Positions 1-53,667 of a DNA stretch of 53,667 nucleotides are shown here, piece after piece. Source of the stretch: Dehalococcoidia bacterium (GTDB taxonomy: Bacteria; Chloroflexota; Dehalococcoidia; Tepidiformales; Tepidiformaceae); NCBI GenBank assembly GCA_022826585.1, contig JAJDUR010000089.1, positions 1 through 53,667 on the forward strand. Direction: 5' to 3'. A program made the position numbers and the translations under genes. The notes under the pieces were generated by a model. The model made no database searches. It was not told the DNA's origin and worked only from the letters and a program-made list of their open reading frames with translations. Each line of letters begins with the position of its first letter. The first letter of the stretch is position 1.

Positions 1-1
1 G

Positions 2-202
2 GCCCACCTCACGTTCGGGGCGGGCATCCACTACTGCCTGGGCGCGCCGCTCGCGCGCCGCGAGCTGTACTACAGCTTCAAGACCCTGGTGGAGCGAGTC
101 GACGAGATGTGGTTCGCGCCAGGGAAGAACGACTTCAAGCACCATCCGCACATGTTCCTTCGGGCGCTGAAGGAGCTCCACATCGAGTTCAGGCTGAAGT
201 AG
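2..202 (+). CDS. Cytochrome P450, C-terminal fragment (gene runs off the left edge)
   Basis: Only the last 66 codons are in the window. The visible part begins inside the haem-binding loop: FGAGIHYCLG matches the P450 signature FGxGxHxCxG, so the Cys is the proximal haem ligand. It is followed by the usual A-R-x-E helix (APLARREL). P450s are haem monooxygenases that use reduced ferredoxin or flavoprotein electrons; the substrate cannot be guessed from this tail. The stop codon TAG is followed without any gap by the ATG of the next gene, so the two are probably cotranscribed. Partial because of the window edge, not because it is broken. Confidence 0.9.
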   Translation, partial: AHLTFGAGIHYCLGAPLARRELYYSFKTLVERVDEMWFAPGKNDFKHHPHMFLRALKELHIEFRLK

Positions 203-1438
203 ATGGCTGGGAGTTGGCCGCGCCTTGCGATTCTCCTCGGTGGAGCAGCCCTGCTCCTTGCAGGGGCGCTCGCGGCCTGCGGTGGGGACGAGGAGCAGCC
301 GGGGCCGCTGAAAATCGGACTGATGCTGTCCTTCGGAGACAGCCCCTCCGAGACGACCCTCGGGCGGCAGCGGGCCTTCGAACTCGCCATCAAGCACATC
401 AATGAAGGTGGCGGCGTGTTCGGGCAACCCGTGGCGATCGCGGTGGGAGACGCTTCCGCTGCCGGTGGGCCGGCAGCGGAAGCCCGCCGCCTGATCGAAG
501 AGGAGGGTGTCCACGCCATCGTTGGACCCAGCAGCAGCGCCGACTCGCTGCTTGTCATCGAAGTGACCGGTCCGGCCGGCATCCCGGCAATCAGCCCGTC
601 CGCTTCCTCGCCCCGGCTCACCGCCGCCAGCGACCGCGACTTCTTCTTCCGCACGGTCCTCTCCGACGTCGCCCAGGGGCCCGTACTGGCGCAGCTCGCG
701 CTCGATCGGGGATACGAGCGAGTGGGCCTGCTCTACCGCGATGACGCGTGGGGGCAAGGGCTCGCCACGACCTTCCAGGAAGCCTGGACGGGCGAACTCA
801 CTGCCGTCCCGGTCGCGCCCGACCAGGAGAGCTACCTCTCCGAACTCGAGCAGAGCGCAAGCGGAAATCCCGAAGCGCTCGTCCTCATCACCTTCGGCAC
901 CGAAGGGGCGATCATCGTGGCCGAAGCGATCGAGGCAGGACTGTACGACCAGTTCGTGTTCGGCGACGCGCTCCGGCGTCCCGAACTCATCGACACGATC
1001 GGCGGGGCCCACCTTGGCGGCATGTACGGGGTCGCGGGCGCACATCTTCGCGACACCGCCGCCGCCCGGGCCTGGGAGGCAGCGGCGCTCGCGGAATACG
1101 GCGAGGTTCCGGAGCTCACCTACATTCGCCAGACCTACGACGCCACCATCGCCATCGCGCTTGCGGCGCAGGCCGCCGGGAGCGTCGACGGCGCTGCCAT
1201 ACGGGACGAACTGCGGGCGATCGGCTCGGCGCCCGGCGAGGCCGTGATCGCGGGTCCAGAGGGCATAGCGGAGGCACTTCGCATCCTCAGGGACGGCGGC
1301 GAGGTCGACTACCAGGGGGCGGCCGGCACGGTCGACTGGGACGCGAACGGCGATCTCGTACGGGGAGCGGTCGCCATCTGGCGCTTCACCCCCGACGGCG
1401 CCATCGAGGACGTCGACGTGGTCGCCTACGAACCATAG
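203..1438 (+). CDS. Branched-chain amino acid-type ABC transporter substrate-binding lipoprotein
   Basis: 411 residues. The N-terminus is a lipoprotein signal peptide: a short charged start, a hydrophobic run, then a lipobox LAAC with the lipidated Cys at residue 26. After it comes a type 1 periplasmic binding fold of the Leu/Ile/Val-binding family (Peripla_BP_6): KIGLMLSFGD strand, a GGGVFGQPV segment, and the IVGPSSSADS loop. The mature protein would sit on the outer face of the membrane and deliver a small ligand to a permease. No permease or ATPase genes are beside it, which is unusual for the family; it could serve a distant transporter or act as a sensor. Start chosen because ATG directly abuts the P450 stop and gives a complete signal peptide. 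Confidence 0.88.
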   Translation: MAGSWPRLAILLGGAALLLAGALAACGGDEEQPGPLKIGLMLSFGDSPSETTLGRQRAFELAIKHINEGGGVFGQPVAIAVGDASAAGGPAAEARRLIEEEGVHAIVGPSSSADSLLVIEVTGPAGIPAISPSASSPRLTAASDRDFFFRTVLSDVAQGPVLAQLALDRGYERVGLLYRDDAWGQGLATTFQEAWTGELTAVPVAPDQESYLSELEQSASGNPEALVLITFGTEGAIIVAEAIEAGLYDQFVFGDALRRPELIDTIGGAHLGGMYGVAGAHLRDTAAARAWEAAALAEYGEVPELTYIRQTYDATIAIALAAQAAGSVDGAAIRDELRAIGSAPGEAVIAGPEGIAEALRILRDGGEVDYQGAAGTVDWDANGDLVRGAVAIWRFTPDGAIEDVDVVAYEP

Positions 1439-1449
1439 GAAGAGCGAAC

Positions 1450-2523
1450 ATGACCGGTATCTGGCGCAAGGACGGCGACAAGTGGAGCCTCGCAAGGCCG
1501 AGTGACTACCAGGATGAGAATGAACTCCACGACCGAATCGTGGAAGCGCCCGAGATGCTGCCACTCTCGGGGCAGCCCGAAATCGTGGCCAAGTACCGCG
1601 AAGTACCGCTCGGCGGTGGATCTGCCGACGTACTGGCCTTCGAAGCGAGCGGCCGCCCAGTAGTCATCGAGGTCAAGCTCTCGAAGAATCCCGAGGCGAA
1701 GCGCGCCGTGGTAGCGCAGACCCTCGCCTACGCCGCATGGCTCCACGGTGCGACGATAGCCGACCTTGAAGGGGGGATTCTCGGCCGGCACCTCGCCGGC
1801 AAGAGCCTCACGGACGACATTGAGGAGACCCACGGCGAGGAGACAATCGAACGCGAAGAGTTCCATGATGCGCTCGCGACTGATCTCGACCGCGGTAGCT
1901 TCCGTCTCGTCATCGTGCTCGACGACGCGCCCACGCAGCTGGTCCGGCTGATGGGCTACCTGGAGACGATCACAACCGACCAGATCACGGTCGACCTCGT
2001 GACGGTGACCGCCTACGAGGTGAACGGCACCCAGATTCTCGTGCCACAACGCATTGATCCCGGACGCGAGCCGGAACTGGAACCGGACAAGGGAACGGAG
2101 CGGCCCCGACGTTCACGCCGAACCGGTTCTGTTACGACGCAGGGTTCCGGGGCGTTTCTGGAAGTGGCCGCTGAATCGACAGACGAAGAACTGGCTGAAC
2201 TCTTGAGAAGGTGCGCTGACTGGGCGGACGGTCTCGAGGAAGAAGGACTCGCCCGGGTTTACACCGCCAGGGGATCCGTCTACACGAGTCTCCAGCCTCG
2301 CCTGTTGAACGAGAAGGCTTCACTAGCGAATCCCCAAACGAGTTCTGGACGCGCGTACGTGACACTCAACCCTACAGTCATCGAGCGAAGAGCTCCCACC
2401 TCGCTAGCCGCGATCGAGCAAGCCCCGAACGCCAAGGAAGGGACGGGTAGCACGAAGGCAATCACCTCAGAACTCTTGGCCGCCCTCACCCAAGCGTACC
2501 GCGAAGCAGCGGGAAAGGACTAA
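1450..2523 (+). CDS. PD-(D/E)XK nuclease-superfamily protein, DUF91/NucS-like N-terminus
   Basis: 357 residues. The first ~130 residues look like a PD-(D/E)XK nuclease core: an E-L-H-D helix near residue 30, SADVLAFE (the Asp position) and VVIEVKL (the E-x-K pair), followed by a helix with AVVAQTLAYAAWL. This arrangement is typical of NucS/DUF91-like single-strand or mismatch endonucleases. The remaining ~150 residues (from about 200) match nothing I recognise. Its base composition is clearly lower in GC than its neighbours: bases 2281-2340 hold 33 G+C of 60. Together with the second nuclease-like gene at 3447-4526 this suggests acquired defence or repair DNA. The open frame extends upstream, but the part before this ATG lies inside the previous gene and is low-complexity Arg-rich sequence, so ATG 1450 is the sensible start. 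Confidence 0.7.
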   Translation: MTGIWRKDGDKWSLARPSDYQDENELHDRIVEAPEMLPLSGQPEIVAKYREVPLGGGSADVLAFEASGRPVVIEVKLSKNPEAKRAVVAQTLAYAAWLHGATIADLEGGILGRHLAGKSLTDDIEETHGEETIEREEFHDALATDLDRGSFRLVIVLDDAPTQLVRLMGYLETITTDQITVDLVTVTAYEVNGTQILVPQRIDPGREPELEPDKGTERPRRSRRTGSVTTQGSGAFLEVAAESTDEELAELLRRCADWADGLEEEGLARVYTARGSVYTSLQPRLLNEKASLANPQTSSGRAYVTLNPTVIERRAPTSLAAIEQAPNAKEGTGSTKAITSELLAALTQAYREAAGKD

Positions 2524-2526
2524 GAC

Positions 2527-3438
2527 ATGCGTATCGGGATATCGGTGGCGACGGCGCTGCAGGCGCCGGACGCGCGCACGGGGGCGCGCTGGGCCGTGGA
2601 GCGGGCCGCGGCCGCCCGCGAGGCGGGACTCGACAGCCTCTTCGTGGGGGATCACCACAGCACGAGGCCGATGCTCTACTACCAGAACGTGCCGCTGCTG
2701 GGGCGGATGCTGGCGGAGTGGAGCGGCGCACCGGCGGGGGCGCTCTTCCTGCTGCCGCTGTGGCACCCGGTGCTGCTGGCCGAGCTGATCGCGACTACGG
2801 CGGCGCTGCACGACGACCGCTTCATCATGCAGTGCGCGGTCGGGCCGGACGACAACCAGTTCCCGGCCCTGGGCGTGAACGTGAAGCACCGGCCCTCCCG
2901 CTTCGAGGAGTCGCTCGACATCATGCGGCGGCTGTGGGCGGGGGACACGGTGAGCTCGGAGGGGCGCTGGACGTTCGAGAACGCCCGGATCATGCCGGAC
3001 CCGCCCGAGGGGGTGGAGGTCTGGATCGGGGCGGTGGCGAGCCAGGCCCTGGACCGCGCCGCCCGGCTCGGGGACGGCTGGCTGGCTGCGCCGGGGCTCA
3101 CCCCCGAGGGGGCGGCGGCGCAGTCGGCGGAGTATCACGAGCGCCGGCAGGCCCACGGTCACGCGAACCCGGGCATTGTCGCCATCCGGCGCGACATCTA
3201 CGTCGGGGAGAGCGACGCGGAGGCGGAGGAGACGACGCGCGCCGTGCTGGAGGCGGGGCACCGCGGGTTCGACCGCTCGGCGATGGCGATCGGCAGCCCG
3301 GAAACGGTCGCGGCGGAGTTCCGGGCGCTCGGGGAGGCGGGCTACACGGACGTCATCGTGCGCAACCTGATGCCCACGCAGGAGCACGCGCTGGCGTCGA
3401 TCGGGCGGCTGGCCGAGGTGCGGGCCAGCCTGGCGTAG
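2527..3438 (+). CDS. LLM-class flavin-dependent oxidoreductase (luciferase-like monooxygenase)
   Basis: 303 residues, about the usual length. The fold signature is an (alpha/beta)8 barrel beginning with a short strand (MRIGISVATAL), then AAAREAGLDSLFVGDHH, a helix with REAG and a D-H pair typical of bacterial luciferase and F420- or FMN-dependent oxidoreductases, then RFEESLDIMRRLW and WIGAVASQALDRAARLGDGW. These enzymes use FMNH2 or F420; the residues here do not let me choose between them. The gene starts 3 nt after the previous stop. It is extremely GC-rich (bases 3061-3120 hold 52 G+C of 60), unlike the two nuclease-like genes on either side, so it looks native while they look foreign. 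Confidence 0.85.
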   Translation: MRIGISVATALQAPDARTGARWAVERAAAAREAGLDSLFVGDHHSTRPMLYYQNVPLLGRMLAEWSGAPAGALFLLPLWHPVLLAELIATTAALHDDRFIMQCAVGPDDNQFPALGVNVKHRPSRFEESLDIMRRLWAGDTVSSEGRWTFENARIMPDPPEGVEVWIGAVASQALDRAARLGDGWLAAPGLTPEGAAAQSAEYHERRQAHGHANPGIVAIRRDIYVGESDAEAEETTRAVLEAGHRGFDRSAMAIGSPETVAAEFRALGEAGYTDVIVRNLMPTQEHALASIGRLAEVRASLA

Positions 3439-3446
3439 GGCCCCAG

Positions 3447-4526
3447 TCAGTCGAAAATCAGGTCCATGTCCGTCTCGCTGTAGCCGAAGAGCACGAGTAG
3501 ACGAGCAGCGCGGCGCTTCAAGTCACTCGCGCTAGCGTGGCACTCCAGCCAGTACGCAGAGTTGGCCACTTGGCGTGGAGCCCTGAGGGAGCCCTGCGTG
3601 GTTTCCACATACGATCGCCTGCCCGCTGGGCTTCCAACCGCCTCAGGAAACCGATCGGCGTGGCGTTCGTACAGCGCTTCCGCCACAAGAACAAAGACAT
3701 CCACCCACCGCTCGACTTGACGTTCGCGGCCCCAGAGCCGAAGGGTGGTCGGGGGAACAGCCGCCTTCGCTTTCTTCGAGCCTTTCGTTGACGGCTCTGG
3801 CTGCCCATCCGCCTGCTTCGGCGGCGACGGCACAGCAGCGAGGTCTGCCTCAACCACAGAGCCTGTCTGTGCCTGAAGGAAGTCCGCCACCTGCTCTCGC
3901 GATGGCCGGAGCCGTATGGAGTTGAACACGCGCCCCTCAACGAGATCGATCAGTTCCTGTGGTGGAACGTTGAGCATGGACCTCCACACACGCGGAAGTT
4001 CGCCCTTGAGCCTTTCGGAGTCCAACCTTGCGGCCAGTACCTGCCGCGCGTGGCGTTCGGACTTGTGGTCCACCAAAGCCCGGTAGTCCAAGAACGTCTC
4101 AAAGTCGTCGACCAGTTGATCAACCGAATCTGTCTTGATGGACAGTTCAGCAAAACGTCTCTCGTCCGGACGCCCTTTCTCTCGGGGCAGGTACAACCAC
4201 CACTCCCATCCCGTCGTCAGCACGCAGATGTCAACACCTTCGTTGAACGCATAGCCGAGCACTTGATCCACGTGATCGTCTAGCCGCGCACCAGCAGTCT
4301 TCACTTCGACAAGGGCAACCGCTCCCCTTCGCGGAGCCATCAGGGCGAGATCGACTCTTCCGGTCTTCTTTGTGCCAACGGGGTATTCGGGGGTTACTCG
4401 CGACTGGTCAAAAGCGTCCCACTCCAGCTCTCTCAAGATAGGAAGAACTGCCTGGAATTTCGTCGCTTCTTCGTTAGGGGGCACCGCGAGCCCACGAATA
4501 CGCTCAATTACATCCCGTAGGGGCAT
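3447..4526 (-). CDS. HsdR N-terminal-like (type I restriction R subunit fold) nuclease-domain protein
   Basis: 359 residues. Residues ~15-120 resemble the HSDR_N family: NEEATKFQAVLPILRELEWD, then GTKKTGRVDLALM (Asp), VALVEVKTAG (E-x-K) and a QVLGYAFNEGVDICVLTTG helix-strand, i.e. a PD-(D/E)XK catalytic core. The middle and C-terminal parts hold no helicase motifs, so this is not a complete HsdR subunit, and no methylase or specificity gene is nearby. Similar orphan proteins are annotated only as type I restriction N-terminal domain proteins. GC is low for this genome (29 of 60 in 4081-4140), supporting horizontal acquisition. It points toward the preceding LLM gene and ends 8 nt from its stop (convergent). 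Confidence 0.72.
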   Translation of the reverse strand: MPLRDVIERIRGLAVPPNEEATKFQAVLPILRELEWDAFDQSRVTPEYPVGTKKTGRVDLALMAPRRGAVALVEVKTAGARLDDHVDQVLGYAFNEGVDICVLTTGWEWWLYLPREKGRPDERRFAELSIKTDSVDQLVDDFETFLDYRALVDHKSERHARQVLAARLDSERLKGELPRVWRSMLNVPPQELIDLVEGRVFNSIRLRPSREQVADFLQAQTGSVVEADLAAVPSPPKQADGQPEPSTKGSKKAKAAVPPTTLRLWGRERQVERWVDVFVLVAEALYERHADRFPEAVGSPAGRRSYVETTQGSLRAPRQVANSAYWLECHASASDLKRRAARLLVLFGYSETDMDLIFD

Positions 4527-4623
4527 GGCCCGGAATCCTACAGCATGGCCTCAGGCGTACTGGCTCGCGGGGGCGGGATCGCGTAGCGTGCGCGGGCACT
4601 TTGAACGCACGGAAGAGAGACTC

Positions 4624-5196
4624 ATGACCATCCACACCGGAAAGCCCGTCATGCACCACCTCGGGTTCGTCGTGAAGGACGCCGACGAGATGGCGAACAC
4701 GTACACGAACCTGCTGGGCGCCGAGTTCCGCCTGATGCCGCCCTACATGGTCCACTCGATGGCGGGCGAGGAAGCCGAGCTGCGCGTCTACTACGGCGCC
4801 ATCGCCGGGAGCATCGCCGAGATCATCCAGCCCGTGCGGGGCGATACGCCCCATCAGCAGTGGCTCGACGAGCGGGGCGAGGGCGTCCAGCACCTCGGCC
4901 TGTACGTGGACGACGTGGTGTCCGCGACGAAGGACCTGCTGGAGAAGGGCGGCGAAATCCGCTGGGTCTACCCGAACGCGGGCGTCGTGCAACTGAACTT
5001 CGACAGCTCGCTCGACGAAATCATGGGCGAGACGCTTCCGGGCAGCCTGACCTACCTGCACGCGGCGGGCGGCGGCCCCATCCTCGAGCTGCTGGGTCCG
5101 CCCATCCACACGGGCGTGGTCGGAGGGGCCGTGGCCGGTCTCGACGAGCTCTGGGAGACAACGTTCCCGCCGGTCGAGCCGCTCCAGCAAGGGTAG
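4624..5196 (+). CDS. VOC-family protein (glyoxalase / methylmalonyl-CoA epimerase-like)
   Basis: 190 residues. Paired beta-alpha-beta-beta-beta modules are visible: MHHLGFVVKDADEMANTYTNLLG opens module one and VQHLGLYVDDVVSATKDLLEKGG opens module two, with metal-type ligands H (in MHHLGF), H (in VQHLG) and a late E (ILELLGPP). Methylmalonyl-CoA epimerase and lactoylglutathione lyase share this layout; the substrate is not determined here. Start ATG 4624 was chosen because it sits after a purine-rich stretch and gives the canonical VOC N-terminus; the open frame reaches back to 4372 over the divergent nuclease gene. Confidence 0.78.
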   Translation: MTIHTGKPVMHHLGFVVKDADEMANTYTNLLGAEFRLMPPYMVHSMAGEEAELRVYYGAIAGSIAEIIQPVRGDTPHQQWLDERGEGVQHLGLYVDDVVSATKDLLEKGGEIRWVYPNAGVVQLNFDSSLDEIMGETLPGSLTYLHAAGGGPILELLGPPIHTGVVGGAVAGLDELWETTFPPVEPLQQG

Positions 5197-5209
5197 GCCA
5201 GCCGACCGT

Positions 5210-5494
5210 TCAGTCTTCGGTTTCGCGCGGCGTGAAGGCATCCTGCGTGAGCGAGGCGATGTCCGCCTCGACGATATCGGCGTGCTCGCGGAAGGCCTTC
5301 GCGGCGTCGGCGAGGGCGGCGTTGTAGAGGTCGGGACCGGCGAGGTCGAGCACGAAATCGAGGAGGAACCCGGCGGCGAGCTCGCCCACGTCCTCGCCTC
5401 GTTCCTCGAGCAGCCAGGCCTGGAGCTCGCGCACCATGGCGCGGCGGCGCCTCGCGTCGAGGCGCTCCGACAATCCCCGGCCCTTGTCCGCCAT
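5210..5494 (-). CDS. DUF2164 family small protein
   Basis: 94 residues. The pattern LQAWLLEERGEDVGELAAGF followed by LLDFVLDLAGPDLYNAAL and a charged tail matches DUF2164, a short family of unknown function built of two or three helices. The family has a recurring G-(D/E)-L-x-A-x-x-L-L-D-F core and a G-P-x-x-Y-N motif, both present. Start ATG 5494 (MADKGRGL) was preferred over an upstream in-frame Met at 5704, which would run across the promoter and start of the divergent nfeD gene. It converges with the VOC gene (13 nt between stops). Confidence 0.7.
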   Translation of the reverse strand: MADKGRGLSERLDARRRRAMVRELQAWLLEERGEDVGELAAGFLLDFVLDLAGPDLYNAALADAAKAFREHADIVEADIASLTQDAFTPRETED

Positions 5495-5550
5495 GGCGTT
5501 CCCCCGCGGGAAGGGTAACGGTCTTCCCACAAACCGCCGAACGCGCTGGC

Positions 5551-5556
5551 TATACT
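5551..5556 (+). promoter_or_regulatory. Candidate -10 hexamer TATACT for nfeD
   Basis: TATACT lies 8 nt before ATG 5565 in an otherwise GC-rich stretch. No convincing -35 is visible 16-18 nt upstream. If real, transcription would begin at or beside the start codon (leaderless mRNA), as inferred for other genes in this window. Confidence 0.4.
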
Positions 5557-5564
5557 CGATGGAG

Positions 5565-6884
5565 ATGCCGCACCTCCGGATGGTCCGTCGCGCCTTCCTG
5601 CTGATCCTGATCGCGGTCGGGATCGGGGCGGCGTGCGGCAGCGACGACGCCGAGCGCGACGCTGTCCACCTGCTGGAGATCGACGGCGGCATCGGGCCGA
5701 TCACGGAGCGCTACATCGACCGGGGCATCAGCAAGGCTGAGGACGACGGCGCGAGGCTCATCGTCATCGAGATCGACACGCCCGGCGGGTTCAGCTCGTC
5801 CATGCGCGAGATCGTGCAGCGTATCGAGGCCTCGAACGTGCCGGTGGTGGTGTACGTGTCGCCCTACGGGGCACGGGCGGCGAGCGCGGGGACGTTCATC
5901 ACGATGTCGGCGCACATTGCGGTGATGGCGCCGAACACGTCGATCGGGGCCGCCTCGGCGGTGAATGCGGACGGGAGCGACATCGAGGGCAACCTGGGGA
6001 AGAAGGTCGAGAACGACGCCGTCAGCTTCATCCGCGGGATCGCGGAGCTGCGGGGCCGGAACGCGGACTGGGCGGAGGATGCGGTGCGGGAGGCGGTGTC
6101 GGCGACGCAGACGGAAGCAGTCGAGCTGAACGTCGTCGACTTCGTGGCGGGCAGCCTGGACGAGATCCTGGACCATATCGAGGGGTCCACGGTCGAGCTG
6201 AAGCCGGGGCTGATGGTGACGCTGACGGGGCTGCCGGAGGCGGAGCGGGTGCGCACGGACATGACCGTCTGGGAGCGCATGCTGGAGCATCTGGCCAACC
6301 CGACGCTGGCGACGATCCTGCTCTCGCTCGGGATGATCGGCCTCTTCATCGAGCTCTCGAACCCGGGGACGATCTTCCCGGGCGTGGCCGGGGTGCTGGC
6401 GATCGCGATCGGGTTCCTGGCGCTGGGCGTCCTGCCGGTCGACACGATCGGGCTGGTCCTGATCGGGATCGCGCTGCTCTTCTTTGCGCTGGAGCTGTTC
6501 GTGCCGTCCGGGGGGATACTCGCCGGGGGCGGCCTGGTGGCGCTCGTTCTGGGAGCGATCATCGCCTTCCGGGACACTCCCACGGAGTTCCAGCCGAACC
6601 GCATCGTCGTCGGCATCCTGGGGTTCCTGCTGGTGGTGGTGTTCACCTCCATGGCGATCGGGCTGGCGCGGATGCGGAAGAATCGCTCGGAAACCGGAGC
6701 GGAGGCGCTTGTCGGTAGAATGGCGGTCGCACGCACGCCGCTTTCACCGGACGGCATGGTGTTTATCCAGGGCGAGCGCTGGCGGGCGGAACTGGAAGAC
6801 GGCTCCGCCTCGGAGGGCGAAGAGGTGCGCGTGGTGAGCGCAGACGGCTTGATGCTCAGGGTACGGAAGGAGAACCATCCATGA
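5565..6884 (+). CDS. nfeD: NfeD-family membrane-bound serine protease (ClpP-class) with NfeD OB-fold tail
   Basis: About 439 residues. An N-terminal hydrophobic signal segment (residues ~10-25) leads to a ClpP/SppA-like periplasmic protease domain: VIEIDTPGG, then [18 protein letters not shown], whose Ser in ASAG is the expected nucleophile, and [13 protein letters not shown], which carries the expected catalytic Lys. Residues ~245-390 contain four to five transmembrane helices ([20 protein letters not shown] onward), and the C-terminal ~60 residues form the NfeD OB-fold. It overlaps the slipin gene by 4 nt (ATGA), the conserved NfeD-stomatin operon; family members cleave stomatin C-termini. 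The start is uncertain: ATG 5559, 5565 or 5580 are in frame; 5565 is taken because of the candidate -10 element upstream. Confidence 0.88.
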
Positions 6885-7717
6885 CCCAGGAATTGCCACA
6901 ACCGGAACAGTTCGACCAGGAGCCGCCTAGCAGCATGCTCGCCACCATCATTCGCGTCTTCCTGCTGGGGTTGAGCGCGATCCTGTTGATCCCGCTCCTG
7001 CCGTTCCAGGTGCGCGTGGTGGCGGAGTACGAGCGGGGCGTGATCTTCCGGCTCGGACGCCTCCAGGGCGCGAAGGGGCCGGGCCTCTTCGTGCTGCTGC
7101 CGTTCATCGACCGAATGGTGAAGGTCGACCTTCGCACGATCACGCTGGACGTGCCCTCGCAGGAAGCAATCACGCGCGACAACGTGACGGTGAAGGTGAA
7201 CGCGGTCGTCTACTTCCGCGTGGTCGAGCCGACCATGGCGGTGGTACGCATCCTCGATTTCGTCCGCGCCACCTCGCAGATCTCGCAGACGACGCTGCGC
7301 TCGGTGATGGGCCAGACGGACCTCGACGGCCTGCTCTCCCAGCGCGAGGAAGTGAACCAGGAGCTACAGTCGATCATCGACGAAGAGACCGAGCCGTGGG
7401 GCATCAAGGTGAGCACGGTCGAGGTGAAGGACGTCGAGCTGCCGCCGCAGATGCAGCGCGCCATGGCCGCGCAGGCCGAGGCGGAACGCGACCGGCGCGC
7501 CAAGATCATCGCCGCCGACGGCGAGTTCCAGGCGAGCGAGCGGCTGCGTGAAGCGGCGGACGTCATGGCCGCCCAGCCGATCACGCTCCAGCTGCGCTAC
7601 CTGCAGACGCTCGGCGAGATATCGGTGGAGAACAACTCGACGATCGTGTTCCCGCTCCCGATGGACCTGATCCGCATGTTCATCGAGGAAGGCGACGACG
7701 AGGACGACGAGGACTAG
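6881..7717 (+). CDS. Slipin/stomatin-like SPFH-domain membrane protein
   Basis: 278 residues. One N-terminal hydrophobic hairpin (residues ~20-45, [17 protein letters not shown]) anchors it to the membrane, followed by the SPFH/PHB domain: [21 protein letters not shown] is diagnostic of slipins. A coiled-coil region rich in A, E and R ([22 protein letters not shown]) follows, and the C-terminus is a strongly acidic tail ([10 protein letters not shown]). Slipins oligomerise into membrane-domain scaffolds and are partners and substrates of NfeD proteases, whose gene overlaps this one upstream. The arrangement is that of the classic two-gene operon. It converges on birA with 9 nt between stops. 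Confidence 0.92.
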
Positions 7718-7726
7718 CGAGCGGCG

Positions 7727-8506
7727 CTACGCCTCGGGACGGACGGAAACATCGGCGGCGAGCACCGTGAGGCGCTCGCCGCCGTCGCGTTCGACGAGGA
7801 GGGCGCCATCGGGCGCGACGTCGAGGGCGCGAGCGTCGTAGGCGCCTTCCGACTCCTCGACGGTGACGCGGCGGCCGAGCACGAGGCTCACCGCGCGATA
7901 GGCCGCGACGAGCTCGGCTTCGGGGGCGGCGATCGCGGCCTCGAGCTCGTCGCAGATGCGAGCGAGCAACTCTTCGCGGGCAACCTCGCGACCAAGCTCG
8001 CGGAAGAGGCTGGTGGCGACCTCGTGCAGGGTGGGGTCGGCGGTTGGGTCGGCGTTCACGTTGATACCGATGCCGGCGTAGGCGGTAGGGCCGGCGGGGC
8101 CGGTCTCGCCGTCGATGAGCATGCCACAGAGCTTGCGCTCGCTCACCCAGATGTCGTTCGGCCACTTGATGCGGGCGTCGACGGCCTCGTGCGCGCAGGC
8201 GCGACAGACGGCGAGGGGGACGGCGAGGGGGAGGCGGGCGTACTGCTCGCGCGAGGGCCGGAGGATGAGGGTGAAGTAGAGGCTGCCGCCCGGTGGACTG
8301 AAGAAGCCGCGCCCGCGCCGCCCGCGACCGGCGGTCTGCTGCTCGGCGAGGATGAGGGAGCCGTTGGGCGCACCTGCTGCGGCGGCATCGCGGGCGAGGT
8401 CCATGGTCGAGGACGTCTCGCGCACGTAGCGGAAGTCGCGGCCGAGGGAGGCGGTGTGGAGGGCGGCGGCGAAGCGGTCGGCGTCGAAGGCTGGGGAGTC
8501 GGGCAT
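7727..8506 (-). CDS. birA: Biotin--[acetyl-CoA carboxylase] ligase
   Basis: 259 residues. Catalyses biotin adenylation and transfer to the lysine of biotin carrier protein. The catalytic domain is clear: ETSSTMDLARD, the AEQQTAGRGRRGRGFFSP adenylate-binding loop (GRGRxGR), then IKWPNDIWV and KLCGMLID with GIGINVN. There is no N-terminal helix-turn-helix, so it is the monofunctional type and not a bio-operon repressor. A target, the carrier at 38678-39223 with its SMKM lysine, is in this window. Upstream on the same strand lie an intrinsic terminator (8527-8564) and an 18-codon ORF, so expression may depend on read-through. Confidence 0.92.
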   Translation of the reverse strand: MPDSPAFDADRFAAALHTASLGRDFRYVRETSSTMDLARDAAAAGAPNGSLILAEQQTAGRGRRGRGFFSPPGGSLYFTLILRPSREQYARLPLAVPLAVCRACAHEAVDARIKWPNDIWVSERKLCGMLIDGETGPAGPTAYAGIGINVNADPTADPTLHEVATSLFRELGREVAREELLARICDELEAAIAAPEAELVAAYRAVSLVLGRRVTVEESEGAYDARALDVAPDGALLVERDGGERLTVLAADVSVRPEA

Positions 8507-8526
8507 CGCTCGGGAATCCGGGAATG

Positions 8527-8564
8527 AAAAAGGGGCCTGGCGGCAATCGCACCGCGCAGGCCCC
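8527..8564 (-). terminator. Intrinsic terminator between leader ORF and birA
   Basis: Read on the minus strand: GGGGCCTG (8564-8557), an inner GCGG/CCGC extension with a small bulge, a short loop, then CAGGCCCC (8539-8532), followed at once by TTTTT (8531-8527). An 8-bp GC-rich stem plus U-tract is a standard Rho-independent terminator. There is no T-run on the plus-strand side. It lies 21 nt upstream of the birA start, so it would end transcripts started further upstream unless it is antiterminated. Confidence 0.8.
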
Positions 8565-8584
8565 GTTCGTAGCTCAACGCTTTT

Positions 8585-8641
8585 CTAGGAGGAGGTCACC
8601 TCCTGCGCTAGATGGGGTTGGCTACTACTGTGGTCTTCCAT
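8585..8641 (-). CDS. 18-codon leader peptide upstream of birA
   Basis: ATG 8641 is preceded at 8 nt by a near-perfect Shine-Dalgarno sequence: AAGGAGGTGA (8656-8647) complements the 3' end of 16S rRNA. The peptide is MEDHSSSQPHLAQEVTSS (18 residues, five Ser) and ends in TAG. Its last codons contain ACCTCCT (8596-8590), an anti-SD-like sequence that can pair with the SD of its own start, and AGGAGGTCACCTCCT (8590-8604) is palindromic. The stop is 20 nt from the terminator stem. The layout (strong SD, short ORF, terminator, structural gene) is that of an attenuator. I do not recognise the peptide; expression is inferred, not shown. Confidence 0.6.
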   Translation of the reverse strand: MEDHSSSQPHLAQEVTSS

Positions 8642-8745
8642 GCGCATCACCTCCTTCCTTGTCGCTCACGATAAAGGCCCGCCCGCGCGATGGCTAGAGG
8701 TGAGGGTCTGGGAGGCCCGCGCTTCCGCGTGTGGGGGAGCCGCTT

Positions 8746-8751
8746 TATTCT
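8746..8751 (+). promoter_or_regulatory. Possible -10 element for the rpsB operon
   Basis: TATTCT stands out in GC-rich DNA about 65 nt before the rpsB start. The hexamer 17 nt upstream (TTCCGC, 8723-8728) is a weak -35. The 8642-8815 interval carries the divergent starts of the birA leader and rpsB, and nothing else I can recognise. Confidence 0.3.
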
Positions 8752-8815
8752 GAGCGGGCGCGCGGCGCCTGGCGTCATCCGTCAAATCTATGCGTCGCGC
8801 AGAAAGGGGCGGACC

Positions 8816-9658
8816 TTGGTCACGCCCGTCACGATGAAGCAGCTCCTCGAAGCCGGTGTTCACTTCGGCCACCAGACACGGCGCTGGAACCCGAAGATGC
8901 AGCACTTCATCTTCACCGAGCGCAACGGCATCCACATCATCGACCTGCAGCAAACGGTCACGCGGCTGGACGAAGCGATCGACTTCGTACGCGACGTGGT
9001 GGCCGGCGGCAACGACGTTCTCATCATCGGCACGAAGAAGCAGGCCCGCGAGACGGTCGAGCAGGAGGCGCAGCGCGCCGGCCTTCCCTACGTCAACAAT
9101 CGCTGGCTTGGCGGCACGCTCACGAACTTCCGCACGATCCAGGCGCGCATCCGGCACATGCGCGACCTGGAGGATCGCACGGAGCGCGGCGAATTCGCCC
9201 GGCGCGCCAAGAAGGAGCAGCTCGACATCGCGAACGAGATCGAGCGGCTCAACCGCTACTTCGGCGGCATCAAGTACCTGGACCGGCTTCCCGGAGCCGT
9301 CTTCGTCATCGACACGATGAAGGAGGCGATCGCGGTGGCCGAGTGCGAGCGGCTGGGCGTTCCCATCGTGTCGCTGGTCGACACGAACTGCGACCCGGAC
9401 CCGATCGCCTACCCGATCCCGAGCAACGACGACGCCATCCGCGCGATCAAGCTCATCCTGGGCAAGATCGCCGACGGGGCGATCGAGGGGCGCGCGGCCC
9501 GCGAAGCGGGTGTCGGCGCGGAGGCCTATAGCGAGGAGATGGCGCAGCTGGCGGCAGCCGAAGAGACGGAAGCCGCCGAGAGCGCGCCGGAAGCGACAGC
9601 AGAAGAGCCGGTCGTCGCGGCGACCGCACCGGGATCAGAGGAGCAGACCACTGGCTAG
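8816..9658 (+). CDS. rpsB: 30S ribosomal protein S2
   Basis: 280 residues. The family opening [20 protein letters not shown] is intact, with NPKMQHFIF and IHIIDLQQT following, and the [12 protein letters not shown] motif and DTNCDP segment later on. S2 binds the small subunit together with S1. Start is taken as TTG 8816: it follows AAAGGGG by 6 nt and gives MVTPVTMKQ, matching the usual MAVVTMKQ start; ATG 8834 would cut into the conserved opening. The C-terminal ~40 residues form an acidic, Ala/Glu-rich low-complexity tail ([16 protein letters not shown]), longer than in E. coli. First gene of rpsB-tsf-pyrH-frr-uppS-cdsA; its stop lies inside tsf. Confidence 0.95.
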
Positions 9659-10157
9659 CATCTCAACGGCGATGGTGAAGGAGCTGCGCGACGCAAGCGG
9701 CTCCGGGGTGATGGACGCGAAGCGCGCCCTGGAGGAGGCGAACGGCGACATGAAGGAGGCAGCGGCCATCCTGCGAGAGCGGGGACTGGCGGCGGCCGCC
9801 AAGCGCGCCGAGCGCGAGACCGGACAGGGCGTTGTCGACACCTACATCCACGCAGGCGGCCGCATCGGCGCGCTGGTGGAGGTGAACTGCGAGACAGACT
9901 TCGTGGCGAACACGGACGAGTTCCGCACGCTGGTGCACGAGATCGCGATGCAGGTCGCGGCGATGAATCCGGCCGTGGTCTCGGCCGAGGACCGCGAGGC
10001 CGGGCTGGAAGGCTCCGACGACGAGGTCGCGCTGCTGAGCCAGCCATGGGTCAAGGACGGGTCGAAGACGATCTCGGAGCTGGTCCAGGATTCGATCGCG
10101 AAGACAGGGGAGAACATCCGCGTGCGGCGTTTCGCACGCTTTGAGCTGGGATCCTAG
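9651..10157 (+). CDS. tsf: Elongation factor Ts, short form
   Basis: 168 residues. EF-Ts exchanges GDP for GTP on EF-Tu. The N-terminal UBA-like module ([20 protein letters not shown]) and the core ([19 protein letters not shown], the TDFV EF-Tu contact) are intact, but there is one core subdomain, not two as in E. coli (about 280 residues); short forms are known in Thermus and some other phyla. I place the start at CTG 9651: it gives (M)[11 protein letters not shown], matching the family's MAEITAAMVKEL, and has AGAGGAG 7 nt upstream. ATG 9672 lacks an SD. It overlaps rpsB by 8 nt. Confidence 0.9.
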
Positions 10158-10170
10158 CGAAGGGGGAGCC

Positions 10171-10917
10171 GTGACCGAGGCGCACCGGCGCGCGCTCGTG
10201 AAGCTCAGCGGTGAGGCCCTGATGGGCGACCGCGAGTTTGGCATCGATCCCGACACCATCACCGACCTCGCCAGCCAGATCGCGCGCGCCTCGGGCGACG
10301 GCATCGAGGTCGCGATCGTGGTGGGCGGGGGCAACTTCTGGCGGGGCCAGGCCGCCGCCGAAACGGGCATGGACCGGGCCACGGCCGACTACGCCGGCAT
10401 GCTCAGCACGATGATGAACGCGCTCGCGCTGCAGGACGCGCTGGAGCACGCGGGCGCGGAGGTCCGCACGCAGACCGCCCTCACGATGGCGCAGATCGCC
10501 GAGCCCTACATCCGGCGCCGGGCCATCCGGCACCTGGAGAAGGGGCGCGTCGTGGTCTTCGCCTCGGGCACGGGCAATCCCTTCATGACGACGGACACGG
10601 CCGCCGCGCTGCGCGCCATCGAGGTCGACTGCGAGACGCTGCTGATGGCGAAGAACGGCGTCGACGGGGTGTACGACGCCGACCCGGCGACCTCGCCCGA
10701 CGCCACGCGCTTCGAGCGACTGAGCCACCTGGAAGCGATCCAGCGCCGCCTGCAGGTGATGGACAGCACGGCGCTCAGCCTCTGCATGGAACACGAGCTG
10801 CCGATCGTGGTGTTCGACGTGCGGGCGCCGGACAGCATCTATCGAGCGCTCCACGGGGAGCGCATCGGAACGACCGTGAGCGCGGGAGCGCTCACCGAGC
10901 CTGCCCATCCGGGCTAG
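10171..10917 (+). CDS. pyrH: Uridylate kinase (UMP kinase)
   Basis: 248 residues. Phosphorylates UMP to UDP; a hexameric amino-acid-kinase-fold enzyme in pyrimidine synthesis. Visible motifs are [11 protein letters not shown] (phosphate-binding Lys and Gly), [46 protein letters not shown] and the [12 protein letters not shown] nucleotide loop, all in normal order. GTG 10171 was chosen because AAGGGGG lies 5 nt upstream and the conserved strand begins 8 residues in. It is the usual neighbour of tsf and frr. Confidence 0.95.
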
Positions 10918-10932
10918 AACGAGAGCAGACGC

Positions 10933-11496
10933 ATGGCCGACCCAGACGAGATCATGCTCGACGCGGAGCTTCGCATGGACGGCGCCGTGGAGGCGTTCCA
11001 GCGGGAACTCGCGAGCGTCCGCACGGGGCGAGCGCACCCCAGCCTGATCGAGGGGCTGCAGGTGGAGCACTACGGCCAGACGCAGCCGCTCAACCAACTC
11101 GGCACGATCAATGCCCCGGAGGCGCGGCTGCTGGCCGTGCAGGTCTGGGACGCGGGGGCGGTGCAGTCGGTGGTGAAGGCGATCCAGACCTCCGACCTGG
11201 GCCTGAACCCGAACATCGACGGGCAGCTCATCCGCCTGCCGATTCCGCAGCTGACGGAGGAGCGCCGTCGGGAGTTCGTGCGGCTCGTGCACCAGAAAGC
11301 GGAGGACGCGCGCGTGGCCGTGCGCAACGTTCGCCGGCACATTCACGACGACCTGCGCAAGGGCGAGCGGGGCGGCGACATGACGCAGGACGACCTGCGC
11401 GACTACGAGAACGACCTGCAGAAGCTGACGGACACGCACACGGGGCTCATCGACGAGGCGATGAAACGCAAGGAGGAAGAGCTCCTTGAGCTATAG
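10933..11496 (+). CDS. frr: Ribosome recycling factor
   Basis: 187 residues, normal length. With EF-G it splits the post-termination ribosome. Family landmarks are the RTGRAHPSLIEGLQVEHYG segment in domain I, then PLNQLGTINAPEARLLAVQVWD in the beta domain, and the long C-terminal helix with RVAVRNVRRHIHDDLRK and a charged EEELLEL end. ATG 10933 follows a purine-rich stretch (GAACGAGAGCAG). The last 11 nt overlap the uppS start, and its AAGGAGG near the 3' end serves as the SD for uppS. Confidence 0.96.
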   Translation: MADPDEIMLDAELRMDGAVEAFQRELASVRTGRAHPSLIEGLQVEHYGQTQPLNQLGTINAPEARLLAVQVWDAGAVQSVVKAIQTSDLGLNPNIDGQLIRLPIPQLTEERRREFVRLVHQKAEDARVAVRNVRRHIHDDLRKGERGGDMTQDDLRDYENDLQKLTDTHTGLIDEAMKRKEEELLEL

Positions 11497-12286
11497 GCCG
11501 GCGCAGCGCGCGGGAACGGAGCCCCAGACCGACCCGGGCGGCGATCGCATTTCGCCCCTGACGGGCGGGCGCGTGCCGGGCCACATCGCCATCATCATGG
11601 ACGGCAACGGGCGCTGGGCCACGGAACGGGGCCTGCCCCGGGCCGCCGGCCACCGCGCCGGGGCGGAGAACATCCGCCGCGTGATCGAGCGCTTCTCCGA
11701 GCACGACGTGCGCTACGTAACGCTGTTCGCCTTCTCGACGGAGAACTGGAACCGGCCAGCGAGCGAGGTCTCGGTCATCTTCCAGCTCATCGACCGCTTT
11801 CTCCAGCGGGAGCTGGACAACATGCAGCGCGACAACGTGCGCGTGCGCCACTTCGGCCACCTCGAGCAGCTCCCGAGGCCGCTGGCGGAGCGCATCGTCA
11901 ACGCGGTCGCGGTGACGCGCGGCAACGACGGCCTGATGCTGAACATCTGCCTGAGCTACGGGAGCCGGGACGAGATCGTGACGGCCGTCCAGCGCATCGC
12001 CGACGACGGCATCCCGGCGCAGGAAATCGACGAGGAGACGATCTCGGAGTACCTGCTCACGGGCGGGTTGCCCGACCCCGACCTCGTGATTCGCACGGCC
12101 GGGGAGCAGCGCATCTCGAACTTCCTGCTCTGGCAGAACGCCTACGCGGAGCTCTACTTCACCTCGACCTACTGGCCCGAGTTCGGGCGCGAGGATGTCG
12201 ACCTGGCGCTCGCGGAGTACGGGCGCCGCAAGCGCAAGTTCGGCAAGCTCCTCCCCGAAGACCTCGACGCGTTCGAGGACGCCTAG
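11486..12286 (+). CDS. uppS: Undecaprenyl diphosphate synthase (cis-prenyltransferase)
   Basis: 266 residues. Condenses isopentenyl diphosphate units onto farnesyl diphosphate to make the lipid carrier for peptidoglycan. IAIIMDGNGRWA carries the catalytic Asp and P-loop, followed by GLPRAAGHRAGAENIRR, TLFAFSTENWNRP and the C-terminal DLVIRTAGEQRISNFLLWQ with the substrate-binding Arg residues. The start is TTG 11486, 9 nt after AAGGAGG inside frr; the first ~30 residues are a non-conserved polar extension, so a later start cannot be excluded. It overlaps cdsA by one base. Confidence 0.95.
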   Translation: MSYRPAQRAGTEPQTDPGGDRISPLTGGRVPGHIAIIMDGNGRWATERGLPRAAGHRAGAENIRRVIERFSEHDVRYVTLFAFSTENWNRPASEVSVIFQLIDRFLQRELDNMQRDNVRVRHFGHLEQLPRPLAERIVNAVAVTRGNDGLMLNICLSYGSRDEIVTAVQRIADDGIPAQEIDEETISEYLLTGGLPDPDLVIRTAGEQRISNFLLWQNAYAELYFTSTYWPEFGREDVDLALAEYGRRKRKFGKLLPEDLDAFEDA

Positions 12287-13095
12287 TGCGCATCCCCCGC
12301 AACCTGGCCCTTCGTCTCGCGACGGCCGCGGTGGGGATGCCCCTCCTGCTCCTCGTCATCTGGGCGGGAGGCTGGCCGTTCGCCATCGTGGCAGGCCTGA
12401 TCACGCTCGGCGGGACCATCGAGTTCGCGCACGCCTGGCTCATGCCCACGCGGCCCTACCGGGAGGTGGTGCGGCTGGGTCCGGGGCTGCTGGCGCCCGC
12501 GGTCGTGGTGGCGGGCGTTCACGCGGACCAGCGGTTCCTCATCGCCGGGGCGCTGCTGGCGGCGCTCTTCCTCGCCGCCGGGTACTCACGCACGAACCTG
12601 TTCGGACCGCGCAAGCCGCTCAAGGTGGCGGGCTGGGCGATCATCTATCCGGGCATCATCTTCTCGACGATCGTGCTGACGCGCGACCTCGACCAGGGCC
12701 GTGACTGGGTGCTGCTGCTCGTGCTCACCACGTTCACGGCCGACACGGGCGCCTACGCCGTCGGATCGCTGTTCGGACGGCACAAGCTCTGGCCGGCGAT
12801 CAGCCCAAACAAGACGTGGGAAGGCGCGATCGGGGGTCTGGCGGCGGCAGTGCTCGCCGTCTGGGTGCTCTCGACGTGGTTCGACCTCGGCCTGAACCTC
12901 GCGGCGGCCATCGGGCTGGGGCTGGGCCTCGGCGTGGCGGCGAAGGCTGGGGACCTGACCGAGAGCTGGATGAAACGCAAGGCCGACATCAAGGACTCGT
13001 CGGGGCTGCTGCCGGGTCACGGCGGGCTGCTGGACCGGCTCGACTCGATCGTCGGGGTAGCGCCGGTCGTGTACCTGGTGGCGAACTTTACCTGA
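12286..13095 (+). CDS. cdsA: Phosphatidate cytidylyltransferase (CDP-diglyceride synthase)
   Basis: 269 residues. Makes CDP-diacylglycerol from phosphatidate and CTP in the membrane. It has seven to eight hydrophobic helices, the SPNKTWEGAIGG motif in the middle and the C-terminal signature KRKADIKDSSGLLPGHGG followed by LLDRLDSI, which carries the metal-binding Asp residues. Start GTG 12286 shares its G with the uppS stop TAG. Last gene of the rpsB-cdsA run. GpsA and PlsY, which make its phosphatidate precursor upstream in the pathway, are encoded at 46.9-48.5 kb. Confidence 0.94.
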   Translation: MRIPRNLALRLATAAVGMPLLLLVIWAGGWPFAIVAGLITLGGTIEFAHAWLMPTRPYREVVRLGPGLLAPAVVVAGVHADQRFLIAGALLAALFLAAGYSRTNLFGPRKPLKVAGWAIIYPGIIFSTIVLTRDLDQGRDWVLLLVLTTFTADTGAYAVGSLFGRHKLWPAISPNKTWEGAIGGLAAAVLAVWVLSTWFDLGLNLAAAIGLGLGLGVAAKAGDLTESWMKRKADIKDSSGLLPGHGGLLDRLDSIVGVAPVVYLVANFT

Positions 13096-13131
13096 GCCGG
13101 GAGTCCCGCCTGCCCGTTCGGGACGCTCGCC

Positions 13132-13137
13132 TAAGAT
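13132..13137 (+). promoter_or_regulatory. Candidate -10 hexamer TAAGAT, leaderless promoter
   Basis: TAAGAT ends 6 nt before ATG 13144. With that spacing transcription would start at the start codon. No clear -35 is visible. The same geometry recurs at 23009 and 40818. Confidence 0.4.
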
Positions 13138-13143
13138 AGGAGC

Positions 13144-14019
13144 ATGCCTCCCGAGGGACCGTTCGAGCCCGAGCACCGCTACGCGCAGGTAAACGGCATT
13201 CGCATGCACTACGTCGAGGCGGGCGAGGGCGAGCCCGTCGTGCTCCTGCACGGCTTCCCGGAGTTCTGGTACTCGTGGCGGAAGCAGCTGCCGGCGCTGG
13301 CGCCCGACTACCACGTGGTCGCGCCCGATCTGCGCGGCTATCACGAGACGGACGCGCGCCCTCCCTACGACACAGGAACGCTCCAGCAGGATGTGCTCGG
13401 GCTGATCGCAGCGCTGGGCGAGGACGGGGGGCACATCGTGGGGCACGACTGGGGCGGGGCGATCGCCTGGCAGCTGGCGATGAATCACCCCGAGTCGGTG
13501 CGGTCGCTCGCGATCCTGAACATCCCCCACCCGGCCCTGTTCATCAACGGACTGAGGAGCTTCGAGCAGCTGCGGCGGAGCTGGTACATGTTCTTCTTCC
13601 AGTTGCCCTGGCTCCCCGAGCAGTACGTCGCCCGGAACCGGTACCGCGAGCTCGCGCGGGCGATCTTCCGGGGGATTCCGCCGAGCGAGGAGCGGAGCAA
13701 GGACCTAGCCTTCTACCGGGAGAGCTGGGAGACGCACGGGCTGAGCGGCGGCATCAACTGGTACCGCGCCCTGTTCCGCAACCCGCGCCGCCTTCCCAAC
13801 CCGGTCCCCGTCGTGACGGCGCCCACGACCATGATCTGGGGCGAGGACGACATGGCCCTGGGCAAGGAACTGACGGTGGGAACGGAGCGCTACGTTCAGG
13901 ACTTCGAGTTGCACTACCTCCCCGGAGTCGGGCATTTCGTGCAGGGGGAAGCGCCCGAGCGGGTCAACGAGCTGCTGCTGGCGCACCTGGGGCGCGTGAC
14001 GGGAGGCGGGGATGGCTGA
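13144..14019 (+). CDS. Alpha/beta hydrolase, epoxide hydrolase-like
   Basis: 291 residues. VVLLHGFPEFWYSWRKQ contains the HGFPE oxyanion-hole motif of epoxide hydrolases; VGHDWGGAIAW provides the Asp nucleophile in the G-x-D-x-G elbow (serine esterases have Ser there). The catalytic acid is probably the Asp in WGEDDMAL, and the base is the His in GVGHFVQGEAP. A helical cap domain lies between. Haloalkane dehalogenases share the Asp nucleophile, so that activity is the main alternative. The last 8 nt overlap the next gene. Confidence 0.85.
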   Translation: MPPEGPFEPEHRYAQVNGIRMHYVEAGEGEPVVLLHGFPEFWYSWRKQLPALAPDYHVVAPDLRGYHETDARPPYDTGTLQQDVLGLIAALGEDGGHIVGHDWGGAIAWQLAMNHPESVRSLAILNIPHPALFINGLRSFEQLRRSWYMFFFQLPWLPEQYVARNRYRELARAIFRGIPPSEERSKDLAFYRESWETHGLSGGINWYRALFRNPRRLPNPVPVVTAPTTMIWGEDDMALGKELTVGTERYVQDFELHYLPGVGHFVQGEAPERVNELLLAHLGRVTGGGDG

Positions 14020-14806
14020 GGAGCGTCCCGCACGCACCCTGCGGAAACCCACGATCACGGACTTCGTGGCGGAAGGGGAGGAGACGCCGATCCTGCTGCG
14101 GCCGCGCGTGCTGGCCGGAATCGCGGTGGTCTTCCTCGCGCTGGTGGCGGCCTACTTCATCCTGGCCGAGGCCTTCGACATCTCCCTGAGCTTCGACGCC
14201 GAGCCGCTGCAGGACTGGGTGGAGCAGTGGGGCGTGTGGGGCCCGATCGCGTTCATGGCGGTGATGGCGTTCTCGGTGCTGTTCGCACCCGTCCCGAACG
14301 CGCCCATCTTCCTTGCCGCGGGCCTGGTCTGGGGGCCGGTGCTGGGAACGGTCTACTCGATGATCGGGATGATGTGGGGCTCGGCGATGGCCTTCTGGGT
14401 GGCGCGCTGGCTGGGGCGGCGGCACCTGCCGAAGCTGGTGGGCAGCAAGGCGGCAGCGCAGATGGACTCCCTCTCGGTCCGCATGGGGGGACGCCTCATC
14501 TTCTGGGCGCGGATGCTGCCGGTCGTGAATTTCGACTGGATCAGCTTCCTCGCGGGCCTGACGGCGATGAGCTTCTGGCGGTTCTTCTTCTTCAGCTTCC
14601 TGGGGATGCTGACGCCCACAACCGTGGGCGTAGTCGCCGGCGACAGCCTTGGACGCGACCTGCGCATCACGATCGTGATCGTTGCCATCTGGGTAGCGGC
14701 CATCATCCTGAGCGGGCTCTACCTCTGGTGGCGCCGCCGGCAGGCGCGCGCCCAGGAGGCCCCACAGGCCGCCGAGCCGCTGGCCGAAGGACAGTCCGGG
14801 CAGTAG
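14012..14806 (+). CDS. VTT-domain (DedA/TVP38-type) membrane protein
   Basis: 264 residues with about five transmembrane helices. The central SNARE-associated/VTT domain is visible: FAPVPNAPIFLAAGLVWGP, then MIGMMWGSAMAFWVARWLGR (helix with G-x-x-x-A-F-x-x-R) and FWARMLPVVNFDWISFLAGL with the conserved R-x-x-P. DedA/VTT proteins are thought to act as phospholipid scramblases or flippases, including for undecaprenyl phosphate; the exact role here is unknown. The N-terminal 30 residues and the C-terminal ~30 residues are cytosolic and charged. Translationally coupled to the hydrolase by an 8-nt overlap. Confidence 0.82.
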   Translation: MAEERPARTLRKPTITDFVAEGEETPILLRPRVLAGIAVVFLALVAAYFILAEAFDISLSFDAEPLQDWVEQWGVWGPIAFMAVMAFSVLFAPVPNAPIFLAAGLVWGPVLGTVYSMIGMMWGSAMAFWVARWLGRRHLPKLVGSKAAAQMDSLSVRMGGRLIFWARMLPVVNFDWISFLAGLTAMSFWRFFFFSFLGMLTPTTVGVVAGDSLGRDLRITIVIVAIWVAAIILSGLYLWWRRRQARAQEAPQAAEPLAEGQSGQ

Positions 14807-14816
14807 GCGTCGAGCG

Positions 14817-15617
14817 CTACTGGAAGCGGTGGGGCAGCGGTTCGACGCGCGGCGGCAGCGCGATCTCGTGGTCGAGCCAGATGCCGATGTTCTCCCCGGT
14901 GCGCCCGTCCGGGCCTTCCTTGAGCAGATCCACGAGAAGGCCCGCGATCTGCTCGGGACGCATCCAGCGGTCGAGGAGCTCCTGCGGGGGCGTCATGCCG
15001 AGGGCGCCGCGGATCATCTCGGAGTCGGTAGCGTCCATGCAGAGGGCATTGACGCGGACGCCGTCGGGCTCGAGCACGCGCGACCACGCCTGGGTGAAGC
15101 CGTTGATGCCCCACTTGGAGGCGTCGTACACGTCCATGCGGGTACCGCCACCGGTGTTGTAGCCGGGCGGCGGGCAGATGTGGTCCGTGGCGATGTTGAC
15201 GATGTTGCCGCCGCCCATCTCGACCATGTGGGGGGCGATGGCGCGCCCGCAGAGGAAGACGCCCCTGAGGTTGGTCCCGATGAGCGCGTCGAAGTCGTCG
15301 ATGGACTTCTCCCATGCGTCGACGGGGTAGGTGGCGCGCCAGATGCCCGCGTTGCTGACCATGGTGTGGATGCGCCCGAAGCGCTCGATAGCGGCGTCGA
15401 CGAAGGCGCGGACGTCGTCGGGCACGCTCACGTCGGCCTCGGCGGCCATGACGCTCGCCCCGCCGGCTTCGAGCTCCGCGGCGAGGTCGTGGACGGCGGG
15501 ATGGATGTCGCAGAGGGCGAGGTCGACGCCCTCGCCGGCGAGGGCGCGGGCGATACCGTTGCCGATGCCGTGGGCGGTGCCCGTGACGATGGCGGCGGTG
15601 CCTTCGAGGTCGCTCAC
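14817..15617 (-). CDS. Short-chain dehydrogenase/reductase
   Basis: 266 residues. Classical SDR layout: AIVTGTAHGIGNGIARALA gives the TGxxxGIG cofactor loop, DIHP after strand two suggests an NAD preference, SNAGIW is the NAG motif, and VYDASKWG gives the catalytic Y-x-x-x-K. The position usually held by the catalytic Ser (NIVNIAS) is NIVNIAT, i.e. a Thr, and a Pro/Gly-rich insertion (PPPGYNTGGG) lies between it and the Tyr. The substrate is unknown. The start overlaps the stop of the upstream selenoprotein gene by 4 nt (ATGA), so it is probably transcribed with that pair. Confidence 0.86.
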   Translation of the reverse strand: MSDLEGTAAIVTGTAHGIGNGIARALAGEGVDLALCDIHPAVHDLAAELEAGGASVMAAEADVSVPDDVRAFVDAAIERFGRIHTMVSNAGIWRATYPVDAWEKSIDDFDALIGTNLRGVFLCGRAIAPHMVEMGGGNIVNIATDHICPPPGYNTGGGTRMDVYDASKWGINGFTQAWSRVLEPDGVRVNALCMDATDSEMIRGALGMTPPQELLDRWMRPEQIAGLLVDLLKEGPDGRTGENIGIWLDHEIALPPRVEPLPHRFQ

Positions 15618-16660
15618 GAGGCGCTCACCGGCTCAAGGGGCCGGTAGAAGGCGTTCCCGGCCTCGGTCCACTCGTTCACGATCTTCATGAAGTCCTCACC
15701 CATGGGGTCGAGCCCGCGGATGAGCATGGTGCCGCGCCGGATGGTGAAGTCGTGGGGCGCGAGCTCACCGGCGCGGACGTAGTGGGGCTCGGCATCCTCG
15801 CCGTGGCCGCGCTGGGAGAGCCACCACGCGAGCGTGAACTCGGCTCGGGCCTCCTGCTCCGCTGCGGTGGGGAGCGTCTGCACGGCGCGTGCTTCCTTCG
15901 GCGTCATGGCCGGGCCTTCGCCACGCACCCAGGCCCGAAGCCGCGTCAGGTGCGCCTCGGAGTCGATGCCCGTCATCTCCTTGAAGTCATTGGACCCGAA
16001 AGCGACGTCGTTGGGGCGGGCGATACGGCCCTCTTCGTCGATCCAGAGGATGGTGGGCACGTTGATCATGCCGTAGAGGTCGGCCACCAGGTGCTCGGTG
16101 TCGATCAGGCTCGGATGCTGGGGCTTCGCCGCCTCGATCCACTCGCGCGCGTCCTCCGCCGAGCGCTCGATGGCGACGGTAATGACGCTGAATGCCTCGT
16201 CCTTGAGCTCCTCGTAGACGGACTGCCAGACCGGCAGGTCGTAGCGGCAGCCTCACCAGGAGGCGTAGGCGACGAGCAGGACCTTCTTGCCGCGCTGGTC
16301 GCTGAGCGAGTGCAGGGCGCCGTCGAGGTCAGGGAGGGTGAAGTCGGGCGCCTCCAGGGAGGCGAGGGCCTCGCCGCGCTCGTGGTGGGAGGCGCCGAGC
16401 GCGGCGACCGCATGCTTCGCGTCGGTGACGAGGGGACGCTGGAGGGCGCCGGCGAGAACCCCGAGGTCAAGTCCGTCGTCGCGCACCAGGGCCGACTGAT
16501 CGACAGGGACGCAGACCGTGCCGCGGCAGAGGCCCTCGGGCTGGAGATCCCAGCCGAGGGTCTCATCGAGCGCTTCGGCGGGGATGGTGGGGCGGGCGAG
16601 GTCGGCGACAGGGATCTCGTCGCTACGGCCATCGTGCAGCAGGGTCAGGGTGGCGGACAT
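15614..16660 (-). CDS. ResA-like selenoprotein, copy A (in-frame UGA read as selenocysteine)
   Basis: 348 residues if the TGA at 16255-16253 is read as Sec136. Residues 1-95 form an N-terminal domain with C45-x4-C50 (GLCRGTVCVP). Residues ~101-250 are a thioredoxin fold: APDFTLPDLDG, then VLLVAYASW-U-GCRYDLPVW, with Sec right after the conserved Trp where ResA/TlpA proteins have the first Cys of WCxxC, and C138 next in a U-G-C motif. NVPTILWIDEEGRI is the cis-Pro loop. Residues ~270-348 are a helical tail. The frame is open on both sides of the TGA, a SECIS-like hairpin follows, and paralogue B has the same TGA at the same residue. The fold predicts thiol/selenol redox chemistry. From memory it resembles the WAxxUGC (seleno)protein group. 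Confidence 0.88.
16223..16255 (-). promoter_or_regulatory. UGA codon plus bacterial SECIS-like hairpin, copy A
   Basis: After the UGA (16255-16253) and 15 nt, the RNA can form CUGCC-GGUCU-GGCAG (16237-16223): a 5-bp stem with a GGUCU loop. The E. coli fdhF SECIS presents the same GGUCU sequence in its apical region, about two nucleotides closer to the UGA. Distance and loop sequence fit recruitment of SelB by a bacterial SECIS. Confidence 0.8.
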
Positions 16661-16720
16661 GAAGCGGCTCCCGGGAACAGCAGGTGGCCGGGATTCTACG
16701 GGGAGGAGGAGGGGGGCGGT

Positions 16721-16801
16721 GGGGCGAGGGTGGGATGCGAACCCATGCGGGGTCAGCAGCGCACCCTCACGAGACGGGCTCGCTCAGCCGCCGTGGTCCC
16801 C
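16721..16801 (-). pseudogene. Decayed tRNA-Ser relic
   Basis: Read on the minus strand this stretch aligns along its length with the intact tRNA-Ser at 17904-17992: GGCTGAGCGAGCCCGTCTC matches the D-arm/anticodon part, and TGGGTTCGCATCCCACCCTC the T-arm and 3' acceptor. The anticodon stem no longer pairs (CCCGT against GGGTG), the acceptor stem keeps only about four pairs, the D-arm is shortened, and TTCGA has become TTCGC. It sits in the same place relative to copy A as the real tRNA-Ser does to copy B, so both were duplicated together and this tRNA has since decayed. Confidence 0.75.
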
Positions 16802-16810
16802 GAACGACGG

Positions 16811-17857
16811 TCATGGGCTGTCCTTGATCGGGCGGTAGAGCCACAGGGACCTGCGTTTGAGGGCGGTCTTGAGGGCGACCTTCAGGAAGGCGAAGCCCAT
16901 GGGGTTGAGTCCGCGGATGGGCATGGAGCCGCGCCTGATGGTGAGGTCGTGCGGGGCGAGATCGCCGGCGCGCACGTAGTGGCGTTCGGCATCGTCGGCA
17001 TGGCCTTGCTGGGTGAGCCACCACGCGAGCGTGAACTCGGCGCGCGCCTCCTGGTCGGCCGCGGTCGGGAGTTCCTGGTGGGCGCGGACCTCGGAGGGCG
17101 TCATGGCGGGGCCGTGACCGCGCACCCAGGCGCGCAGGCGCTTGAGGTGGCGCTCGGAGTCGATGCCCGTCATCACCTTCAGCCTGTTGGAGCCGAAGGA
17201 GACGTCGTTGGGACGGGCGATGCGGCCGTCCTCGTCGATCCAGATGACGGTGGGCACGTTGATGATGCCGTAGAGGTCGGGCAGGAGATGCTCCGTGTCG
17301 ATCAGGCTGGGATGGCTGGGCGCGGCCAGCTCGATCCAGGGGCGGGCGTCATCGGCGGAGCGGTCGATGGCAACGGTGACGACGGCGAAGCCTTCGTCCT
17401 TGAGCTCCTCGTACACCTTCTGCCAGACCGGCAGGTCATAGCGGCAGCCTCACCAGGAAGCGTAGGCGACGAGCAGCACCTTCTTGCCGCGGTGGTCGCT
17501 GAGGGAGTGCAGATTCCCTTCGAGGTCGGGGAGGGTGAAGTCGGGAGCTTCGAGCGAGGCGAGGGCCTGGCCGCGGTCGTGATGAGAGGCGCCGAGGGCG
17601 GCGACAGCGTGCCGCTCGTCGGTCACGAGGGGGCGCTCGAGCGCATCGGCGAGCGTCCGCAGGTCGAGGCCGTCCTCCCCGACGAGCACATCCTGATCAA
17701 CGGGGACGCACATGGTTCCCCTGCAGAGCCCCTCGGGCTGTAGGTCCCAGCCGAGCATGGATTCGAGCGCCTCCCGGGGGATGGTGGGCCGGGAGAGGTC
17801 GGCGACGGTGATCGTGTCGGCGCGACCGTCATGCAGGAGTGTCAGCGTGGCGGACAT
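16811..17857 (-). CDS. ResA-like selenoprotein, copy B (in-frame UGA read as selenocysteine)
   Basis: 348 residues with Sec136 encoded by TGA at 17452-17450, identical in length and Sec position to copy A. By hand alignment the first 135 residues are about 82% identical. The same features are present: GLCRGTMCVP (C45-x4-C50), APDFTLPDLEG, VAYASW-U-GCRYDLPVW, NVPTVIWIDEDGRI, and the helical tail with GLNPMG. GGAGGGG lies 5 nt before ATG 17857, and TAGAAT, shared with copy A's upstream region, is a candidate -10. The C-terminus differs from copy A and is more basic (LKTALKRRSLWLY). Standard gene callers would stop at the TGA and report two fragments. The selenocysteine machinery (selA-D) is not in this window. 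Confidence 0.88.
17420..17452 (-). promoter_or_regulatory. UGA codon plus bacterial SECIS-like hairpin, copy B
   Basis: UGA at 17452-17450, then after 15 nt the hairpin CUGCC-GGUCU-GGCAG (17434-17420), identical in stem and loop to copy A and at the same distance. The sequence between UGA and hairpin differs from copy A at one synonymous position (UAC/UAU). Beyond the hairpin the two genes diverge, so the conservation is centred on the element. Confidence 0.8.
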
Positions 17858-17903
17858 CGAGCCCCTCCGGGGGAGCAGTCGAGGCAAATTCTACGCGGCG
17901 GAG

Positions 17904-17992
<89 letters not shown>

Positions 17993-17999
17993 GCGTTCG

Positions 18000-18028
18000 A
18001 TTGTAGTGCGGGATCGCGGCCCGGCGAG
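18000..18028 (-). promoter_or_regulatory. Promoter of tRNA-Ser
   Basis: On the minus strand TACAAT (18005-18000) lies 7 nt before the tRNA 5' end; the hexamer 17 nt upstream is CTCGCC (18028-18023), a weak -35. It abuts the CIRCE promoter of the divergent FmdB gene. Confidence 0.5.
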
Positions 18029-18058
18029 TTAGCACTCGTGATCTGAGAGTGCTAGACT
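18029..18058 (+). promoter_or_regulatory. CIRCE operator (HrcA site) overlapping a promoter
   Basis: TTAGCACTC (18029-18037), 9-nt spacer, GAGTGCTAG (18047-18055): 17 of 18 arm positions match the CIRCE consensus TTAGCACTC-N9-GAGTGCTAA bound by the heat-shock repressor HrcA. The left arm overlaps a -35 (TTAGCA) and the right arm overlaps a -10 (TAGACT, 18053-18058) with 18-bp spacing, so bound HrcA would block RNA polymerase. The start codon of the FmdB gene is 37 nt past the -10. Confidence 0.88.
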
Positions 18059-18095
18059 GGCCGGGTCAGACTCCGCTCGGCCTGGACGGATCCGC

Positions 18096-18392
18096 GTGCC
18101 TACCTACGAGTACAAGTGCGATGCCTGCAAGCGCAGCTACGAGTTGCGCGAGGGGTTCGACGCGCCGAGCAGCCACCCGTGCGAGCGTTGCGAGAAGGGC
18201 ACGGCCGTCCGCGTCCTGCATGCGCCAACGGTCGTCTTCAAGGGCAGCGGCTTCTACGTGAATGACAGCCGCAAGTCCGAGAAGAGCACGAGCTCGAGCG
18301 AGAAGTCCGTAAGCCTTCCCAGCGGCGACTCCGCCAAGAGCGGTAGCGGGGGCACGAGCGCCACGTCCAGCAAGAACAGCTCGAAGGGCTAG
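18096..18392 (+). CDS. FmdB-family zinc-ribbon protein, CIRCE-controlled
   Basis: 98 residues, GTG start. The N-terminal ~45 residues are the FmdB/CxxC_CxxC_SSSS regulatory-protein zinc ribbon: MPTYEYKCDACKRSYELREG with C8-x2-C11, then C29-x2-C32 (PCERC), and FKGSGFYVNDSR at the end of the ribbon. The remaining ~45 residues are a disordered Ser/Lys/Gly-rich tail, typical of the family. The biochemical role of FmdB proteins is unknown. The promoter is overlapped by a CIRCE element, so induction on heat or protein-folding stress is likely. The gene ends 6 nt before dtd and is probably cotranscribed with it. Confidence 0.88.
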   Translation: MPTYEYKCDACKRSYELREGFDAPSSHPCERCEKGTAVRVLHAPTVVFKGSGFYVNDSRKSEKSTSSSEKSVSLPSGDSAKSGSGGTSATSSKNSSKG

Positions 18393-18398
18393 CACCCC

Positions 18399-18863
18399 GT
18401 GCGGGCGCTGGTCCAGCGCGTAGGCCGCGCGAGCGTACGCGTGGACGGCGAGCCCGTGGCCGCGATCGGCGCCGGTTTCCTCGTGCTGCTCGGCGTGACC
18501 CACGCGGATGACGAGGCGGTGGCCGAGGCGCTCGCGCGCAAGGTCGCCGGGCTTCGGGTCTTCGAAGACGAGAACGGGAAGATGAACCTCGACCTGGCGG
18601 CGGTCGGGGGCGAGGTTCTCTGCGTGAGCCAGTTCACCCTGTACGGCTCGGTGCGGAAGGGCCGGCGGCCTTCCTTCACGGAAGCGGCGGAGCCGGACCG
18701 GGCGGCGGCGCTCTACGAGCGCTTCTGCGCGACCGTCGAGGGGGAAGGGGTGCGCTGTGCGCGAGGACGCTTCGGCGCGCACATGGCGGTAGAGAGCGTG
18801 AACGACGGCCCCGTGACGCTGCTCGTCGACAGCGAGGAGCTCGAGCGCCCGCGCCGCGCTTGA
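18399..18863 (+). CDS. dtd: D-aminoacyl-tRNA deacylase
   Basis: 154 residues, GTG start. Hydrolyses D-amino acids (and Gly) mischarged on tRNAs, in the cytosol. Both active-site motifs are present: CVSQFTLYG (the SQFTL motif) and VNDGPVTLL (the Gly-cisPro motif, NxGPxT). Length is normal. It lies between the CIRCE-controlled FmdB gene and proS, all in one direction with short gaps, so a translation-quality gene may share heat-shock control. Confidence 0.95.
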
Positions 18864-18893
18864 CCGGAGCGGCGGGGCGCGGAGAGTAACCCC

Positions 18894-20600
18894 ATGACCG
18901 CACCGACCCGGATGAGCCGGTTCTTCCTGAAGACCCTGCGCGAGGCGCCCGCCGAGGCGGAGCTACCGAGCCACCGCTTGCTGCTGCGGGCGGGGCTGGT
19001 GATGCCGCTGGCGGCGGGGCTGTACTGCTTCACGCCGCTCGGGTGGCGGGCCATGCGCCGGGTGGAGGAGCTGGTGCGCGAGGAGATGAACCGGGCGGGG
19101 GCCCAGGAGCTACGGCTGCCGGCCCTGCAGCCGGTGGAGCTCTGGGAGAAGTCGGGGCGCAACGAGACGTTCGGGGGCGTGCTCTACCGCGTGGCCGACC
19201 GGCGCGAGCGCGACTTCGTGCTGGCTCCGACGCATGAGGAAGCGATCAGCGCGCTGGCCGCCTCGCAGGTGCAGAGCTACCGCGACCTGCCCGTCACCCT
19301 CTACCAGTTCCAGCAGAAGTTCCGCGACGAGCCGCGCCCGCGCGGCGGGCTCATCCGGTTGCGCGAGTTCTGCATGAAGGACGCCTACAGCTTCGACCCC
19401 GACTGGGAGACGCTGGACGACTCCTACCAGGCGATGTTCGACGCGTATGCGCGCATCTTCGAGCGGGCCGAGGTGCCGGCGCTGCCGGTCGAGGCGGACT
19501 CGGGCGCCATCGGGGGCAAGGACAGCCAGGAGTTCATCTACCTGAACGAGAACGGCGAGGACGAGGTGCTGCTCTGCCCGGGCTGCGGCTACGCGGCGAA
19601 TGCGGAGAAGGCGACGTTCCGGGCGGAGCCGCCCGTGGAAGCCGAGCCCGCGCCGGCCGAGCGGGTGGACACGCCGGGCGTTGCGACGATCGCGAGCCTG
19701 GCGGCGTTCCTCGGCATCGAGGAGCGGCAGACGGTGAAGGCGGTGTTCTACGCCGCCGACGGCGAGCCCGTGTTCGTGGCCATCCGGGGCGACCTCGAGG
19801 TGAACGAGACGAAGCTCCGCAACCTGCTCAAGGCGGTTGAGCTGGAGCCGATGGACGACGCCGCCGTCGAGCGGGCGGGACTGGTGGCGGGATCGGCCTC
19901 GCCGGTCGGGCTGGAGGGGATGCGGGTCGTGGCCGACGCGAGCGCCACGGCGGCCGCGAACCTCGTCGGCGGCGCGAACGAGCGGGACGCGCACCTGCTC
20001 AACCTGAACTACGGGCGCGACTGGACAGCGGAGGTGGTCGAGGACATCGCGTTGGCGGAGGGCGGGCACGGGTGCCCGAGCTGCGAGGGGACGCTGGAAG
20101 TGCGGTCGGGGATGGAGCTCGGGCACGTGTTCAAGCTGGGCACAAGCTACGCGGAGGCGCTCGACGTGCGATACCTCGACGGCGAGGGCGAGCGGCGCCA
20201 CGCGGTCATGGGCTGCTACGGCATCGGCGTCGACCGGCTGCTGGCAGCCATCCTCGAGGCGAACCACGACGAGGACGGCATCACCTGGCCGCGGACGCTG
20301 GCGCCGTTCGATGTGCACGTGGTCGTACTTGGCGGCGACAAGCCGGAGGTGGCGGAGGCGCTCTCGGAGCTGGAGGCGGCGCTGGAGGGGGCGGGGCTGG
20401 AGGCGCTGGTGGACGACCGGGACGAGTCACCGGGCGCGAAGTTCAAGGACGCGGACCTGCTGGGCATGCCGGTTCGGCTGACGGTAAGCCCGCGGGCGCT
20501 CGGTGGGGGCGGCGTCGAGCTGCGGGAACGCACCTCGGGGGAGAGCGAGGTCGTGTCAATTGGGGAGGCCGTGGAGCGGATCGTGGCGGGGGGCTCCTAG
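18894..20600 (+). CDS. proS: Prolyl-tRNA synthetase, bacterial type with editing domain
   Basis: 568 residues. Class II synthetase: motif 1 around GLVMPLAAGLYCFTPLGWRA, motif 2 KFRDEPRPRGGLIRLREFCM, and motif 3 GCYGIGVDRLLAAI. The INS editing domain (YbaK-like) occupies residues ~225-400, with ETKLRNLL and a conserved Lys in QTVKAVFY. The C-terminal anticodon-binding domain starts near residue 470 (FDVHVVVLGGDKPE). It attaches proline to tRNA-Pro and clears Ala-tRNA-Pro. 30 nt separate it from dtd. The alternative start MSRFFLKTLRE (four codons later) cannot be ruled out. Confidence 0.96.
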   Translation: MTAPTRMSRFFLKTLREAPAEAELPSHRLLLRAGLVMPLAAGLYCFTPLGWRAMRRVEELVREEMNRAGAQELRLPALQPVELWEKSGRNETFGGVLYRVADRRERDFVLAPTHEEAISALAASQVQSYRDLPVTLYQFQQKFRDEPRPRGGLIRLREFCMKDAYSFDPDWETLDDSYQAMFDAYARIFERAEVPALPVEADSGAIGGKDSQEFIYLNENGEDEVLLCPGCGYAANAEKATFRAEPPVEAEPAPAERVDTPGVATIASLAAFLGIEERQTVKAVFYAADGEPVFVAIRGDLEVNETKLRNLLKAVELEPMDDAAVERAGLVAGSASPVGLEGMRVVADASATAAANLVGGANERDAHLLNLNYGRDWTAEVVEDIALAEGGHGCPSCEGTLEVRSGMELGHVFKLGTSYAEALDVRYLDGEGERRHAVMGCYGIGVDRLLAAILEANHDEDGITWPRTLAPFDVHVVVLGGDKPEVAEALSELEAALEGAGLEALVDDRDESPGAKFKDADLLGMPVRLTVSPRALGGGGVELRERTSGESEVVSIGEAVERIVAGGS

Positions 20601-20609
20601 CCGCTCGCC

Positions 20610-20638
20610 TTGCCCCTGCGGGAGGCGCTTCCTACGAT
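20610..20638 (+). promoter_or_regulatory. Promoter of tRNA-Phe
   Basis: TTGCCC (20610-20615), 17-nt spacer, TACGAT (20633-20638), 9 nt before the tRNA 5' end. The same TTGCC-N17-TACGAT pattern precedes tRNA-Leu. Confidence 0.75.
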
Positions 20639-20647
20639 GGCCTGCGG

Positions 20648-20723
20648 GCTGAGGTAGCTCAGTTGGTAGAGCACTGCGCTGAAAACGCAGGTGTCCCCAG
20701 TTCGATTCTGGGCCTCAGCACCA
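20648..20723 (+). tRNA. tRNA-Phe (anticodon GAA), CCA encoded
   Basis: Acceptor GCTGAGG/CCTCAGC, discriminator A, genomic CCA. D-arm AGCTCAGTTGGTAGAGC; anticodon loop CTGAAAA gives GAA (Phe); T-arm CCAGTTCGATTCTGG. Stands alone between proS and the convergent MFS gene. Confidence 0.97.
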
Positions 20724-20742
20724 CCCTTCCTTCCCCGATTGA

Positions 20743-22101
20743 CTACTTGGCCGCGGGCGTGAACTCCCGCTGGCGCCTTCCGCGGCGGTCCAGTTCGCCG
20801 AACTCGATCTCGGCCTCGCGCGTGCTCGTGTCCATGCGGCGGAGGGCGGGACTGAGGGAGAGGAAGACGATCGCCAGGATCATCATGAGGGCGGACGAGA
20901 GGGCCACGACGATGGGCGCCCCGAACTCCTCGGCGAGCCAGCTGATGGGGAGCGTGGCGAGGGGCGTGAGCCCGAAGGACATCATCAGCAGGCTCATCAC
21001 GCGGCCGCGGACGAAGTCGGGAATGAGCACCTGGATGGCCGTGTTGTTCAGCACCATGAAGATGGTGACGAAGATATCGGCGAGCAGGATCACGGGTAAG
21101 GCGATCCAGATCCACGGGCTGTACGAGAACAGGACGAGCGTGGCCCCGAAGGCGAGAATGCTGGCCATCATGAGGCGCAGGCGCCGGTGGGAATCCCCGC
21201 TCCAGGCGACGTAAACCGAACCCAGCAACCCGCCGACGCCGGCGGCCGCGTTGAGGAAGCCCAGGCCCGCCTCTCCGGCATTCCAGACATCCTTCGCGAA
21301 CACGACGAGGAGGGTCTGGAAGGGCATGGCGAGGAGGGTCGGCACGAGGCCGAAGAGGAGGAGCACCCGCACGGGCGGGTGTCGCCAGACATAGCGGAAG
21401 CCATCCGCCATGTCGCGGAACACGGTGCGCCGCTCCTCGGTCTCGTCGGGAAAGGACGGGAAGACCCGGAACATCGAGGCGAGGCCGATGCCGTAGAGCA
21501 CGAGGGCGAGGCCCCATGTTTCTGCGGTGCCAATCAGCGGGATGAGCAGCCCCGCCACCGCCGGGCCGACGATGCGGGTGAAGTTCATCCCGCCCATCTG
21601 GAGGGCCATGGCATTGCCCAGCCCCTGCCTGCCGACGACGTTCGCGATGATCGCCTGGCGGGCGGGCATCATGAACGGGAAGAGAGCGCCCAGGACTCCC
21701 GTGAGCACAAGCAGGTGGAAGAACTCGAGCCGGTCCGTTAGCAGGAGCACGAAGACGAGCGCCTCGTCGATGATGACGGCGGTCTGGACGAAGAGGATGA
21801 GCTTGCGTCGGTCGACGCGGTCGGCAACCGCGCCCCCAAGCGGCGAGATGACGAGCATGGGGATGGCGACGACGAAGTTGACGATTCCGAGGGCAAAGGC
21901 GTTGTTGTCCGTCAGATCGTAGGCGAGGACAGAGCGCACGAGGAACTGCGCCATCATCGCGAACATGAAGCAGAGGTTGCTGATGTAGAGCCAGCGGAAC
22001 TGCTGGTAGCGGAGCGAGGAGATCAGCCGGTCCCAGGACGAGGTGTAGTGCGCCTCGACCACATGGACGCCGGAACGGGACACGGAACGGTCCTCCGCCA
22101 C
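20743..22101 (-). CDS. MFS transporter (EntS/MFS_3-like exporter)
   Basis: 452 residues, GTG start, about 12 transmembrane segments. SSLRYQQFRWLYISNLCFM is the typical lead-in of the MFS_3 (enterobactin-exporter-like) branch, and GGAVADRVDRRKLI is the motif A loop (GxxxDRxxRR). GLLGSVYVAW and FVRGRVMSL occur in the second half, the latter a second motif-A-like loop. The N-terminal ~25 and C-terminal ~35 residues are cytosolic, the latter rich in Arg/Glu. It probably exports a small lipophilic compound; the substrate is unknown. It converges with tRNA-Phe and begins 39 nt beyond the upstream gene's start region. Confidence 0.86.
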   Translation of the reverse strand: MAEDRSVSRSGVHVVEAHYTSSWDRLISSLRYQQFRWLYISNLCFMFAMMAQFLVRSVLAYDLTDNNAFALGIVNFVVAIPMLVISPLGGAVADRVDRRKLILFVQTAVIIDEALVFVLLLTDRLEFFHLLVLTGVLGALFPFMMPARQAIIANVVGRQGLGNAMALQMGGMNFTRIVGPAVAGLLIPLIGTAETWGLALVLYGIGLASMFRVFPSFPDETEERRTVFRDMADGFRYVWRHPPVRVLLLFGLVPTLLAMPFQTLLVVFAKDVWNAGEAGLGFLNAAAGVGGLLGSVYVAWSGDSHRRLRLMMASILAFGATLVLFSYSPWIWIALPVILLADIFVTIFMVLNNTAIQVLIPDFVRGRVMSLLMMSFGLTPLATLPISWLAEEFGAPIVVALSSALMMILAIVFLSLSPALRRMDTSTREAEIEFGELDRRGRRQREFTPAAK

Positions 22102-22140
22102 GATCTTAGCGGCTCGCCCGGAGCGGCTGGCCGGAGGGGA

Positions 22141-22938
22141 CTATGTCCAGGTGCCCTTCCAGTCCGGGTCCCGCTTCTCGGCGAAGGCACGCGGTCCCTC
22201 GACGGAGTCGGGGGACTGGCGGCGGCGCGACTCCCAGGTGAACACGGTCTGGGCGGCGTCGGGCAGGGCCATCTCGAGCCCGCGCATCGCCGTCTCCTTG
22301 GTGGAACGGACGGAGAGGGGCGCGCAGCTGAGGATATCGGCGACCCAGCGGTCGACGGCGTCGTCGAGCTCCTCCATGGGGACGACCTCGTTGACCAGGC
22401 CGAGCTCGTAGGCGCGCTGGGCGGTCATGTGGCGGCCGGTGAGCATGTGGCCCATGACGGCCTTGAGGGGCCCCTGGCGGGGAAGGCGGTGGACGCCGTT
22501 GGCGCCGGCGATGAGGCCGACCTTCGGCTCCGTCAGGCCGAAGCGGGCGTGTTCGGCGGCGACCACGATGTCGCAGGCGAGGACCATCTCGAAGCCGCCC
22601 CCGAGGGCGTACCCGTTCACCCGGGCGATGATGGGCTTGTAGAGGTTGAAGCGGCTGGTGAGACCGCCGAAGCCGGTGCCGGGCCAACGAACGGTCGGGC
22701 GCTCGGAGGCGGGCAGGCGGGACATCTCGGCGGTGAACTTGAGGTCGTTGCCGGCGCTGAAGGCGCGCGAGCCTTCGCCCGTGAAGACGGCGACCCAGAG
22801 GTCGTCGTCGTTGGCGAATTCCTCCCAGGCCTCATGCAGCTCGAGATTCGCGTAGACGTGGAGCGAGTTCATCACTTCGGGGCGGGTGATGGTGATGTAG
22901 GCGACGCGATCCTTCTTCTCGTAGCGACAAAACTCCAC
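22141..22938 (-). CDS. Enoyl-CoA hydratase/isomerase family protein
   Basis: 265 residues, GTG start. Crotonase fold: VAYITITRPEVMNSL, then GSRAFSAGNDLKF (the AFSAGxD oxyanion-hole segment) and ARVNGYALGGGFEMVLACDI with the second oxyanion Gly and the catalytic Glu region (FGLTEPKVGLI). The C-terminal helix includes EGPRAFAEKRDPDWKG, the usual F-x-E-K-R-x-P-x-W-x-G. Likely hydrates or isomerises enoyl-CoA in fatty or aromatic acid breakdown. It lies 39 nt downstream of the MFS gene's start on the same strand direction but runs separately. Confidence 0.88.
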   Translation of the reverse strand: MEFCRYEKKDRVAYITITRPEVMNSLHVYANLELHEAWEEFANDDDLWVAVFTGEGSRAFSAGNDLKFTAEMSRLPASERPTVRWPGTGFGGLTSRFNLYKPIIARVNGYALGGGFEMVLACDIVVAAEHARFGLTEPKVGLIAGANGVHRLPRQGPLKAVMGHMLTGRHMTAQRAYELGLVNEVVPMEELDDAVDRWVADILSCAPLSVRSTKETAMRGLEMALPDAAQTVFTWESRRRQSPDSVEGPRAFAEKRDPDWKGTWT

Positions 22939-23008
22939 GGCAGCGACCCTCCGGCGGTGTGGAAGGCACTCTACCGCCCGTTCGCCTACTGCGCCCCCGC
23001 CGCCTCGC

Positions 23009-23014
23009 TAGACT
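23009..23014 (+). promoter_or_regulatory. Candidate -10 hexamer TAGACT, leaderless promoter
   Basis: TAGACT ends 7 nt before GTG 23022. The ten bases GCTAGACTGG are identical to those at the CIRCE promoter (18051-18060). No good -35 seen. Confidence 0.4.
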
Positions 23015-23021
23015 GGACCTC

Positions 23022-23177
23022 GTGTCGTTCCTCATCGGGCTCGTGCTGCTGCCCTTTTTCGTGTGGTCGTGGATCAAGCACGACGCCGACGAAGACGCCG
23101 CCGCGGCCCTCTCGATCGCGGCCTGGATGGTGATCGGCCTGAGCGCGATGGGGGCCATCTGGTACGCATTCGGGTAG
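23022..23177 (+). CDS. Small membrane protein, 51 residues
   Basis: Starts at GTG 23022 directly after a TAGACT -10-like hexamer. The protein is VSFLIGLVLLPFFVWSW, a charged middle (KHDADEDAAAA), then SIAAWMVIGLSAMGAIWYAF: two transmembrane helices linked by a short acidic loop. I recognise no family. The reading frame can be extended to 22959, but the extra part is Arg/Pro-rich, overlaps the divergent hydratase promoter area and is not needed. Transcribed toward the methyltransferase gene (50 nt downstream). Confidence 0.55.
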   Translation: MSFLIGLVLLPFFVWSWIKHDADEDAAAALSIAAWMVIGLSAMGAIWYAFG

Positions 23178-23227
23178 GCGGGGGCGCGGCTGGCCCGCTC
23201 CCGTGGAGCGCGAGAGAATGGGAGCCC

Positions 23228-24250
23228 ATGGCGGTCGTGACCGAGGAACTCGAGGCTGCGAGGCTACGCATCTACGCGCTGCAGGACGGCGCCGTGCGCG
23301 CGCAGGCGCTCGCGTTCTGCCTGCGGATCGGGCTCTTCGAGCGGCTCGCCACCAGCCCCGGGACACCCGAGGAGCTGGGGCTGGCGCCGCGCGTCGCGCC
23401 CACGCTGCTCGCCTTCCTCGCGAGCCAGGGACTTGCCGAGCGGGACGAGCAGGGACGGTTCCGCGCAACGCCCGCGACGGAGCAGTTCCTGGTGCGATCG
23501 AGCCCCCGGTTCGCAGGGGGACGGGCGCTCCTGTTCCAGGGGTTTCACGAGCAGATCGGACGGCTCGGGGAAGCGCTCACGAGCGGGGAGCCGCTGGAGG
23601 ACGCGGGGCAGGCGGACCTGTTCGGGAGCTTCGACGAGGAGGACCAGCGCTGGTTCGCCGAGGGCATGCTCGCGAACGCGATCGCCGGGGCCGAACGCCT
23701 CCGCTGCGAGGTCGACTTCTCGGGCTTCCGGCGGCTCCTCGACGTGGGCGGCAACAGCGGCGGCTACTCGCTGGCGCTGCTGGAGGCGCACCCGTCGCTG
23801 GAGGCGACGATCTTCGACCTGCCCGGGGTGCGGCCCCTGGCCGAGGAGCGGATCGAAGAGCGGGGGCTCGGCGCACGCTGCCGGTTCGTCGCGGGGTCGT
23901 TCTTCGACGATCGTCTGCCAGGGGGGCACGACGTTGTCCTGCTGGGCAACATCCTGCACGACTGGGCAACGCCGGAGTGCCGCCGGATCCTCGCCGCGTG
24001 CCACGAGGCGATCGAACCGGGAGGCACCATCGTGGTCGCGGAGCCCATGCTGGCCGAGGACCTGTCGGGGCCCGACCACGCATCCGTCAGCGGCCTGACG
24101 ATGGCGCTGCTGGGTGGCGAGAACCGCACGCAGTCGCGGATCGGGGAGCTGCTGGAGGAGGCCGGTTTCGAAGGCGCGTGGCAGTCGCCGCCAGGGGAGC
24201 AGAACAGCGTGGTTACGGCGCAAAAGGCCGGAGGACGATCGTCATGCTGA
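23228..24250 (+). CDS. SAM-dependent methyltransferase, family 2 O-methyltransferase type
   Basis: 340 residues. The N-terminal ~90 residues form a winged-helix dimerisation domain (AQALAFCLRIGLFERLATS, then LLAFLASQGLAERDEQGRF), and the C-terminal part is a Rossmann methyltransferase: LLDVGGNSGGYSLALLEAHP (motif I, GGNSGG), IFDLPGV (the D/L-P motif of the acetylserotonin/caffeate O-methyltransferase family), VVLLGNILHDWATPECRRIL (N-x-L-H-x-W, catalytic region) and GGTIVVAEPML. In bacteria these enzymes methylate hydroxyls in polyketides, carotenoid-like or phenolic compounds. ATG 23228 is the first in-frame start after the small upstream gene and begins the conserved domain. It overlaps the next gene by 7 nt. 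Confidence 0.86.
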   Translation: MAVVTEELEAARLRIYALQDGAVRAQALAFCLRIGLFERLATSPGTPEELGLAPRVAPTLLAFLASQGLAERDEQGRFRATPATEQFLVRSSPRFAGGRALLFQGFHEQIGRLGEALTSGEPLEDAGQADLFGSFDEEDQRWFAEGMLANAIAGAERLRCEVDFSGFRRLLDVGGNSGGYSLALLEAHPSLEATIFDLPGVRPLAEERIEERGLGARCRFVAGSFFDDRLPGGHDVVLLGNILHDWATPECRRILAACHEAIEPGGTIVVAEPMLAEDLSGPDHASVSGLTMALLGGENRTQSRIGELLEEAGFEGAWQSPPGEQNSVVTAQKAGGRSSC

Positions 24251-24480
24251 AGGCGCCGATTTCGCCGTACGTGGTGGCCGGACGCATCCTCTCGATCATC
24301 GGGATGTCGTTCTTCACGGCCGCGGGCATCCTGTTCTGCATCGGAGGATTCTGGTTCTGGGGACTGGGCGCGCTCATCGGCTTCATCCCCTTCTTCGCGC
24401 TCATCGTGGCGGTTGAGCGCTACTCGACGAAACACGGATTGATCGGCCCTGAGCCGGACCCGCCGTTCGACGAAGAGTAG
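24244..24480 (+). CDS. Small two-helix membrane protein, 78 residues
   Basis: ATG 24244 lies within the last codons of the methyltransferase gene. Two transmembrane helices are visible (RILSIIGMSFFTAAGILFCI and WGLGALIGFIPFFALIVAVE), followed by a polar, Pro/Glu-rich cytosolic tail (PEPDPPFDEE). No family recognised. The tight overlap suggests cotranslation with the methyltransferase and probably with the lipoprotein gene that follows. Confidence 0.65.
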   Translation: MLKAPISPYVVAGRILSIIGMSFFTAAGILFCIGGFWFWGLGALIGFIPFFALIVAVERYSTKHGLIGPEPDPPFDEE

Positions 24481-25060
24481 GGCGTCGGGAGCCCTCCTCG
24501 CACTGGGCGTGATGGCCCTGCTGGCGGCGTGCTCCGGGGGCAGCCCTGAGTCGCTGACGGAACGGGCCTGCCGGGCGGAGCACCTGCCGGAGGGATTCGA
24601 GCGCCTGACCTTCGGGAACCTCTCGCGGAGCGAGATGGGGCGCGAGGTGGGGGCGGAACGGCTGGAACGGGCAGGGGTCGACGGCGGCTATTTCGCCTAC
24701 TGGAAGGAGCGTCTCGACCGGCTGGAGGATGACCTCGCTTCCGAGATCGTCTGCCAGGTGGTGGCGTTCGGAGAGGCGAGCGAGGCTTCGCGGTTCGTGG
24801 CAGAGCTGCCGGCGGAGGGGGACTGGCTGAGCGTGACCGTCGCGGGTATCGCGCTCGCGGAGGGCACGGCGCTCACGGAGGTGGAGGCGCCGGGGCAGGG
24901 GGGGACGCGGGCGTTCCGGCTGGAGGAACCAGATGGGCGGGTTCGCTACGCGGTCGTGGAGGCGCGGGGGCGGTTCATGCTGAGCGTTCATGTGGGCGGC
25001 CCGGCCGGGGAGGTGTCGGTGGGGGAGGCGGTCGCCATCCTCGAGGCGATGGGGCGGTAA
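24449..25060 (+). CDS. Putative lipoprotein of unknown function
   Basis: About 203 residues. From CTG 24449 the protein reads (M)SRTRRSTKSRASG, then ALLALGVMALLAAC: a basic n-region, hydrophobic core and LAAC lipobox, i.e. a complete lipoprotein signal peptide. The nearest ordinary starts (GTG 24509, ATG 24512) leave only eight or nine residues before the Cys, too short to export. I therefore favour the CTG start, which overlaps the previous gene by 32 nt, but it has no strong SD. The mature part contains RACRAEHLPEGFERLTFGN and a beta-rich region with GTRAFRLEEPDGRVRYAVVE; no known domain recognised. Confidence 0.55.
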   Translation: MSRTRRSTKSRASGALLALGVMALLAACSGGSPESLTERACRAEHLPEGFERLTFGNLSRSEMGREVGAERLERAGVDGGYFAYWKERLDRLEDDLASEIVCQVVAFGEASEASRFVAELPAEGDWLSVTVAGIALAEGTALTEVEAPGQGGTRAFRLEEPDGRVRYAVVEARGRFMLSVHVGGPAGEVSVGEAVAILEAMGR

Positions 25061-25076
25061 GGCGCGCGGAGTGTGG

Positions 25077-25109
25077 TACTATTGACCGGTCAGAATAACC
25101 GGTCAGATT
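25077..25109 (+). promoter_or_regulatory. Promoter and tandem operator of the toxin-antitoxin pair
   Basis: TACTAT (25077-25082) is a -10 candidate. Two 12-nt direct repeats follow 13 nt apart: ACCGGTCAGAAT (25085-25096) and ACCGGTCAGATT (25098-25109), and the first sits in the palindrome TGACCGGTCA (25083-25092). Paired sites just before a Phd-type antitoxin start are what an autoregulatory operator looks like. Confidence 0.65.
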
Positions 25110-25111
25110 CG

Positions 25112-25363
25112 ATGCAGGAAATTCAGTCCACGGAAGCCAAGGCTCGATTTGCCGAGCTGCTGCGTACGGTCGAGAGCGGCGAGACGGTCGCGATCACGCG
25201 CCACGGCAAGACGGTCGCGCACCTGGTTCCGGCGAAGGACCGTAAGCAGGCCGAGCGCGACGCGGCTGTTGAACGGCTGCTGAAGGCGCGGGCGACTTGG
25301 GAGCCAACGGGCATGACGACAGAAGAGATCCTCGCTGCCCGACACGAGGGCCACCGCCTGTGA
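25112..25363 (+). CDS. Type II antitoxin, Phd/YefM family
   Basis: 83 residues. MQEIQSTEAKARFAELLRTV is the canonical opening of Phd antitoxins, followed by SGETVAITRHGKTVAHLVPA. This domain binds DNA and represses its own operon; the C-terminal ~35 residues (KARATWEPTGMTTEEILAAR) would wrap the toxin. The start is ATG 25112, after the two operator repeats. The stop overlaps the toxin start (GTGA). GC is lower than in the surrounding genes. Confidence 0.9.
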   Translation: MQEIQSTEAKARFAELLRTVESGETVAITRHGKTVAHLVPAKDRKQAERDAAVERLLKARATWEPTGMTTEEILAARHEGHRL

Positions 25364-25797
25364 CCCTCGTGGTGCTCGACGCATCAGTAAGCGCCTCGTG
25401 GCTCCTTGATGACGAACTCAACACACAGGTTGCCACCGCGCTCGATTGGGTGAGGGCGGACGGCGGTTTGGTACCACACCTCTGGCACTACGAGGTTCGC
25501 AACGCTCTGCTGGTTGCCGAGCGCCGGGGACGGGTGGGCACAGGCCGAGCGAAGGAGCGCCTTGCCCTTCTAAAGGACCTGCCCATCGTCACGGACCAGG
25601 AACCTGACCTTGACGTAGCCATGGACATGGCGATCACGCACGGTCTGTCGTTCTACGACGCAGCCTATGTGGAGCTGGGAAGGCGGCGATCGCTGCCACT
25701 GGCGACTCTCGACGGGGATATGGTCAGGGCCGCGCTCGCCGAGGGAATCGAAGTCGTCCAAGCGGGGGCATCCGGACAGCGACGACGTCCGCCCTAG
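25360..25797 (+). CDS. Type II toxin, PIN-domain RNase (VapC-like)
   Basis: 145 residues, GTG 25360 overlapping the antitoxin stop by 4 nt. PIN nuclease acidic residues are visible: VVLDASVSASWLL (first Asp), HYEVRNAL (Glu), LSFYDAAYVELG (Asp) and LATLDGDMVRA (Asp), the order used by VapC toxins to cut tRNA or rRNA with Mg2+. The partner is a Phd rather than VapB antitoxin, a common mixed pairing. It meets the convergent permease gene with 4 nt overlap. Confidence 0.9.
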   Translation: MTLVVLDASVSASWLLDDELNTQVATALDWVRADGGLVPHLWHYEVRNALLVAERRGRVGTGRAKERLALLKDLPIVTDQEPDLDVAMDMAITHGLSFYDAAYVELGRRRSLPLATLDGDMVRAALAEGIEVVQAGASGQRRRPP

Positions 25798-26897
25798 ACC
25801 ACGAGCAGGATGGCCGGCACGGCGACGATGACCCCCAGGAATCCTGCGAGGCGACCGGGACGCGCGGCGATCCAGCGCTCGCTGCGGAGGATGGCGGTGC
25901 GATACGGGGCGTAGAGCAGCGTGAGGACGATACCGGCGACGACCGTGATGGAGGCCATCTGGGCGAGCACGACGGCGATCGCGGCCTCACCGCCAACGAG
26001 CACACCGGCGGCGAGGGTGTCGACGAAGGTCGCGATATTGGCGCCGAGGACGTAGGGGATGATGTGCTCGCGGCGGACGTAGCCGCGCAGGGCAAGGGGC
26101 ACGAGGACGGTCAGGGAGACGGCCACGCTGAGGGTCGTGAGCGTGATGACCACGCCCATCAGGAACATTAGGGGGCGGCGGTTGAGGACGTCGAGGCGCC
26201 GGCGGATGCCCTCGGCCTCACCTTCGAGCTGCGGCAGGGCACGCTCGAAGACGGCGAAGGCGAGGAGCAGTATGGCCGCTCCCACCACGAACACGAGCAG
26301 CCCAGGAAAGATGGAGTCGAGGGCATCGGTGACGGGGCCGAAGGCGGCGTCCGTGCCCTGGAGGAGGGCATCGGGGGCGGAGGGCATGGCGCCGTCGAAC
26401 CAGCCCAGCTGGAGCGCGAGGAAGCCGAGAGCAACGGCGGGACCCTGCGTCGTGAAGGTGACGAGCATCGCGACGATGCCGATGGCGATCCCGTCGCCGC
26501 TGCGGCGGCCGAAGCGGAACGCGAGGAAGCCGACGGCGAGGACGACGAACGAGGCGCCGAGGCGGGAGCCGGCGACGACGGCGAAGGCCTCGGTCTCGTG
26601 GAAGACGCCCTCCGAGAGAAGCGTGACGCCGATGGCGGCGACGGGAGAGCCGCTGAGGACGACGTAGGCGAAGAGCCAGCCGAAGCCGAGGCTGTTGGCC
26701 ACGCCCTCGGCGCTGATGTCGGAGAGGAGGGGCACGAGGGAGCCCGCGCCCGCGCGCGTGATCTCGAGCGCGAGCGCGAACAGCACAAGGCCCGCGACGG
26801 CCGCCCCGATGCGGAGCAGCGCGGCGGGGCGGAGCCGGCTCAGGCCGCGGGGAGCGGGCGCGTCGTCGTGCGCGACCGGACGCGCCCGCTGGTGCAC
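25794..26897 (-). CDS. Na/Pi-cotransporter-like permease, candidate sulfate importer
   Basis: 367 residues, GTG start, about nine transmembrane helices. It looks like the Na+/phosphate symporter family (PF02690): an inverted-repeat layout with TTQGPAVALGFL in the first half and PYVLGANIATFVDTLAAGVL in the second, the latter like the GANxGT segment of NptA. The gene starts 2 nt from the stop of sat, in the same direction, and belongs to the sat-cysC unit. By position it may import sulfate (or another oxyanion) for assimilation; the known substrate of the family is phosphate, so this is inference. Confidence 0.6.
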   Translation of the reverse strand: MHQRARPVAHDDAPAPRGLSRLRPAALLRIGAAVAGLVLFALALEITRAGAGSLVPLLSDISAEGVANSLGFGWLFAYVVLSGSPVAAIGVTLLSEGVFHETEAFAVVAGSRLGASFVVLAVGFLAFRFGRRSGDGIAIGIVAMLVTFTTQGPAVALGFLALQLGWFDGAMPSAPDALLQGTDAAFGPVTDALDSIFPGLLVFVVGAAILLLAFAVFERALPQLEGEAEGIRRRLDVLNRRPLMFLMGVVITLTTLSVAVSLTVLVPLALRGYVRREHIIPYVLGANIATFVDTLAAGVLVGGEAAIAVVLAQMASITVVAGIVLTLLYAPYRTAILRSERWIAARPGRLAGFLGVIVAVPAILLVV

Positions 26898-26898
26898 G

Positions 26899-28059
26899 TC
26901 AGCCGCTCCGGGCGCTCTCCATCAGCACGGCCGCGACTTCGGGGCGAGTGAACTCGACGGGGAGGTCCTCGCCGTTGGCGAGCATCTCCCGCACCTTCGT
27001 CCCGGAGAGGAAGAGGCGCTCCTCGGGCGTGGCCGGGCTCGTCTTCGTGGTGGCCATGGCGCCGCTTCGCAGGCACCAGAAGGCGTGCTCGAAGAACAGG
27101 GGCTGGATGCCGAGCGCATCGAGGTCGATCTCGTCGAAGATGCGCTGGGCGTCGTAGGTCCCGTAGTAGTTGCCGACGCCGGCATGGTCCCGCCCGACGA
27201 TGAAGTGGGTGCAGCCGTAGTTCTTGCGCATGATGGCGTGGAAGATCGCCTCGCGCGGGCCCGCGTAGCGCATGGCCGCCGGCAACACGGAGAGGTGCGC
27301 ACGGTCCGCCGGGAAGTAGCGGTCGAGCAGCACCTGGTAGCACTGCATGCGCACGTCAGCGGGGATGTCGTCGTCCTTGGTGTCGCCCACCAGGGGGTGG
27401 ATGAGGGCGCCGTCGACGCCTTCGAGGGCGACCTTGATGAGGTATTCGTGGGCACGGTGGATGGGGTTGCGTGTCTGGAATCCGACGACCGTGCGCCAGC
27501 CGCGCTCGGCGAAGACCGCGCGGGTCTGGGCAGGGGTCAGGCGGTGGTCGGGGAAGTTCTCGTGATCGGGCAGGCGGAGGGCCTTCACCGAGCCGCCGAG
27601 CACGAGATCGCCCGAGGCGTACATGGCGGCGACGCCGGGATGGGCCTCGTCGGTGGTGCGGTAGACCTGCTCGGCCAGACGGGTCTTGTCGCGCCGGTAG
27701 ACCTCCTCGATGTCGATGACGCCGAGGGGGAACCCCTCCCCGTCGCGCAGGTCGGCGCGGACGCCCGGGGTCAGCTCGCCGGCGCGAGACTCGGGCACGG
27801 AGAGGGTGACCGGCATCGACCAGGGAAGGCCGTTCGCCAGCGTCATGTTCTCGACGACGGAGTGGTAGTCGGCCTCGCCCATGAAGCCGGTGAGAGGACT
27901 GAAGCCGCCGTTCGCGAGGAGTTCGAAGTCAGCGAGATGGCGCGAATCGAGCTCGATCGTGGGAAGGTCCGCGACTTCGCGGCCGATCTCGACGTGCTCT
28001 TCCTCGCCGACCAGCAGGTCGACCAGGGTTCCGCCGTACGGTTCACCAAGGTTGCTCAT
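26899..28059 (-). CDS. sat: Sulfate adenylyltransferase (ATP sulfurylase)
   Basis: 386 residues, homo-oligomeric type. Forms adenosine 5'-phosphosulfate (APS) from sulfate and ATP. Active-site motifs are clear: [15 protein letters not shown] (QTRNPxHRAHE) and [11 protein letters not shown] (GRDHAGxG), with [11 protein letters not shown] early and [20 protein letters not shown] near the end. It overlaps cysC by 4 nt (28056-28059) and is followed by the permease gene, so cysC-sat-permease form one unit. Confidence 0.95.
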
Positions 28060-28610
28060 GACTGCCCCTTCCCGATGAGCCCGCGGGACTCGAGGAACTC
28101 GATGATCTGCTGGAGGCTGTTCTCTTCGGCGTCGAGGCCGGTCTCGCAGCGCACCTCGGGAGCGGGCGGCTCCTCGTAGGGGTCGTCGATGCCGGTGAAG
28201 CCCTTAATCTCGCCGGCGCGGGCCTTGGCGTAGAGACCCTTCACATCGCGCGCCTCGCACTGCTCGACGGTCGCGGCGGCGTGGACCTCGACGAAGACGG
28301 CGCCATCGCCCTCGACCATGGCGCGGTTCTCGTCGCGGATCTCCCGGTAGGGGGAGATGGCGGCCGTGATGACACCCACGCCGTTGCGGGCGAGGAGGCT
28401 GGCGACGAAGCCGATGCGGCGGATGTTGATGTCGCGGTCCTCCTTGCTGAAGCCGAGGCCCTTCGAGAGGTTCGTGCGGACGATGTCGCCGTCGAGGATC
28501 TCGACGTTGCGCCCGCGCTCGCGGAGGACGGGGGCAAGCGCCTCGGCGAGGGTGCTCTTGCCGGAGCCCGAAAGGCCCGTGAACCAGATGACGAATCCCT
28601 GGTTGCTCAT
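28056..28610 (-). CDS. cysC: Adenylylsulfate kinase
   Basis: 184 residues. Phosphorylates APS to [23 protein letters not shown] carries the P-loop [29 protein letters not shown] (DGDxxR) and [22 protein letters not shown] follow in normal order. It starts the unit cysC-sat-permease. An APS kinase beside an iron-sulfur-type CysH is notable, since that reductase can act on APS directly (see findings). Confidence 0.95.
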
Positions 28611-28686
28611 CGGCGGTGCTCCAATGTCATGTTCCTGCTCCTTGCGACTGGTGTTGGGGTTTGCCGTGGTCGTTGCGCGTCAAGAA

Positions 28687-28704
28687 GGCGGCCCGGAGGC
28701 CGCC
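28687..28704 (-). terminator. Hairpin between cysH and cysC, weak terminator
   Basis: GGCGGCC-CGGA-GGCCGCC (28687-28704): a perfect 7-bp stem with a 4-nt loop. On the minus strand it is followed by TTCTTG, a short imperfect T-run. It would partly end cysH transcripts or set the ratio of cysH to cysC-sat. The rest of 28611-28731 holds nothing I recognise. Confidence 0.45.
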
Positions 28705-28731
28705 GTGCGAGGGTGATGGCCCGTGGCCGGC

Positions 28732-29430
28732 TCAGGTATGCAGTCCGCACTCGTCCTTGTCGAAGCCTTCCCAGCGCCCCTGGCGGCCCTGCTTGCCGGG
28801 CACGGTGCAGTTGTAGCAGCCGATGCTGACGAAGCCGTGGTCCAGCAGCGGGTTGTAGGGAACGTCGTGCTTGACGATGTAGTCCCAGGTCTCCTTCTCG
28901 GTCCAGCGGGCGAGGGGATTGACCTTGATGACGCCGAACCTGTCGTTCCAGGCGACGATGGGGACGTCGGAGCGGCCCTCGGACTGGTCGCGCCGGAGGC
29001 CGGAGATCCAGGCGGTCTTGCCGTCGAGGGCGCGGCGGTTGGGCTCGACCTTGCGAAGGTCGCAGCAGAGGTCGGGGTCGCGCATCCAGAGGGCGGCGCC
29101 ATGCCGGGCGGCCTGCTCCTCGTGCGTGAGCTTTGACTTGTAGACCTGCACGTTGGTGAGGTTGAGGGCGGCGGTGGCGCGCTCGCGGGTCTGGTGCGTC
29201 TCGTCGAAGAGGTAGTCGGTATCGAGGACGAACACATGGACGTTCGGCTTGAGCGCGGCCGTCATGTGGAGGATGGCCATGCCCGTGGGGCCGCCGAAGC
29301 TGGCGCCGACGGAGAGGCCGTCGCCGAACGTCTCGACGGCCCAGCGCACGATCTCCTCGGGCGTGGCGGCCTCAAAGCGCTCGTTGAGCGAGGCGATCGC
29401 GGTCTCGTCGAGGGCGGTGGTGAGGGACAC
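28732..29430 (-). CDS. cysH: APS/PAPS reductase, iron-sulfur type
   Basis: 232 residues from GTG 29430. Reduces (phospho)adenylyl sulfate to sulfite. The Fe-S cluster ligands are present: DLCCDLRKVEPNRRAL (the CC pair) and IGCYNCTVPGK (C-x2-C), and the catalytic Cys is in the C-terminal KDECGLHT. The nucleotide-binding start is LSVGASFGGPTGM, where many relatives have SFGAEDMV. The frame is open to TTG 29496, but that codon lies in the promoter's -35 box, so GTG 29430, about 30 nt after the expected transcription start, is chosen. It diverges from the sulfite reductase gene. Confidence 0.9.
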   Translation of the reverse strand: MSLTTALDETAIASLNERFEAATPEEIVRWAVETFGDGLSVGASFGGPTGMAILHMTAALKPNVHVFVLDTDYLFDETHQTRERATAALNLTNVQVYKSKLTHEEQAARHGAALWMRDPDLCCDLRKVEPNRRALDGKTAWISGLRRDQSEGRSDVPIVAWNDRFGVIKVNPLARWTEKETWDYIVKHDVPYNPLLDHGFVSIGCYNCTVPGKQGRQGRWEGFDKDECGLHT

Positions 29431-29467
29431 GGTGGGCGACTCCGTGCAAACCTGAGTTCGTTGCTCA

Positions 29468-29496
29468 ACTTTATCAACAATAGGACGGAGCGGCAA
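29468..29496 (-). promoter_or_regulatory. Promoter of cysH
   Basis: On the minus strand TTGCCG (29496-29491), 17-nt spacer, TAAAGT (29473-29468). The spacer and following bases are strikingly AT-rich for this genome and contain GTTGATAAAGTTGA (direct GTTGA repeats) and GTTGAGCAAC (inverted GTTG/CAAC), possible regulator sites between cysH and the divergent sulfite reductase gene. Confidence 0.65.
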
Positions 29497-29592
29497 CGAC
29501 TGGGCGCGCCCTACATGCTACAGTCGCCACACATACATGCGACCAGCGAGCGCGGGCCCGTGAACGGAACCCGTCGCGAAAGGACAGCGTAG

Positions 29593-31374
29593 ATGCGCGC
29601 AGTCGAAACGATCGTCCAGACCAACGCCCCCGGCAAGGTGCTGCCGATCCTGACCGAGGAGCTCGACGACTTCCAGACGGAAGCGACGCGCTTCCTGGCG
29701 GGCGGCTACGAGGAAGAAGCGGTCTTCCAGGGCTACCGGCTGAAGCAGGGCGTCTACGGCCAGCGCCAGGCGAACGTGCAGATGACGCGGGTCAAGCTCC
29801 CCTTCGGCGGGGTGACGCCGGAACAGATGGACGCCTTCGGGGAGGTGGCGGACAGGTTCGCGCCGCTTCGCAAGGGGCACATCACGACGCGCCAGAACTT
29901 CCAGTTCCACCACATGCCCCTGGCGAAGATGCCGGACGTCCTGCGACTGCTGGCGAGCACGGGCCTCTCGACGCGCGAGGCGTGCGGCAACACCGTCCGC
30001 AACGTGACCGCCGACCCGTGGGCGGGCGTGACCGAGGGCGAGCTGTTCGACGTGACGCCCTATGCGGGCGCGTTCGCACGCTTCTGGCTGCGCAATCCGC
30101 TGACCCAGCTGCTGCCGCGCAAGTTCAAGGTCGCCTTCAGCGCCGACGACGCGGACGTGGCGATCACCGGCATCCACGACCTCGGCTTCATCCCGCGCAT
30201 CCAGGACGGGGTGCAGGGCTTCAAGATGGTCTGCGGCGGCGGGCTCGCGATCATGCCGCGCGAAGCGATCACGGTGCGCGAGTTCGTCTCGCTGGACGAG
30301 TACCTGAAGGTGAGCGAGGCGGTCATCCGCATCTTCAACGCGGCCGACATGCTGCGGAAGAACCGGGCAATGGCCCGCATCAAAGTGCTGATCGACCGCA
30401 TCGGCGTGGAGCGCTTCCTCGAGATGGTCGACGACGAGCTGGCCCAGCCATGGGCGCAGCGCGACTTCAGCCCGGAGCGGTTGCTGTTCCTCGATAACGA
30501 GGAGGAGCGGGCACCCGCACGGCGCGACTCCTACGCGCAGCCCGGGGACGACGCGGAGGCGTTCACGCAGTTCGTGGCCTCGAACGTGAAGGCGCAGAAG
30601 CAGCAGGGCTTCAGCACCGTGCAGATCAAGATCACGCGCGGCGATCTGACGCCGGCCCAGTTCCACGGCATCGCCGACCTCATGCGCGAGTACTGCGGGG
30701 GCAACGCGCGCACGACCGTGCAGCAGAACATGGTGCTGCGCTGGGTGCGCGACGAGAGCCTGTACGAGGTGTACTCGCGGCTGGTGGCGCTGGACCTCGC
30801 GGAGTCGGGGGCGGAGACGGTGCGGGACGTGGTGAGCTGCCCCGGCACCGATAGCTGCAAGCTCGGCATCACCAGCTCGATGGGGCTGAACCGCGCCATC
30901 CAGGATCGGGTGACCGACCTGGCGCTGGACGACCCGCAGGTCTCAAAGCTGCACATCAAGATGAGCGGCTGCCCGAACAGCTGCGGCCAGCACCACCTCG
31001 GCAACATCGGCTTCCACGGCGCGGCGATGAAGGTCGACGGGCACCAGCTTCCCGCGTACCACGCCTTCATCGGCGGCGGTTACGAGGAGGGGAACGGCAA
31101 GGTGCGGGTGGGCACGCAGCTGAAGCTGCGGCTGCCGGCGAAGCGCACTCCCGACGCCGTGCAGCGCTGGCTCGAGCTGTACCAGCAGGGCCGCGAGAAC
31201 GGCGAGGAGTTCAACGCCTTCTTTGACCGCGTCGGCAAGGAGCCGTTCGAGGAAGCCGTGCGTGACCTGACCATTCCCGGCGAGTTCTCGGACGACAACC
31301 GCGAGATGTTCATCGACTGGACGAAGTTCGAGCTCTACGTGCTGGAGCGCGGCGAGGGCGAGTGCGCCGTCTGA
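29593..31374 (+). CDS. sir: Sulfite reductase (siroheme/[4Fe-4S], ferredoxin type; nitrite/sulfite reductase family)
   Basis: 593 residues. Six-electron reduction of sulfite to sulfide. Two ferredoxin-like half repeats are followed by cluster and siroheme ligands: DVVSCPGTDSCKLGIT (first two Cys) and KMSGCPNSCGQHHLGNIGF (last two Cys). RKGHITTRQNFQFHH, with its Arg residues, is the siroheme/anion-binding region. Nitrite reductases of this family look alike; sulfite is favoured because the gene diverges from cysH and sits by sat and cysC, with hemB next to it. The first ~20 residues are a family-typical extension. 96 nt separate it from GTG-29496, i.e. the cysH regulatory region. Confidence 0.92.
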   Translation: MRAVETIVQTNAPGKVLPILTEELDDFQTEATRFLAGGYEEEAVFQGYRLKQGVYGQRQANVQMTRVKLPFGGVTPEQMDAFGEVADRFAPLRKGHITTRQNFQFHHMPLAKMPDVLRLLASTGLSTREACGNTVRNVTADPWAGVTEGELFDVTPYAGAFARFWLRNPLTQLLPRKFKVAFSADDADVAITGIHDLGFIPRIQDGVQGFKMVCGGGLAIMPREAITVREFVSLDEYLKVSEAVIRIFNAADMLRKNRAMARIKVLIDRIGVERFLEMVDDELAQPWAQRDFSPERLLFLDNEEERAPARRDSYAQPGDDAEAFTQFVASNVKAQKQQGFSTVQIKITRGDLTPAQFHGIADLMREYCGGNARTTVQQNMVLRWVRDESLYEVYSRLVALDLAESGAETVRDVVSCPGTDSCKLGITSSMGLNRAIQDRVTDLALDDPQVSKLHIKMSGCPNSCGQHHLGNIGFHGAAMKVDGHQLPAYHAFIGGGYEEGNGKVRVGTQLKLRLPAKRTPDAVQRWLELYQQGRENGEEFNAFFDRVGKEPFEEAVRDLTIPGEFSDDNREMFIDWTKFELYVLERGEGECAV

Positions 31375-31400
31375 CGGCCTAGCTTCCCGGGAGGAGCGCC

Positions 31401-32375
31401 ATGGAGGGGCTGGAGTTCCGGCGCCACCGGCGCCTGCGAAGCTCGCAGGCGATCCGCGGCCTCGTGCGCGAAACCGAGCTGACGTCCGCCCACCTGGTAG
31501 CGCCGCTGTTCGTGGAGGAAGGGCTCGACGGTCGCGCCCCCATCGAGGCGATGCCGGGGCAGTCGCGGCTGGGGCTGGAGGCGCTGGTGGAGGAGGCGCG
31601 GGACCTGCGGAGCGTGGGCGTGCCCGCGGTGCTCCTGTTCGGCATCCCCGTTTCCAAGGACGAGCGCGGCTCGGGGGCGTACGACGACCGCGGCGTCGTG
31701 CAGGAGGCCATCCGGCGCCTGAAGGACGCGGTCCCCGAGATGCTCGTGATCGGGGACGTGTGCCTGTGCGAGTACACCAGCCACGGGCACTGCGGCCTGC
31801 TCACGGGCGAGGGCGAGGTCGACAACGACGCGAGCCTGCCGCTGCTGGCGGACATGGCCGTAAGCCTCGCCGACGCCGGCTGCGACATCGTGGCGCCGAG
31901 CGACATGCTGGACGGGCGCGTGGCCGCCATCCGGGAGGCGCTCGACGGCTCGGGCCGGAGCGACACGGCCATCCTCTCGTACGCGGCCAAGTTCTCGAGC
32001 GCGTTCTATGGGCCCTTCCGGGAGGCGGCGGACAGCGCCCCGGCCTTCGGCGACCGGCGCGGCTACCAGATGGATCCCGCGAACGCGCGCATGGCCCGCG
32101 ACGAAGCGCTCACGGACATCGAGGAAGGGGCGGACATGGTGATGGTGAAGCCGGCGCTCCCGTACCTGGACGTGCTGCGCTTGGTGCGGGAGGCGGTGGA
32201 CGTTCCGGTGGCGGCCTACAACGTGAGCGGCGAGTACAGCATGTTGAAGGCGGCGGCGGCGCAGGGGTGGATCGAGGAGGAGCGCGCGATCGACGAGACG
32301 CTGACGTCGATCCGGCGCGCGGGCGCGGACATGATCATCACGTACCACGCGAAGGAGTGGGCGCAGGGTCGCTAG
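31401..32375 (+). CDS. hemB: Delta-aminolevulinic acid dehydratase (porphobilinogen synthase)
   Basis: 324 residues. Joins two ALA molecules to porphobilinogen, the precursor of haem and siroheme. DVCLCEYTSHGHCGLL carries three Cys that bind the catalytic zinc. The two Schiff-base lysines are in SYAAKFSSAFYGPFR and DMVMVKPALPYLD. Start ATG 31401 follows GGGAGGAGC. It is 26 nt after the sulfite reductase stop and probably cotranscribed: a sensible link, since the reductase needs siroheme. Confidence 0.95.
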   Translation: MEGLEFRRHRRLRSSQAIRGLVRETELTSAHLVAPLFVEEGLDGRAPIEAMPGQSRLGLEALVEEARDLRSVGVPAVLLFGIPVSKDERGSGAYDDRGVVQEAIRRLKDAVPEMLVIGDVCLCEYTSHGHCGLLTGEGEVDNDASLPLLADMAVSLADAGCDIVAPSDMLDGRVAAIREALDGSGRSDTAILSYAAKFSSAFYGPFREAADSAPAFGDRRGYQMDPANARMARDEALTDIEEGADMVMVKPALPYLDVLRLVREAVDVPVAAYNVSGEYSMLKAAAAQGWIEEERAIDETLTSIRRAGADMIITYHAKEWAQGR

Positions 32376-32387
32376 CCGGGCGCGGCC

Positions 32388-33668
32388 TCAGTCGGAGTCG
32401 AGAGCCGCGACCGCCCCTGCTTCGATGGCGGCTTCGACGGCGTCTTCGGGGAGGCCGGCCCAGGCGAGGATGTCGCGCGTCTCGGAGCGGAAGGGAGCGG
32501 GGGTGGGTGCGGGCGCGAAGCCTTCATCGTCGAGCCGGAGGGCGCTGCCAAGCACGGTGAAGGGTCCCGCCTCGGGGTGGTCACGGTGGATGAAGAGGTC
32601 GTTGGCGGCGGCCTGCTCGTTGTCGATGAGCTCGGTGGGGAAGCGCACGCGAGACACGGGGATGCCCGCCTCGCGCAGGAGCCCTTCCCAGTGGTCGGTC
32701 GTCTCGGAGGCGAAGCGCGCCTCGATCTGGTCGCGCAGGTCGGTGTCGAGGGCGTGGCGCTCCTCCTGGGGGAGGCCGGGGTCGAGGGCGGGGTCCTGGA
32801 GGCCGACGACGTCCATGAGGCGGCGGCGCAGTCCCACGCTGGGGCAGGCGATGGCGATAGCGGAGTCCCTCGTCGTGAAGGTGCGGTAGTAGATGCTGAC
32901 GAGGCGCGCGACGCGGCTGCTGGGCATGTGCGAGGCCTGCTCCGCATAGGGCATGCCGCCGGCGCGGGCCTCCTCAAGCCAGTCGAGATAGGTGGCGTGC
33001 GGCTCGGCGTCCTGGTCTTCTACGCGGATGAGCAGGTTGTTCTGGAGGATGAGGGCGGACATGAGGAGAGAGGTGTCGACGCGCCCGCCGCGGCCGGTGC
33101 TGGTGCGGCGGTAGAGGGCGGAGGCAACGCCGTAGGCGAGCAGGGCGGCGCACATGAAGTCGGAGATGGGGGAGCCCTCGGCGATGGGGCGACCGTCGCG
33201 CATGCCGCCGTTCATGGCCATGAGGCCGCTGTGCGCCTGCACGACCTGGTCCATGCCCGCGAGGCCCGCATCGGGACCCTTCTCCCCGAAGGCCGTGACG
33301 TTCCCGACGATGATGCGCGGATAGCGCTCGGAGAGGCTCTCGTAATCGAGACCGAACTGGGCGGCGAGGCCGGGGCGGAGGTTCGTCAGGACGACATCGG
33401 TCTTGGCCAGGAGGGCATCGAGGATGGCGGCGGCCTTCTCGTGGCGGAGGGCGAGGGGCAGGGAGTGGGTGCCGCGGTTGCGAGCGAGGAAGTGGCGCGT
33501 GACGTCGCCCCAGCGGTAGCCCGTGTGGCGCGAAGCCTCCCCCTCGAGGGGCTCGATCTTGATGACGCGGGCGCCTCCATCGGCGAGGAGCTGGGCGCCG
33601 TACGGGACGGCTACGAACTGGCCGAACTCGAGCACGGTGATCCCGGCGAAGGGCTGCTCGTCGCTCAC
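32388..33668 (-). CDS. CaiB/BaiF (family III) CoA-transferase
   Basis: 426 residues. GITVLEFGQFVAVPYGAQLLADGGARVIKIE is the standard start of family III CoA-transferases. The catalytic Asp that forms the aspartyl-CoA anhydride is expected around residues 150-170 (GMDQVVQAHSGLMAMNG). GSPISDFMCAALLAYGVASAL and LRLDDEGFAP-type late segments fit the family. It moves CoA between acyl groups; substrate unknown (carnitine-, formyl- and succinyl-CoA enzymes all share the fold). Its start overlaps the stop of the upstream 84-residue gene by 4 nt. Confidence 0.88.
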   Translation of the reverse strand: MSDEQPFAGITVLEFGQFVAVPYGAQLLADGGARVIKIEPLEGEASRHTGYRWGDVTRHFLARNRGTHSLPLALRHEKAAAILDALLAKTDVVLTNLRPGLAAQFGLDYESLSERYPRIIVGNVTAFGEKGPDAGLAGMDQVVQAHSGLMAMNGGMRDGRPIAEGSPISDFMCAALLAYGVASALYRRTSTGRGGRVDTSLLMSALILQNNLLIRVEDQDAEPHATYLDWLEEARAGGMPYAEQASHMPSSRVARLVSIYYRTFTTRDSAIAIACPSVGLRRRLMDVVGLQDPALDPGLPQEERHALDTDLRDQIEARFASETTDHWEGLLREAGIPVSRVRFPTELIDNEQAAANDLFIHRDHPEAGPFTVLGSALRLDDEGFAPAPTPAPFRSETRDILAWAGLPEDAVEAAIEAGAVAALDSD

Positions 33669-33919
33669 GAGCCGTCCTGCTGGGGTCGCTTGAAGTAGAG
33701 CATCTCGCGGAAGACGAGCTGGGTGCCAACCCAGTTCTCAACGCGGGAGTCGGAGACCATCTCCCAGCCCGCGTCGCCGAGGTCGCGGAGCGCTTCTGCG
33801 AGGTCGTTCGTGCCGTACTCGCGGTCATCCTCGGGGTTGTGGCTGAAGTTGGCGACGATGGGCTGGTCCATGCCGCTCACGACGACGCGCGCGTACTCCC
33901 AGCGCGTCAGCTCGGTCAC
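33665..33919 (-). CDS. Small conserved-looking protein, 84 residues
   Basis: GTG 33919 to stop 33665, overlapping the PHP gene stop by 4 nt and the CoA-transferase start by 4 nt. The sequence TRWEYARVVVSG, then AEALRDLGDAGWEMVS, then QLVFREMLYFKRP has the look of a small alpha/beta protein of the DUF4177 kind (W-E-Y start, N/D-x-L-G-x-x-G-W-E-(L/M)-V core, F-K-R end). DUF4177 proteins have no established function. Coupling by overlaps on both sides supports that it is translated. Confidence 0.65.
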   Translation of the reverse strand: MTELTRWEYARVVVSGMDQPIVANFSHNPEDDREYGTNDLAEALRDLGDAGWEMVSDSRVENWVGTQLVFREMLYFKRPQQDGS

Positions 33920-34629
33920 GCGGGCACTTCTTCGGGCGGGGGCGCGTCCCAGAAGTTCTCGAGCTCGCCTTGGGGGAGGCCGCGCACCGGCCTGAAGGCG
34001 CCCCGGTGCAGGAGCTGGACGAAGTGCTCGGGGCTCTCGACGGTCTCGTCGAATTCGGTGCTGAAGTAGCCGATGCCCTGGTTCGAGTGGGCGTCGGAGC
34101 CGCCGGTGCCGGGCTTGCCGAGCGCCTTCGCGACCTGGAGGGCGAAGTAGTTTTCCCGGGGGGTGTTGCAGCCGTTGAGCACCTCGACGGCGTCGACGAG
34201 CTGGAAGACGGGGAGCTTCGCCGCTTCCTCGGGAGTCAAGGTGAAGGCGGGCTTGCCCTGGCGCTTGAAGTGAACGGGATCGAAGAAGTGACGGAAAGGG
34301 TGGGCGACGATGAGGTAGGCGCCCTGCTCGTCGGCAACCTCTCGCAGGCGCTCGAGGCGGCGGATGCCGCCCTCGTAGCCGCGCAGGCCGACGGCGATGA
34401 CGTGGCCCATGTCGGTCGAGACCTCCATGCCGTTGGAGATGAAGGTCTCGGGGTGGGCCTTGCGGAAGGGCTTGAGATCCCAGGACTCCCACATGCGGTC
34501 GTGCTCGGTGATGTTCACGCCGGTGAGGCCGATGCGGTTCGCCTCTTCGATGAGGTCCTCGGGGTCGAGCATGGAGTCGGATGCACCGCGGGTGGTGTGC
34601 AGGTGCATATCGACGATGGTGCCGGCCAC
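33916..34629 (-). CDS. PHP-domain metal-dependent phosphoesterase
   Basis: 237 residues. VDMHLHTTRGASDSMLDPED is the PHP N-terminus (H-x-H), and further metal ligands are seen in NITEHDRMWE (E/H-D), LIVAHPFRHF (H) and GTGGSDAHSNQGIG (D-x-H). Stand-alone PHP proteins include histidinol phosphatases and YciV-type RNases/phosphatases; the substrate is not known. Start GTG 34629 (MAGTIVDMHLH) has GGAGG 7 nt upstream; the frame could extend to 34998 but that region overlaps the membrane protein gene and lacks the domain. It leads the unit PHP-84aa-CoA-transferase. Confidence 0.85.
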   Translation of the reverse strand: MAGTIVDMHLHTTRGASDSMLDPEDLIEEANRIGLTGVNITEHDRMWESWDLKPFRKAHPETFISNGMEVSTDMGHVIAVGLRGYEGGIRRLERLREVADEQGAYLIVAHPFRHFFDPVHFKRQGKPAFTLTPEEAAKLPVFQLVDAVEVLNGCNTPRENYFALQVAKALGKPGTGGSDAHSNQGIGYFSTEFDETVESPEHFVQLLHRGAFRPVRGLPQGELENFWDAPPPEEVPA

Positions 34630-34675
34630 GTTCGCCTCCGCGCTCGTGAACAGCAGCACAAGCGCGCCAGCTATC

Positions 34676-35089
34676 TTATCGGCCCGCCAGGTGAGGCAGA
34701 AGCCAGCCAAAGAGAGCGAGGCAGGGCAGCGCGAGACCGACCCACATCCACCACAGGCGCGGCCAGAGGATTCCGAGCAGCAGCGCCGGTGCGATGGAGA
34801 AGACGACGGCCACGATCGTGAAGGCGGCGCTCGGGCTGCCGAGGCCATCGGGCAGGGCGCCGAGGTCGGCGACCTCGTAGATGATGGCGGCGACGAGGCC
34901 GACAAAGACCCAGGCCAGCACCGAGCCAGTGAGGATGGGGATGTAGAGGATCGGGCCGGACACGTCGCGGGCGATCCAGTGCTCGACAACTTCGGCATCG
35001 CGGGCGCCGAAGACGAGGTAGGCGACGGCCACGCTGGTGAGCATGGCCATCACGTAGCCCGCAATGGCGCCGGCGACTAGCGCCTCCAT
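34676..35089 (-). CDS. Four-helix integral membrane protein of unknown function
   Basis: 137 residues from ATG 35089. Four hydrophobic helices are seen (GAIAGYVMAMLTSVAVAYLV, then ILYIPILTGSVLAWVFVGLV, AAFTIVAVVFSIAPALLLGI and LWWMWVGLALPCLALFGWLL) with short loops. No family recognised. It overlaps the ispE stop by 13 nt, hence probably cotranslated with ispE. An in-frame Met at 35125 lies inside ispE and adds a polar stretch; less likely. Confidence 0.65.
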   Translation of the reverse strand: MEALVAGAIAGYVMAMLTSVAVAYLVFGARDAEVVEHWIARDVSGPILYIPILTGSVLAWVFVGLVAAIIYEVADLGALPDGLGSPSAAFTIVAVVFSIAPALLLGILWPRLWWMWVGLALPCLALFGWLLPHLAGR

Positions 35090-35952
35090 AGCGAACCGGC
35101 CGTCATGGTCGGGATGACCGCGCACTCCAGCCCTTCGGCGGCGGTGGTCACCCTCTCGACTGCTTCGCCGGGACCGATCCAGAAGAGGGTCGGACCGGCG
35201 CCGGCAAGGCGGATGGCCTCGCCCGTGCGCGCCTCGAGCCGCTCCCAGAGCTCCGCGAGACCCGGGAAGCAGTCGAAGGCGACGCGCTCGAAGCTGTTGT
35301 AGAGGTCGGCGCCGGTTACCTGGACGGGCAGCCGCCCGGCAAGCGACCTGCTCACGGCCGGCTCGTCGACCTGACCGTCGCGATCGAGGGCGGCGAAGAG
35401 GGTCGCGGTCTTGTTGGGGAGCGTGTCGGGGGGGATGAAGAGGACCACGCCGTGCTGGGGGAGGTCGGGGAGGGGGGTGACGCGCTCGCCGCGTCCCTCC
35501 ACAAGGGCGGTCCCGCCAGCCAGCAGGAAGGGCTCGTCGCTGCCCACCGCCGCGGCCGCGGCCGCGAGCGCCTCCTCGCGGGCGTCGGGCCAGTGGCGGG
35601 CGAGCAGGCGGAGCACGGTGGCGGCGTCCGAGGCGCCCCCACCGAGGCCACCGGCGGGGGGGATGTGCTTCACGATGCGGATGTGGAACGGCTCCGGCTC
35701 GCGGCCAAGGGCGCCGGCGAGTGCGTCGACGGCGCGCCGGGCGAGGTTGGTGCCGTCCACCGGCGTTCCGGCGGCGAAGGGGCCGGCAACCTCCATCGAC
35801 GGCGTGGAAGCGGGACGCAGGGTTACCTCGTCGGCCAGGGCGAGGGTCTGGAGGACGCTGGCGAGCTCGTGGTACCCATCGGATCGGGATGCGCCCACCT
35901 CGAGCGTGAGGTTGATCTTGGCGGGAGCGAGGGCGGAGAGCTCCTCAGGCAT
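35077..35952 (-). CDS. ispE: 4-diphosphocytidyl-2-C-methyl-D-erythritol kinase
   Basis: 291 residues. ATP-dependent kinase of the MEP isoprenoid pathway (GHMP fold). The opening LAPAKINLTLEVGASRSDGYH and the glycine-rich loop HIPPAGGLGGGASDAATVL are diagnostic; GAGPTLFWIG near the end is GHMP motif 3. Start ATG 35952 gives MPEELSALAPAKINL and overlaps the rsmA stop by 8 nt. The order G5/3D protein-rsmA-ispE parallels actinobacterial rpfB-ksgA-ispE. The product feeds undecaprenyl synthesis by UppS (11.5 kb). Confidence 0.94.
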   Translation of the reverse strand: MPEELSALAPAKINLTLEVGASRSDGYHELASVLQTLALADEVTLRPASTPSMEVAGPFAAGTPVDGTNLARRAVDALAGALGREPEPFHIRIVKHIPPAGGLGGGASDAATVLRLLARHWPDAREEALAAAAAAVGSDEPFLLAGGTALVEGRGERVTPLPDLPQHGVVLFIPPDTLPNKTATLFAALDRDGQVDEPAVSRSLAGRLPVQVTGADLYNSFERVAFDCFPGLAELWERLEARTGEAIRLAGAGPTLFWIGPGEAVERVTTAAEGLECAVIPTMTAGSLWRR

Positions 35953-36766
35953 GGGGCGTTGCCGGCTCGAAGGCGTCCAGCAGGGCGAGCCATTCTTCAA
36001 TGGCGAGCGTCTCGGGGCGGCGGTGGGAGTCGATGCCGGCGGCGGCGAGGGCCGGGCGGACGGCATCGGGAACGTGGCCCGGGGCGCGCGCGAGGGCGTT
36101 GTGGATCTGCTTGCGGGGGTTGCGGAAGGCGCCCGAGACCAGCTGGAAGAAGGCCTCGGTCCGGGGGGGCGGGACAAGGGGGGTCTCGCGCAGGGTGAGG
36201 CGCACCACCGCGGAGTGGACGGCGGGGGGAGGGTCGAAGGCGATGGGCGGCACTTCGAAGAGCGGTTCCGTGACCGCGTAGTTCTGGACGGAAATGCCGA
36301 GGAGCGAGAGCTTGCCGGGAGGGGCGGTGATCTCGCGGGCGACTTCACGCTGCACCATGACCACGAGCTCGGTGGGCAGGGGCCGGCCTTCGAGGAGGTG
36401 CCGGATGATGGGGTTGGCGGCGAAGTAGGGGAGGTTCCCGACGACGCTGAAGGGGCGTCCGGCGGGAAGGACGTCGGCCAGGTCGAGGATGCGGGCGTCG
36501 CCCTCGACGAGCGTGAGGCGTTCGCGACCGGCGAAACGCCGGCGCAGGTGGGCGAGCAAGCGGGCTTCGATCTCGAGGGCGACGACCTCGTGGCCGGCGC
36601 CGAGCAGCGCATCCGTGAGCTGACCCGTTCCGGCGCCGATCTCGAGCAGGACGCCCCCGGGGGGCACGCGCACAGCGGCCACGATGTCGGCCAGCACGCC
36701 GGTATCGACGAGGAAGTGCTGGCCGAGCGCCTTGCGGGCGCGCGGGCCCCGGGACTTCGCACTCAT
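35945..36766 (-). CDS. rsmA: 16S rRNA dimethyltransferase (KsgA)
   Basis: 273 residues. Dimethylates A1518 and A1519 of 16S rRNA (E. coli numbering) during 30S maturation. ARKALGQHFLVD is the family start, LLEIGAGTGQLTDALL the SAM motif I, and VVGNLPYFAANPIIRHLL the N-L-P-Y/F catalytic motif IV. FDPPPAVHSAVVRL and AFRNPRKQIHNAL are typical C-terminal landmarks. Start ATG 36766 (MSAKSRG) was chosen as the nearest start before the conserved core; the upstream open frame overlaps the G5/3D gene. It overlaps ispE. Confidence 0.95.
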   Translation of the reverse strand: MSAKSRGPRARKALGQHFLVDTGVLADIVAAVRVPPGGVLLEIGAGTGQLTDALLGAGHEVVALEIEARLLAHLRRRFAGRERLTLVEGDARILDLADVLPAGRPFSVVGNLPYFAANPIIRHLLEGRPLPTELVVMVQREVAREITAPPGKLSLLGISVQNYAVTEPLFEVPPIAFDPPPAVHSAVVRLTLRETPLVPPPRTEAFFQLVSGAFRNPRKQIHNALARAPGHVPDAVRPALAAAGIDSHRRPETLAIEEWLALLDAFEPATPHA

Positions 36767-36794
36767 GCCGCGATGGTAGGCCGGGAGGCGAGCG

Positions 36795-38303
36795 TCAGTC
36801 GAGGATGTAGATGTGGACGTAGCCGGTGTGCCAGGGCTCGGGGGCGTGGCCCTCGGGGAAGCCGAGGTCGATGTCGTAGCCGTCGATGAGGCCGCCCGTA
36901 TCGGCGGCGAGGCACTCACCGTAGCCGGGGACGTAGAACCGCGTACCGAGAGGAATGTAGTCGGGATCGACGGCGCAGATGCCGTACTCGAGGGGAACGC
37001 CGGAGAAGGTGATGCCATAGGCAGGATCGCCCGGCGGCGCCCAACCGTGCGTGGCGTTGTACCAGGTGGCCCACACGCGCAGCCTCTCCCGGTAGGGGCC
37101 GTCGTAGTCATCGACGACGATGGGAGAGACGCCGTCCTCGGCGACGGGACCGCGGAGATACTCGCCGGCGACGGGCTTCGACACGATCACGGCCGAGTGG
37201 GGATCACGCGAGACTTCGGCGCCGTTCTCGTAGACGACCTCCTCCCACACGCGCACTTCCCCGGGCGTGCCCTCGACCACACGCACCTCACCGGGGGGGA
37301 GCGTGTGGTCGTCGCGCCAGTACATCCTGGCCGATGTGTACTGGGTGTGCTCCTCGATCACCTTCTCCACCCTGAGGACGACGAGCTCCATATCGTGGGT
37401 GACGGGCGCATCGAGGCGGTGGGAGATGCGGTCGTGCTCACCCAGCTCGATCCCGAGGGATTCGAGGATCGCCCCCACGGTCGCCGCGTGGGTACCGACG
37501 GTCTCGGACCGGCCACCGACGTTCAGGTTGATCAGGCGCAGGCTGGGGAGATCGCGGAGGGCCTCGTACAGGACTCGCGCCTCGGGAGGGGTCGAGTCTC
37601 CGAAGTAGGACGAGGGGAACGGGTCGGCGAGGACGGTGAGGACGGGGTTGCCGGCCGCGCCTTCGAGCGCTGGGAGCTGCGAGGAAGGGCCCGCGAGGAG
37701 ATCGCCGGTGGGCGTTCCGGCAGCCGGGAGGGACGGGAGCGCGCGGACCACCTCGATGCGAACCGGCTGCCCTTCGGCGGAGGCGGCGACAGCTCCGGAG
37801 ACGACGCCGCCGAGTTCGGCGCCGGGGGCCGTGCGGGTTCCGCCCACGAAGATGCGATCGCGATCGCGCACTTCGACATCGGCGAGGGCGAGGGCGCCGG
37901 CAACGGTTCGCGCGGTGGTGCGTACCTCGATCTCGGCGCCATCGACCACGACCACAAGGGGTGTGGCGCGCTGGACGGCGAAGGCGGACTGGTCGCCCGC
38001 GCGGGCAACGTGGAGGCGATCGCCGGGCGCGAGCTCGACGGCAGCGGCATCAAGCGCGGCCTCCTGGTCCCCGAACGTCGAGCGCACCTGGACGGTCTTG
38101 TCGCCGGCGACGAGCGTGACGTCGCGGAGGGGGAACACCTGGAAGGCGGCGACGACCAGGATGGCGACCACGAGGATAGCGACGGCGTGCCGTCGACCCC
38201 GCGTGGAACGGGAATAGTCGATGACGTCGAAGGTCGGGAAGGAGCGCCCAATCGCGAGTTCGGACTCGATGGGGGGGCGTGGGCGAGGCAAGCTACGGGC
38301 CAT
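36795..38303 (-). CDS. G5/DUF348 and 3D-domain cell-wall protein (YabE/RpfB-like)
   Basis: 502 residues from ATG 38303. A cytosolic stretch is followed by one transmembrane anchor (VAILVVAILVVAAFQVFPL, near residues 40-60), then DUF348-like repeats (VTLVAGDKTVQVRSTFGDQE; LRLINLNVGGRSETVGTHAA), a G5 domain (VLRVEKVIEEHTQYTSARMY onward) and a C-terminal 3D domain (ATWYNATHGWAPPGDPAYGI, with three conserved Asp including AADTGGLIDGYDIDL). 3D domains are lytic-transglycosylase-like folds found in YabE, YocH and MltA; the Rpf lysozyme-like domain is absent. It probably remodels peptidoglycan. It lies 40 nt after the SRP RNA with no terminator between. Confidence 0.9.
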   Translation of the reverse strand: MARSLPRPRPPIESELAIGRSFPTFDVIDYSRSTRGRRHAVAILVVAILVVAAFQVFPLRDVTLVAGDKTVQVRSTFGDQEAALDAAAVELAPGDRLHVARAGDQSAFAVQRATPLVVVVDGAEIEVRTTARTVAGALALADVEVRDRDRIFVGGTRTAPGAELGGVVSGAVAASAEGQPVRIEVVRALPSLPAAGTPTGDLLAGPSSQLPALEGAAGNPVLTVLADPFPSSYFGDSTPPEARVLYEALRDLPSLRLINLNVGGRSETVGTHAATVGAILESLGIELGEHDRISHRLDAPVTHDMELVVLRVEKVIEEHTQYTSARMYWRDDHTLPPGEVRVVEGTPGEVRVWEEVVYENGAEVSRDPHSAVIVSKPVAGEYLRGPVAEDGVSPIVVDDYDGPYRERLRVWATWYNATHGWAPPGDPAYGITFSGVPLEYGICAVDPDYIPLGTRFYVPGYGECLAADTGGLIDGYDIDLGFPEGHAPEPWHTGYVHIYILD

Positions 38304-38343
38304 GCGCACCCCCTCCCTCGCAGGACGCGCAATATTCCAACGA

Positions 38344-38609
38344 CCGTGCACCCGTCTTCGAAATGAAACCCAGGCTTGCACCGCGCGAGCCAGCTCGGAC
38401 CCGGCTACTCTGCGGCGCCCGGAGCGTTCTACTTATGGCTGCTTCCTTCCGGACCTGACCAGGTTCGTAGTGCTCCGCCGCGCAGGACCAGATCGTCAAC
38501 GCCACTTGGCGAAGGCAGTCCCCGGAGAGACGATCCCTCGGACGGGAATTAAGCCCCGCTGGAGCGGTTTGCGGGTTACAGGGCACCGCTAGCTCCCCGC
38601 CTAGCACGG
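38344..38609 (-). ncRNA. ffs: Signal recognition particle RNA, large (B. subtilis-type)
   Basis: 266 nt. The SRP core GGTCAGGTCCGGAAGGAAGC (Ffh-binding helix 8 with GGAA tetraloop) occurs at 38460-38441. The 5' part GGGGAGCTAGCGGTGCC, then TGTAACCCGC, is the Alu domain as in B. subtilis scRNA, and the ends pair: CCGTGC (38609-38604) with GCACGG (38349-38344). Together with the protein Ffh it targets membrane and secreted proteins. The length and Alu domain separate it from the short 4.5S RNA of E. coli. Ends are set by pairing and could be off by a few nucleotides. Confidence 0.95.
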
Positions 38610-38619
38610 CCGGGCGCGT

Positions 38620-38648
38620 ACCGTACGTAACCTCATCATACGGGTCAA
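38620..38648 (-). promoter_or_regulatory. Promoter of the SRP RNA
   Basis: On the minus strand TTGACC (38648-38643), 17-nt spacer, TACGGT (38625-38620), giving a start around 38612, within 3 nt of the predicted 5' end. Close to consensus. Confidence 0.75.
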
Positions 38649-38677
38649 CAGATCAGGGGTGTCGACGGACTTCCCGT

Positions 38678-39204
38678 TCAGCCCGAGCCGTTCTTCGCTT
38701 CCCCGGCGCGAATGGCGACAAGCTCCTGGCCTTCCTCCACCTGCCCGTCGACGACCGCATCGACACGCTCGACGACGCCGCCGGCGGGGGCGCGGAGCTC
38801 GTTGTTCATCTTCATCGATTCGATCACGACGAGGACGTCGCCGGCCTCAACCTCATCGCCCGGGGCCGCCCGCACCTCGAGCACGGTGCCCGTCATGGGA
38901 GCGCGGATGCGGGCGAAACCGTCACCGCCGGCGGCAGCGCTCGCGGCCATGCTGGCAGCGCGACGACCACGCCCGATCTGGATGTGGTACGTGCGCCTGC
39001 CGATGGTGACGTCGACGGCGCTGCCGCGGCGCTCGATGTAGAGCTCGACGGGGCGGTTGTCGAGCATGACCACGTGCAGGCCGGCGCGGACGTGCTGGAG
39101 CTCGGCGTACTGCCACTCGCCACCGTCGCCCAGGCGAACGCGGGCGCCATTGCCCCCGTTGAGCCGTTCAAGCTCAGCCTCCAGGGCGCTGTCGTCGACC
39201 TGGA

Positions 39205-39223
<19 letters not shown>
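38678..39223 (-). CDS. accB: Biotin carboxyl carrier protein
   Basis: 181 residues. The biotinyl domain is C-terminal: APMTGTVLEVRAAPGDEVEA, then VIESMKMNNELRAPAGG, with the biotinylated Lys in SMKM. The N-terminal ~90 residues are a beta-rich linker/partner-binding region and an Ala/Gly-rich hinge (RAASMAASAAAGGDG). It carries carboxybiotin between AccC (overlapping upstream gene) and a carboxyltransferase that is not in the window. The layout resembles acetyl/propionyl-CoA carboxylase or pyruvate carboxylase carriers, so the acyl-CoA substrate is open. BirA at 7.7 kb is the expected ligase. Confidence 0.88.
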
Positions 39224-40710
<1,487 letters not shown>

Positions 40711-40744
40711 GCACCCCCCACGCGCGCCGGGCGCTGGACAGATC

Positions 40745-40773
40745 AGCTTAGCGGGTTGCGAAGAGGGCCGAAA
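40745..40773 (-). promoter_or_regulatory. Possible promoter of accC
   Basis: On the minus strand TTTCGG (40773-40768), 17-nt spacer, TAAGCT (40750-40745), about 35 nt before ATG 40710. A moderate match only. Confidence 0.35.
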
Positions 40774-40817
40774 CGGGCACTTCTTTCCCTTCTCTGGTCC
40801 CGCCGTGAGCGAAACCG

Positions 40818-40823
40818 TACGCT
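40818..40823 (+). promoter_or_regulatory. Candidate -10 hexamer TACGCT, leaderless promoter of mutS2
   Basis: TACGCT ends 6 nt before ATG 40830, so transcription would begin at the start codon. No clear -35. Confidence 0.35.
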
Positions 40824-40829
40824 GGGCCC

Positions 40830-43175
40830 ATGAACGACCACACCCTGCGCGTGCTGGAGTTCGACAAGGTCCGGGCCATGCTGGCGAGCGAGACGGCGTT
40901 CAGCCTGGGCCGGGAACTGGCGCTCGCGCTTGAGCCGGAGCGGGACCACGAAGCCGTGCTGGCGCTCCAGGCGGAGACCGCCGAGATGACCCGGATCGAG
41001 CAGATGGGGCTCGACGTGCCGCTCGGCGGGATGCGCGACCTGCGGCCGCTCATCCACTCCGCCACGATCGGGCAGGCGATCGAGCCGACCGACCTGCAGG
41101 AGGCGGCGGGGGCGCTCGACACGTCCTGGCGAGCCAGGACGCTGACGGAGCGGCTGGCAGAGCAGACGCCGCGCATCGCCGCTATCGCGGAGGGAATCGC
41201 GGACTTCCGGCCGTTCATCGCCGAGGTGCGAAAGGCGATCACGCCGCGCGGTGACGTAGACGACAACGCGAGCGTGGAGCTGGCGGCGGTGCGCCGCGAG
41301 CTGCGAGGCGCGCAGGCGCGGCTCGAGCGGCACGCCCGCGCGGCCCTCGCAGACGCGGTGCGGCGGGGAATCGCGCAGGAGGAGCTGCTGACGGAGCGGA
41401 ACGGGCGGATGGTGATCCCCGTGAAGGCCGACTTCCGGGGCCAGCTCCCCGGCATCGTGCACGACGTCTCGTCGAGCGGCGCGACCGTGTTCCTGGAGCC
41501 GATGAGCGTGGTCGAGACCGGCAACGAGGTGCGGGAGCTGCAGCTTGCGGAGGAGCGCGAGGTGCGCCGCGTGCTCCTCCAGCTCTCGGCGATGGTGGGG
41601 GAGCGCGAGGCGGAGGCGCTCGCGACGCTGGAGGCGATGGCGCGGCTCGACCTGCTGCGGGCGAAGGTGCAGTTGGGGAAGCGGCTGGGGGCGGCGCTCC
41701 CGCGGGCCGACGGCGACGCCTCCTGGCTCGGGGAAGGGGGGCGCACGGCCATCGTGCGGGCGCGACACCCGCTCCTGTGGGGGGATGTCGTACCCATCGA
41801 CCTCGACCTGAGCGACGAAGCGCCGGGGCTGCTGATCACGGGTCCGAACACGGGCGGGAAGACGGTGGCGCTGAAAACGGTGGGGCTGCTCACGCTGATG
41901 GCGCAGGCAGGGCTGCCCGTGCCCTGCGACGAGGGCAGCCGCCTGGTGACATACGGGGCGATCCACGCGGACATCGGCGACGAGCAGTCGATCGAGCAGT
42001 CGCTCTCCACGTTCTCGTCGCACATGCGGACGATGGGCGGGATCCTTGAGGCGGCCGCCCCGCGCACCCTCGTCCTGCTCGACGAGCTGGGGGCGGGCAC
42101 GGACCCGGAGGAGGGGGCCGCGCTCTCGCGCGCCATCCTCGAAACGCTGCTCGACCGCGGCTGCACCATCATCGCGACCACGCATCACGGGGAGCTGAAG
42201 ACCTTCGCGCAGGAAGAACCCCGCCTGCGCAACGCCTCGGTCGAGTTCGACCTGCAGACCCTGAGCCCGACCTACCACCTCACGATCGGGCTGCCGGGGC
42301 AGTCGAACGCAATCGCGATCGCGCGGCGGCTCGGGATCGACGAGGGAGTGCTCGAGCGGGCGGAGGAGGGCGTGGGCGCCCAGACGCGGGAGCTCGACGG
42401 GCTGCTCGACGAGGCGCGCCGCGAGCGGGCGGCGGCGGCGGAAGCACGCCAGCGAGAGGAGGCGGCGCGCGGCGAGACGGAGGATCTGCGCCTGCAATTG
42501 GCGGAACAGCACCGCACGATCGAGTCCGAGCGGGAGGCGATCCTGGGCCGGGCGCGGCGAGAGGGGGAGGCCCTCGTCGCGCGGGCGCAGCGTGAGCTGG
42601 CGCGGCTGGAACGGCGCGAGCGGGAGCGCAGCGCGGACCGGGAGGCGGCGGAGCGGCTGCAGGCCCTCGACGCGGAGATCGAGGCGGCGGGCAAGCAGGC
42701 CACCGAACGGGCAACCGCCTGGCTCGACACCGTCTCGCCCGGCGACGTGGTGCGCGTACGGGACATCCCGCAGCAGGGGGAGGCGGTGACGGGGGTGGGG
42801 CCGGACGGCCGCGTGGAGGTGCGGTTCGGCTCGATGCGGATGAAGGTGTCGGTCGACCGCATCGAGCGGACGGAGCCGAAGATCGTGCCGCCCGCGCCGG
42901 CGGCGGCCGACCTGCCCCCGGCCACCGCGGTCGCGGCCGAGCTCGACCTGCGGGGACAGCGGGCGGACGAGGCGGTACTGACCTTCGAGGGCCACCTGGA
43001 CGAGGCGTTCCGGGCGGGATTGCCCTCGATCCGGATCATCCACGGGAAAGGCACGGGCGCCCTGCGAGCGGCCATCCGCGAGGCGCTCTCGCGGCACCCG
43101 CTCGTGCGCCGCTACGAGACCGCGCCCCCACAGGAAGGCGGCGACGGCGTGACCATCGCCGTGCTGGCGGGCTAA
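40830..43175 (+). CDS. mutS2: MutS2 (endonuclease/ribosome-rescue ATPase with Smr domain)
   Basis: 781 residues. A MutS-type ATPase core: LLITGPNTGGKTVALKTVGL (Walker A), LVLLDELGAGTDPEEGAALS (Walker B) and the signature region STFSSHMRTMGGIL. A long Glu/Arg/Ala-rich coiled-coil (REERAAAAEARQREEAARGE-like, residues ~520-620) leads to a KOW-like segment and a C-terminal Smr domain (AELDLRGQRADEAV, then IIHGKGTGALRAAI). MutS2 suppresses recombination in some bacteria and splits collided ribosomes in B. subtilis. Two nt separate it from rarA. Confidence 0.94.
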   Translation: MNDHTLRVLEFDKVRAMLASETAFSLGRELALALEPERDHEAVLALQAETAEMTRIEQMGLDVPLGGMRDLRPLIHSATIGQAIEPTDLQEAAGALDTSWRARTLTERLAEQTPRIAAIAEGIADFRPFIAEVRKAITPRGDVDDNASVELAAVRRELRGAQARLERHARAALADAVRRGIAQEELLTERNGRMVIPVKADFRGQLPGIVHDVSSSGATVFLEPMSVVETGNEVRELQLAEEREVRRVLLQLSAMVGEREAEALATLEAMARLDLLRAKVQLGKRLGAALPRADGDASWLGEGGRTAIVRARHPLLWGDVVPIDLDLSDEAPGLLITGPNTGGKTVALKTVGLLTLMAQAGLPVPCDEGSRLVTYGAIHADIGDEQSIEQSLSTFSSHMRTMGGILEAAAPRTLVLLDELGAGTDPEEGAALSRAILETLLDRGCTIIATTHHGELKTFAQEEPRLRNASVEFDLQTLSPTYHLTIGLPGQSNAIAIARRLGIDEGVLERAEEGVGAQTRELDGLLDEARRERAAAAEARQREEAARGETEDLRLQLAEQHRTIESEREAILGRARREGEALVARAQRELARLERRERERSADREAAERLQALDAEIEAAGKQATERATAWLDTVSPGDVVRVRDIPQQGEAVTGVGPDGRVEVRFGSMRMKVSVDRIERTEPKIVPPAPAAADLPPATAVAAELDLRGQRADEAVLTFEGHLDEAFRAGLPSIRIIHGKGTGALRAAIREALSRHPLVRRYETAPPQEGGDGVTIAVLAG

Positions 43176-43177
43176 CG

Positions 43178-44548
43178 GTGCCGAGACAGCGGGACACGCG
43201 CGCGCTCCAGGCATCGCTGGGCTTCTCCGCGGGCGAACGCGCCGACGCGCCCCTGGCGGCGCGCATGCGCCCGCGGACGCTCGCCGAGTTCGTCGGACAG
43301 CAGTCGGCCGTGGGACCGGACGCGCTGCTGGGGCGGGTAGCCGCGGGCGGGGCGCTGCCCTCGATCATCCTCTGGGGACCGCCCGGGTGCGGGAAGACGA
43401 CCCTGGCGCGCATCCTCGCGAACGAGACGGAGGGCGAGTTCGTGGCGCTCTCGGCGGTCGCGTCGGGGGTAGCGGAGCTGCGGCGCGTCATCGGCGAGGC
43501 ACAGCAGCGCCGGGACGCGGACGTTCGCACGGTGCTCTTCATCGACGAGATCCACCGGTTCAACAAGGCGCAGCAGGACGTCATCCTGCCTTATGTAGAG
43601 AACGGGACCGTGACGCTTATCGGGGCGACGACGGAGAACCCGTCGTTCGAGGTAGTCGCGCCGCTGCTGAGCCGCGTGCGAGTCGTGCGGCTGGAGGCGC
43701 TGGGCGAGGACGACCTGGCGCGCATCGTCGAAGGCGCGCTGGAGGACGGGGAGCGGGGGCTCGGGACGCTCGGCCTGTCGATGGCGGAGCAGGTCCGGGA
43801 GGTGCTCGTGGAGGGGGCCCACGGGGACGCGCGCGCGGCCCTGAGCGCCCTCGAGATCGCGGCGGACTCGGCGCGGGGCGACAAGCAAACGGAAATCGGC
43901 GAGCGAGACGTCAGGCGGGCGCTGCAGGAGCGCCGCCCCTACTACGACAAGGAAGGCGACTACCACTACGACGCGATCTCGGCCTTCATCACGTCGGTGC
44001 GGGGGTCGGACCCGGACGCGACGGTCTACTGGCTGGCGCGGATGGTGGAGGCAGGGGAGGACCCGCTCTTCATCGTGCGGCGGATGGTGATCCTGGCGGC
44101 CGAGGACATCGGGCTGGCGGATCCCCAGGCGCTGGGCGTGGCCACCTCGTGCCAGCAGGCGGTGCACTTCATCGGCATGCCAGAAGGGTTCCTGCCAATG
44201 GCGGAGTGCGCGCTCTACCTGGCGCTCGCGCCCAAGAGCAACTCGGCGCTGACGGCCTATGCGCGGGCGAGCGAGGACGCGCGGCGAACCTCGCACCTGC
44301 CGGTACCGCTGCACCTGCGGAACGCGGCAACGGGGCTGATGCGGGAGATGGGGTACGGCTCGGGGTATCGCTACGCCCACGACGAGCCGGAGCACTACGC
44401 CGAGGGGGAGCGCTACCTGCCCGAAGAGTTCGGCAAGACGCGGTACTATCACGCGGGCTCGCTCGGAGCGGAGGCGTCGCTGGCCGAACGCCTCGCGCGG
44501 CAGCGAGAGCCCGAGGAGGAACGTCCTGACAGCAGCGATTCAGGTTGA
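43178..44548 (+). CDS. rarA: Replication-associated recombination protein A (MgsA/RarA)
   Basis: 456 residues, GTG start. AAA+ ATPase related to clamp loaders that works at stalled forks. MRPRTLAEFVGQQ is the family start; ILWGPPGCGKTTLARILA is Walker A, VLFIDEIHRFNKAQQD Walker B, and IGATTENPSFEV sensor 1. The C-terminal MgsA part (YHYDAISAFITSVRGSDPDA, then WLARMVEAGEDPLFIVRRM) is intact. Length is normal. Its last 23 nt overlap the next gene, whose SD (GAGGAGGA) lies within rarA codons. Confidence 0.95.
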   Translation: MPRQRDTRALQASLGFSAGERADAPLAARMRPRTLAEFVGQQSAVGPDALLGRVAAGGALPSIILWGPPGCGKTTLARILANETEGEFVALSAVASGVAELRRVIGEAQQRRDADVRTVLFIDEIHRFNKAQQDVILPYVENGTVTLIGATTENPSFEVVAPLLSRVRVVRLEALGEDDLARIVEGALEDGERGLGTLGLSMAEQVREVLVEGAHGDARAALSALEIAADSARGDKQTEIGERDVRRALQERRPYYDKEGDYHYDAISAFITSVRGSDPDATVYWLARMVEAGEDPLFIVRRMVILAAEDIGLADPQALGVATSCQQAVHFIGMPEGFLPMAECALYLALAPKSNSALTAYARASEDARRTSHLPVPLHLRNAATGLMREMGYGSGYRYAHDEPEHYAEGERYLPEEFGKTRYYHAGSLGAEASLAERLARQREPEEERPDSSDSG

Positions 44549-44867
44549 GGTTCTGCACGCGCGCGGACAGTCGCCGGGAGACGAGGCGGAGGAGAACCTG
44601 CGTCTCGCCATCGAGGTGACGGGTGTCGACGTCGAGATCACCTACACGGAGGTGCTGAGCCAGGAGGACGCGACCGCGAAGAAGTTCCTGGGGACCCCCA
44701 GCATCCGGGTGGAGGGGACCGACGTCGAGTACGGCAGTCGTCCGCCGGAAGAGGTGCAGACCGGGACGCGCTACTACAACACGCCCGATGGCTGGAAGCC
44801 GTTCCCCCACGCCCGCCTGATCGCGAACGCGATTCTCGAAGCGCACACCTCGCGGGAAGGCGGCTAG
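44526..44867 (+). CDS. Thioredoxin-like protein lacking active-site cysteines, CTG start
   Basis: 113 residues. The frame contains no ATG/GTG/TTG before GTG 44616, but CTG 44526 has GAGGAGGA 5 nt upstream and yields (M)TAAIQVEVLHARGQSPGDE, the first strand and helix of a thioredoxin-like fold. FLGTPSIRVEGTDVEYGS is the cis-Pro strand of this family. Relatives I know open with V-L-x-x-x-x-C-P; here the Cys-Pro position reads G-Q-S-P, and no Cys occurs anywhere in the protein, so it cannot do dithiol chemistry. Starting at 44616 would remove the first strand and helix. It overlaps rarA by 23 nt and converges with the GNAT gene by 4 nt. Confidence 0.6.
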   Translation: MTAAIQVEVLHARGQSPGDEAEENLRLAIEVTGVDVEITYTEVLSQEDATAKKFLGTPSIRVEGTDVEYGSRPPEEVQTGTRYYNTPDGWKPFPHARLIANAILEAHTSREGG

Positions 44868-45478
44868 CCCTCGGGGGTCGTCGCCTCGCGCTCGCGGGGA
44901 GCGGCGCCCGCGTACTCGGAGAAGCGGCCCTCGCTGTCCCAGAGCAGCCACCACTCGCGCCTGGCCTCCATGTGGAGGTAACGCTCGTTCCGGCGCAGCA
45001 CGACCCTGGTTTGCTGGAAACCGGCGCGCTCGAAGGAGCGGCGCGCGCGTTCGTTCCACTCCAGCGTGTGCAGGTAGATGCGGCGCAGGGGGAGCGACCT
45101 CCAGGCGAAGCGGAGGAAGGCGACTGTGGCCTCCGTGCCGAGCCCGGCGCCGCGGCTCTCGGCGGGGCCGATGGAGATGCCGTACTCGGCCGTACCGGAG
45201 GCATGGTCGGCGTTGTAGTACATGAGCGCCCCGATGTGCTCGCCCTCGACCGTCTCGATCGCGTAGGCGTGGCGGGCGGGGTTGGAGAAGCGCAGGTCGC
45301 GCTCGAACTGCTGCACGAACTCGCCGTAGGAGAGCACGAGGGGCGGGGTCGCGTCGAAGCGGGCGACCTCGGGGTCCTTGCGCCAGGCGTACTCGGCGGG
45401 AGCGTCCTCGATGCGCTTCTCCCGGATGCGGATGCGGGGCGTCTCGGCGACGACGATGGCGGGCTGGGGATCGCTCAT
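44864..45478 (-). CDS. GNAT-family N-acetyltransferase (RimJ/RimL type)
   Basis: 204 residues. IRIREKRIEDAPAEYAWRKD is the usual RimJ/RimL opening, and GISIGPAESRGAGLGTEATV carries the acetyl-CoA pyrophosphate loop (R-G-x-G-x-G/A pattern). LRRIYLHTLEWNERARRSFE then ERAGFQQTRVVLRR complete the GNAT fold. It transfers an acetyl group to an amine; the acceptor may be a protein N-terminus or a small molecule. Last gene of the minus-strand run from cdaA; overlaps the nudix gene by 4 nt. Confidence 0.85.
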   Translation of the reverse strand: MSDPQPAIVVAETPRIRIREKRIEDAPAEYAWRKDPEVARFDATPPLVLSYGEFVQQFERDLRFSNPARHAYAIETVEGEHIGALMYYNADHASGTAEYGISIGPAESRGAGLGTEATVAFLRFAWRSLPLRRIYLHTLEWNERARRSFERAGFQQTRVVLRRNERYLHMEARREWWLLWDSEGRFSEYAGAAPREREATTPEG

Positions 45479-45927
45479 GGCGCTTCCCCCAGGGCCACGA
45501 GGGCCTGCTCGAGGATGGAGCGCTCGGTGTCGAAGGTGATCTGCGCGAGCGCTTCGTTGGCGGGTATCCAGGTGACCTCGTCGAACTCGTGGTCGCGGTC
45601 CGCGAAGTCGCCGCCCTCAGCGGTCATGAGCCAGTGGTGGACGCGCTTGTGATAGCGGCGACCGTCCGCCGAAAACCAGTAGTCGATGACGCCCACCTTC
45701 TCGCCGAGCGCGACCACGAGGCCCGTTTCCTCGGCGACTTCGCGGAGGGCCGTGTCTTCGAGAGTTTCGCCCCGGTCGGGCGTGCCCTTCGGCAGCCCCC
45801 AGCGACGGTCTTTCGCCTGGTAGCCGATGACGACCTCGACCGCGTCGCCGGCGTCCCTGCGCCAGACGATCCCTCCGGCGGAGACGGCATCGATGACGGG
45901 AAGGCGGCGGGCGGCGCGGGTGCTCAT
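45475..45927 (-). CDS. NUDIX hydrolase
   Basis: 150 residues. The Nudix box is complete: GTPDRGETLEDTALREVAEE followed by TGLV matches Gx5Ex7REUxEExGU. VSAGGIVWRRDAGDAVEVVI and the KRVHHWLMTAEGGDF segment fit the diadenosine polyphosphate (Ap4A) hydrolase-like branch, and the WGLPKG lead into the box supports that. Hydrolyses nucleoside diphosphate derivatives. Coupled by 4-nt overlaps to the HEAT-repeat gene upstream and the GNAT gene downstream. Confidence 0.9.
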   Translation of the reverse strand: MSTRAARRLPVIDAVSAGGIVWRRDAGDAVEVVIGYQAKDRRWGLPKGTPDRGETLEDTALREVAEETGLVVALGEKVGVIDYWFSADGRRYHKRVHHWLMTAEGGDFADRDHEFDEVTWIPANEALAQITFDTERSILEQALVALGEAP

Positions 45928-46865
45928 TCGTCGAACTCCCCGTAGTCGGGCCGCACAATCGAGGCGGCCTCGATGGCCTCGCCGATGAGGTCGGCCCAGC
46001 CCTCCGGCGCATCCCCGGCGAAGTCGCGCAGGTACTCGAGTGCGACCTCGCCCCCGATCTCGCCGGCCGCCTCGATAGCGGCCCTGGCCACCTCTTCCTC
46101 GGCATCGACGAAGAGGTCGGCGAGCCGGTCGATCGCTTCTTCGGAGGCGATCTCGCCGGCGGCGATGACGGCCTCGCGGCGGAACTCGGGGTCACCGGCG
46201 TCGAACTGCTCAAGGACGTACTCGAGCCAGTCCTCACGGGCCGAGAGGCCCATGGCGCGGACGGCGGCCAGGCGCACGGTCTCGTCGTCGCCGTAGTAGG
46301 CCTCGAGCACGAGGCCCTCGATCCAGGGGGCCGAGCGAGGCGCGAGCGACTCGAGGGAGCTGGCGCGCACGACCGGGGCGCGGGCGGGGTCGGCGGCGGC
46401 GGCGCGGAGGCCGTTGACGACGGCCTCACCCTCGCGTTCGGGGAAGTGGCCCATCTCCAGGCGCATGACGAACTCCCCGAGGATGTCGGCGGCATCGGCG
46501 GCAACCTCTTCGTCGTCGTCGTCACGGAGGACGGAGGTCAGGAGGCGGGCGGTGGTTCGGTGGGTGGACTCGCGCAGGGCCTCGACGGCAGCGCCCCGTA
46601 CCTCGGCGAGGGGATCGGCGATGGCCACGCCCGCGAACCGCGAGAACTCGACCTCGACGCTCTCGTCGGAGAGGCGCACGGCCTCGGTGATGACCCTCAC
46701 GCGGGTGTCGTCGGGGATGCCGGGCCAGGCGGCTTCGAGGGCCTTCACCTGCTCGCGATCGAGGTCGGACAGGACCGGCAGCTCGGAAGGGAGGAGGTCA
46801 GCGCCGCCAGCGAGCCGTTCGAGCGCCTCGTTGAGCTCGGCGAGCGGCGTCGAGGTGCCGGTCAT
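45924..46865 (-). CDS. HEAT-repeat protein
   Basis: 313 residues of tandem ~31-residue helical repeats, e.g. DPLAEVRGAAVEALRES, GDDETVRLAAVRAMGLSARE, GDPEFRREAVIAAGEIAS and AEEEVARAAIEAAGEIGG, each with the D-x-x-V/R-x-x-A-x-x-A-L core of HEAT/PBS-lyase repeats. Such solenoids serve as protein-binding scaffolds; partner unknown. The protein is very acidic (Glu/Asp-rich) and ends in PDYGEFDE. ATG 46865 is 21 nt from gpsA's stop. Confidence 0.88.
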   Translation of the reverse strand: MTGTSTPLAELNEALERLAGGADLLPSELPVLSDLDREQVKALEAAWPGIPDDTRVRVITEAVRLSDESVEVEFSRFAGVAIADPLAEVRGAAVEALRESTHRTTARLLTSVLRDDDDEEVAADAADILGEFVMRLEMGHFPEREGEAVVNGLRAAAADPARAPVVRASSLESLAPRSAPWIEGLVLEAYYGDDETVRLAAVRAMGLSAREDWLEYVLEQFDAGDPEFRREAVIAAGEIASEEAIDRLADLFVDAEEEVARAAIEAAGEIGGEVALEYLRDFAGDAPEGWADLIGEAIEAASIVRPDYGEFDE

Positions 46866-46886
46866 GCCTGTGATGGTACACAGCCA

Positions 46887-47870
46887 CTAGCCCTCGGCGC
46901 GAAGGTCGCGGGAAAGGAGCGCCTCCAGGGCCTCAGTCACGGAGCGCTCACCGGCGATGACGGCGTTCACCTGCTCGGCGATGGGGAGGTCGAGCCCGTG
47001 GCGCGCGGCGAGGGCGAGCGCCACCGGGGCGGTGGCGGCGCCTTCGACGACGCCACCGGCCGCCGCCATGGCCTGCTCGGCCGTGTCGCCGGCGGCGAGG
47101 CGTTCCCCGAAGCGATGGTTGCGGCTGAGTGGCGAGTAGCAAGTCGCCATGAGGTCGCCGACGCCAGCGAGGCCGAGGAGGGTGCTGGCAGATGCGCCCT
47201 CGGCGATGGCCAGGCGCGTGATTTCGGCCAGGCCGCGAGTGGTGAGGGAGGCCAGGGCATTCGCGCCGAGGCCGAGGCCCGCGGCCACGCCCGCGGCGAT
47301 GGCGACCACGTTCTTGAGCGCCCCGCCGAGTTCCACACCCGCGAGGTCGGTCGAGCGGTACACGCGGAAGCGGGAGGTGCTCAGGGCCCGCTGCCACATC
47401 TCCGCCTCACCCTCATCGGAGGAGGCGACGGTAGAAGCTGCAGGGAGGCCGGCCACGATCTCGCGGGCGAGGTTGGGGCCCGAGAGCGCCGAGATGCGCT
47501 CGGCGGGCCACCCGCAGCCCGCGAGCACCTGGCTCATGCGCAGTAGCGAGCCGTGCTCGATGCCCTTGGCGGCGGTGAGAACAGGAACCTCGCGTGACAG
47601 CGCGGGGTTATCGACGGTGAGGCGAAGGGCCTGCGCGGGGACGGCGACAACGATGCCGTCCGGAGAGGGCGAAGCGGCATCGATGGGCGATACGCCGACC
47701 GAAGCGGGCAACTCGAAGCCAGGCAGGCGCGCGAGCCCGCGGTCGCGGTCCACAGCCGCCGCTTCATCGGAGGTGCGGGCGAGGACCGTGACCTCGGCGC
47801 GACCCTGCGCGAGCAGGTGGGCGAGGGTCACGCCCCAGGAGGTCGCGCCGACGACGAGGAAGGCGGGCAC
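46887..47870 (-). CDS. gpsA: Glycerol-3-phosphate dehydrogenase [NAD(P)+]
   Basis: 327 residues. Makes sn-glycerol-3-phosphate for phospholipids. The Rossmann start FLVVGATSWGVTLAHLLAQG corresponds to GAGSWGTALA. AAKGIEHGSLLRMSQVL and LSGPNLAREIVAGLP (catalytic region), GVELGGALKNVVAIAAGVAA with the active-site Lys, and the FGERLAAGD loop are in order. It lies 3 nt after plsY, the next enzyme in the pathway. Confidence 0.93.
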   Translation of the reverse strand: MPAFLVVGATSWGVTLAHLLAQGRAEVTVLARTSDEAAAVDRDRGLARLPGFELPASVGVSPIDAASPSPDGIVVAVPAQALRLTVDNPALSREVPVLTAAKGIEHGSLLRMSQVLAGCGWPAERISALSGPNLAREIVAGLPAASTVASSDEGEAEMWQRALSTSRFRVYRSTDLAGVELGGALKNVVAIAAGVAAGLGLGANALASLTTRGLAEITRLAIAEGASASTLLGLAGVGDLMATCYSPLSRNHRFGERLAAGDTAEQAMAAAGGVVEGAATAPVALALAARHGLDLPIAEQVNAVIAGERSVTEALEALLSRDLRAEG

Positions 47871-47873
47871 GGG

Positions 47874-48500
47874 TCAGCCGCTCGCGGGCTTGTCGCCGCC
47901 CTGGCCGAGCCGGGGCTCAGTGCCGGCAATCAGGCGGCGGATGTTGGGAATGTGCATGTAGTAGAGGAACGCCACCATGCCGAGGGCGTACCAGGCGACG
48001 ATGTCGTCGAGCGCGCCGGCGAGGGCACGACCGCCGGTGATGCCCACCGCCGCGACTCCTCCGACCAGCGACATGACGGACGCCATGCGCGTGATGGCGA
48101 CGGCTATGACGCCCGCCCCGAGCATGGCAAGGGCGAAGAGGGGCGTGATGGCGAGGAGCGTTCCCAGGGCGGTCGCCACCCCACGACCGCCACGGAAACC
48201 CGCAAAGACAGGCCAGACGTGGCCAACCACCGCGGCTCCCCCTCCCGCCATGGCAACCCCGACGTCGTCGAAGACGAAGCGGCCGATGACAACGGGGGCG
48301 GCGCCTTTTCCTACGTCGACGAGGAGGCCGAGGGCGGCGGGGATGGGCCCGGCCGTACGGAGGATGTTGGTCATGCCCGTCTTGCCGCTGCCGAACTCGC
48401 GGATGTCCTTGCGCAGCCAGAGGTAGCCGAGCACCAGGCCCGTCGGGATCGAGCCGAGCACGTAGCCGATGGCGACGTTGCCGAGGTACTCGCCGATCAT
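47874..48500 (-). CDS. plsY: Glycerol-3-phosphate acyltransferase
   Basis: 208 residues, five transmembrane helices. Uses acyl-phosphate to acylate glycerol-3-phosphate. Known PlsY motifs are present with small changes: GSIPTGLVLG (motif 1), GSGKTGMTNILRTAG (motif 2, usually GSGNxGATNxxR), and AGFRGGRGVATALG (motif 3, usually GGKGVAT). It overlaps der by 4 nt and precedes gpsA by 3 nt, a natural phosphatidate-making pair. The C-terminus is a short polar tail. Confidence 0.93.
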   Translation of the reverse strand: MIGEYLGNVAIGYVLGSIPTGLVLGYLWLRKDIREFGSGKTGMTNILRTAGPIPAALGLLVDVGKGAAPVVIGRFVFDDVGVAMAGGGAAVVGHVWPVFAGFRGGRGVATALGTLLAITPLFALAMLGAGVIAVAITRMASVMSLVGGVAAVGITGGRALAGALDDIVAWYALGMVAFLYYMHIPNIRRLIAGTEPRLGQGGDKPASG

Positions 48501-49840
48501 GCGGGCTCATCTTCCTCGTTCGAGCCACGGAACGCGAACCGGATAGCGGTGCCCTCGAAGTCGTGGGCCTCGCGCAGGCAGCGCTCGAGGTAGCGGCGGT
48601 AGCTGAAGTGGATCAGCTTCGGGTCGTTCACGAAGACGACGAAGGTGGGCGGGTCGACGGAGGGCTGGGTGGCGAAGCGAATCTTGAGGCGCTTGCTGTG
48701 GACGACGGGGGGCGTGTGGTCGCGAAGGGCGCGCCGGAAGATGCCGTTCAGTTCGCCCGTGGGGATGCGGCGGCGGCGCGCCTCGCGCGCCTCGACGGCG
48801 AGGCGGAGCAGGTCGGGGAGGCCCTCCGCCTCTTCCGCCGAAACGAAGGTGAAGAGGGCCCAGGGCAGGAAGCGGAAGCGGTTCCGCATGGCCCCGAGCA
48901 AGCGGGCGCGGTCCTCCTCGGGGCTCTCCCAGAGGTCGGTCTTGTTGACGGCGACGACTAGGCCCGTGGACGCCTCCTGGGCGAGCCCGGCGATGTGCGT
49001 GTCCTGCGAGGTGACGCCCTGCGAGCCGTCGACGAGGAGGACGGCGACGTCGCAACGCGCGAGGGCGGCGGTGGCGCGGAGGACGGCGTGCCGCTCGACA
49101 CCCCTGCCACGCTTCCCGGGCCGCCGGATGCCGGCGGTATCGATGAGGGTGAAAGCGCCCTCGGGGGCGTCGAGGTCGGTGTCGATGGCGTCGCGGGTCG
49201 TCCCCGCGACCGCGCTGACGATGACGCGGTTCTCGCCGATGAGGGCGTTCACGAGGGTGGACTTGCCCACGTTGGGGCGGCCCACGATGGCGACGCGCAC
49301 GCGGTCCCGCTCGACGAGGGGCGGGGTCTCGGGGAGGCGTCCGACGACCTCGTCGAGGAGGAGGCCGACGTTGAGGTCGTGCAGGGCGCTGACGGGGAGG
49401 GGAGGCCCGAAACCGAGGGCGCCGGCCTCGGCGGCCGCGACGACCTCGCGGGACTCGTTGTCGGCCTTGTTGGCGACGAGGATGGCCGGGGTCTCACCGC
49501 GACGGATGGCGTCGGCCACGTCGTAGTCGCTGGCGGTAAGGCCGTCCCGCGCGTCGACGCAGAAGAGCACGAGCGTGGCCTCGGCGATGGCGGCGTTGAT
49601 CTGGGCGCGGATCAGGTCGGTGTAGTCACCCTCGTCTTCGACCTGGAAGCCGCCGGTGTCGAGCAGGAGGAAGGGGCGGTCGCGCCACTCCACCTCAGCC
49701 TCGAGGCGGTCACGCGTGGTGCCGGGCTCGTCCTCGATGATGGCGAGACGTTCGCCCACGATGCGGTTGAAGAGCGACGACTTGCCCACGTTGGGGCGGC
49801 CCACGATGGCCACGCGAGGAAGATGGCCGGAGGCGATCAC
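48497..49840 (-). CDS. der: GTPase Der (ribosome biogenesis)
   Basis: 447 residues, GTG start. Two tandem Era-like GTPase domains: GRPNVGKSSLFNRIVGE near residue 15 and GRPNVGKSTLVNALIGE near 195, each with DTGG/DTAG (G3) and NKAD/NKTD (G4). The C-terminal KH-like domain (HSKRLKIRFATQPSVDPPTF, then FVNDPKLIHFSYRRYLERCL) is typical. It assists 50S assembly. Overlaps cdaR by 4 nt upstream and plsY by 4 nt downstream. Confidence 0.95.
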   Translation of the reverse strand: MIASGHLPRVAIVGRPNVGKSSLFNRIVGERLAIIEDEPGTTRDRLEAEVEWRDRPFLLLDTGGFQVEDEGDYTDLIRAQINAAIAEATLVLFCVDARDGLTASDYDVADAIRRGETPAILVANKADNESREVVAAAEAGALGFGPPLPVSALHDLNVGLLLDEVVGRLPETPPLVERDRVRVAIVGRPNVGKSTLVNALIGENRVIVSAVAGTTRDAIDTDLDAPEGAFTLIDTAGIRRPGKRGRGVERHAVLRATAALARCDVAVLLVDGSQGVTSQDTHIAGLAQEASTGLVVAVNKTDLWESPEEDRARLLGAMRNRFRFLPWALFTFVSAEEAEGLPDLLRLAVEAREARRRRIPTGELNGIFRRALRDHTPPVVHSKRLKIRFATQPSVDPPTFVVFVNDPKLIHFSYRRYLERCLREAHDFEGTAIRFAFRGSNEEDEPA

Positions 49841-51186
49841 CGGGCAGCCTCGTCCCCTTCGGCCGGGTCGCCCGCCTGGTCGCCTTCCTCTGCGCCGGGG
49901 TCTTCCTCTTCCGGTTCGAGTTCCGCGGGGTCGACGAGTTGGACCCAGAGGGGTGCGACGGAGACGACCTCGATTCCCTCTGGCGCGGTGACCTCGGGCT
50001 CGTGGCGGGAGAACCGGGGCGGGGCCTCGGCGAGGGAAACGACCGCGGTCACGTCGTCGATGCCGAGGCGGGCGAGTTCGGGCTCGGGGCCGGCGAGGCG
50101 CACCTCCACGAAGTAGATGCCGGGAGCCAGCGCCAGGCCCTCGGGCACGTCACGGAACAGGGGGACGACGCGCAGGACGCGCCACCCGTCCTGCGGCGTG
50201 ATGGTGACGGTGATGAAGACCGTCTCGACCCCCGCCGTCACACCGGCCGGGAGCTCGAGCTCCCGGCTCTCGATGACCTGGGCGATGGCGCTGCTGACGT
50301 CGACATCGTCCACGACGAAGACGGTGAGGCCCTCGACGATTTCGCGCGGTCCCGTGACCTCGATTGGGGAGGGATTCACGGTGACGTCCGTGACGGAATA
50401 GCCGCGGGCGGGACGGCCGGTGGCCCCGCCAAGGACCGCGATCTGGCGCGTGAGCAATGCCTCCTGCACGGGCACGGTCACGCGGGCGCGGTTGCGCGAG
50501 AGGGTCACGGTGACGCGCGAGCCGTCGCTGGTGCGGGCGGCGAGCTCGACGTTGAAGGTCTGGGTGTTTTGCAGGCCGGCGATCGACACCGTGGCCTGGA
50601 CCTGATCCACCGACTGCACAAGCCCCTCCCGCCCGGTGATCTCGACGAAGGGAGGGTCGACCTCGGGCAACCCCTGGCGGAAGCCGGAGGGCAGCTCGCC
50701 GTTGATAACGATGGTGACGGGCAGCTCGCGGCTGACCGTCGCTACCGCCACGACCTCGACGGTACCGGGCTCCGGGCGGATGACGCTGACTTCGCGCCGT
50801 TCGGTAGTGACGGTGACGGGGAGGCTGCGCACACCCTCGCCCGCGATGCCGAAGCCATCGACAACAGCCTTGAAGTCGGCGGCGCGAAGCTCACCGACGT
50901 CCTCCTCCCGCGCCTCGACGAGGACCCGGATGGGAGCGACCTCATCCACGATCAGTCCGTCGGGGACGTTGACGACCTCGACGGGGATGAGAGCCTGATC
51001 TTCGGCGGGAACGGTGGCCTCGATACGCGGATTCTCGACGTCCTCGACGAGGAACCAGATGGCAAACGCCGCGACGACGCTGAAGATCGCGAGCAGCCAG
51101 TTGCGGACGACCGCGAGGACCGCGGTGACCGCCAGCGCTCTGGCCGTGAGCAGCAAGGGACGGAAGCGGAGCCAGAGCTCATTCAT
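49837..51186 (-). CDS. cdaR: CdaR/YbbR-domain protein, regulator of diadenylate cyclase
   Basis: 449 residues. One N-terminal transmembrane helix (AVLAVVRNWLLAIFSVVAAF, residues ~20-50) is followed by about four extracytoplasmic YbbR repeats, recognisable by VDGFGIAGEGVRSLPVTV, ELPVTIVINGELPSGFRQGL and NVELAARTSDGSRVTVTL-type beta segments. The C-terminus is a Glu/Gly-rich acidic tail. CdaR tunes the c-di-AMP synthase CdaA, whose gene overlaps it by 8 nt upstream. The usual third gene, glmM, does not follow; der does. Confidence 0.88.
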   Translation of the reverse strand: MNELWLRFRPLLLTARALAVTAVLAVVRNWLLAIFSVVAAFAIWFLVEDVENPRIEATVPAEDQALIPVEVVNVPDGLIVDEVAPIRVLVEAREEDVGELRAADFKAVVDGFGIAGEGVRSLPVTVTTERREVSVIRPEPGTVEVVAVATVSRELPVTIVINGELPSGFRQGLPEVDPPFVEITGREGLVQSVDQVQATVSIAGLQNTQTFNVELAARTSDGSRVTVTLSRNRARVTVPVQEALLTRQIAVLGGATGRPARGYSVTDVTVNPSPIEVTGPREIVEGLTVFVVDDVDVSSAIAQVIESRELELPAGVTAGVETVFITVTITPQDGWRVLRVVPLFRDVPEGLALAPGIYFVEVRLAGPEPELARLGIDDVTAVVSLAEAPPRFSRHEPEVTAPEGIEVVSVAPLWVQLVDPAELEPEEEDPGAEEGDQAGDPAEGDEAAR

Positions 51187-52006
51187 TCGTCATGCGCTCA
51201 AGCTCGACATGATCGCCTTGGGGTCCGTCGGCGTTCCGCGCCATGCGGCGGTGGAGCTCCTGGGCAAGCAAACCGCCGCGCGCGACCCGCTCAAGGCGGC
51301 CGCTCTGGCAGAGGCTAATCTCGCCCGTCTCCTCAGACACGACAACAGAGAGGGCGTCGGTCTGTTCGGTAATGCCGGCAGCGGCGCGGTGGCGGGTGCC
51401 GAGCCGGCGCACGTTGCCACGCACCTCGTCCGCGAGCGGCAGCTCGCAGGAGGCGGCCACCACGCGCGCGCCGCGCACAACGGTCGCCATGTCGTGGAGC
51501 GGAGAGTTGGGGAAGAAGATGCCCTCGATCAGCTCGGCGGAGACACGCGCATCGACGGGCACGCCCGTCTCGACGACGTCCTGCAGGCCCGTCTCACGCT
51601 CGAAGACGATGAGGGCGCCGTGGCGCTCGCGGGCCATACGGGTGGCCGCCTCGGCGACCGCGTCGATGGTGTCGTCGGTTGGGTCGTGGGCGAGGAGATC
51701 CTGGATACCGGTGCGACCGAGGAGGTCGAGCCCCCGCCTGATCTCGGGCTGGAAGATGACGGCGGCGCCGACGATGAGTGCCACGAGTCCGTTGGCGAGA
51801 ATCCAGTTGATGGCCGTGAGGTCGAGCGCGAGCCCAAGAATGACGAGCACGAGGATGAGACCGAGGGCGCCCCGGAGCAGGGTGATGGCGCGCGTGCGGC
51901 TGAGCAGCCGGAAGGCGGCGAAGATCGCGCCGGCGATGAGCAGGACGTCGATCGCCGCGGACCAATCGAACTGATTGAGGACTTCTCGGGCCTGCTGGAA
52001 GTCCAT
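51179..52006 (-). CDS. cdaA: Diadenylate cyclase (c-di-AMP synthase), with DGA-to-DMA change
   Basis: 275 residues. Three N-terminal transmembrane helices (residues ~15-80) and a DAC domain that condenses two ATP to c-di-AMP. LGTRHRAAAGITEQTDALSV carries the RHR motif, and the GLDLLGRTGIQDLLAHDPTD region precedes the active site. The second signature motif, normally LHDGA, reads SPLHDMATVVRGARVVAA: Asp is kept but Gly is Met (codon ATG on the minus strand, near 51500). Gene overlap with cdaR is normal. c-di-AMP controls turgor and cell-wall homeostasis. Confidence 0.92.
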   Translation of the reverse strand: MDFQQAREVLNQFDWSAAIDVLLIAGAIFAAFRLLSRTRAITLLRGALGLILVLVILGLALDLTAINWILANGLVALIVGAAVIFQPEIRRGLDLLGRTGIQDLLAHDPTDDTIDAVAEAATRMARERHGALIVFERETGLQDVVETGVPVDARVSAELIEGIFFPNSPLHDMATVVRGARVVAASCELPLADEVRGNVRRLGTRHRAAAGITEQTDALSVVVSEETGEISLCQSGRLERVARGGLLAQELHRRMARNADGPQGDHVELERMTNE

Positions 52007-52076
52007 GGCTCATCGCTCGCAGCGCACAGGCGCCGCCCTCCCAGGCAATCATAGCGAACGCGCCGCGGGCCAGAGT

Positions 52077-53003
52077 TCAGGCGGCAGGCGCCTCCACCAG
52101 CCCCAGCAGGAAGGCAACGGCGGCCGCCTGGGCCCACACACGGTTCTCGGCCTGGTCGAAGATGATCGAGTTGGGCGACTCCATGGCGCCGTCGGTGATC
52201 TCCTCGCCGCGGTGGGCGGGAAGGTCGTGCATGATGAGCGCGTCGGGGGACGTGCGGGCCACAAGGTCCTCGCTCAGGCAGTAGCCCACGAAGTCGATAC
52301 GGCGCTGCTCCGCCTCGCGCTCCTGGCCCATGGAGACCCAGGTATCGGTGTAGAGCGCGTCGGCTCCCGCCGCGGCCTCCTCGGGATCGGCGGTCACCAG
52401 GAAGGAGCCGCCCGTCGCGCCGGCGCGCTCGTGGGCCGCGGTGAGGACGGCTGCCGGCGGGCGATAGCCTTCGGGCGTGGCGAGGCGCACGTCCATGCCG
52501 AGCGAGGCGGCGGTCACGACGAGGCTGGAGGAGACGTTGTTGCCGTCGCCGATGAAGGCGAGGGAGTGGCCCCGGGTCTCGCCGAAGCGCTCGCGCAGGG
52601 TGAGGAGGTCGGCGAGGGCCTGGCAGGGATGCTGCTCGTCGGTGAGGGCGTTGACGACGGGGATGCCGGAGAAGCGGGCGTACTCCTCGACGATGCCCTG
52701 GCCGAAGGTGCGCACGGCGACGATGTCGACGTAGCGGGCGAGGACGCGGGCGACGTCCTTGATCGCCTCGCGCTCGCCAAGGCCCACCTCCTGGGGCGCG
52801 AGGTAGAGGGTCTCGCCGCCGAGGTGGTGCATGCCGACCTGGAAGCTCACGCGGGTTCGCAGCGAGGGCTTCTCGAAGAGGAGGGCGAGGTGCTGGCCCT
52901 CGAGCAGCTTGCGGGGACGACGCTTGAACTCCAGGGCGGTCTCCAGGAGGAAACCGATCTCGGCGGGCGTGAGGTCGGCGGATTCAAGCAGATGTCGTGT
53001 CAT
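52077..53003 (-). CDS. argF: Ornithine carbamoyltransferase
   Basis: 308 residues. Makes citrulline from carbamoyl phosphate and ornithine. FEKPSLRTRVSFQVGM is the carbamoyl-phosphate loop (S-x-R-T-R), EQHPCQALADLLTL the HPxQ motif, and YTDTWVSMGQE the SMG ornithine-specific loop. The Leu-Pro-Ala loop, normally HCLPAHRG, reads MHDLPAHRGEEI: the ornithine-contacting Cys is replaced by Asp. No close SD is seen before ATG 53003. 70 nt separate it from cdaA, so it may be its own unit. Confidence 0.93.
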   Translation of the reverse strand: MTRHLLESADLTPAEIGFLLETALEFKRRPRKLLEGQHLALLFEKPSLRTRVSFQVGMHHLGGETLYLAPQEVGLGEREAIKDVARVLARYVDIVAVRTFGQGIVEEYARFSGIPVVNALTDEQHPCQALADLLTLRERFGETRGHSLAFIGDGNNVSSSLVVTAASLGMDVRLATPEGYRPPAAVLTAAHERAGATGGSFLVTADPEEAAAGADALYTDTWVSMGQEREAEQRRIDFVGYCLSEDLVARTSPDALIMHDLPAHRGEEITDGAMESPNSIIFDQAENRVWAQAAAVAFLLGLVEAPAA

Positions 53004-53099
53004 TCAACGAGTGTTGGGGAGGGACGGCCAACGGACAATGACCGTCCGGCGGGGTTGCGGGGCCCGTGTCGCGGGGGTTTGGTACGATCGATGGGCCGC

Positions 53100-53175
53100 A
53101 GGGGTGTAGCTCAGTTGGTAGAGCATCGGCCTCCAAATCCGAGTGTCGCGGGTTCGAGTCCTGCCACCCCTGCCA
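53100..53175 (+). tRNA. tRNA-Trp (anticodon CCA), CCA end encoded
   Basis: Acceptor AGGGGTG/CACCCCT, discriminator G. D-arm AGCTCAGTTGGTAGAGC; anticodon loop CTCCAAA gives CCA (Trp); T-arm GCGGGTTCGAGTCCTGC. TACGAT (53082-53087) 12 nt upstream is the -10; no matching -35 at 17 nt. Confidence 0.95.
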
Positions 53176-53216
53176 AACCCTCTTCCTGACTCGAGGTGGC
53201 GTGGCGGCCGGCGCGC

Positions 53217-53245
53217 TTGCCGCAGGCTGGCTCGCTGCCTACGAT
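53217..53245 (+). promoter_or_regulatory. Promoter of tRNA-Leu
   Basis: TTGCCG (53217-53222), 17-nt spacer, TACGAT (53240-53245), 11 nt before the tRNA. The bases TACGATCGATGG are identical to those upstream of tRNA-Trp (53082-53093). Confidence 0.7.
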
Positions 53246-53256
53246 CGATGGTCTGG

Positions 53257-53343
53257 GCCCAGGTGGTGGAACCGGCAGACACGCTGTCTTGAGGGGGCAG
53301 TGCCCTTTGGGGCGTGTGAGTTCAAATCTCACCCTGGGCACCA
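53257..53343 (+). tRNA. tRNA-Leu (anticodon GAG), CCA encoded
   Basis: Acceptor GCCCAGG/CCTGGGC, discriminator A, genomic CCA. Class II with a long variable arm. Anticodon loop TTGAGGG gives GAG (Leu); T-arm GTGAGTTCAAATCTCAC. Confidence 0.95.
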
Positions 53344-53354
53344 GTTTTCCTCGC

Positions 53355-53428
<74 letters not shown>

Positions 53429-53472
53429 ATCCCGCATCCCCCGTCCATCGGGCGTGAACGCACAGGGGCCGC

Positions 53473-53478
53473 TAGAAT
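53473..53478 (+). promoter_or_regulatory. Candidate -10 hexamer TAGAAT before the last gene
   Basis: TAGAAT, 27 nt before ATG 53506. No clear -35. The same hexamer precedes both selenoprotein genes. Confidence 0.4.
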
Positions 53479-53505
53479 CCGGCGACTCCACGCCGAGGAC
53501 CGTCC

Positions 53506-53667
53506 ATGACCTTCGCCGAGACCATCACCAGCGCTCGCGCCGAGAACCGCACCCTGCTCTCCGAGGTGGAGGCGAAGGCGGCGCTGGGCGACGAGGGGAT
53601 CTCAGTGACTGCGACCACCCTGGCGCGGACGCGCGAGGAAGCGGCGGCGCGAGCCGAGGCGATGGGC
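53506..53667 (+). CDS. ATP-grasp acyl-CoA synthetase (ADP-forming type), N-terminal fragment
   Basis: The first 54 codons are in the window and the gene runs off the right edge. LLSEVEAKAALGDEGISVT, then TTLARTREEAAARAEAMG, matches the start of the ATP-grasp (beta) domain of acetate--CoA ligase (ADP-forming) and succinyl-CoA ligase-like proteins: a helix with L-S-E-x-E-A-K, the G-I-x-V strand, and A-R-T-x-E-E-A. Such proteins make ATP from acyl-CoA or activate an acid. Only the opening is visible, so the assignment is tentative. Confidence 0.65.
   Translation, partial: MTFAETITSARAENRTLLSEVEAKAALGDEGISVTATTLARTREEAAARAEAMG

Follow-up and report, generated by a model that had tools for sequence, protein, structure and literature searches.

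Two neighbouring genes in the window (the whole 53,667-nucleotide stretch of DNA analysed, from an uncultured Chloroflexota bacterium) very probably, on comparative sequence grounds, read the stop codon UGA as selenocysteine (Sec) in a thioredoxin-like active site. Genes A and B are tandem neighbours on the minus strand, and each would encode a single 348-residue selenoprotein in which UGA136 is decoded as Sec by SelB and tRNA-Sec, directed by a compact hairpin 15 nt downstream. The product would most likely be a cytosolic selenol/thiol oxidoreductase with a predicted thioredoxin fold of the ResA/TlpA type, and the two copies would go back to a single old tandem duplication, both having retained Sec. 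We put the probability of this reading as a whole at roughly 85%. The kind of selenoprotein is already known; novelty lies in the present members, in their arrangement as a tandem pair and in the clarity of the RNA signal.

16811..17857, minus strand: gene A (upstream copy), 348 codons, TGA as codon 136, stop codon TGA
17450..17452, minus strand: in-frame TGA (Sec136) of gene A, in W-U-G-C; TGA kept in 18/18 homologues
15614..16660, minus strand: gene B (downstream copy), 348 codons, TGA as codon 136, stop codon TGA
16253..16255, minus strand: in-frame TGA (Sec136) of gene B, in W-U-G-C; TGA kept in 18/18 homologues

The first-pass annotation had counted 135 open codons, a TGA and 212 further codons, 348 in total, and these counts are correct for both genes, on the minus strand, which it had not specified. 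As it had also claimed, the UGA at codon 136 follows the conserved Trp of W-U-G-C in both copies, and ordinary gene calling splits each gene into two frames. The two proteins are 76% identical. Since an antisense open frame of 663 aa also spans both genes, an open frame by itself counts for little in this DNA, and the weight of the selenoprotein case falls on comparison, namely on dN/dS either side of the TGA and on covariation in the hairpin. Across five gene pairs, compared up to codon 325, dN/dS was 0.07-0.30 on either side of the TGA, and in the three comparisons involving gene A it was 0.12-0.30 both before and after it, indicating selection on both parts of the reading frame. An Rfam search of positions 15000-18200 gave a tRNA-Ser adjoining the genes as the only feature above its gathering score, and a promoter and terminator scan of 15400-18200 found none. 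Ten neighbour genes at six homologue loci comprised seven with Pfam families and three without; because the seven families share no common theme, the neighbours were dropped as a clue to function.

Each protein is divided into three parts, which are assigned as follows.

17558..17857, minus strand: N-terminal domain of A (residues 1-100) with C45-x4-C50, predicted to fold alone (pLDDT 91.5)
16361..16660, minus strand: N-terminal domain of B (residues 1-100) with C45-x4-C50, from alignment A2
17171..17551, minus strand: ResA/TlpA-type thioredoxin domain of A (residues 103-229), Pfam AhpC-TSA 8.8e-17, matching ResA in the PDB by profile and by fold
15974..16354, minus strand: ResA/TlpA-type thioredoxin domain of B (residues 103-229), Pfam AhpC-TSA 2.4e-18
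16943..17074, minus strand: TPR-like helices of A (residues 262-305), similar by PDB profile to engineered TPR proteins (1e-8 for the top hit)
15746..15877, minus strand: TPR-like helices of B (residues 262-305), from alignment to A; Pfam TPR E 0.15-0.61 at best

Profile and fold comparisons both give ResA/TlpA-type thiol-disulphide oxidoreductases as the best solved relatives, and in these W-C-x-x-C aligns with the W-[Sec]-x-C place of the window proteins. The latter resemble ResA, TlpA and StoA in thioredoxin fold and in the place of the first active-site residue, but differ in having Sec and a one-residue spacing instead of C-x-x-C, as well as extra N- and C-terminal parts. Sec would stand for the first Cys of C-x-x-C, and the Sec-Gly-Cys spacing is such that a Sec136-Cys138 selenenylsulphide could form. 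A further difference, judged by a hydropathy scan only, is the apparent lack of an export signal or membrane anchor: the scan found no hydrophobic segment, with a top 19-residue mean of 0.97 and of 0.56 in the first 60 residues. Sequence comparison shows the gene structure, the selection either side of the UGA, the machinery, the covarying hairpin and the exchange of Sec for Cys; what we infer is the cell location, the redox direction, what the N-terminal domain and the tail do, and the partner and substrate. The C-x4-C motif of the N-terminal domain is invariant (20/20 rows of A2 and 32/32 further long forms), and this domain, searched alone against PDB folds, gave no match at E <= 0.001, which marks it out for structural and biochemical work; it probably exchanges electrons with the Sec-Gly-Cys centre. 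The C-terminal tail, which like the N-terminal domain the first-pass annotation could not name, resembles TPR repeats at the profile level, Pfam TPR_2 reaching E 0.012 in A (under its cut-off) and helices appearing in the structure model; it probably holds a partner. A more daring scheme, which we consider rather unlikely, is a Sec-dependent redox relay of new architecture, in which the C-x4-C domain (fold unsolved) would supply electrons to the Sec-Gly-Cys centre, or take them from it, within the same protein, and the side-by-side A and B, with different tails, would either work together or serve separate clients.

The earlier suggestion that the proteins belong with the ResA-like WAxxUGC group holds in part. 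Among NCBIfam models they match NF041054 (WAxxUGC_long, 'ResA-like WAxxUGC motif-containing protein') best, with E 5e-79 and 5e-81, as do 20/20 members of A2, and they share with it the N-terminal region, the thioredoxin domain, U-G-C and a similar length (348 against 354 positions), but their scores of 266.2 bits (B) and 272.7 bits (A) lie below the curated cut-off of 300. The full W-A-x-x-U-G-C motif of the model is absent while U-G-C itself is present; both copies read Y-A-S-W-U-G-C, with Tyr replacing the Trp of WAxx as had been noticed. The window group forms a separate branch on the tree; of eight other long forms chosen, seven score 305-572 and one (L074) 200.7. Standard calling can cut selenoprotein genes in two despite an existing curated model, because this group scores under the cut-off of that model. 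The equivalog-type ResA model PRK03147.1 was also matched below its cut-off (1e-18 and 3.9e-19).

Comparable proteins have been in print since 2008 as the 'Prx-like (UGC-containing)' selenoproteins of the ocean (GOS) survey (PMC2398784), and a 2026 review names a 'UGC-containing TlpA disulfide reductase family' (PMC13188914). By description, these groups are like the window proteins in the UGC motif and in their pfam00578 or TlpA type; the passages concerned mention neither a tandem pair nor the N-terminal domain. The main text of PMC5029168, which the review cites for the UGC family, contains neither 'UGC-containing' nor 'TlpA', and among the entries listed by literature searches no title or abstract deals with this pair, which is not proof of its absence from print.

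Could these selenoproteins instead be peroxidases, with Sec136 reducing peroxides directly and Cys138 or C-x4-C resolving, as the 2008 name 'Prx-like (UGC-containing)' hints? In Pfam the highest-ranking families are AhpC-TSA and Redoxin, and the relevant passage of PMC2398784 places the UGC proteins under pfam00578 as Prx-like. Against this, both profile and fold place the nearest solved relatives among the thiol-disulphide oxidoreductases, and the match between the active-site motifs is to ResA/TlpA, which leaves a peroxidase function possible but improbable. The AhpC-TSA family includes ResA/TlpA proteins too. The putative decoding signal is found once in each gene.

17420..17434, minus strand: SECIS hairpin of gene A, CUGCC-GGUCU-GGCAG, assessed by stem-pair conservation, covariation and pattern count
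16223..16237, minus strand: SECIS hairpin of gene B, CUGCC-GGUCU-GGCAG, assessed in the same three ways

The identical hairpin starts 15 nt past the TGA in both genes, as first described, and the pattern CTGCCNGKNTGGCAG has two sites in the window, both at these hairpins, where shuffles give 0.02 expected. It would consist of a five-pair stem with the tip N1-G-[G/U]-N2-U, N1 pairing with N2. All five stem pairs are formed at 64/64 TGA sites examined, and at the two Cys (TGC) sites only four and three are formed, so that the hairpin is broken. Over 58 distinct rows, six pairs gave 348/348 paired cells, and covariation was 0.282, while shuffles gave 0.079 and slid versions no more than 0.071, the shuffle counts not being probabilities because the rows are related. 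The loop pair connects two third codon positions and is silent; it is CG in 30 of these rows, GC in 19, AU in 8 and UA in 1, with 0 mismatches. In addition, the stem Leu codon is CTG in 20/20 rows, its usual share in these genes being 28-31%.

The hairpin might be a mere by-product of a conserved peptide, D-L-P-x-W-Q, with Sec inserted through another signal; two stem pairs are indeed invariant and the peptide is well conserved. This is very improbable, since the pair between third codon positions is Watson-Crick in 58/58 distinct rows, L058, L059 and L060 swap CTG...CAG for TTG...CAA with the residues unchanged, L080 has the peptide V-P-V-W-D and still forms five pairs as GTCCC...GGGAC, and the stem is broken in both Cys forms.

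As a SECIS element, each window copy falls within the bSECIS limits as given in the passages of PMC13188914, having a 5-nt loop that starts with G, a stem of 5 pairs and 20 nt from UGA to loop. The energies of the two copies (-8.2 and -7.7 kcal/mol) pass the limit of -7.5 stated there, and the bare hairpin in 5 of the first 20 rows, at -7.4, is just short of it. Single-sequence energy did not stand out from shuffles (z -0.58 for one copy, -1.65 for the other), and thermodynamic stability was for that reason dropped as proof of the hairpin; within 40 nt from the UGA, the best predicted fold of both copies differs from the hairpin and uses UGA-adjacent codons. The proposed likeness to the loop of E. 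coli fdhF stands for the letters GGUCU, but ViennaRNA closes the fdhF loop in another way. GGUCU begins 18 nt after the TGA (codon 140) in fdhF and 20 nt after it in the window, and the 5' strand of the window hairpin's stem has no unpaired U comparable to U17, a SelB-binding base according to the relevant part of PMC8659212. Its spare U is on the 3' side, within the Trp codon, so constraint on it cannot be judged.

Decoding machinery is present in the window genome, as the first-pass annotation had asked to see: selA (517.8 bits), selB (293.2 bits), selC (71.1 bits) and selD (337 bits) each exceed their own family cut-off, and ARAGORN also calls a tRNA-SeC, with anticodon tca. The selD gene of this genome itself contains an in-frame TGA. 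Among homologues, the place of codon 136 holds TGA, or TGC (Cys) in two genomes; neither missing Sec machinery nor homologues with neither Sec nor Cys, the two outcomes named earlier as refuting, occurred. The 18 homologues with TGA at codon 136 come from named genomes and include the tandem pair in five Chloroflexota relatives. In 400 genomes of the phylum TGA was found in 14/14 matches reaching the N-terminal domain, and in 396 genomes of an actinobacterial phylum it was found in 21/23 matches, the other two having Cys.

These Cys orthologues (L077 and L079) are both actinobacterial, and testing found neither selA nor tRNA-Sec in their genomes; the same test found selA and/or tRNA-Sec in 16/16 actinobacterial TGA-form genomes. 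With a silent-position pair taking all four Watson-Crick types and a hairpin broken in two Cys orthologues from genomes with no detected selA or tRNA-Sec, the family offers an unusually clean natural test of bacterial SECIS. G217, a TGA-form genome in 1040 contigs that is 86% complete, yielded no selA and no tRNA-Sec. Within Chloroflexota, selA occurs in 23/25 TGA-form genomes and in 322/400 genomes overall; since selA is so common in the phylum this says little, and its co-occurrence was dropped as proof. No TGA form was found in the three other sampled genomes of the window's own family.

A TGA within two genes might also suggest that UGA is a sense codon, for example for Trp, throughout the organism, but A and B themselves stop at TGA (homologue stops are TGA in 12/18 and TAG in 6/18), the internal TGA occurs at a single place, where two orthologues have Cys, and the genome has a tRNA-Sec whose anticodon is tca, making this reading exceedingly improbable. 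Decay of the genes, or two separate genes in place of each, would fit the two frames given by ordinary calling but has next to no probability given the dN/dS values either side of the TGA and the conservation of the pair, each copy with its TGA, in the window genome and those of five relatives, six in all. Finally, of 35 homologues without the stop, the six inspected all have C-x-x-C.

Both tandem genes described in the first-pass annotation were confirmed, each with 135 codons, an in-frame TGA and a further 212 codons; they lie on C74, a contig that is the window in full and one of 127 making up a 2.74 Mb draft genome.

16811-17857, minus strand: gene A, 135 codons, TGA, 212 codons, TGA stop
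15614-16660, minus strand: gene B, 135 codons, TGA, 212 codons, TGA stop

The genes are separated by 150 nt on the same strand, and their products share 76% identity, with divergence greatest towards the C-terminus. Our results support the earlier selenoprotein interpretation, and we put the probability that genes A and B encode selenoproteins at about 0.97. The genome search for selA, selB, selC and selD that had been proposed found all four above the family cut-offs: tRNA-Sec (71.1 bits, with an agreeing ARAGORN call), SelB (293.2 bits), SelA (517.8 bits) and SelD (337 bits). By its own in-frame TGA (L027, G000:C41:13067-14002, context GCGG-U-ASK), the SelD gene is itself a predicted selenoprotein gene.

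Scanning named records with protein A yielded 18 homologues at 13 loci. Five Chloroflexota genomes carry the tandem pair, and eight further records, most of them under the titles Acidimicrobiia, Acidimicrobiales or Actinobacteria, have a single copy each. All 18 have TGA at position 136, and selA is present in all 13 genomes carrying them. The closest relative of the genes among these records (90% identity) comes from a MAG titled Dehalococcoidia bacterium, Dehalococcoidia being a class within Chloroflexota. On a quick tree of 59 rows (one entered twice), all 12 copies from Chloroflexota cluster together (support 100). Inside this cluster the six A copies make up a subgroup (support 99), surrounded by the B copies with forks partly open; the simplest reading is one duplication predating the split of the six Chloroflexota genomes. 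A metagenome record titled Bifidobacterium breve (L035, CAMBEL010000076.1) probably bears the wrong label or is contaminated, because its gene adjoins that of L034, an Acidimicrobiia record, on the tree.

A sample of 400 genomes from the window's phylum gave 63 matches at E <= 1e-20, spread over 51 genomes. All 14 matches extending into the N-terminal domain (from 13 genomes) carry TGA, as do 14 shorter matches, one of which also carries TAG; the other 35 lack a stop, and the six of these that we read are all C-x-x-C proteins. The window's own family is represented in this sample by three further genomes (G146, G226 and G356); none had a TGA form, and of the three only G356 yielded selA. In 396 genomes of an actinobacterial relative's phylum, 23 matches at E <= 1e-30 were found in 19 genomes, 21 with TGA and two without. 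These two orthologues (L077 and L079) have TGC in the motif W-C-G-C, the replacement of Sec by Cys that the annotation had suggested seeking in an alignment of homologues; on the quick tree they require two changes. In the two genome samples, TAG besides TGA occurs inside L090 (G649:C1:422882-423391, two) and G302:C473:2165-2767 (one), which are probably decaying copies for that reason.

We then compared codon and machinery in 20 genomes, searched for tRNA-Sec and selA: 18 of the 19 actinobacterial genomes with matches, plus G217 and G329, in which an earlier search had given no selA. Actinobacterial G407, whose selA was found in the named-genome search, was left out. Neither component was found in the two Cys-form genomes, and none of the 16 actinobacterial TGA-form genomes lacked both: the two occurred together in 13, selA alone in two and tRNA-Sec alone in one. 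In G329 only tRNA-Sec was found; contrary to the rule, neither was found in G217, a fragmented draft.

The putative SECIS hairpin was surveyed at 66 sites, of which two carry TGC and 64 carry TGA (63 places, since L073 repeats the L036 site); the 400-genome sample contains three more TGA matches, without a locus, that lie outside this survey. All five stem pairs are formed at 64 of 64 TGA sites, and four and three pairs at the TGC sites. When a loop pair is included, the six pairs are formed in 348 of 348 cells across 58 distinct rows, and for three of the six both partners change. Covariation scores 0.282, compared with 0.079 for shuffles and no more than 0.071 for slid versions; as the rows are related, the shuffle counts cannot be read as probabilities. 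This loop pair connects the third base of a Pro codon with that of the next Val/Gly codon, both silent, and occurs in the 58 rows as CG (30), GC (19), AU (8) and UA (1), compared with 45% pairing in shuffles. An earlier count, made on 43 rows and leaving out the loop pair, gave a much weaker signal: one pair varied at both bases, and a slid version outscored the true register. The stem Leu codon is CTG in all 20 rows of the first set, whereas CTG makes up 28-31% of Leu codons in the rest of the genes (naive product 1.5e-11); CAG, the Gln codon of the stem, carries less weight (0.02). Single-sequence folding of the hairpin was no better than shuffles and favours a different fold once the codons adjoining UGA take part; with UGA in the A site, these codons would be enclosed by the ribosome. 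In L080 (1879-1920), V-P-V-W-D stands for L-P-V-W-Q and the stem reads GTCCC-GGTCT-GGGAC, so that two stem pairs are reversed and the peptide altered with 5/5 pairs kept.

The predicted model of protein A (mean pLDDT 84.9) matches ResA/TlpA-type thioredoxin folds over residues ~99-230, with best E values of 2.4e-19 by profile and 6.4e-11 by structure; a profile match to TPR repeats covers residues 262-303. Modelled alone, the N-terminal domain reached a pLDDT of 91.5 and had no PDB fold match at E <= 0.001. Its C-x4-C motif is present in all 20 rows of our alignment and in 32 of 32 further homologues that include this domain (30 under a stricter pattern, two having Ser after the second Cys). 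A hydropathy scan revealed no membrane anchor. The best reading is a cytosolic oxidoreductase that has a Sec-Gly-Cys centre and contains its own dithiol domain, a role we consider somewhat favoured and whose direction, partner and substrate are matters of inference; we hold the explanation as a whole, with such parts qualified, to be very likely.

The NCBIfam model NF041054 (WAxxUGC_long, ResA-like WAxxUGC motif-containing protein) is the best for both window proteins; neither reaches its 300-bit cut-off, which seven of eight other long forms that we picked pass. A table row in a 2008 report gives 46 UGC-containing Prx-like selenoproteins from ocean metagenomes (PMC2398784), and a UGC-containing TlpA family is listed in a 2026 review (PMC13188914). 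Since NF041054 is the best model and UGC-containing families are already in print, the window proteins are new members of a known UGC-containing kind, in a group below the NF041054 cut-off.

A tRNA-Ser (tga) gene (17904-17992) immediately precedes gene A, and one is also found ahead of the pair in all five Chloroflexota relatives (L029-L033), with tRNA-Phe more distant, a setting that, judged from these sequences, is a conserved neighbourhood. Between genes A and B, 19 of 20 bases at 16726-16745 (minus strand) match the 3' part of this tRNA-Ser, within a longer degenerate similarity judged by eye. The stretch was not found in the intergenic DNA of the five relatives, so the window's genome seems to have acquired a copied tRNA-Ser remnant at this place. 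About 30 nt ahead of each gene's start stands GTAGAAT (minus strand, 16693-16699 and 17888-17894), which may be the -10 element of each copy; a sigma-70 scan found no promoter. GTAGAATCC is present in the intergenic stretch between the paired genes in all five relatives. An antisense open frame of 663 aa (15752-17743, plus strand) spans both selenoprotein genes and could be chosen by an automatic gene caller; base composition and codon use probably account for it.
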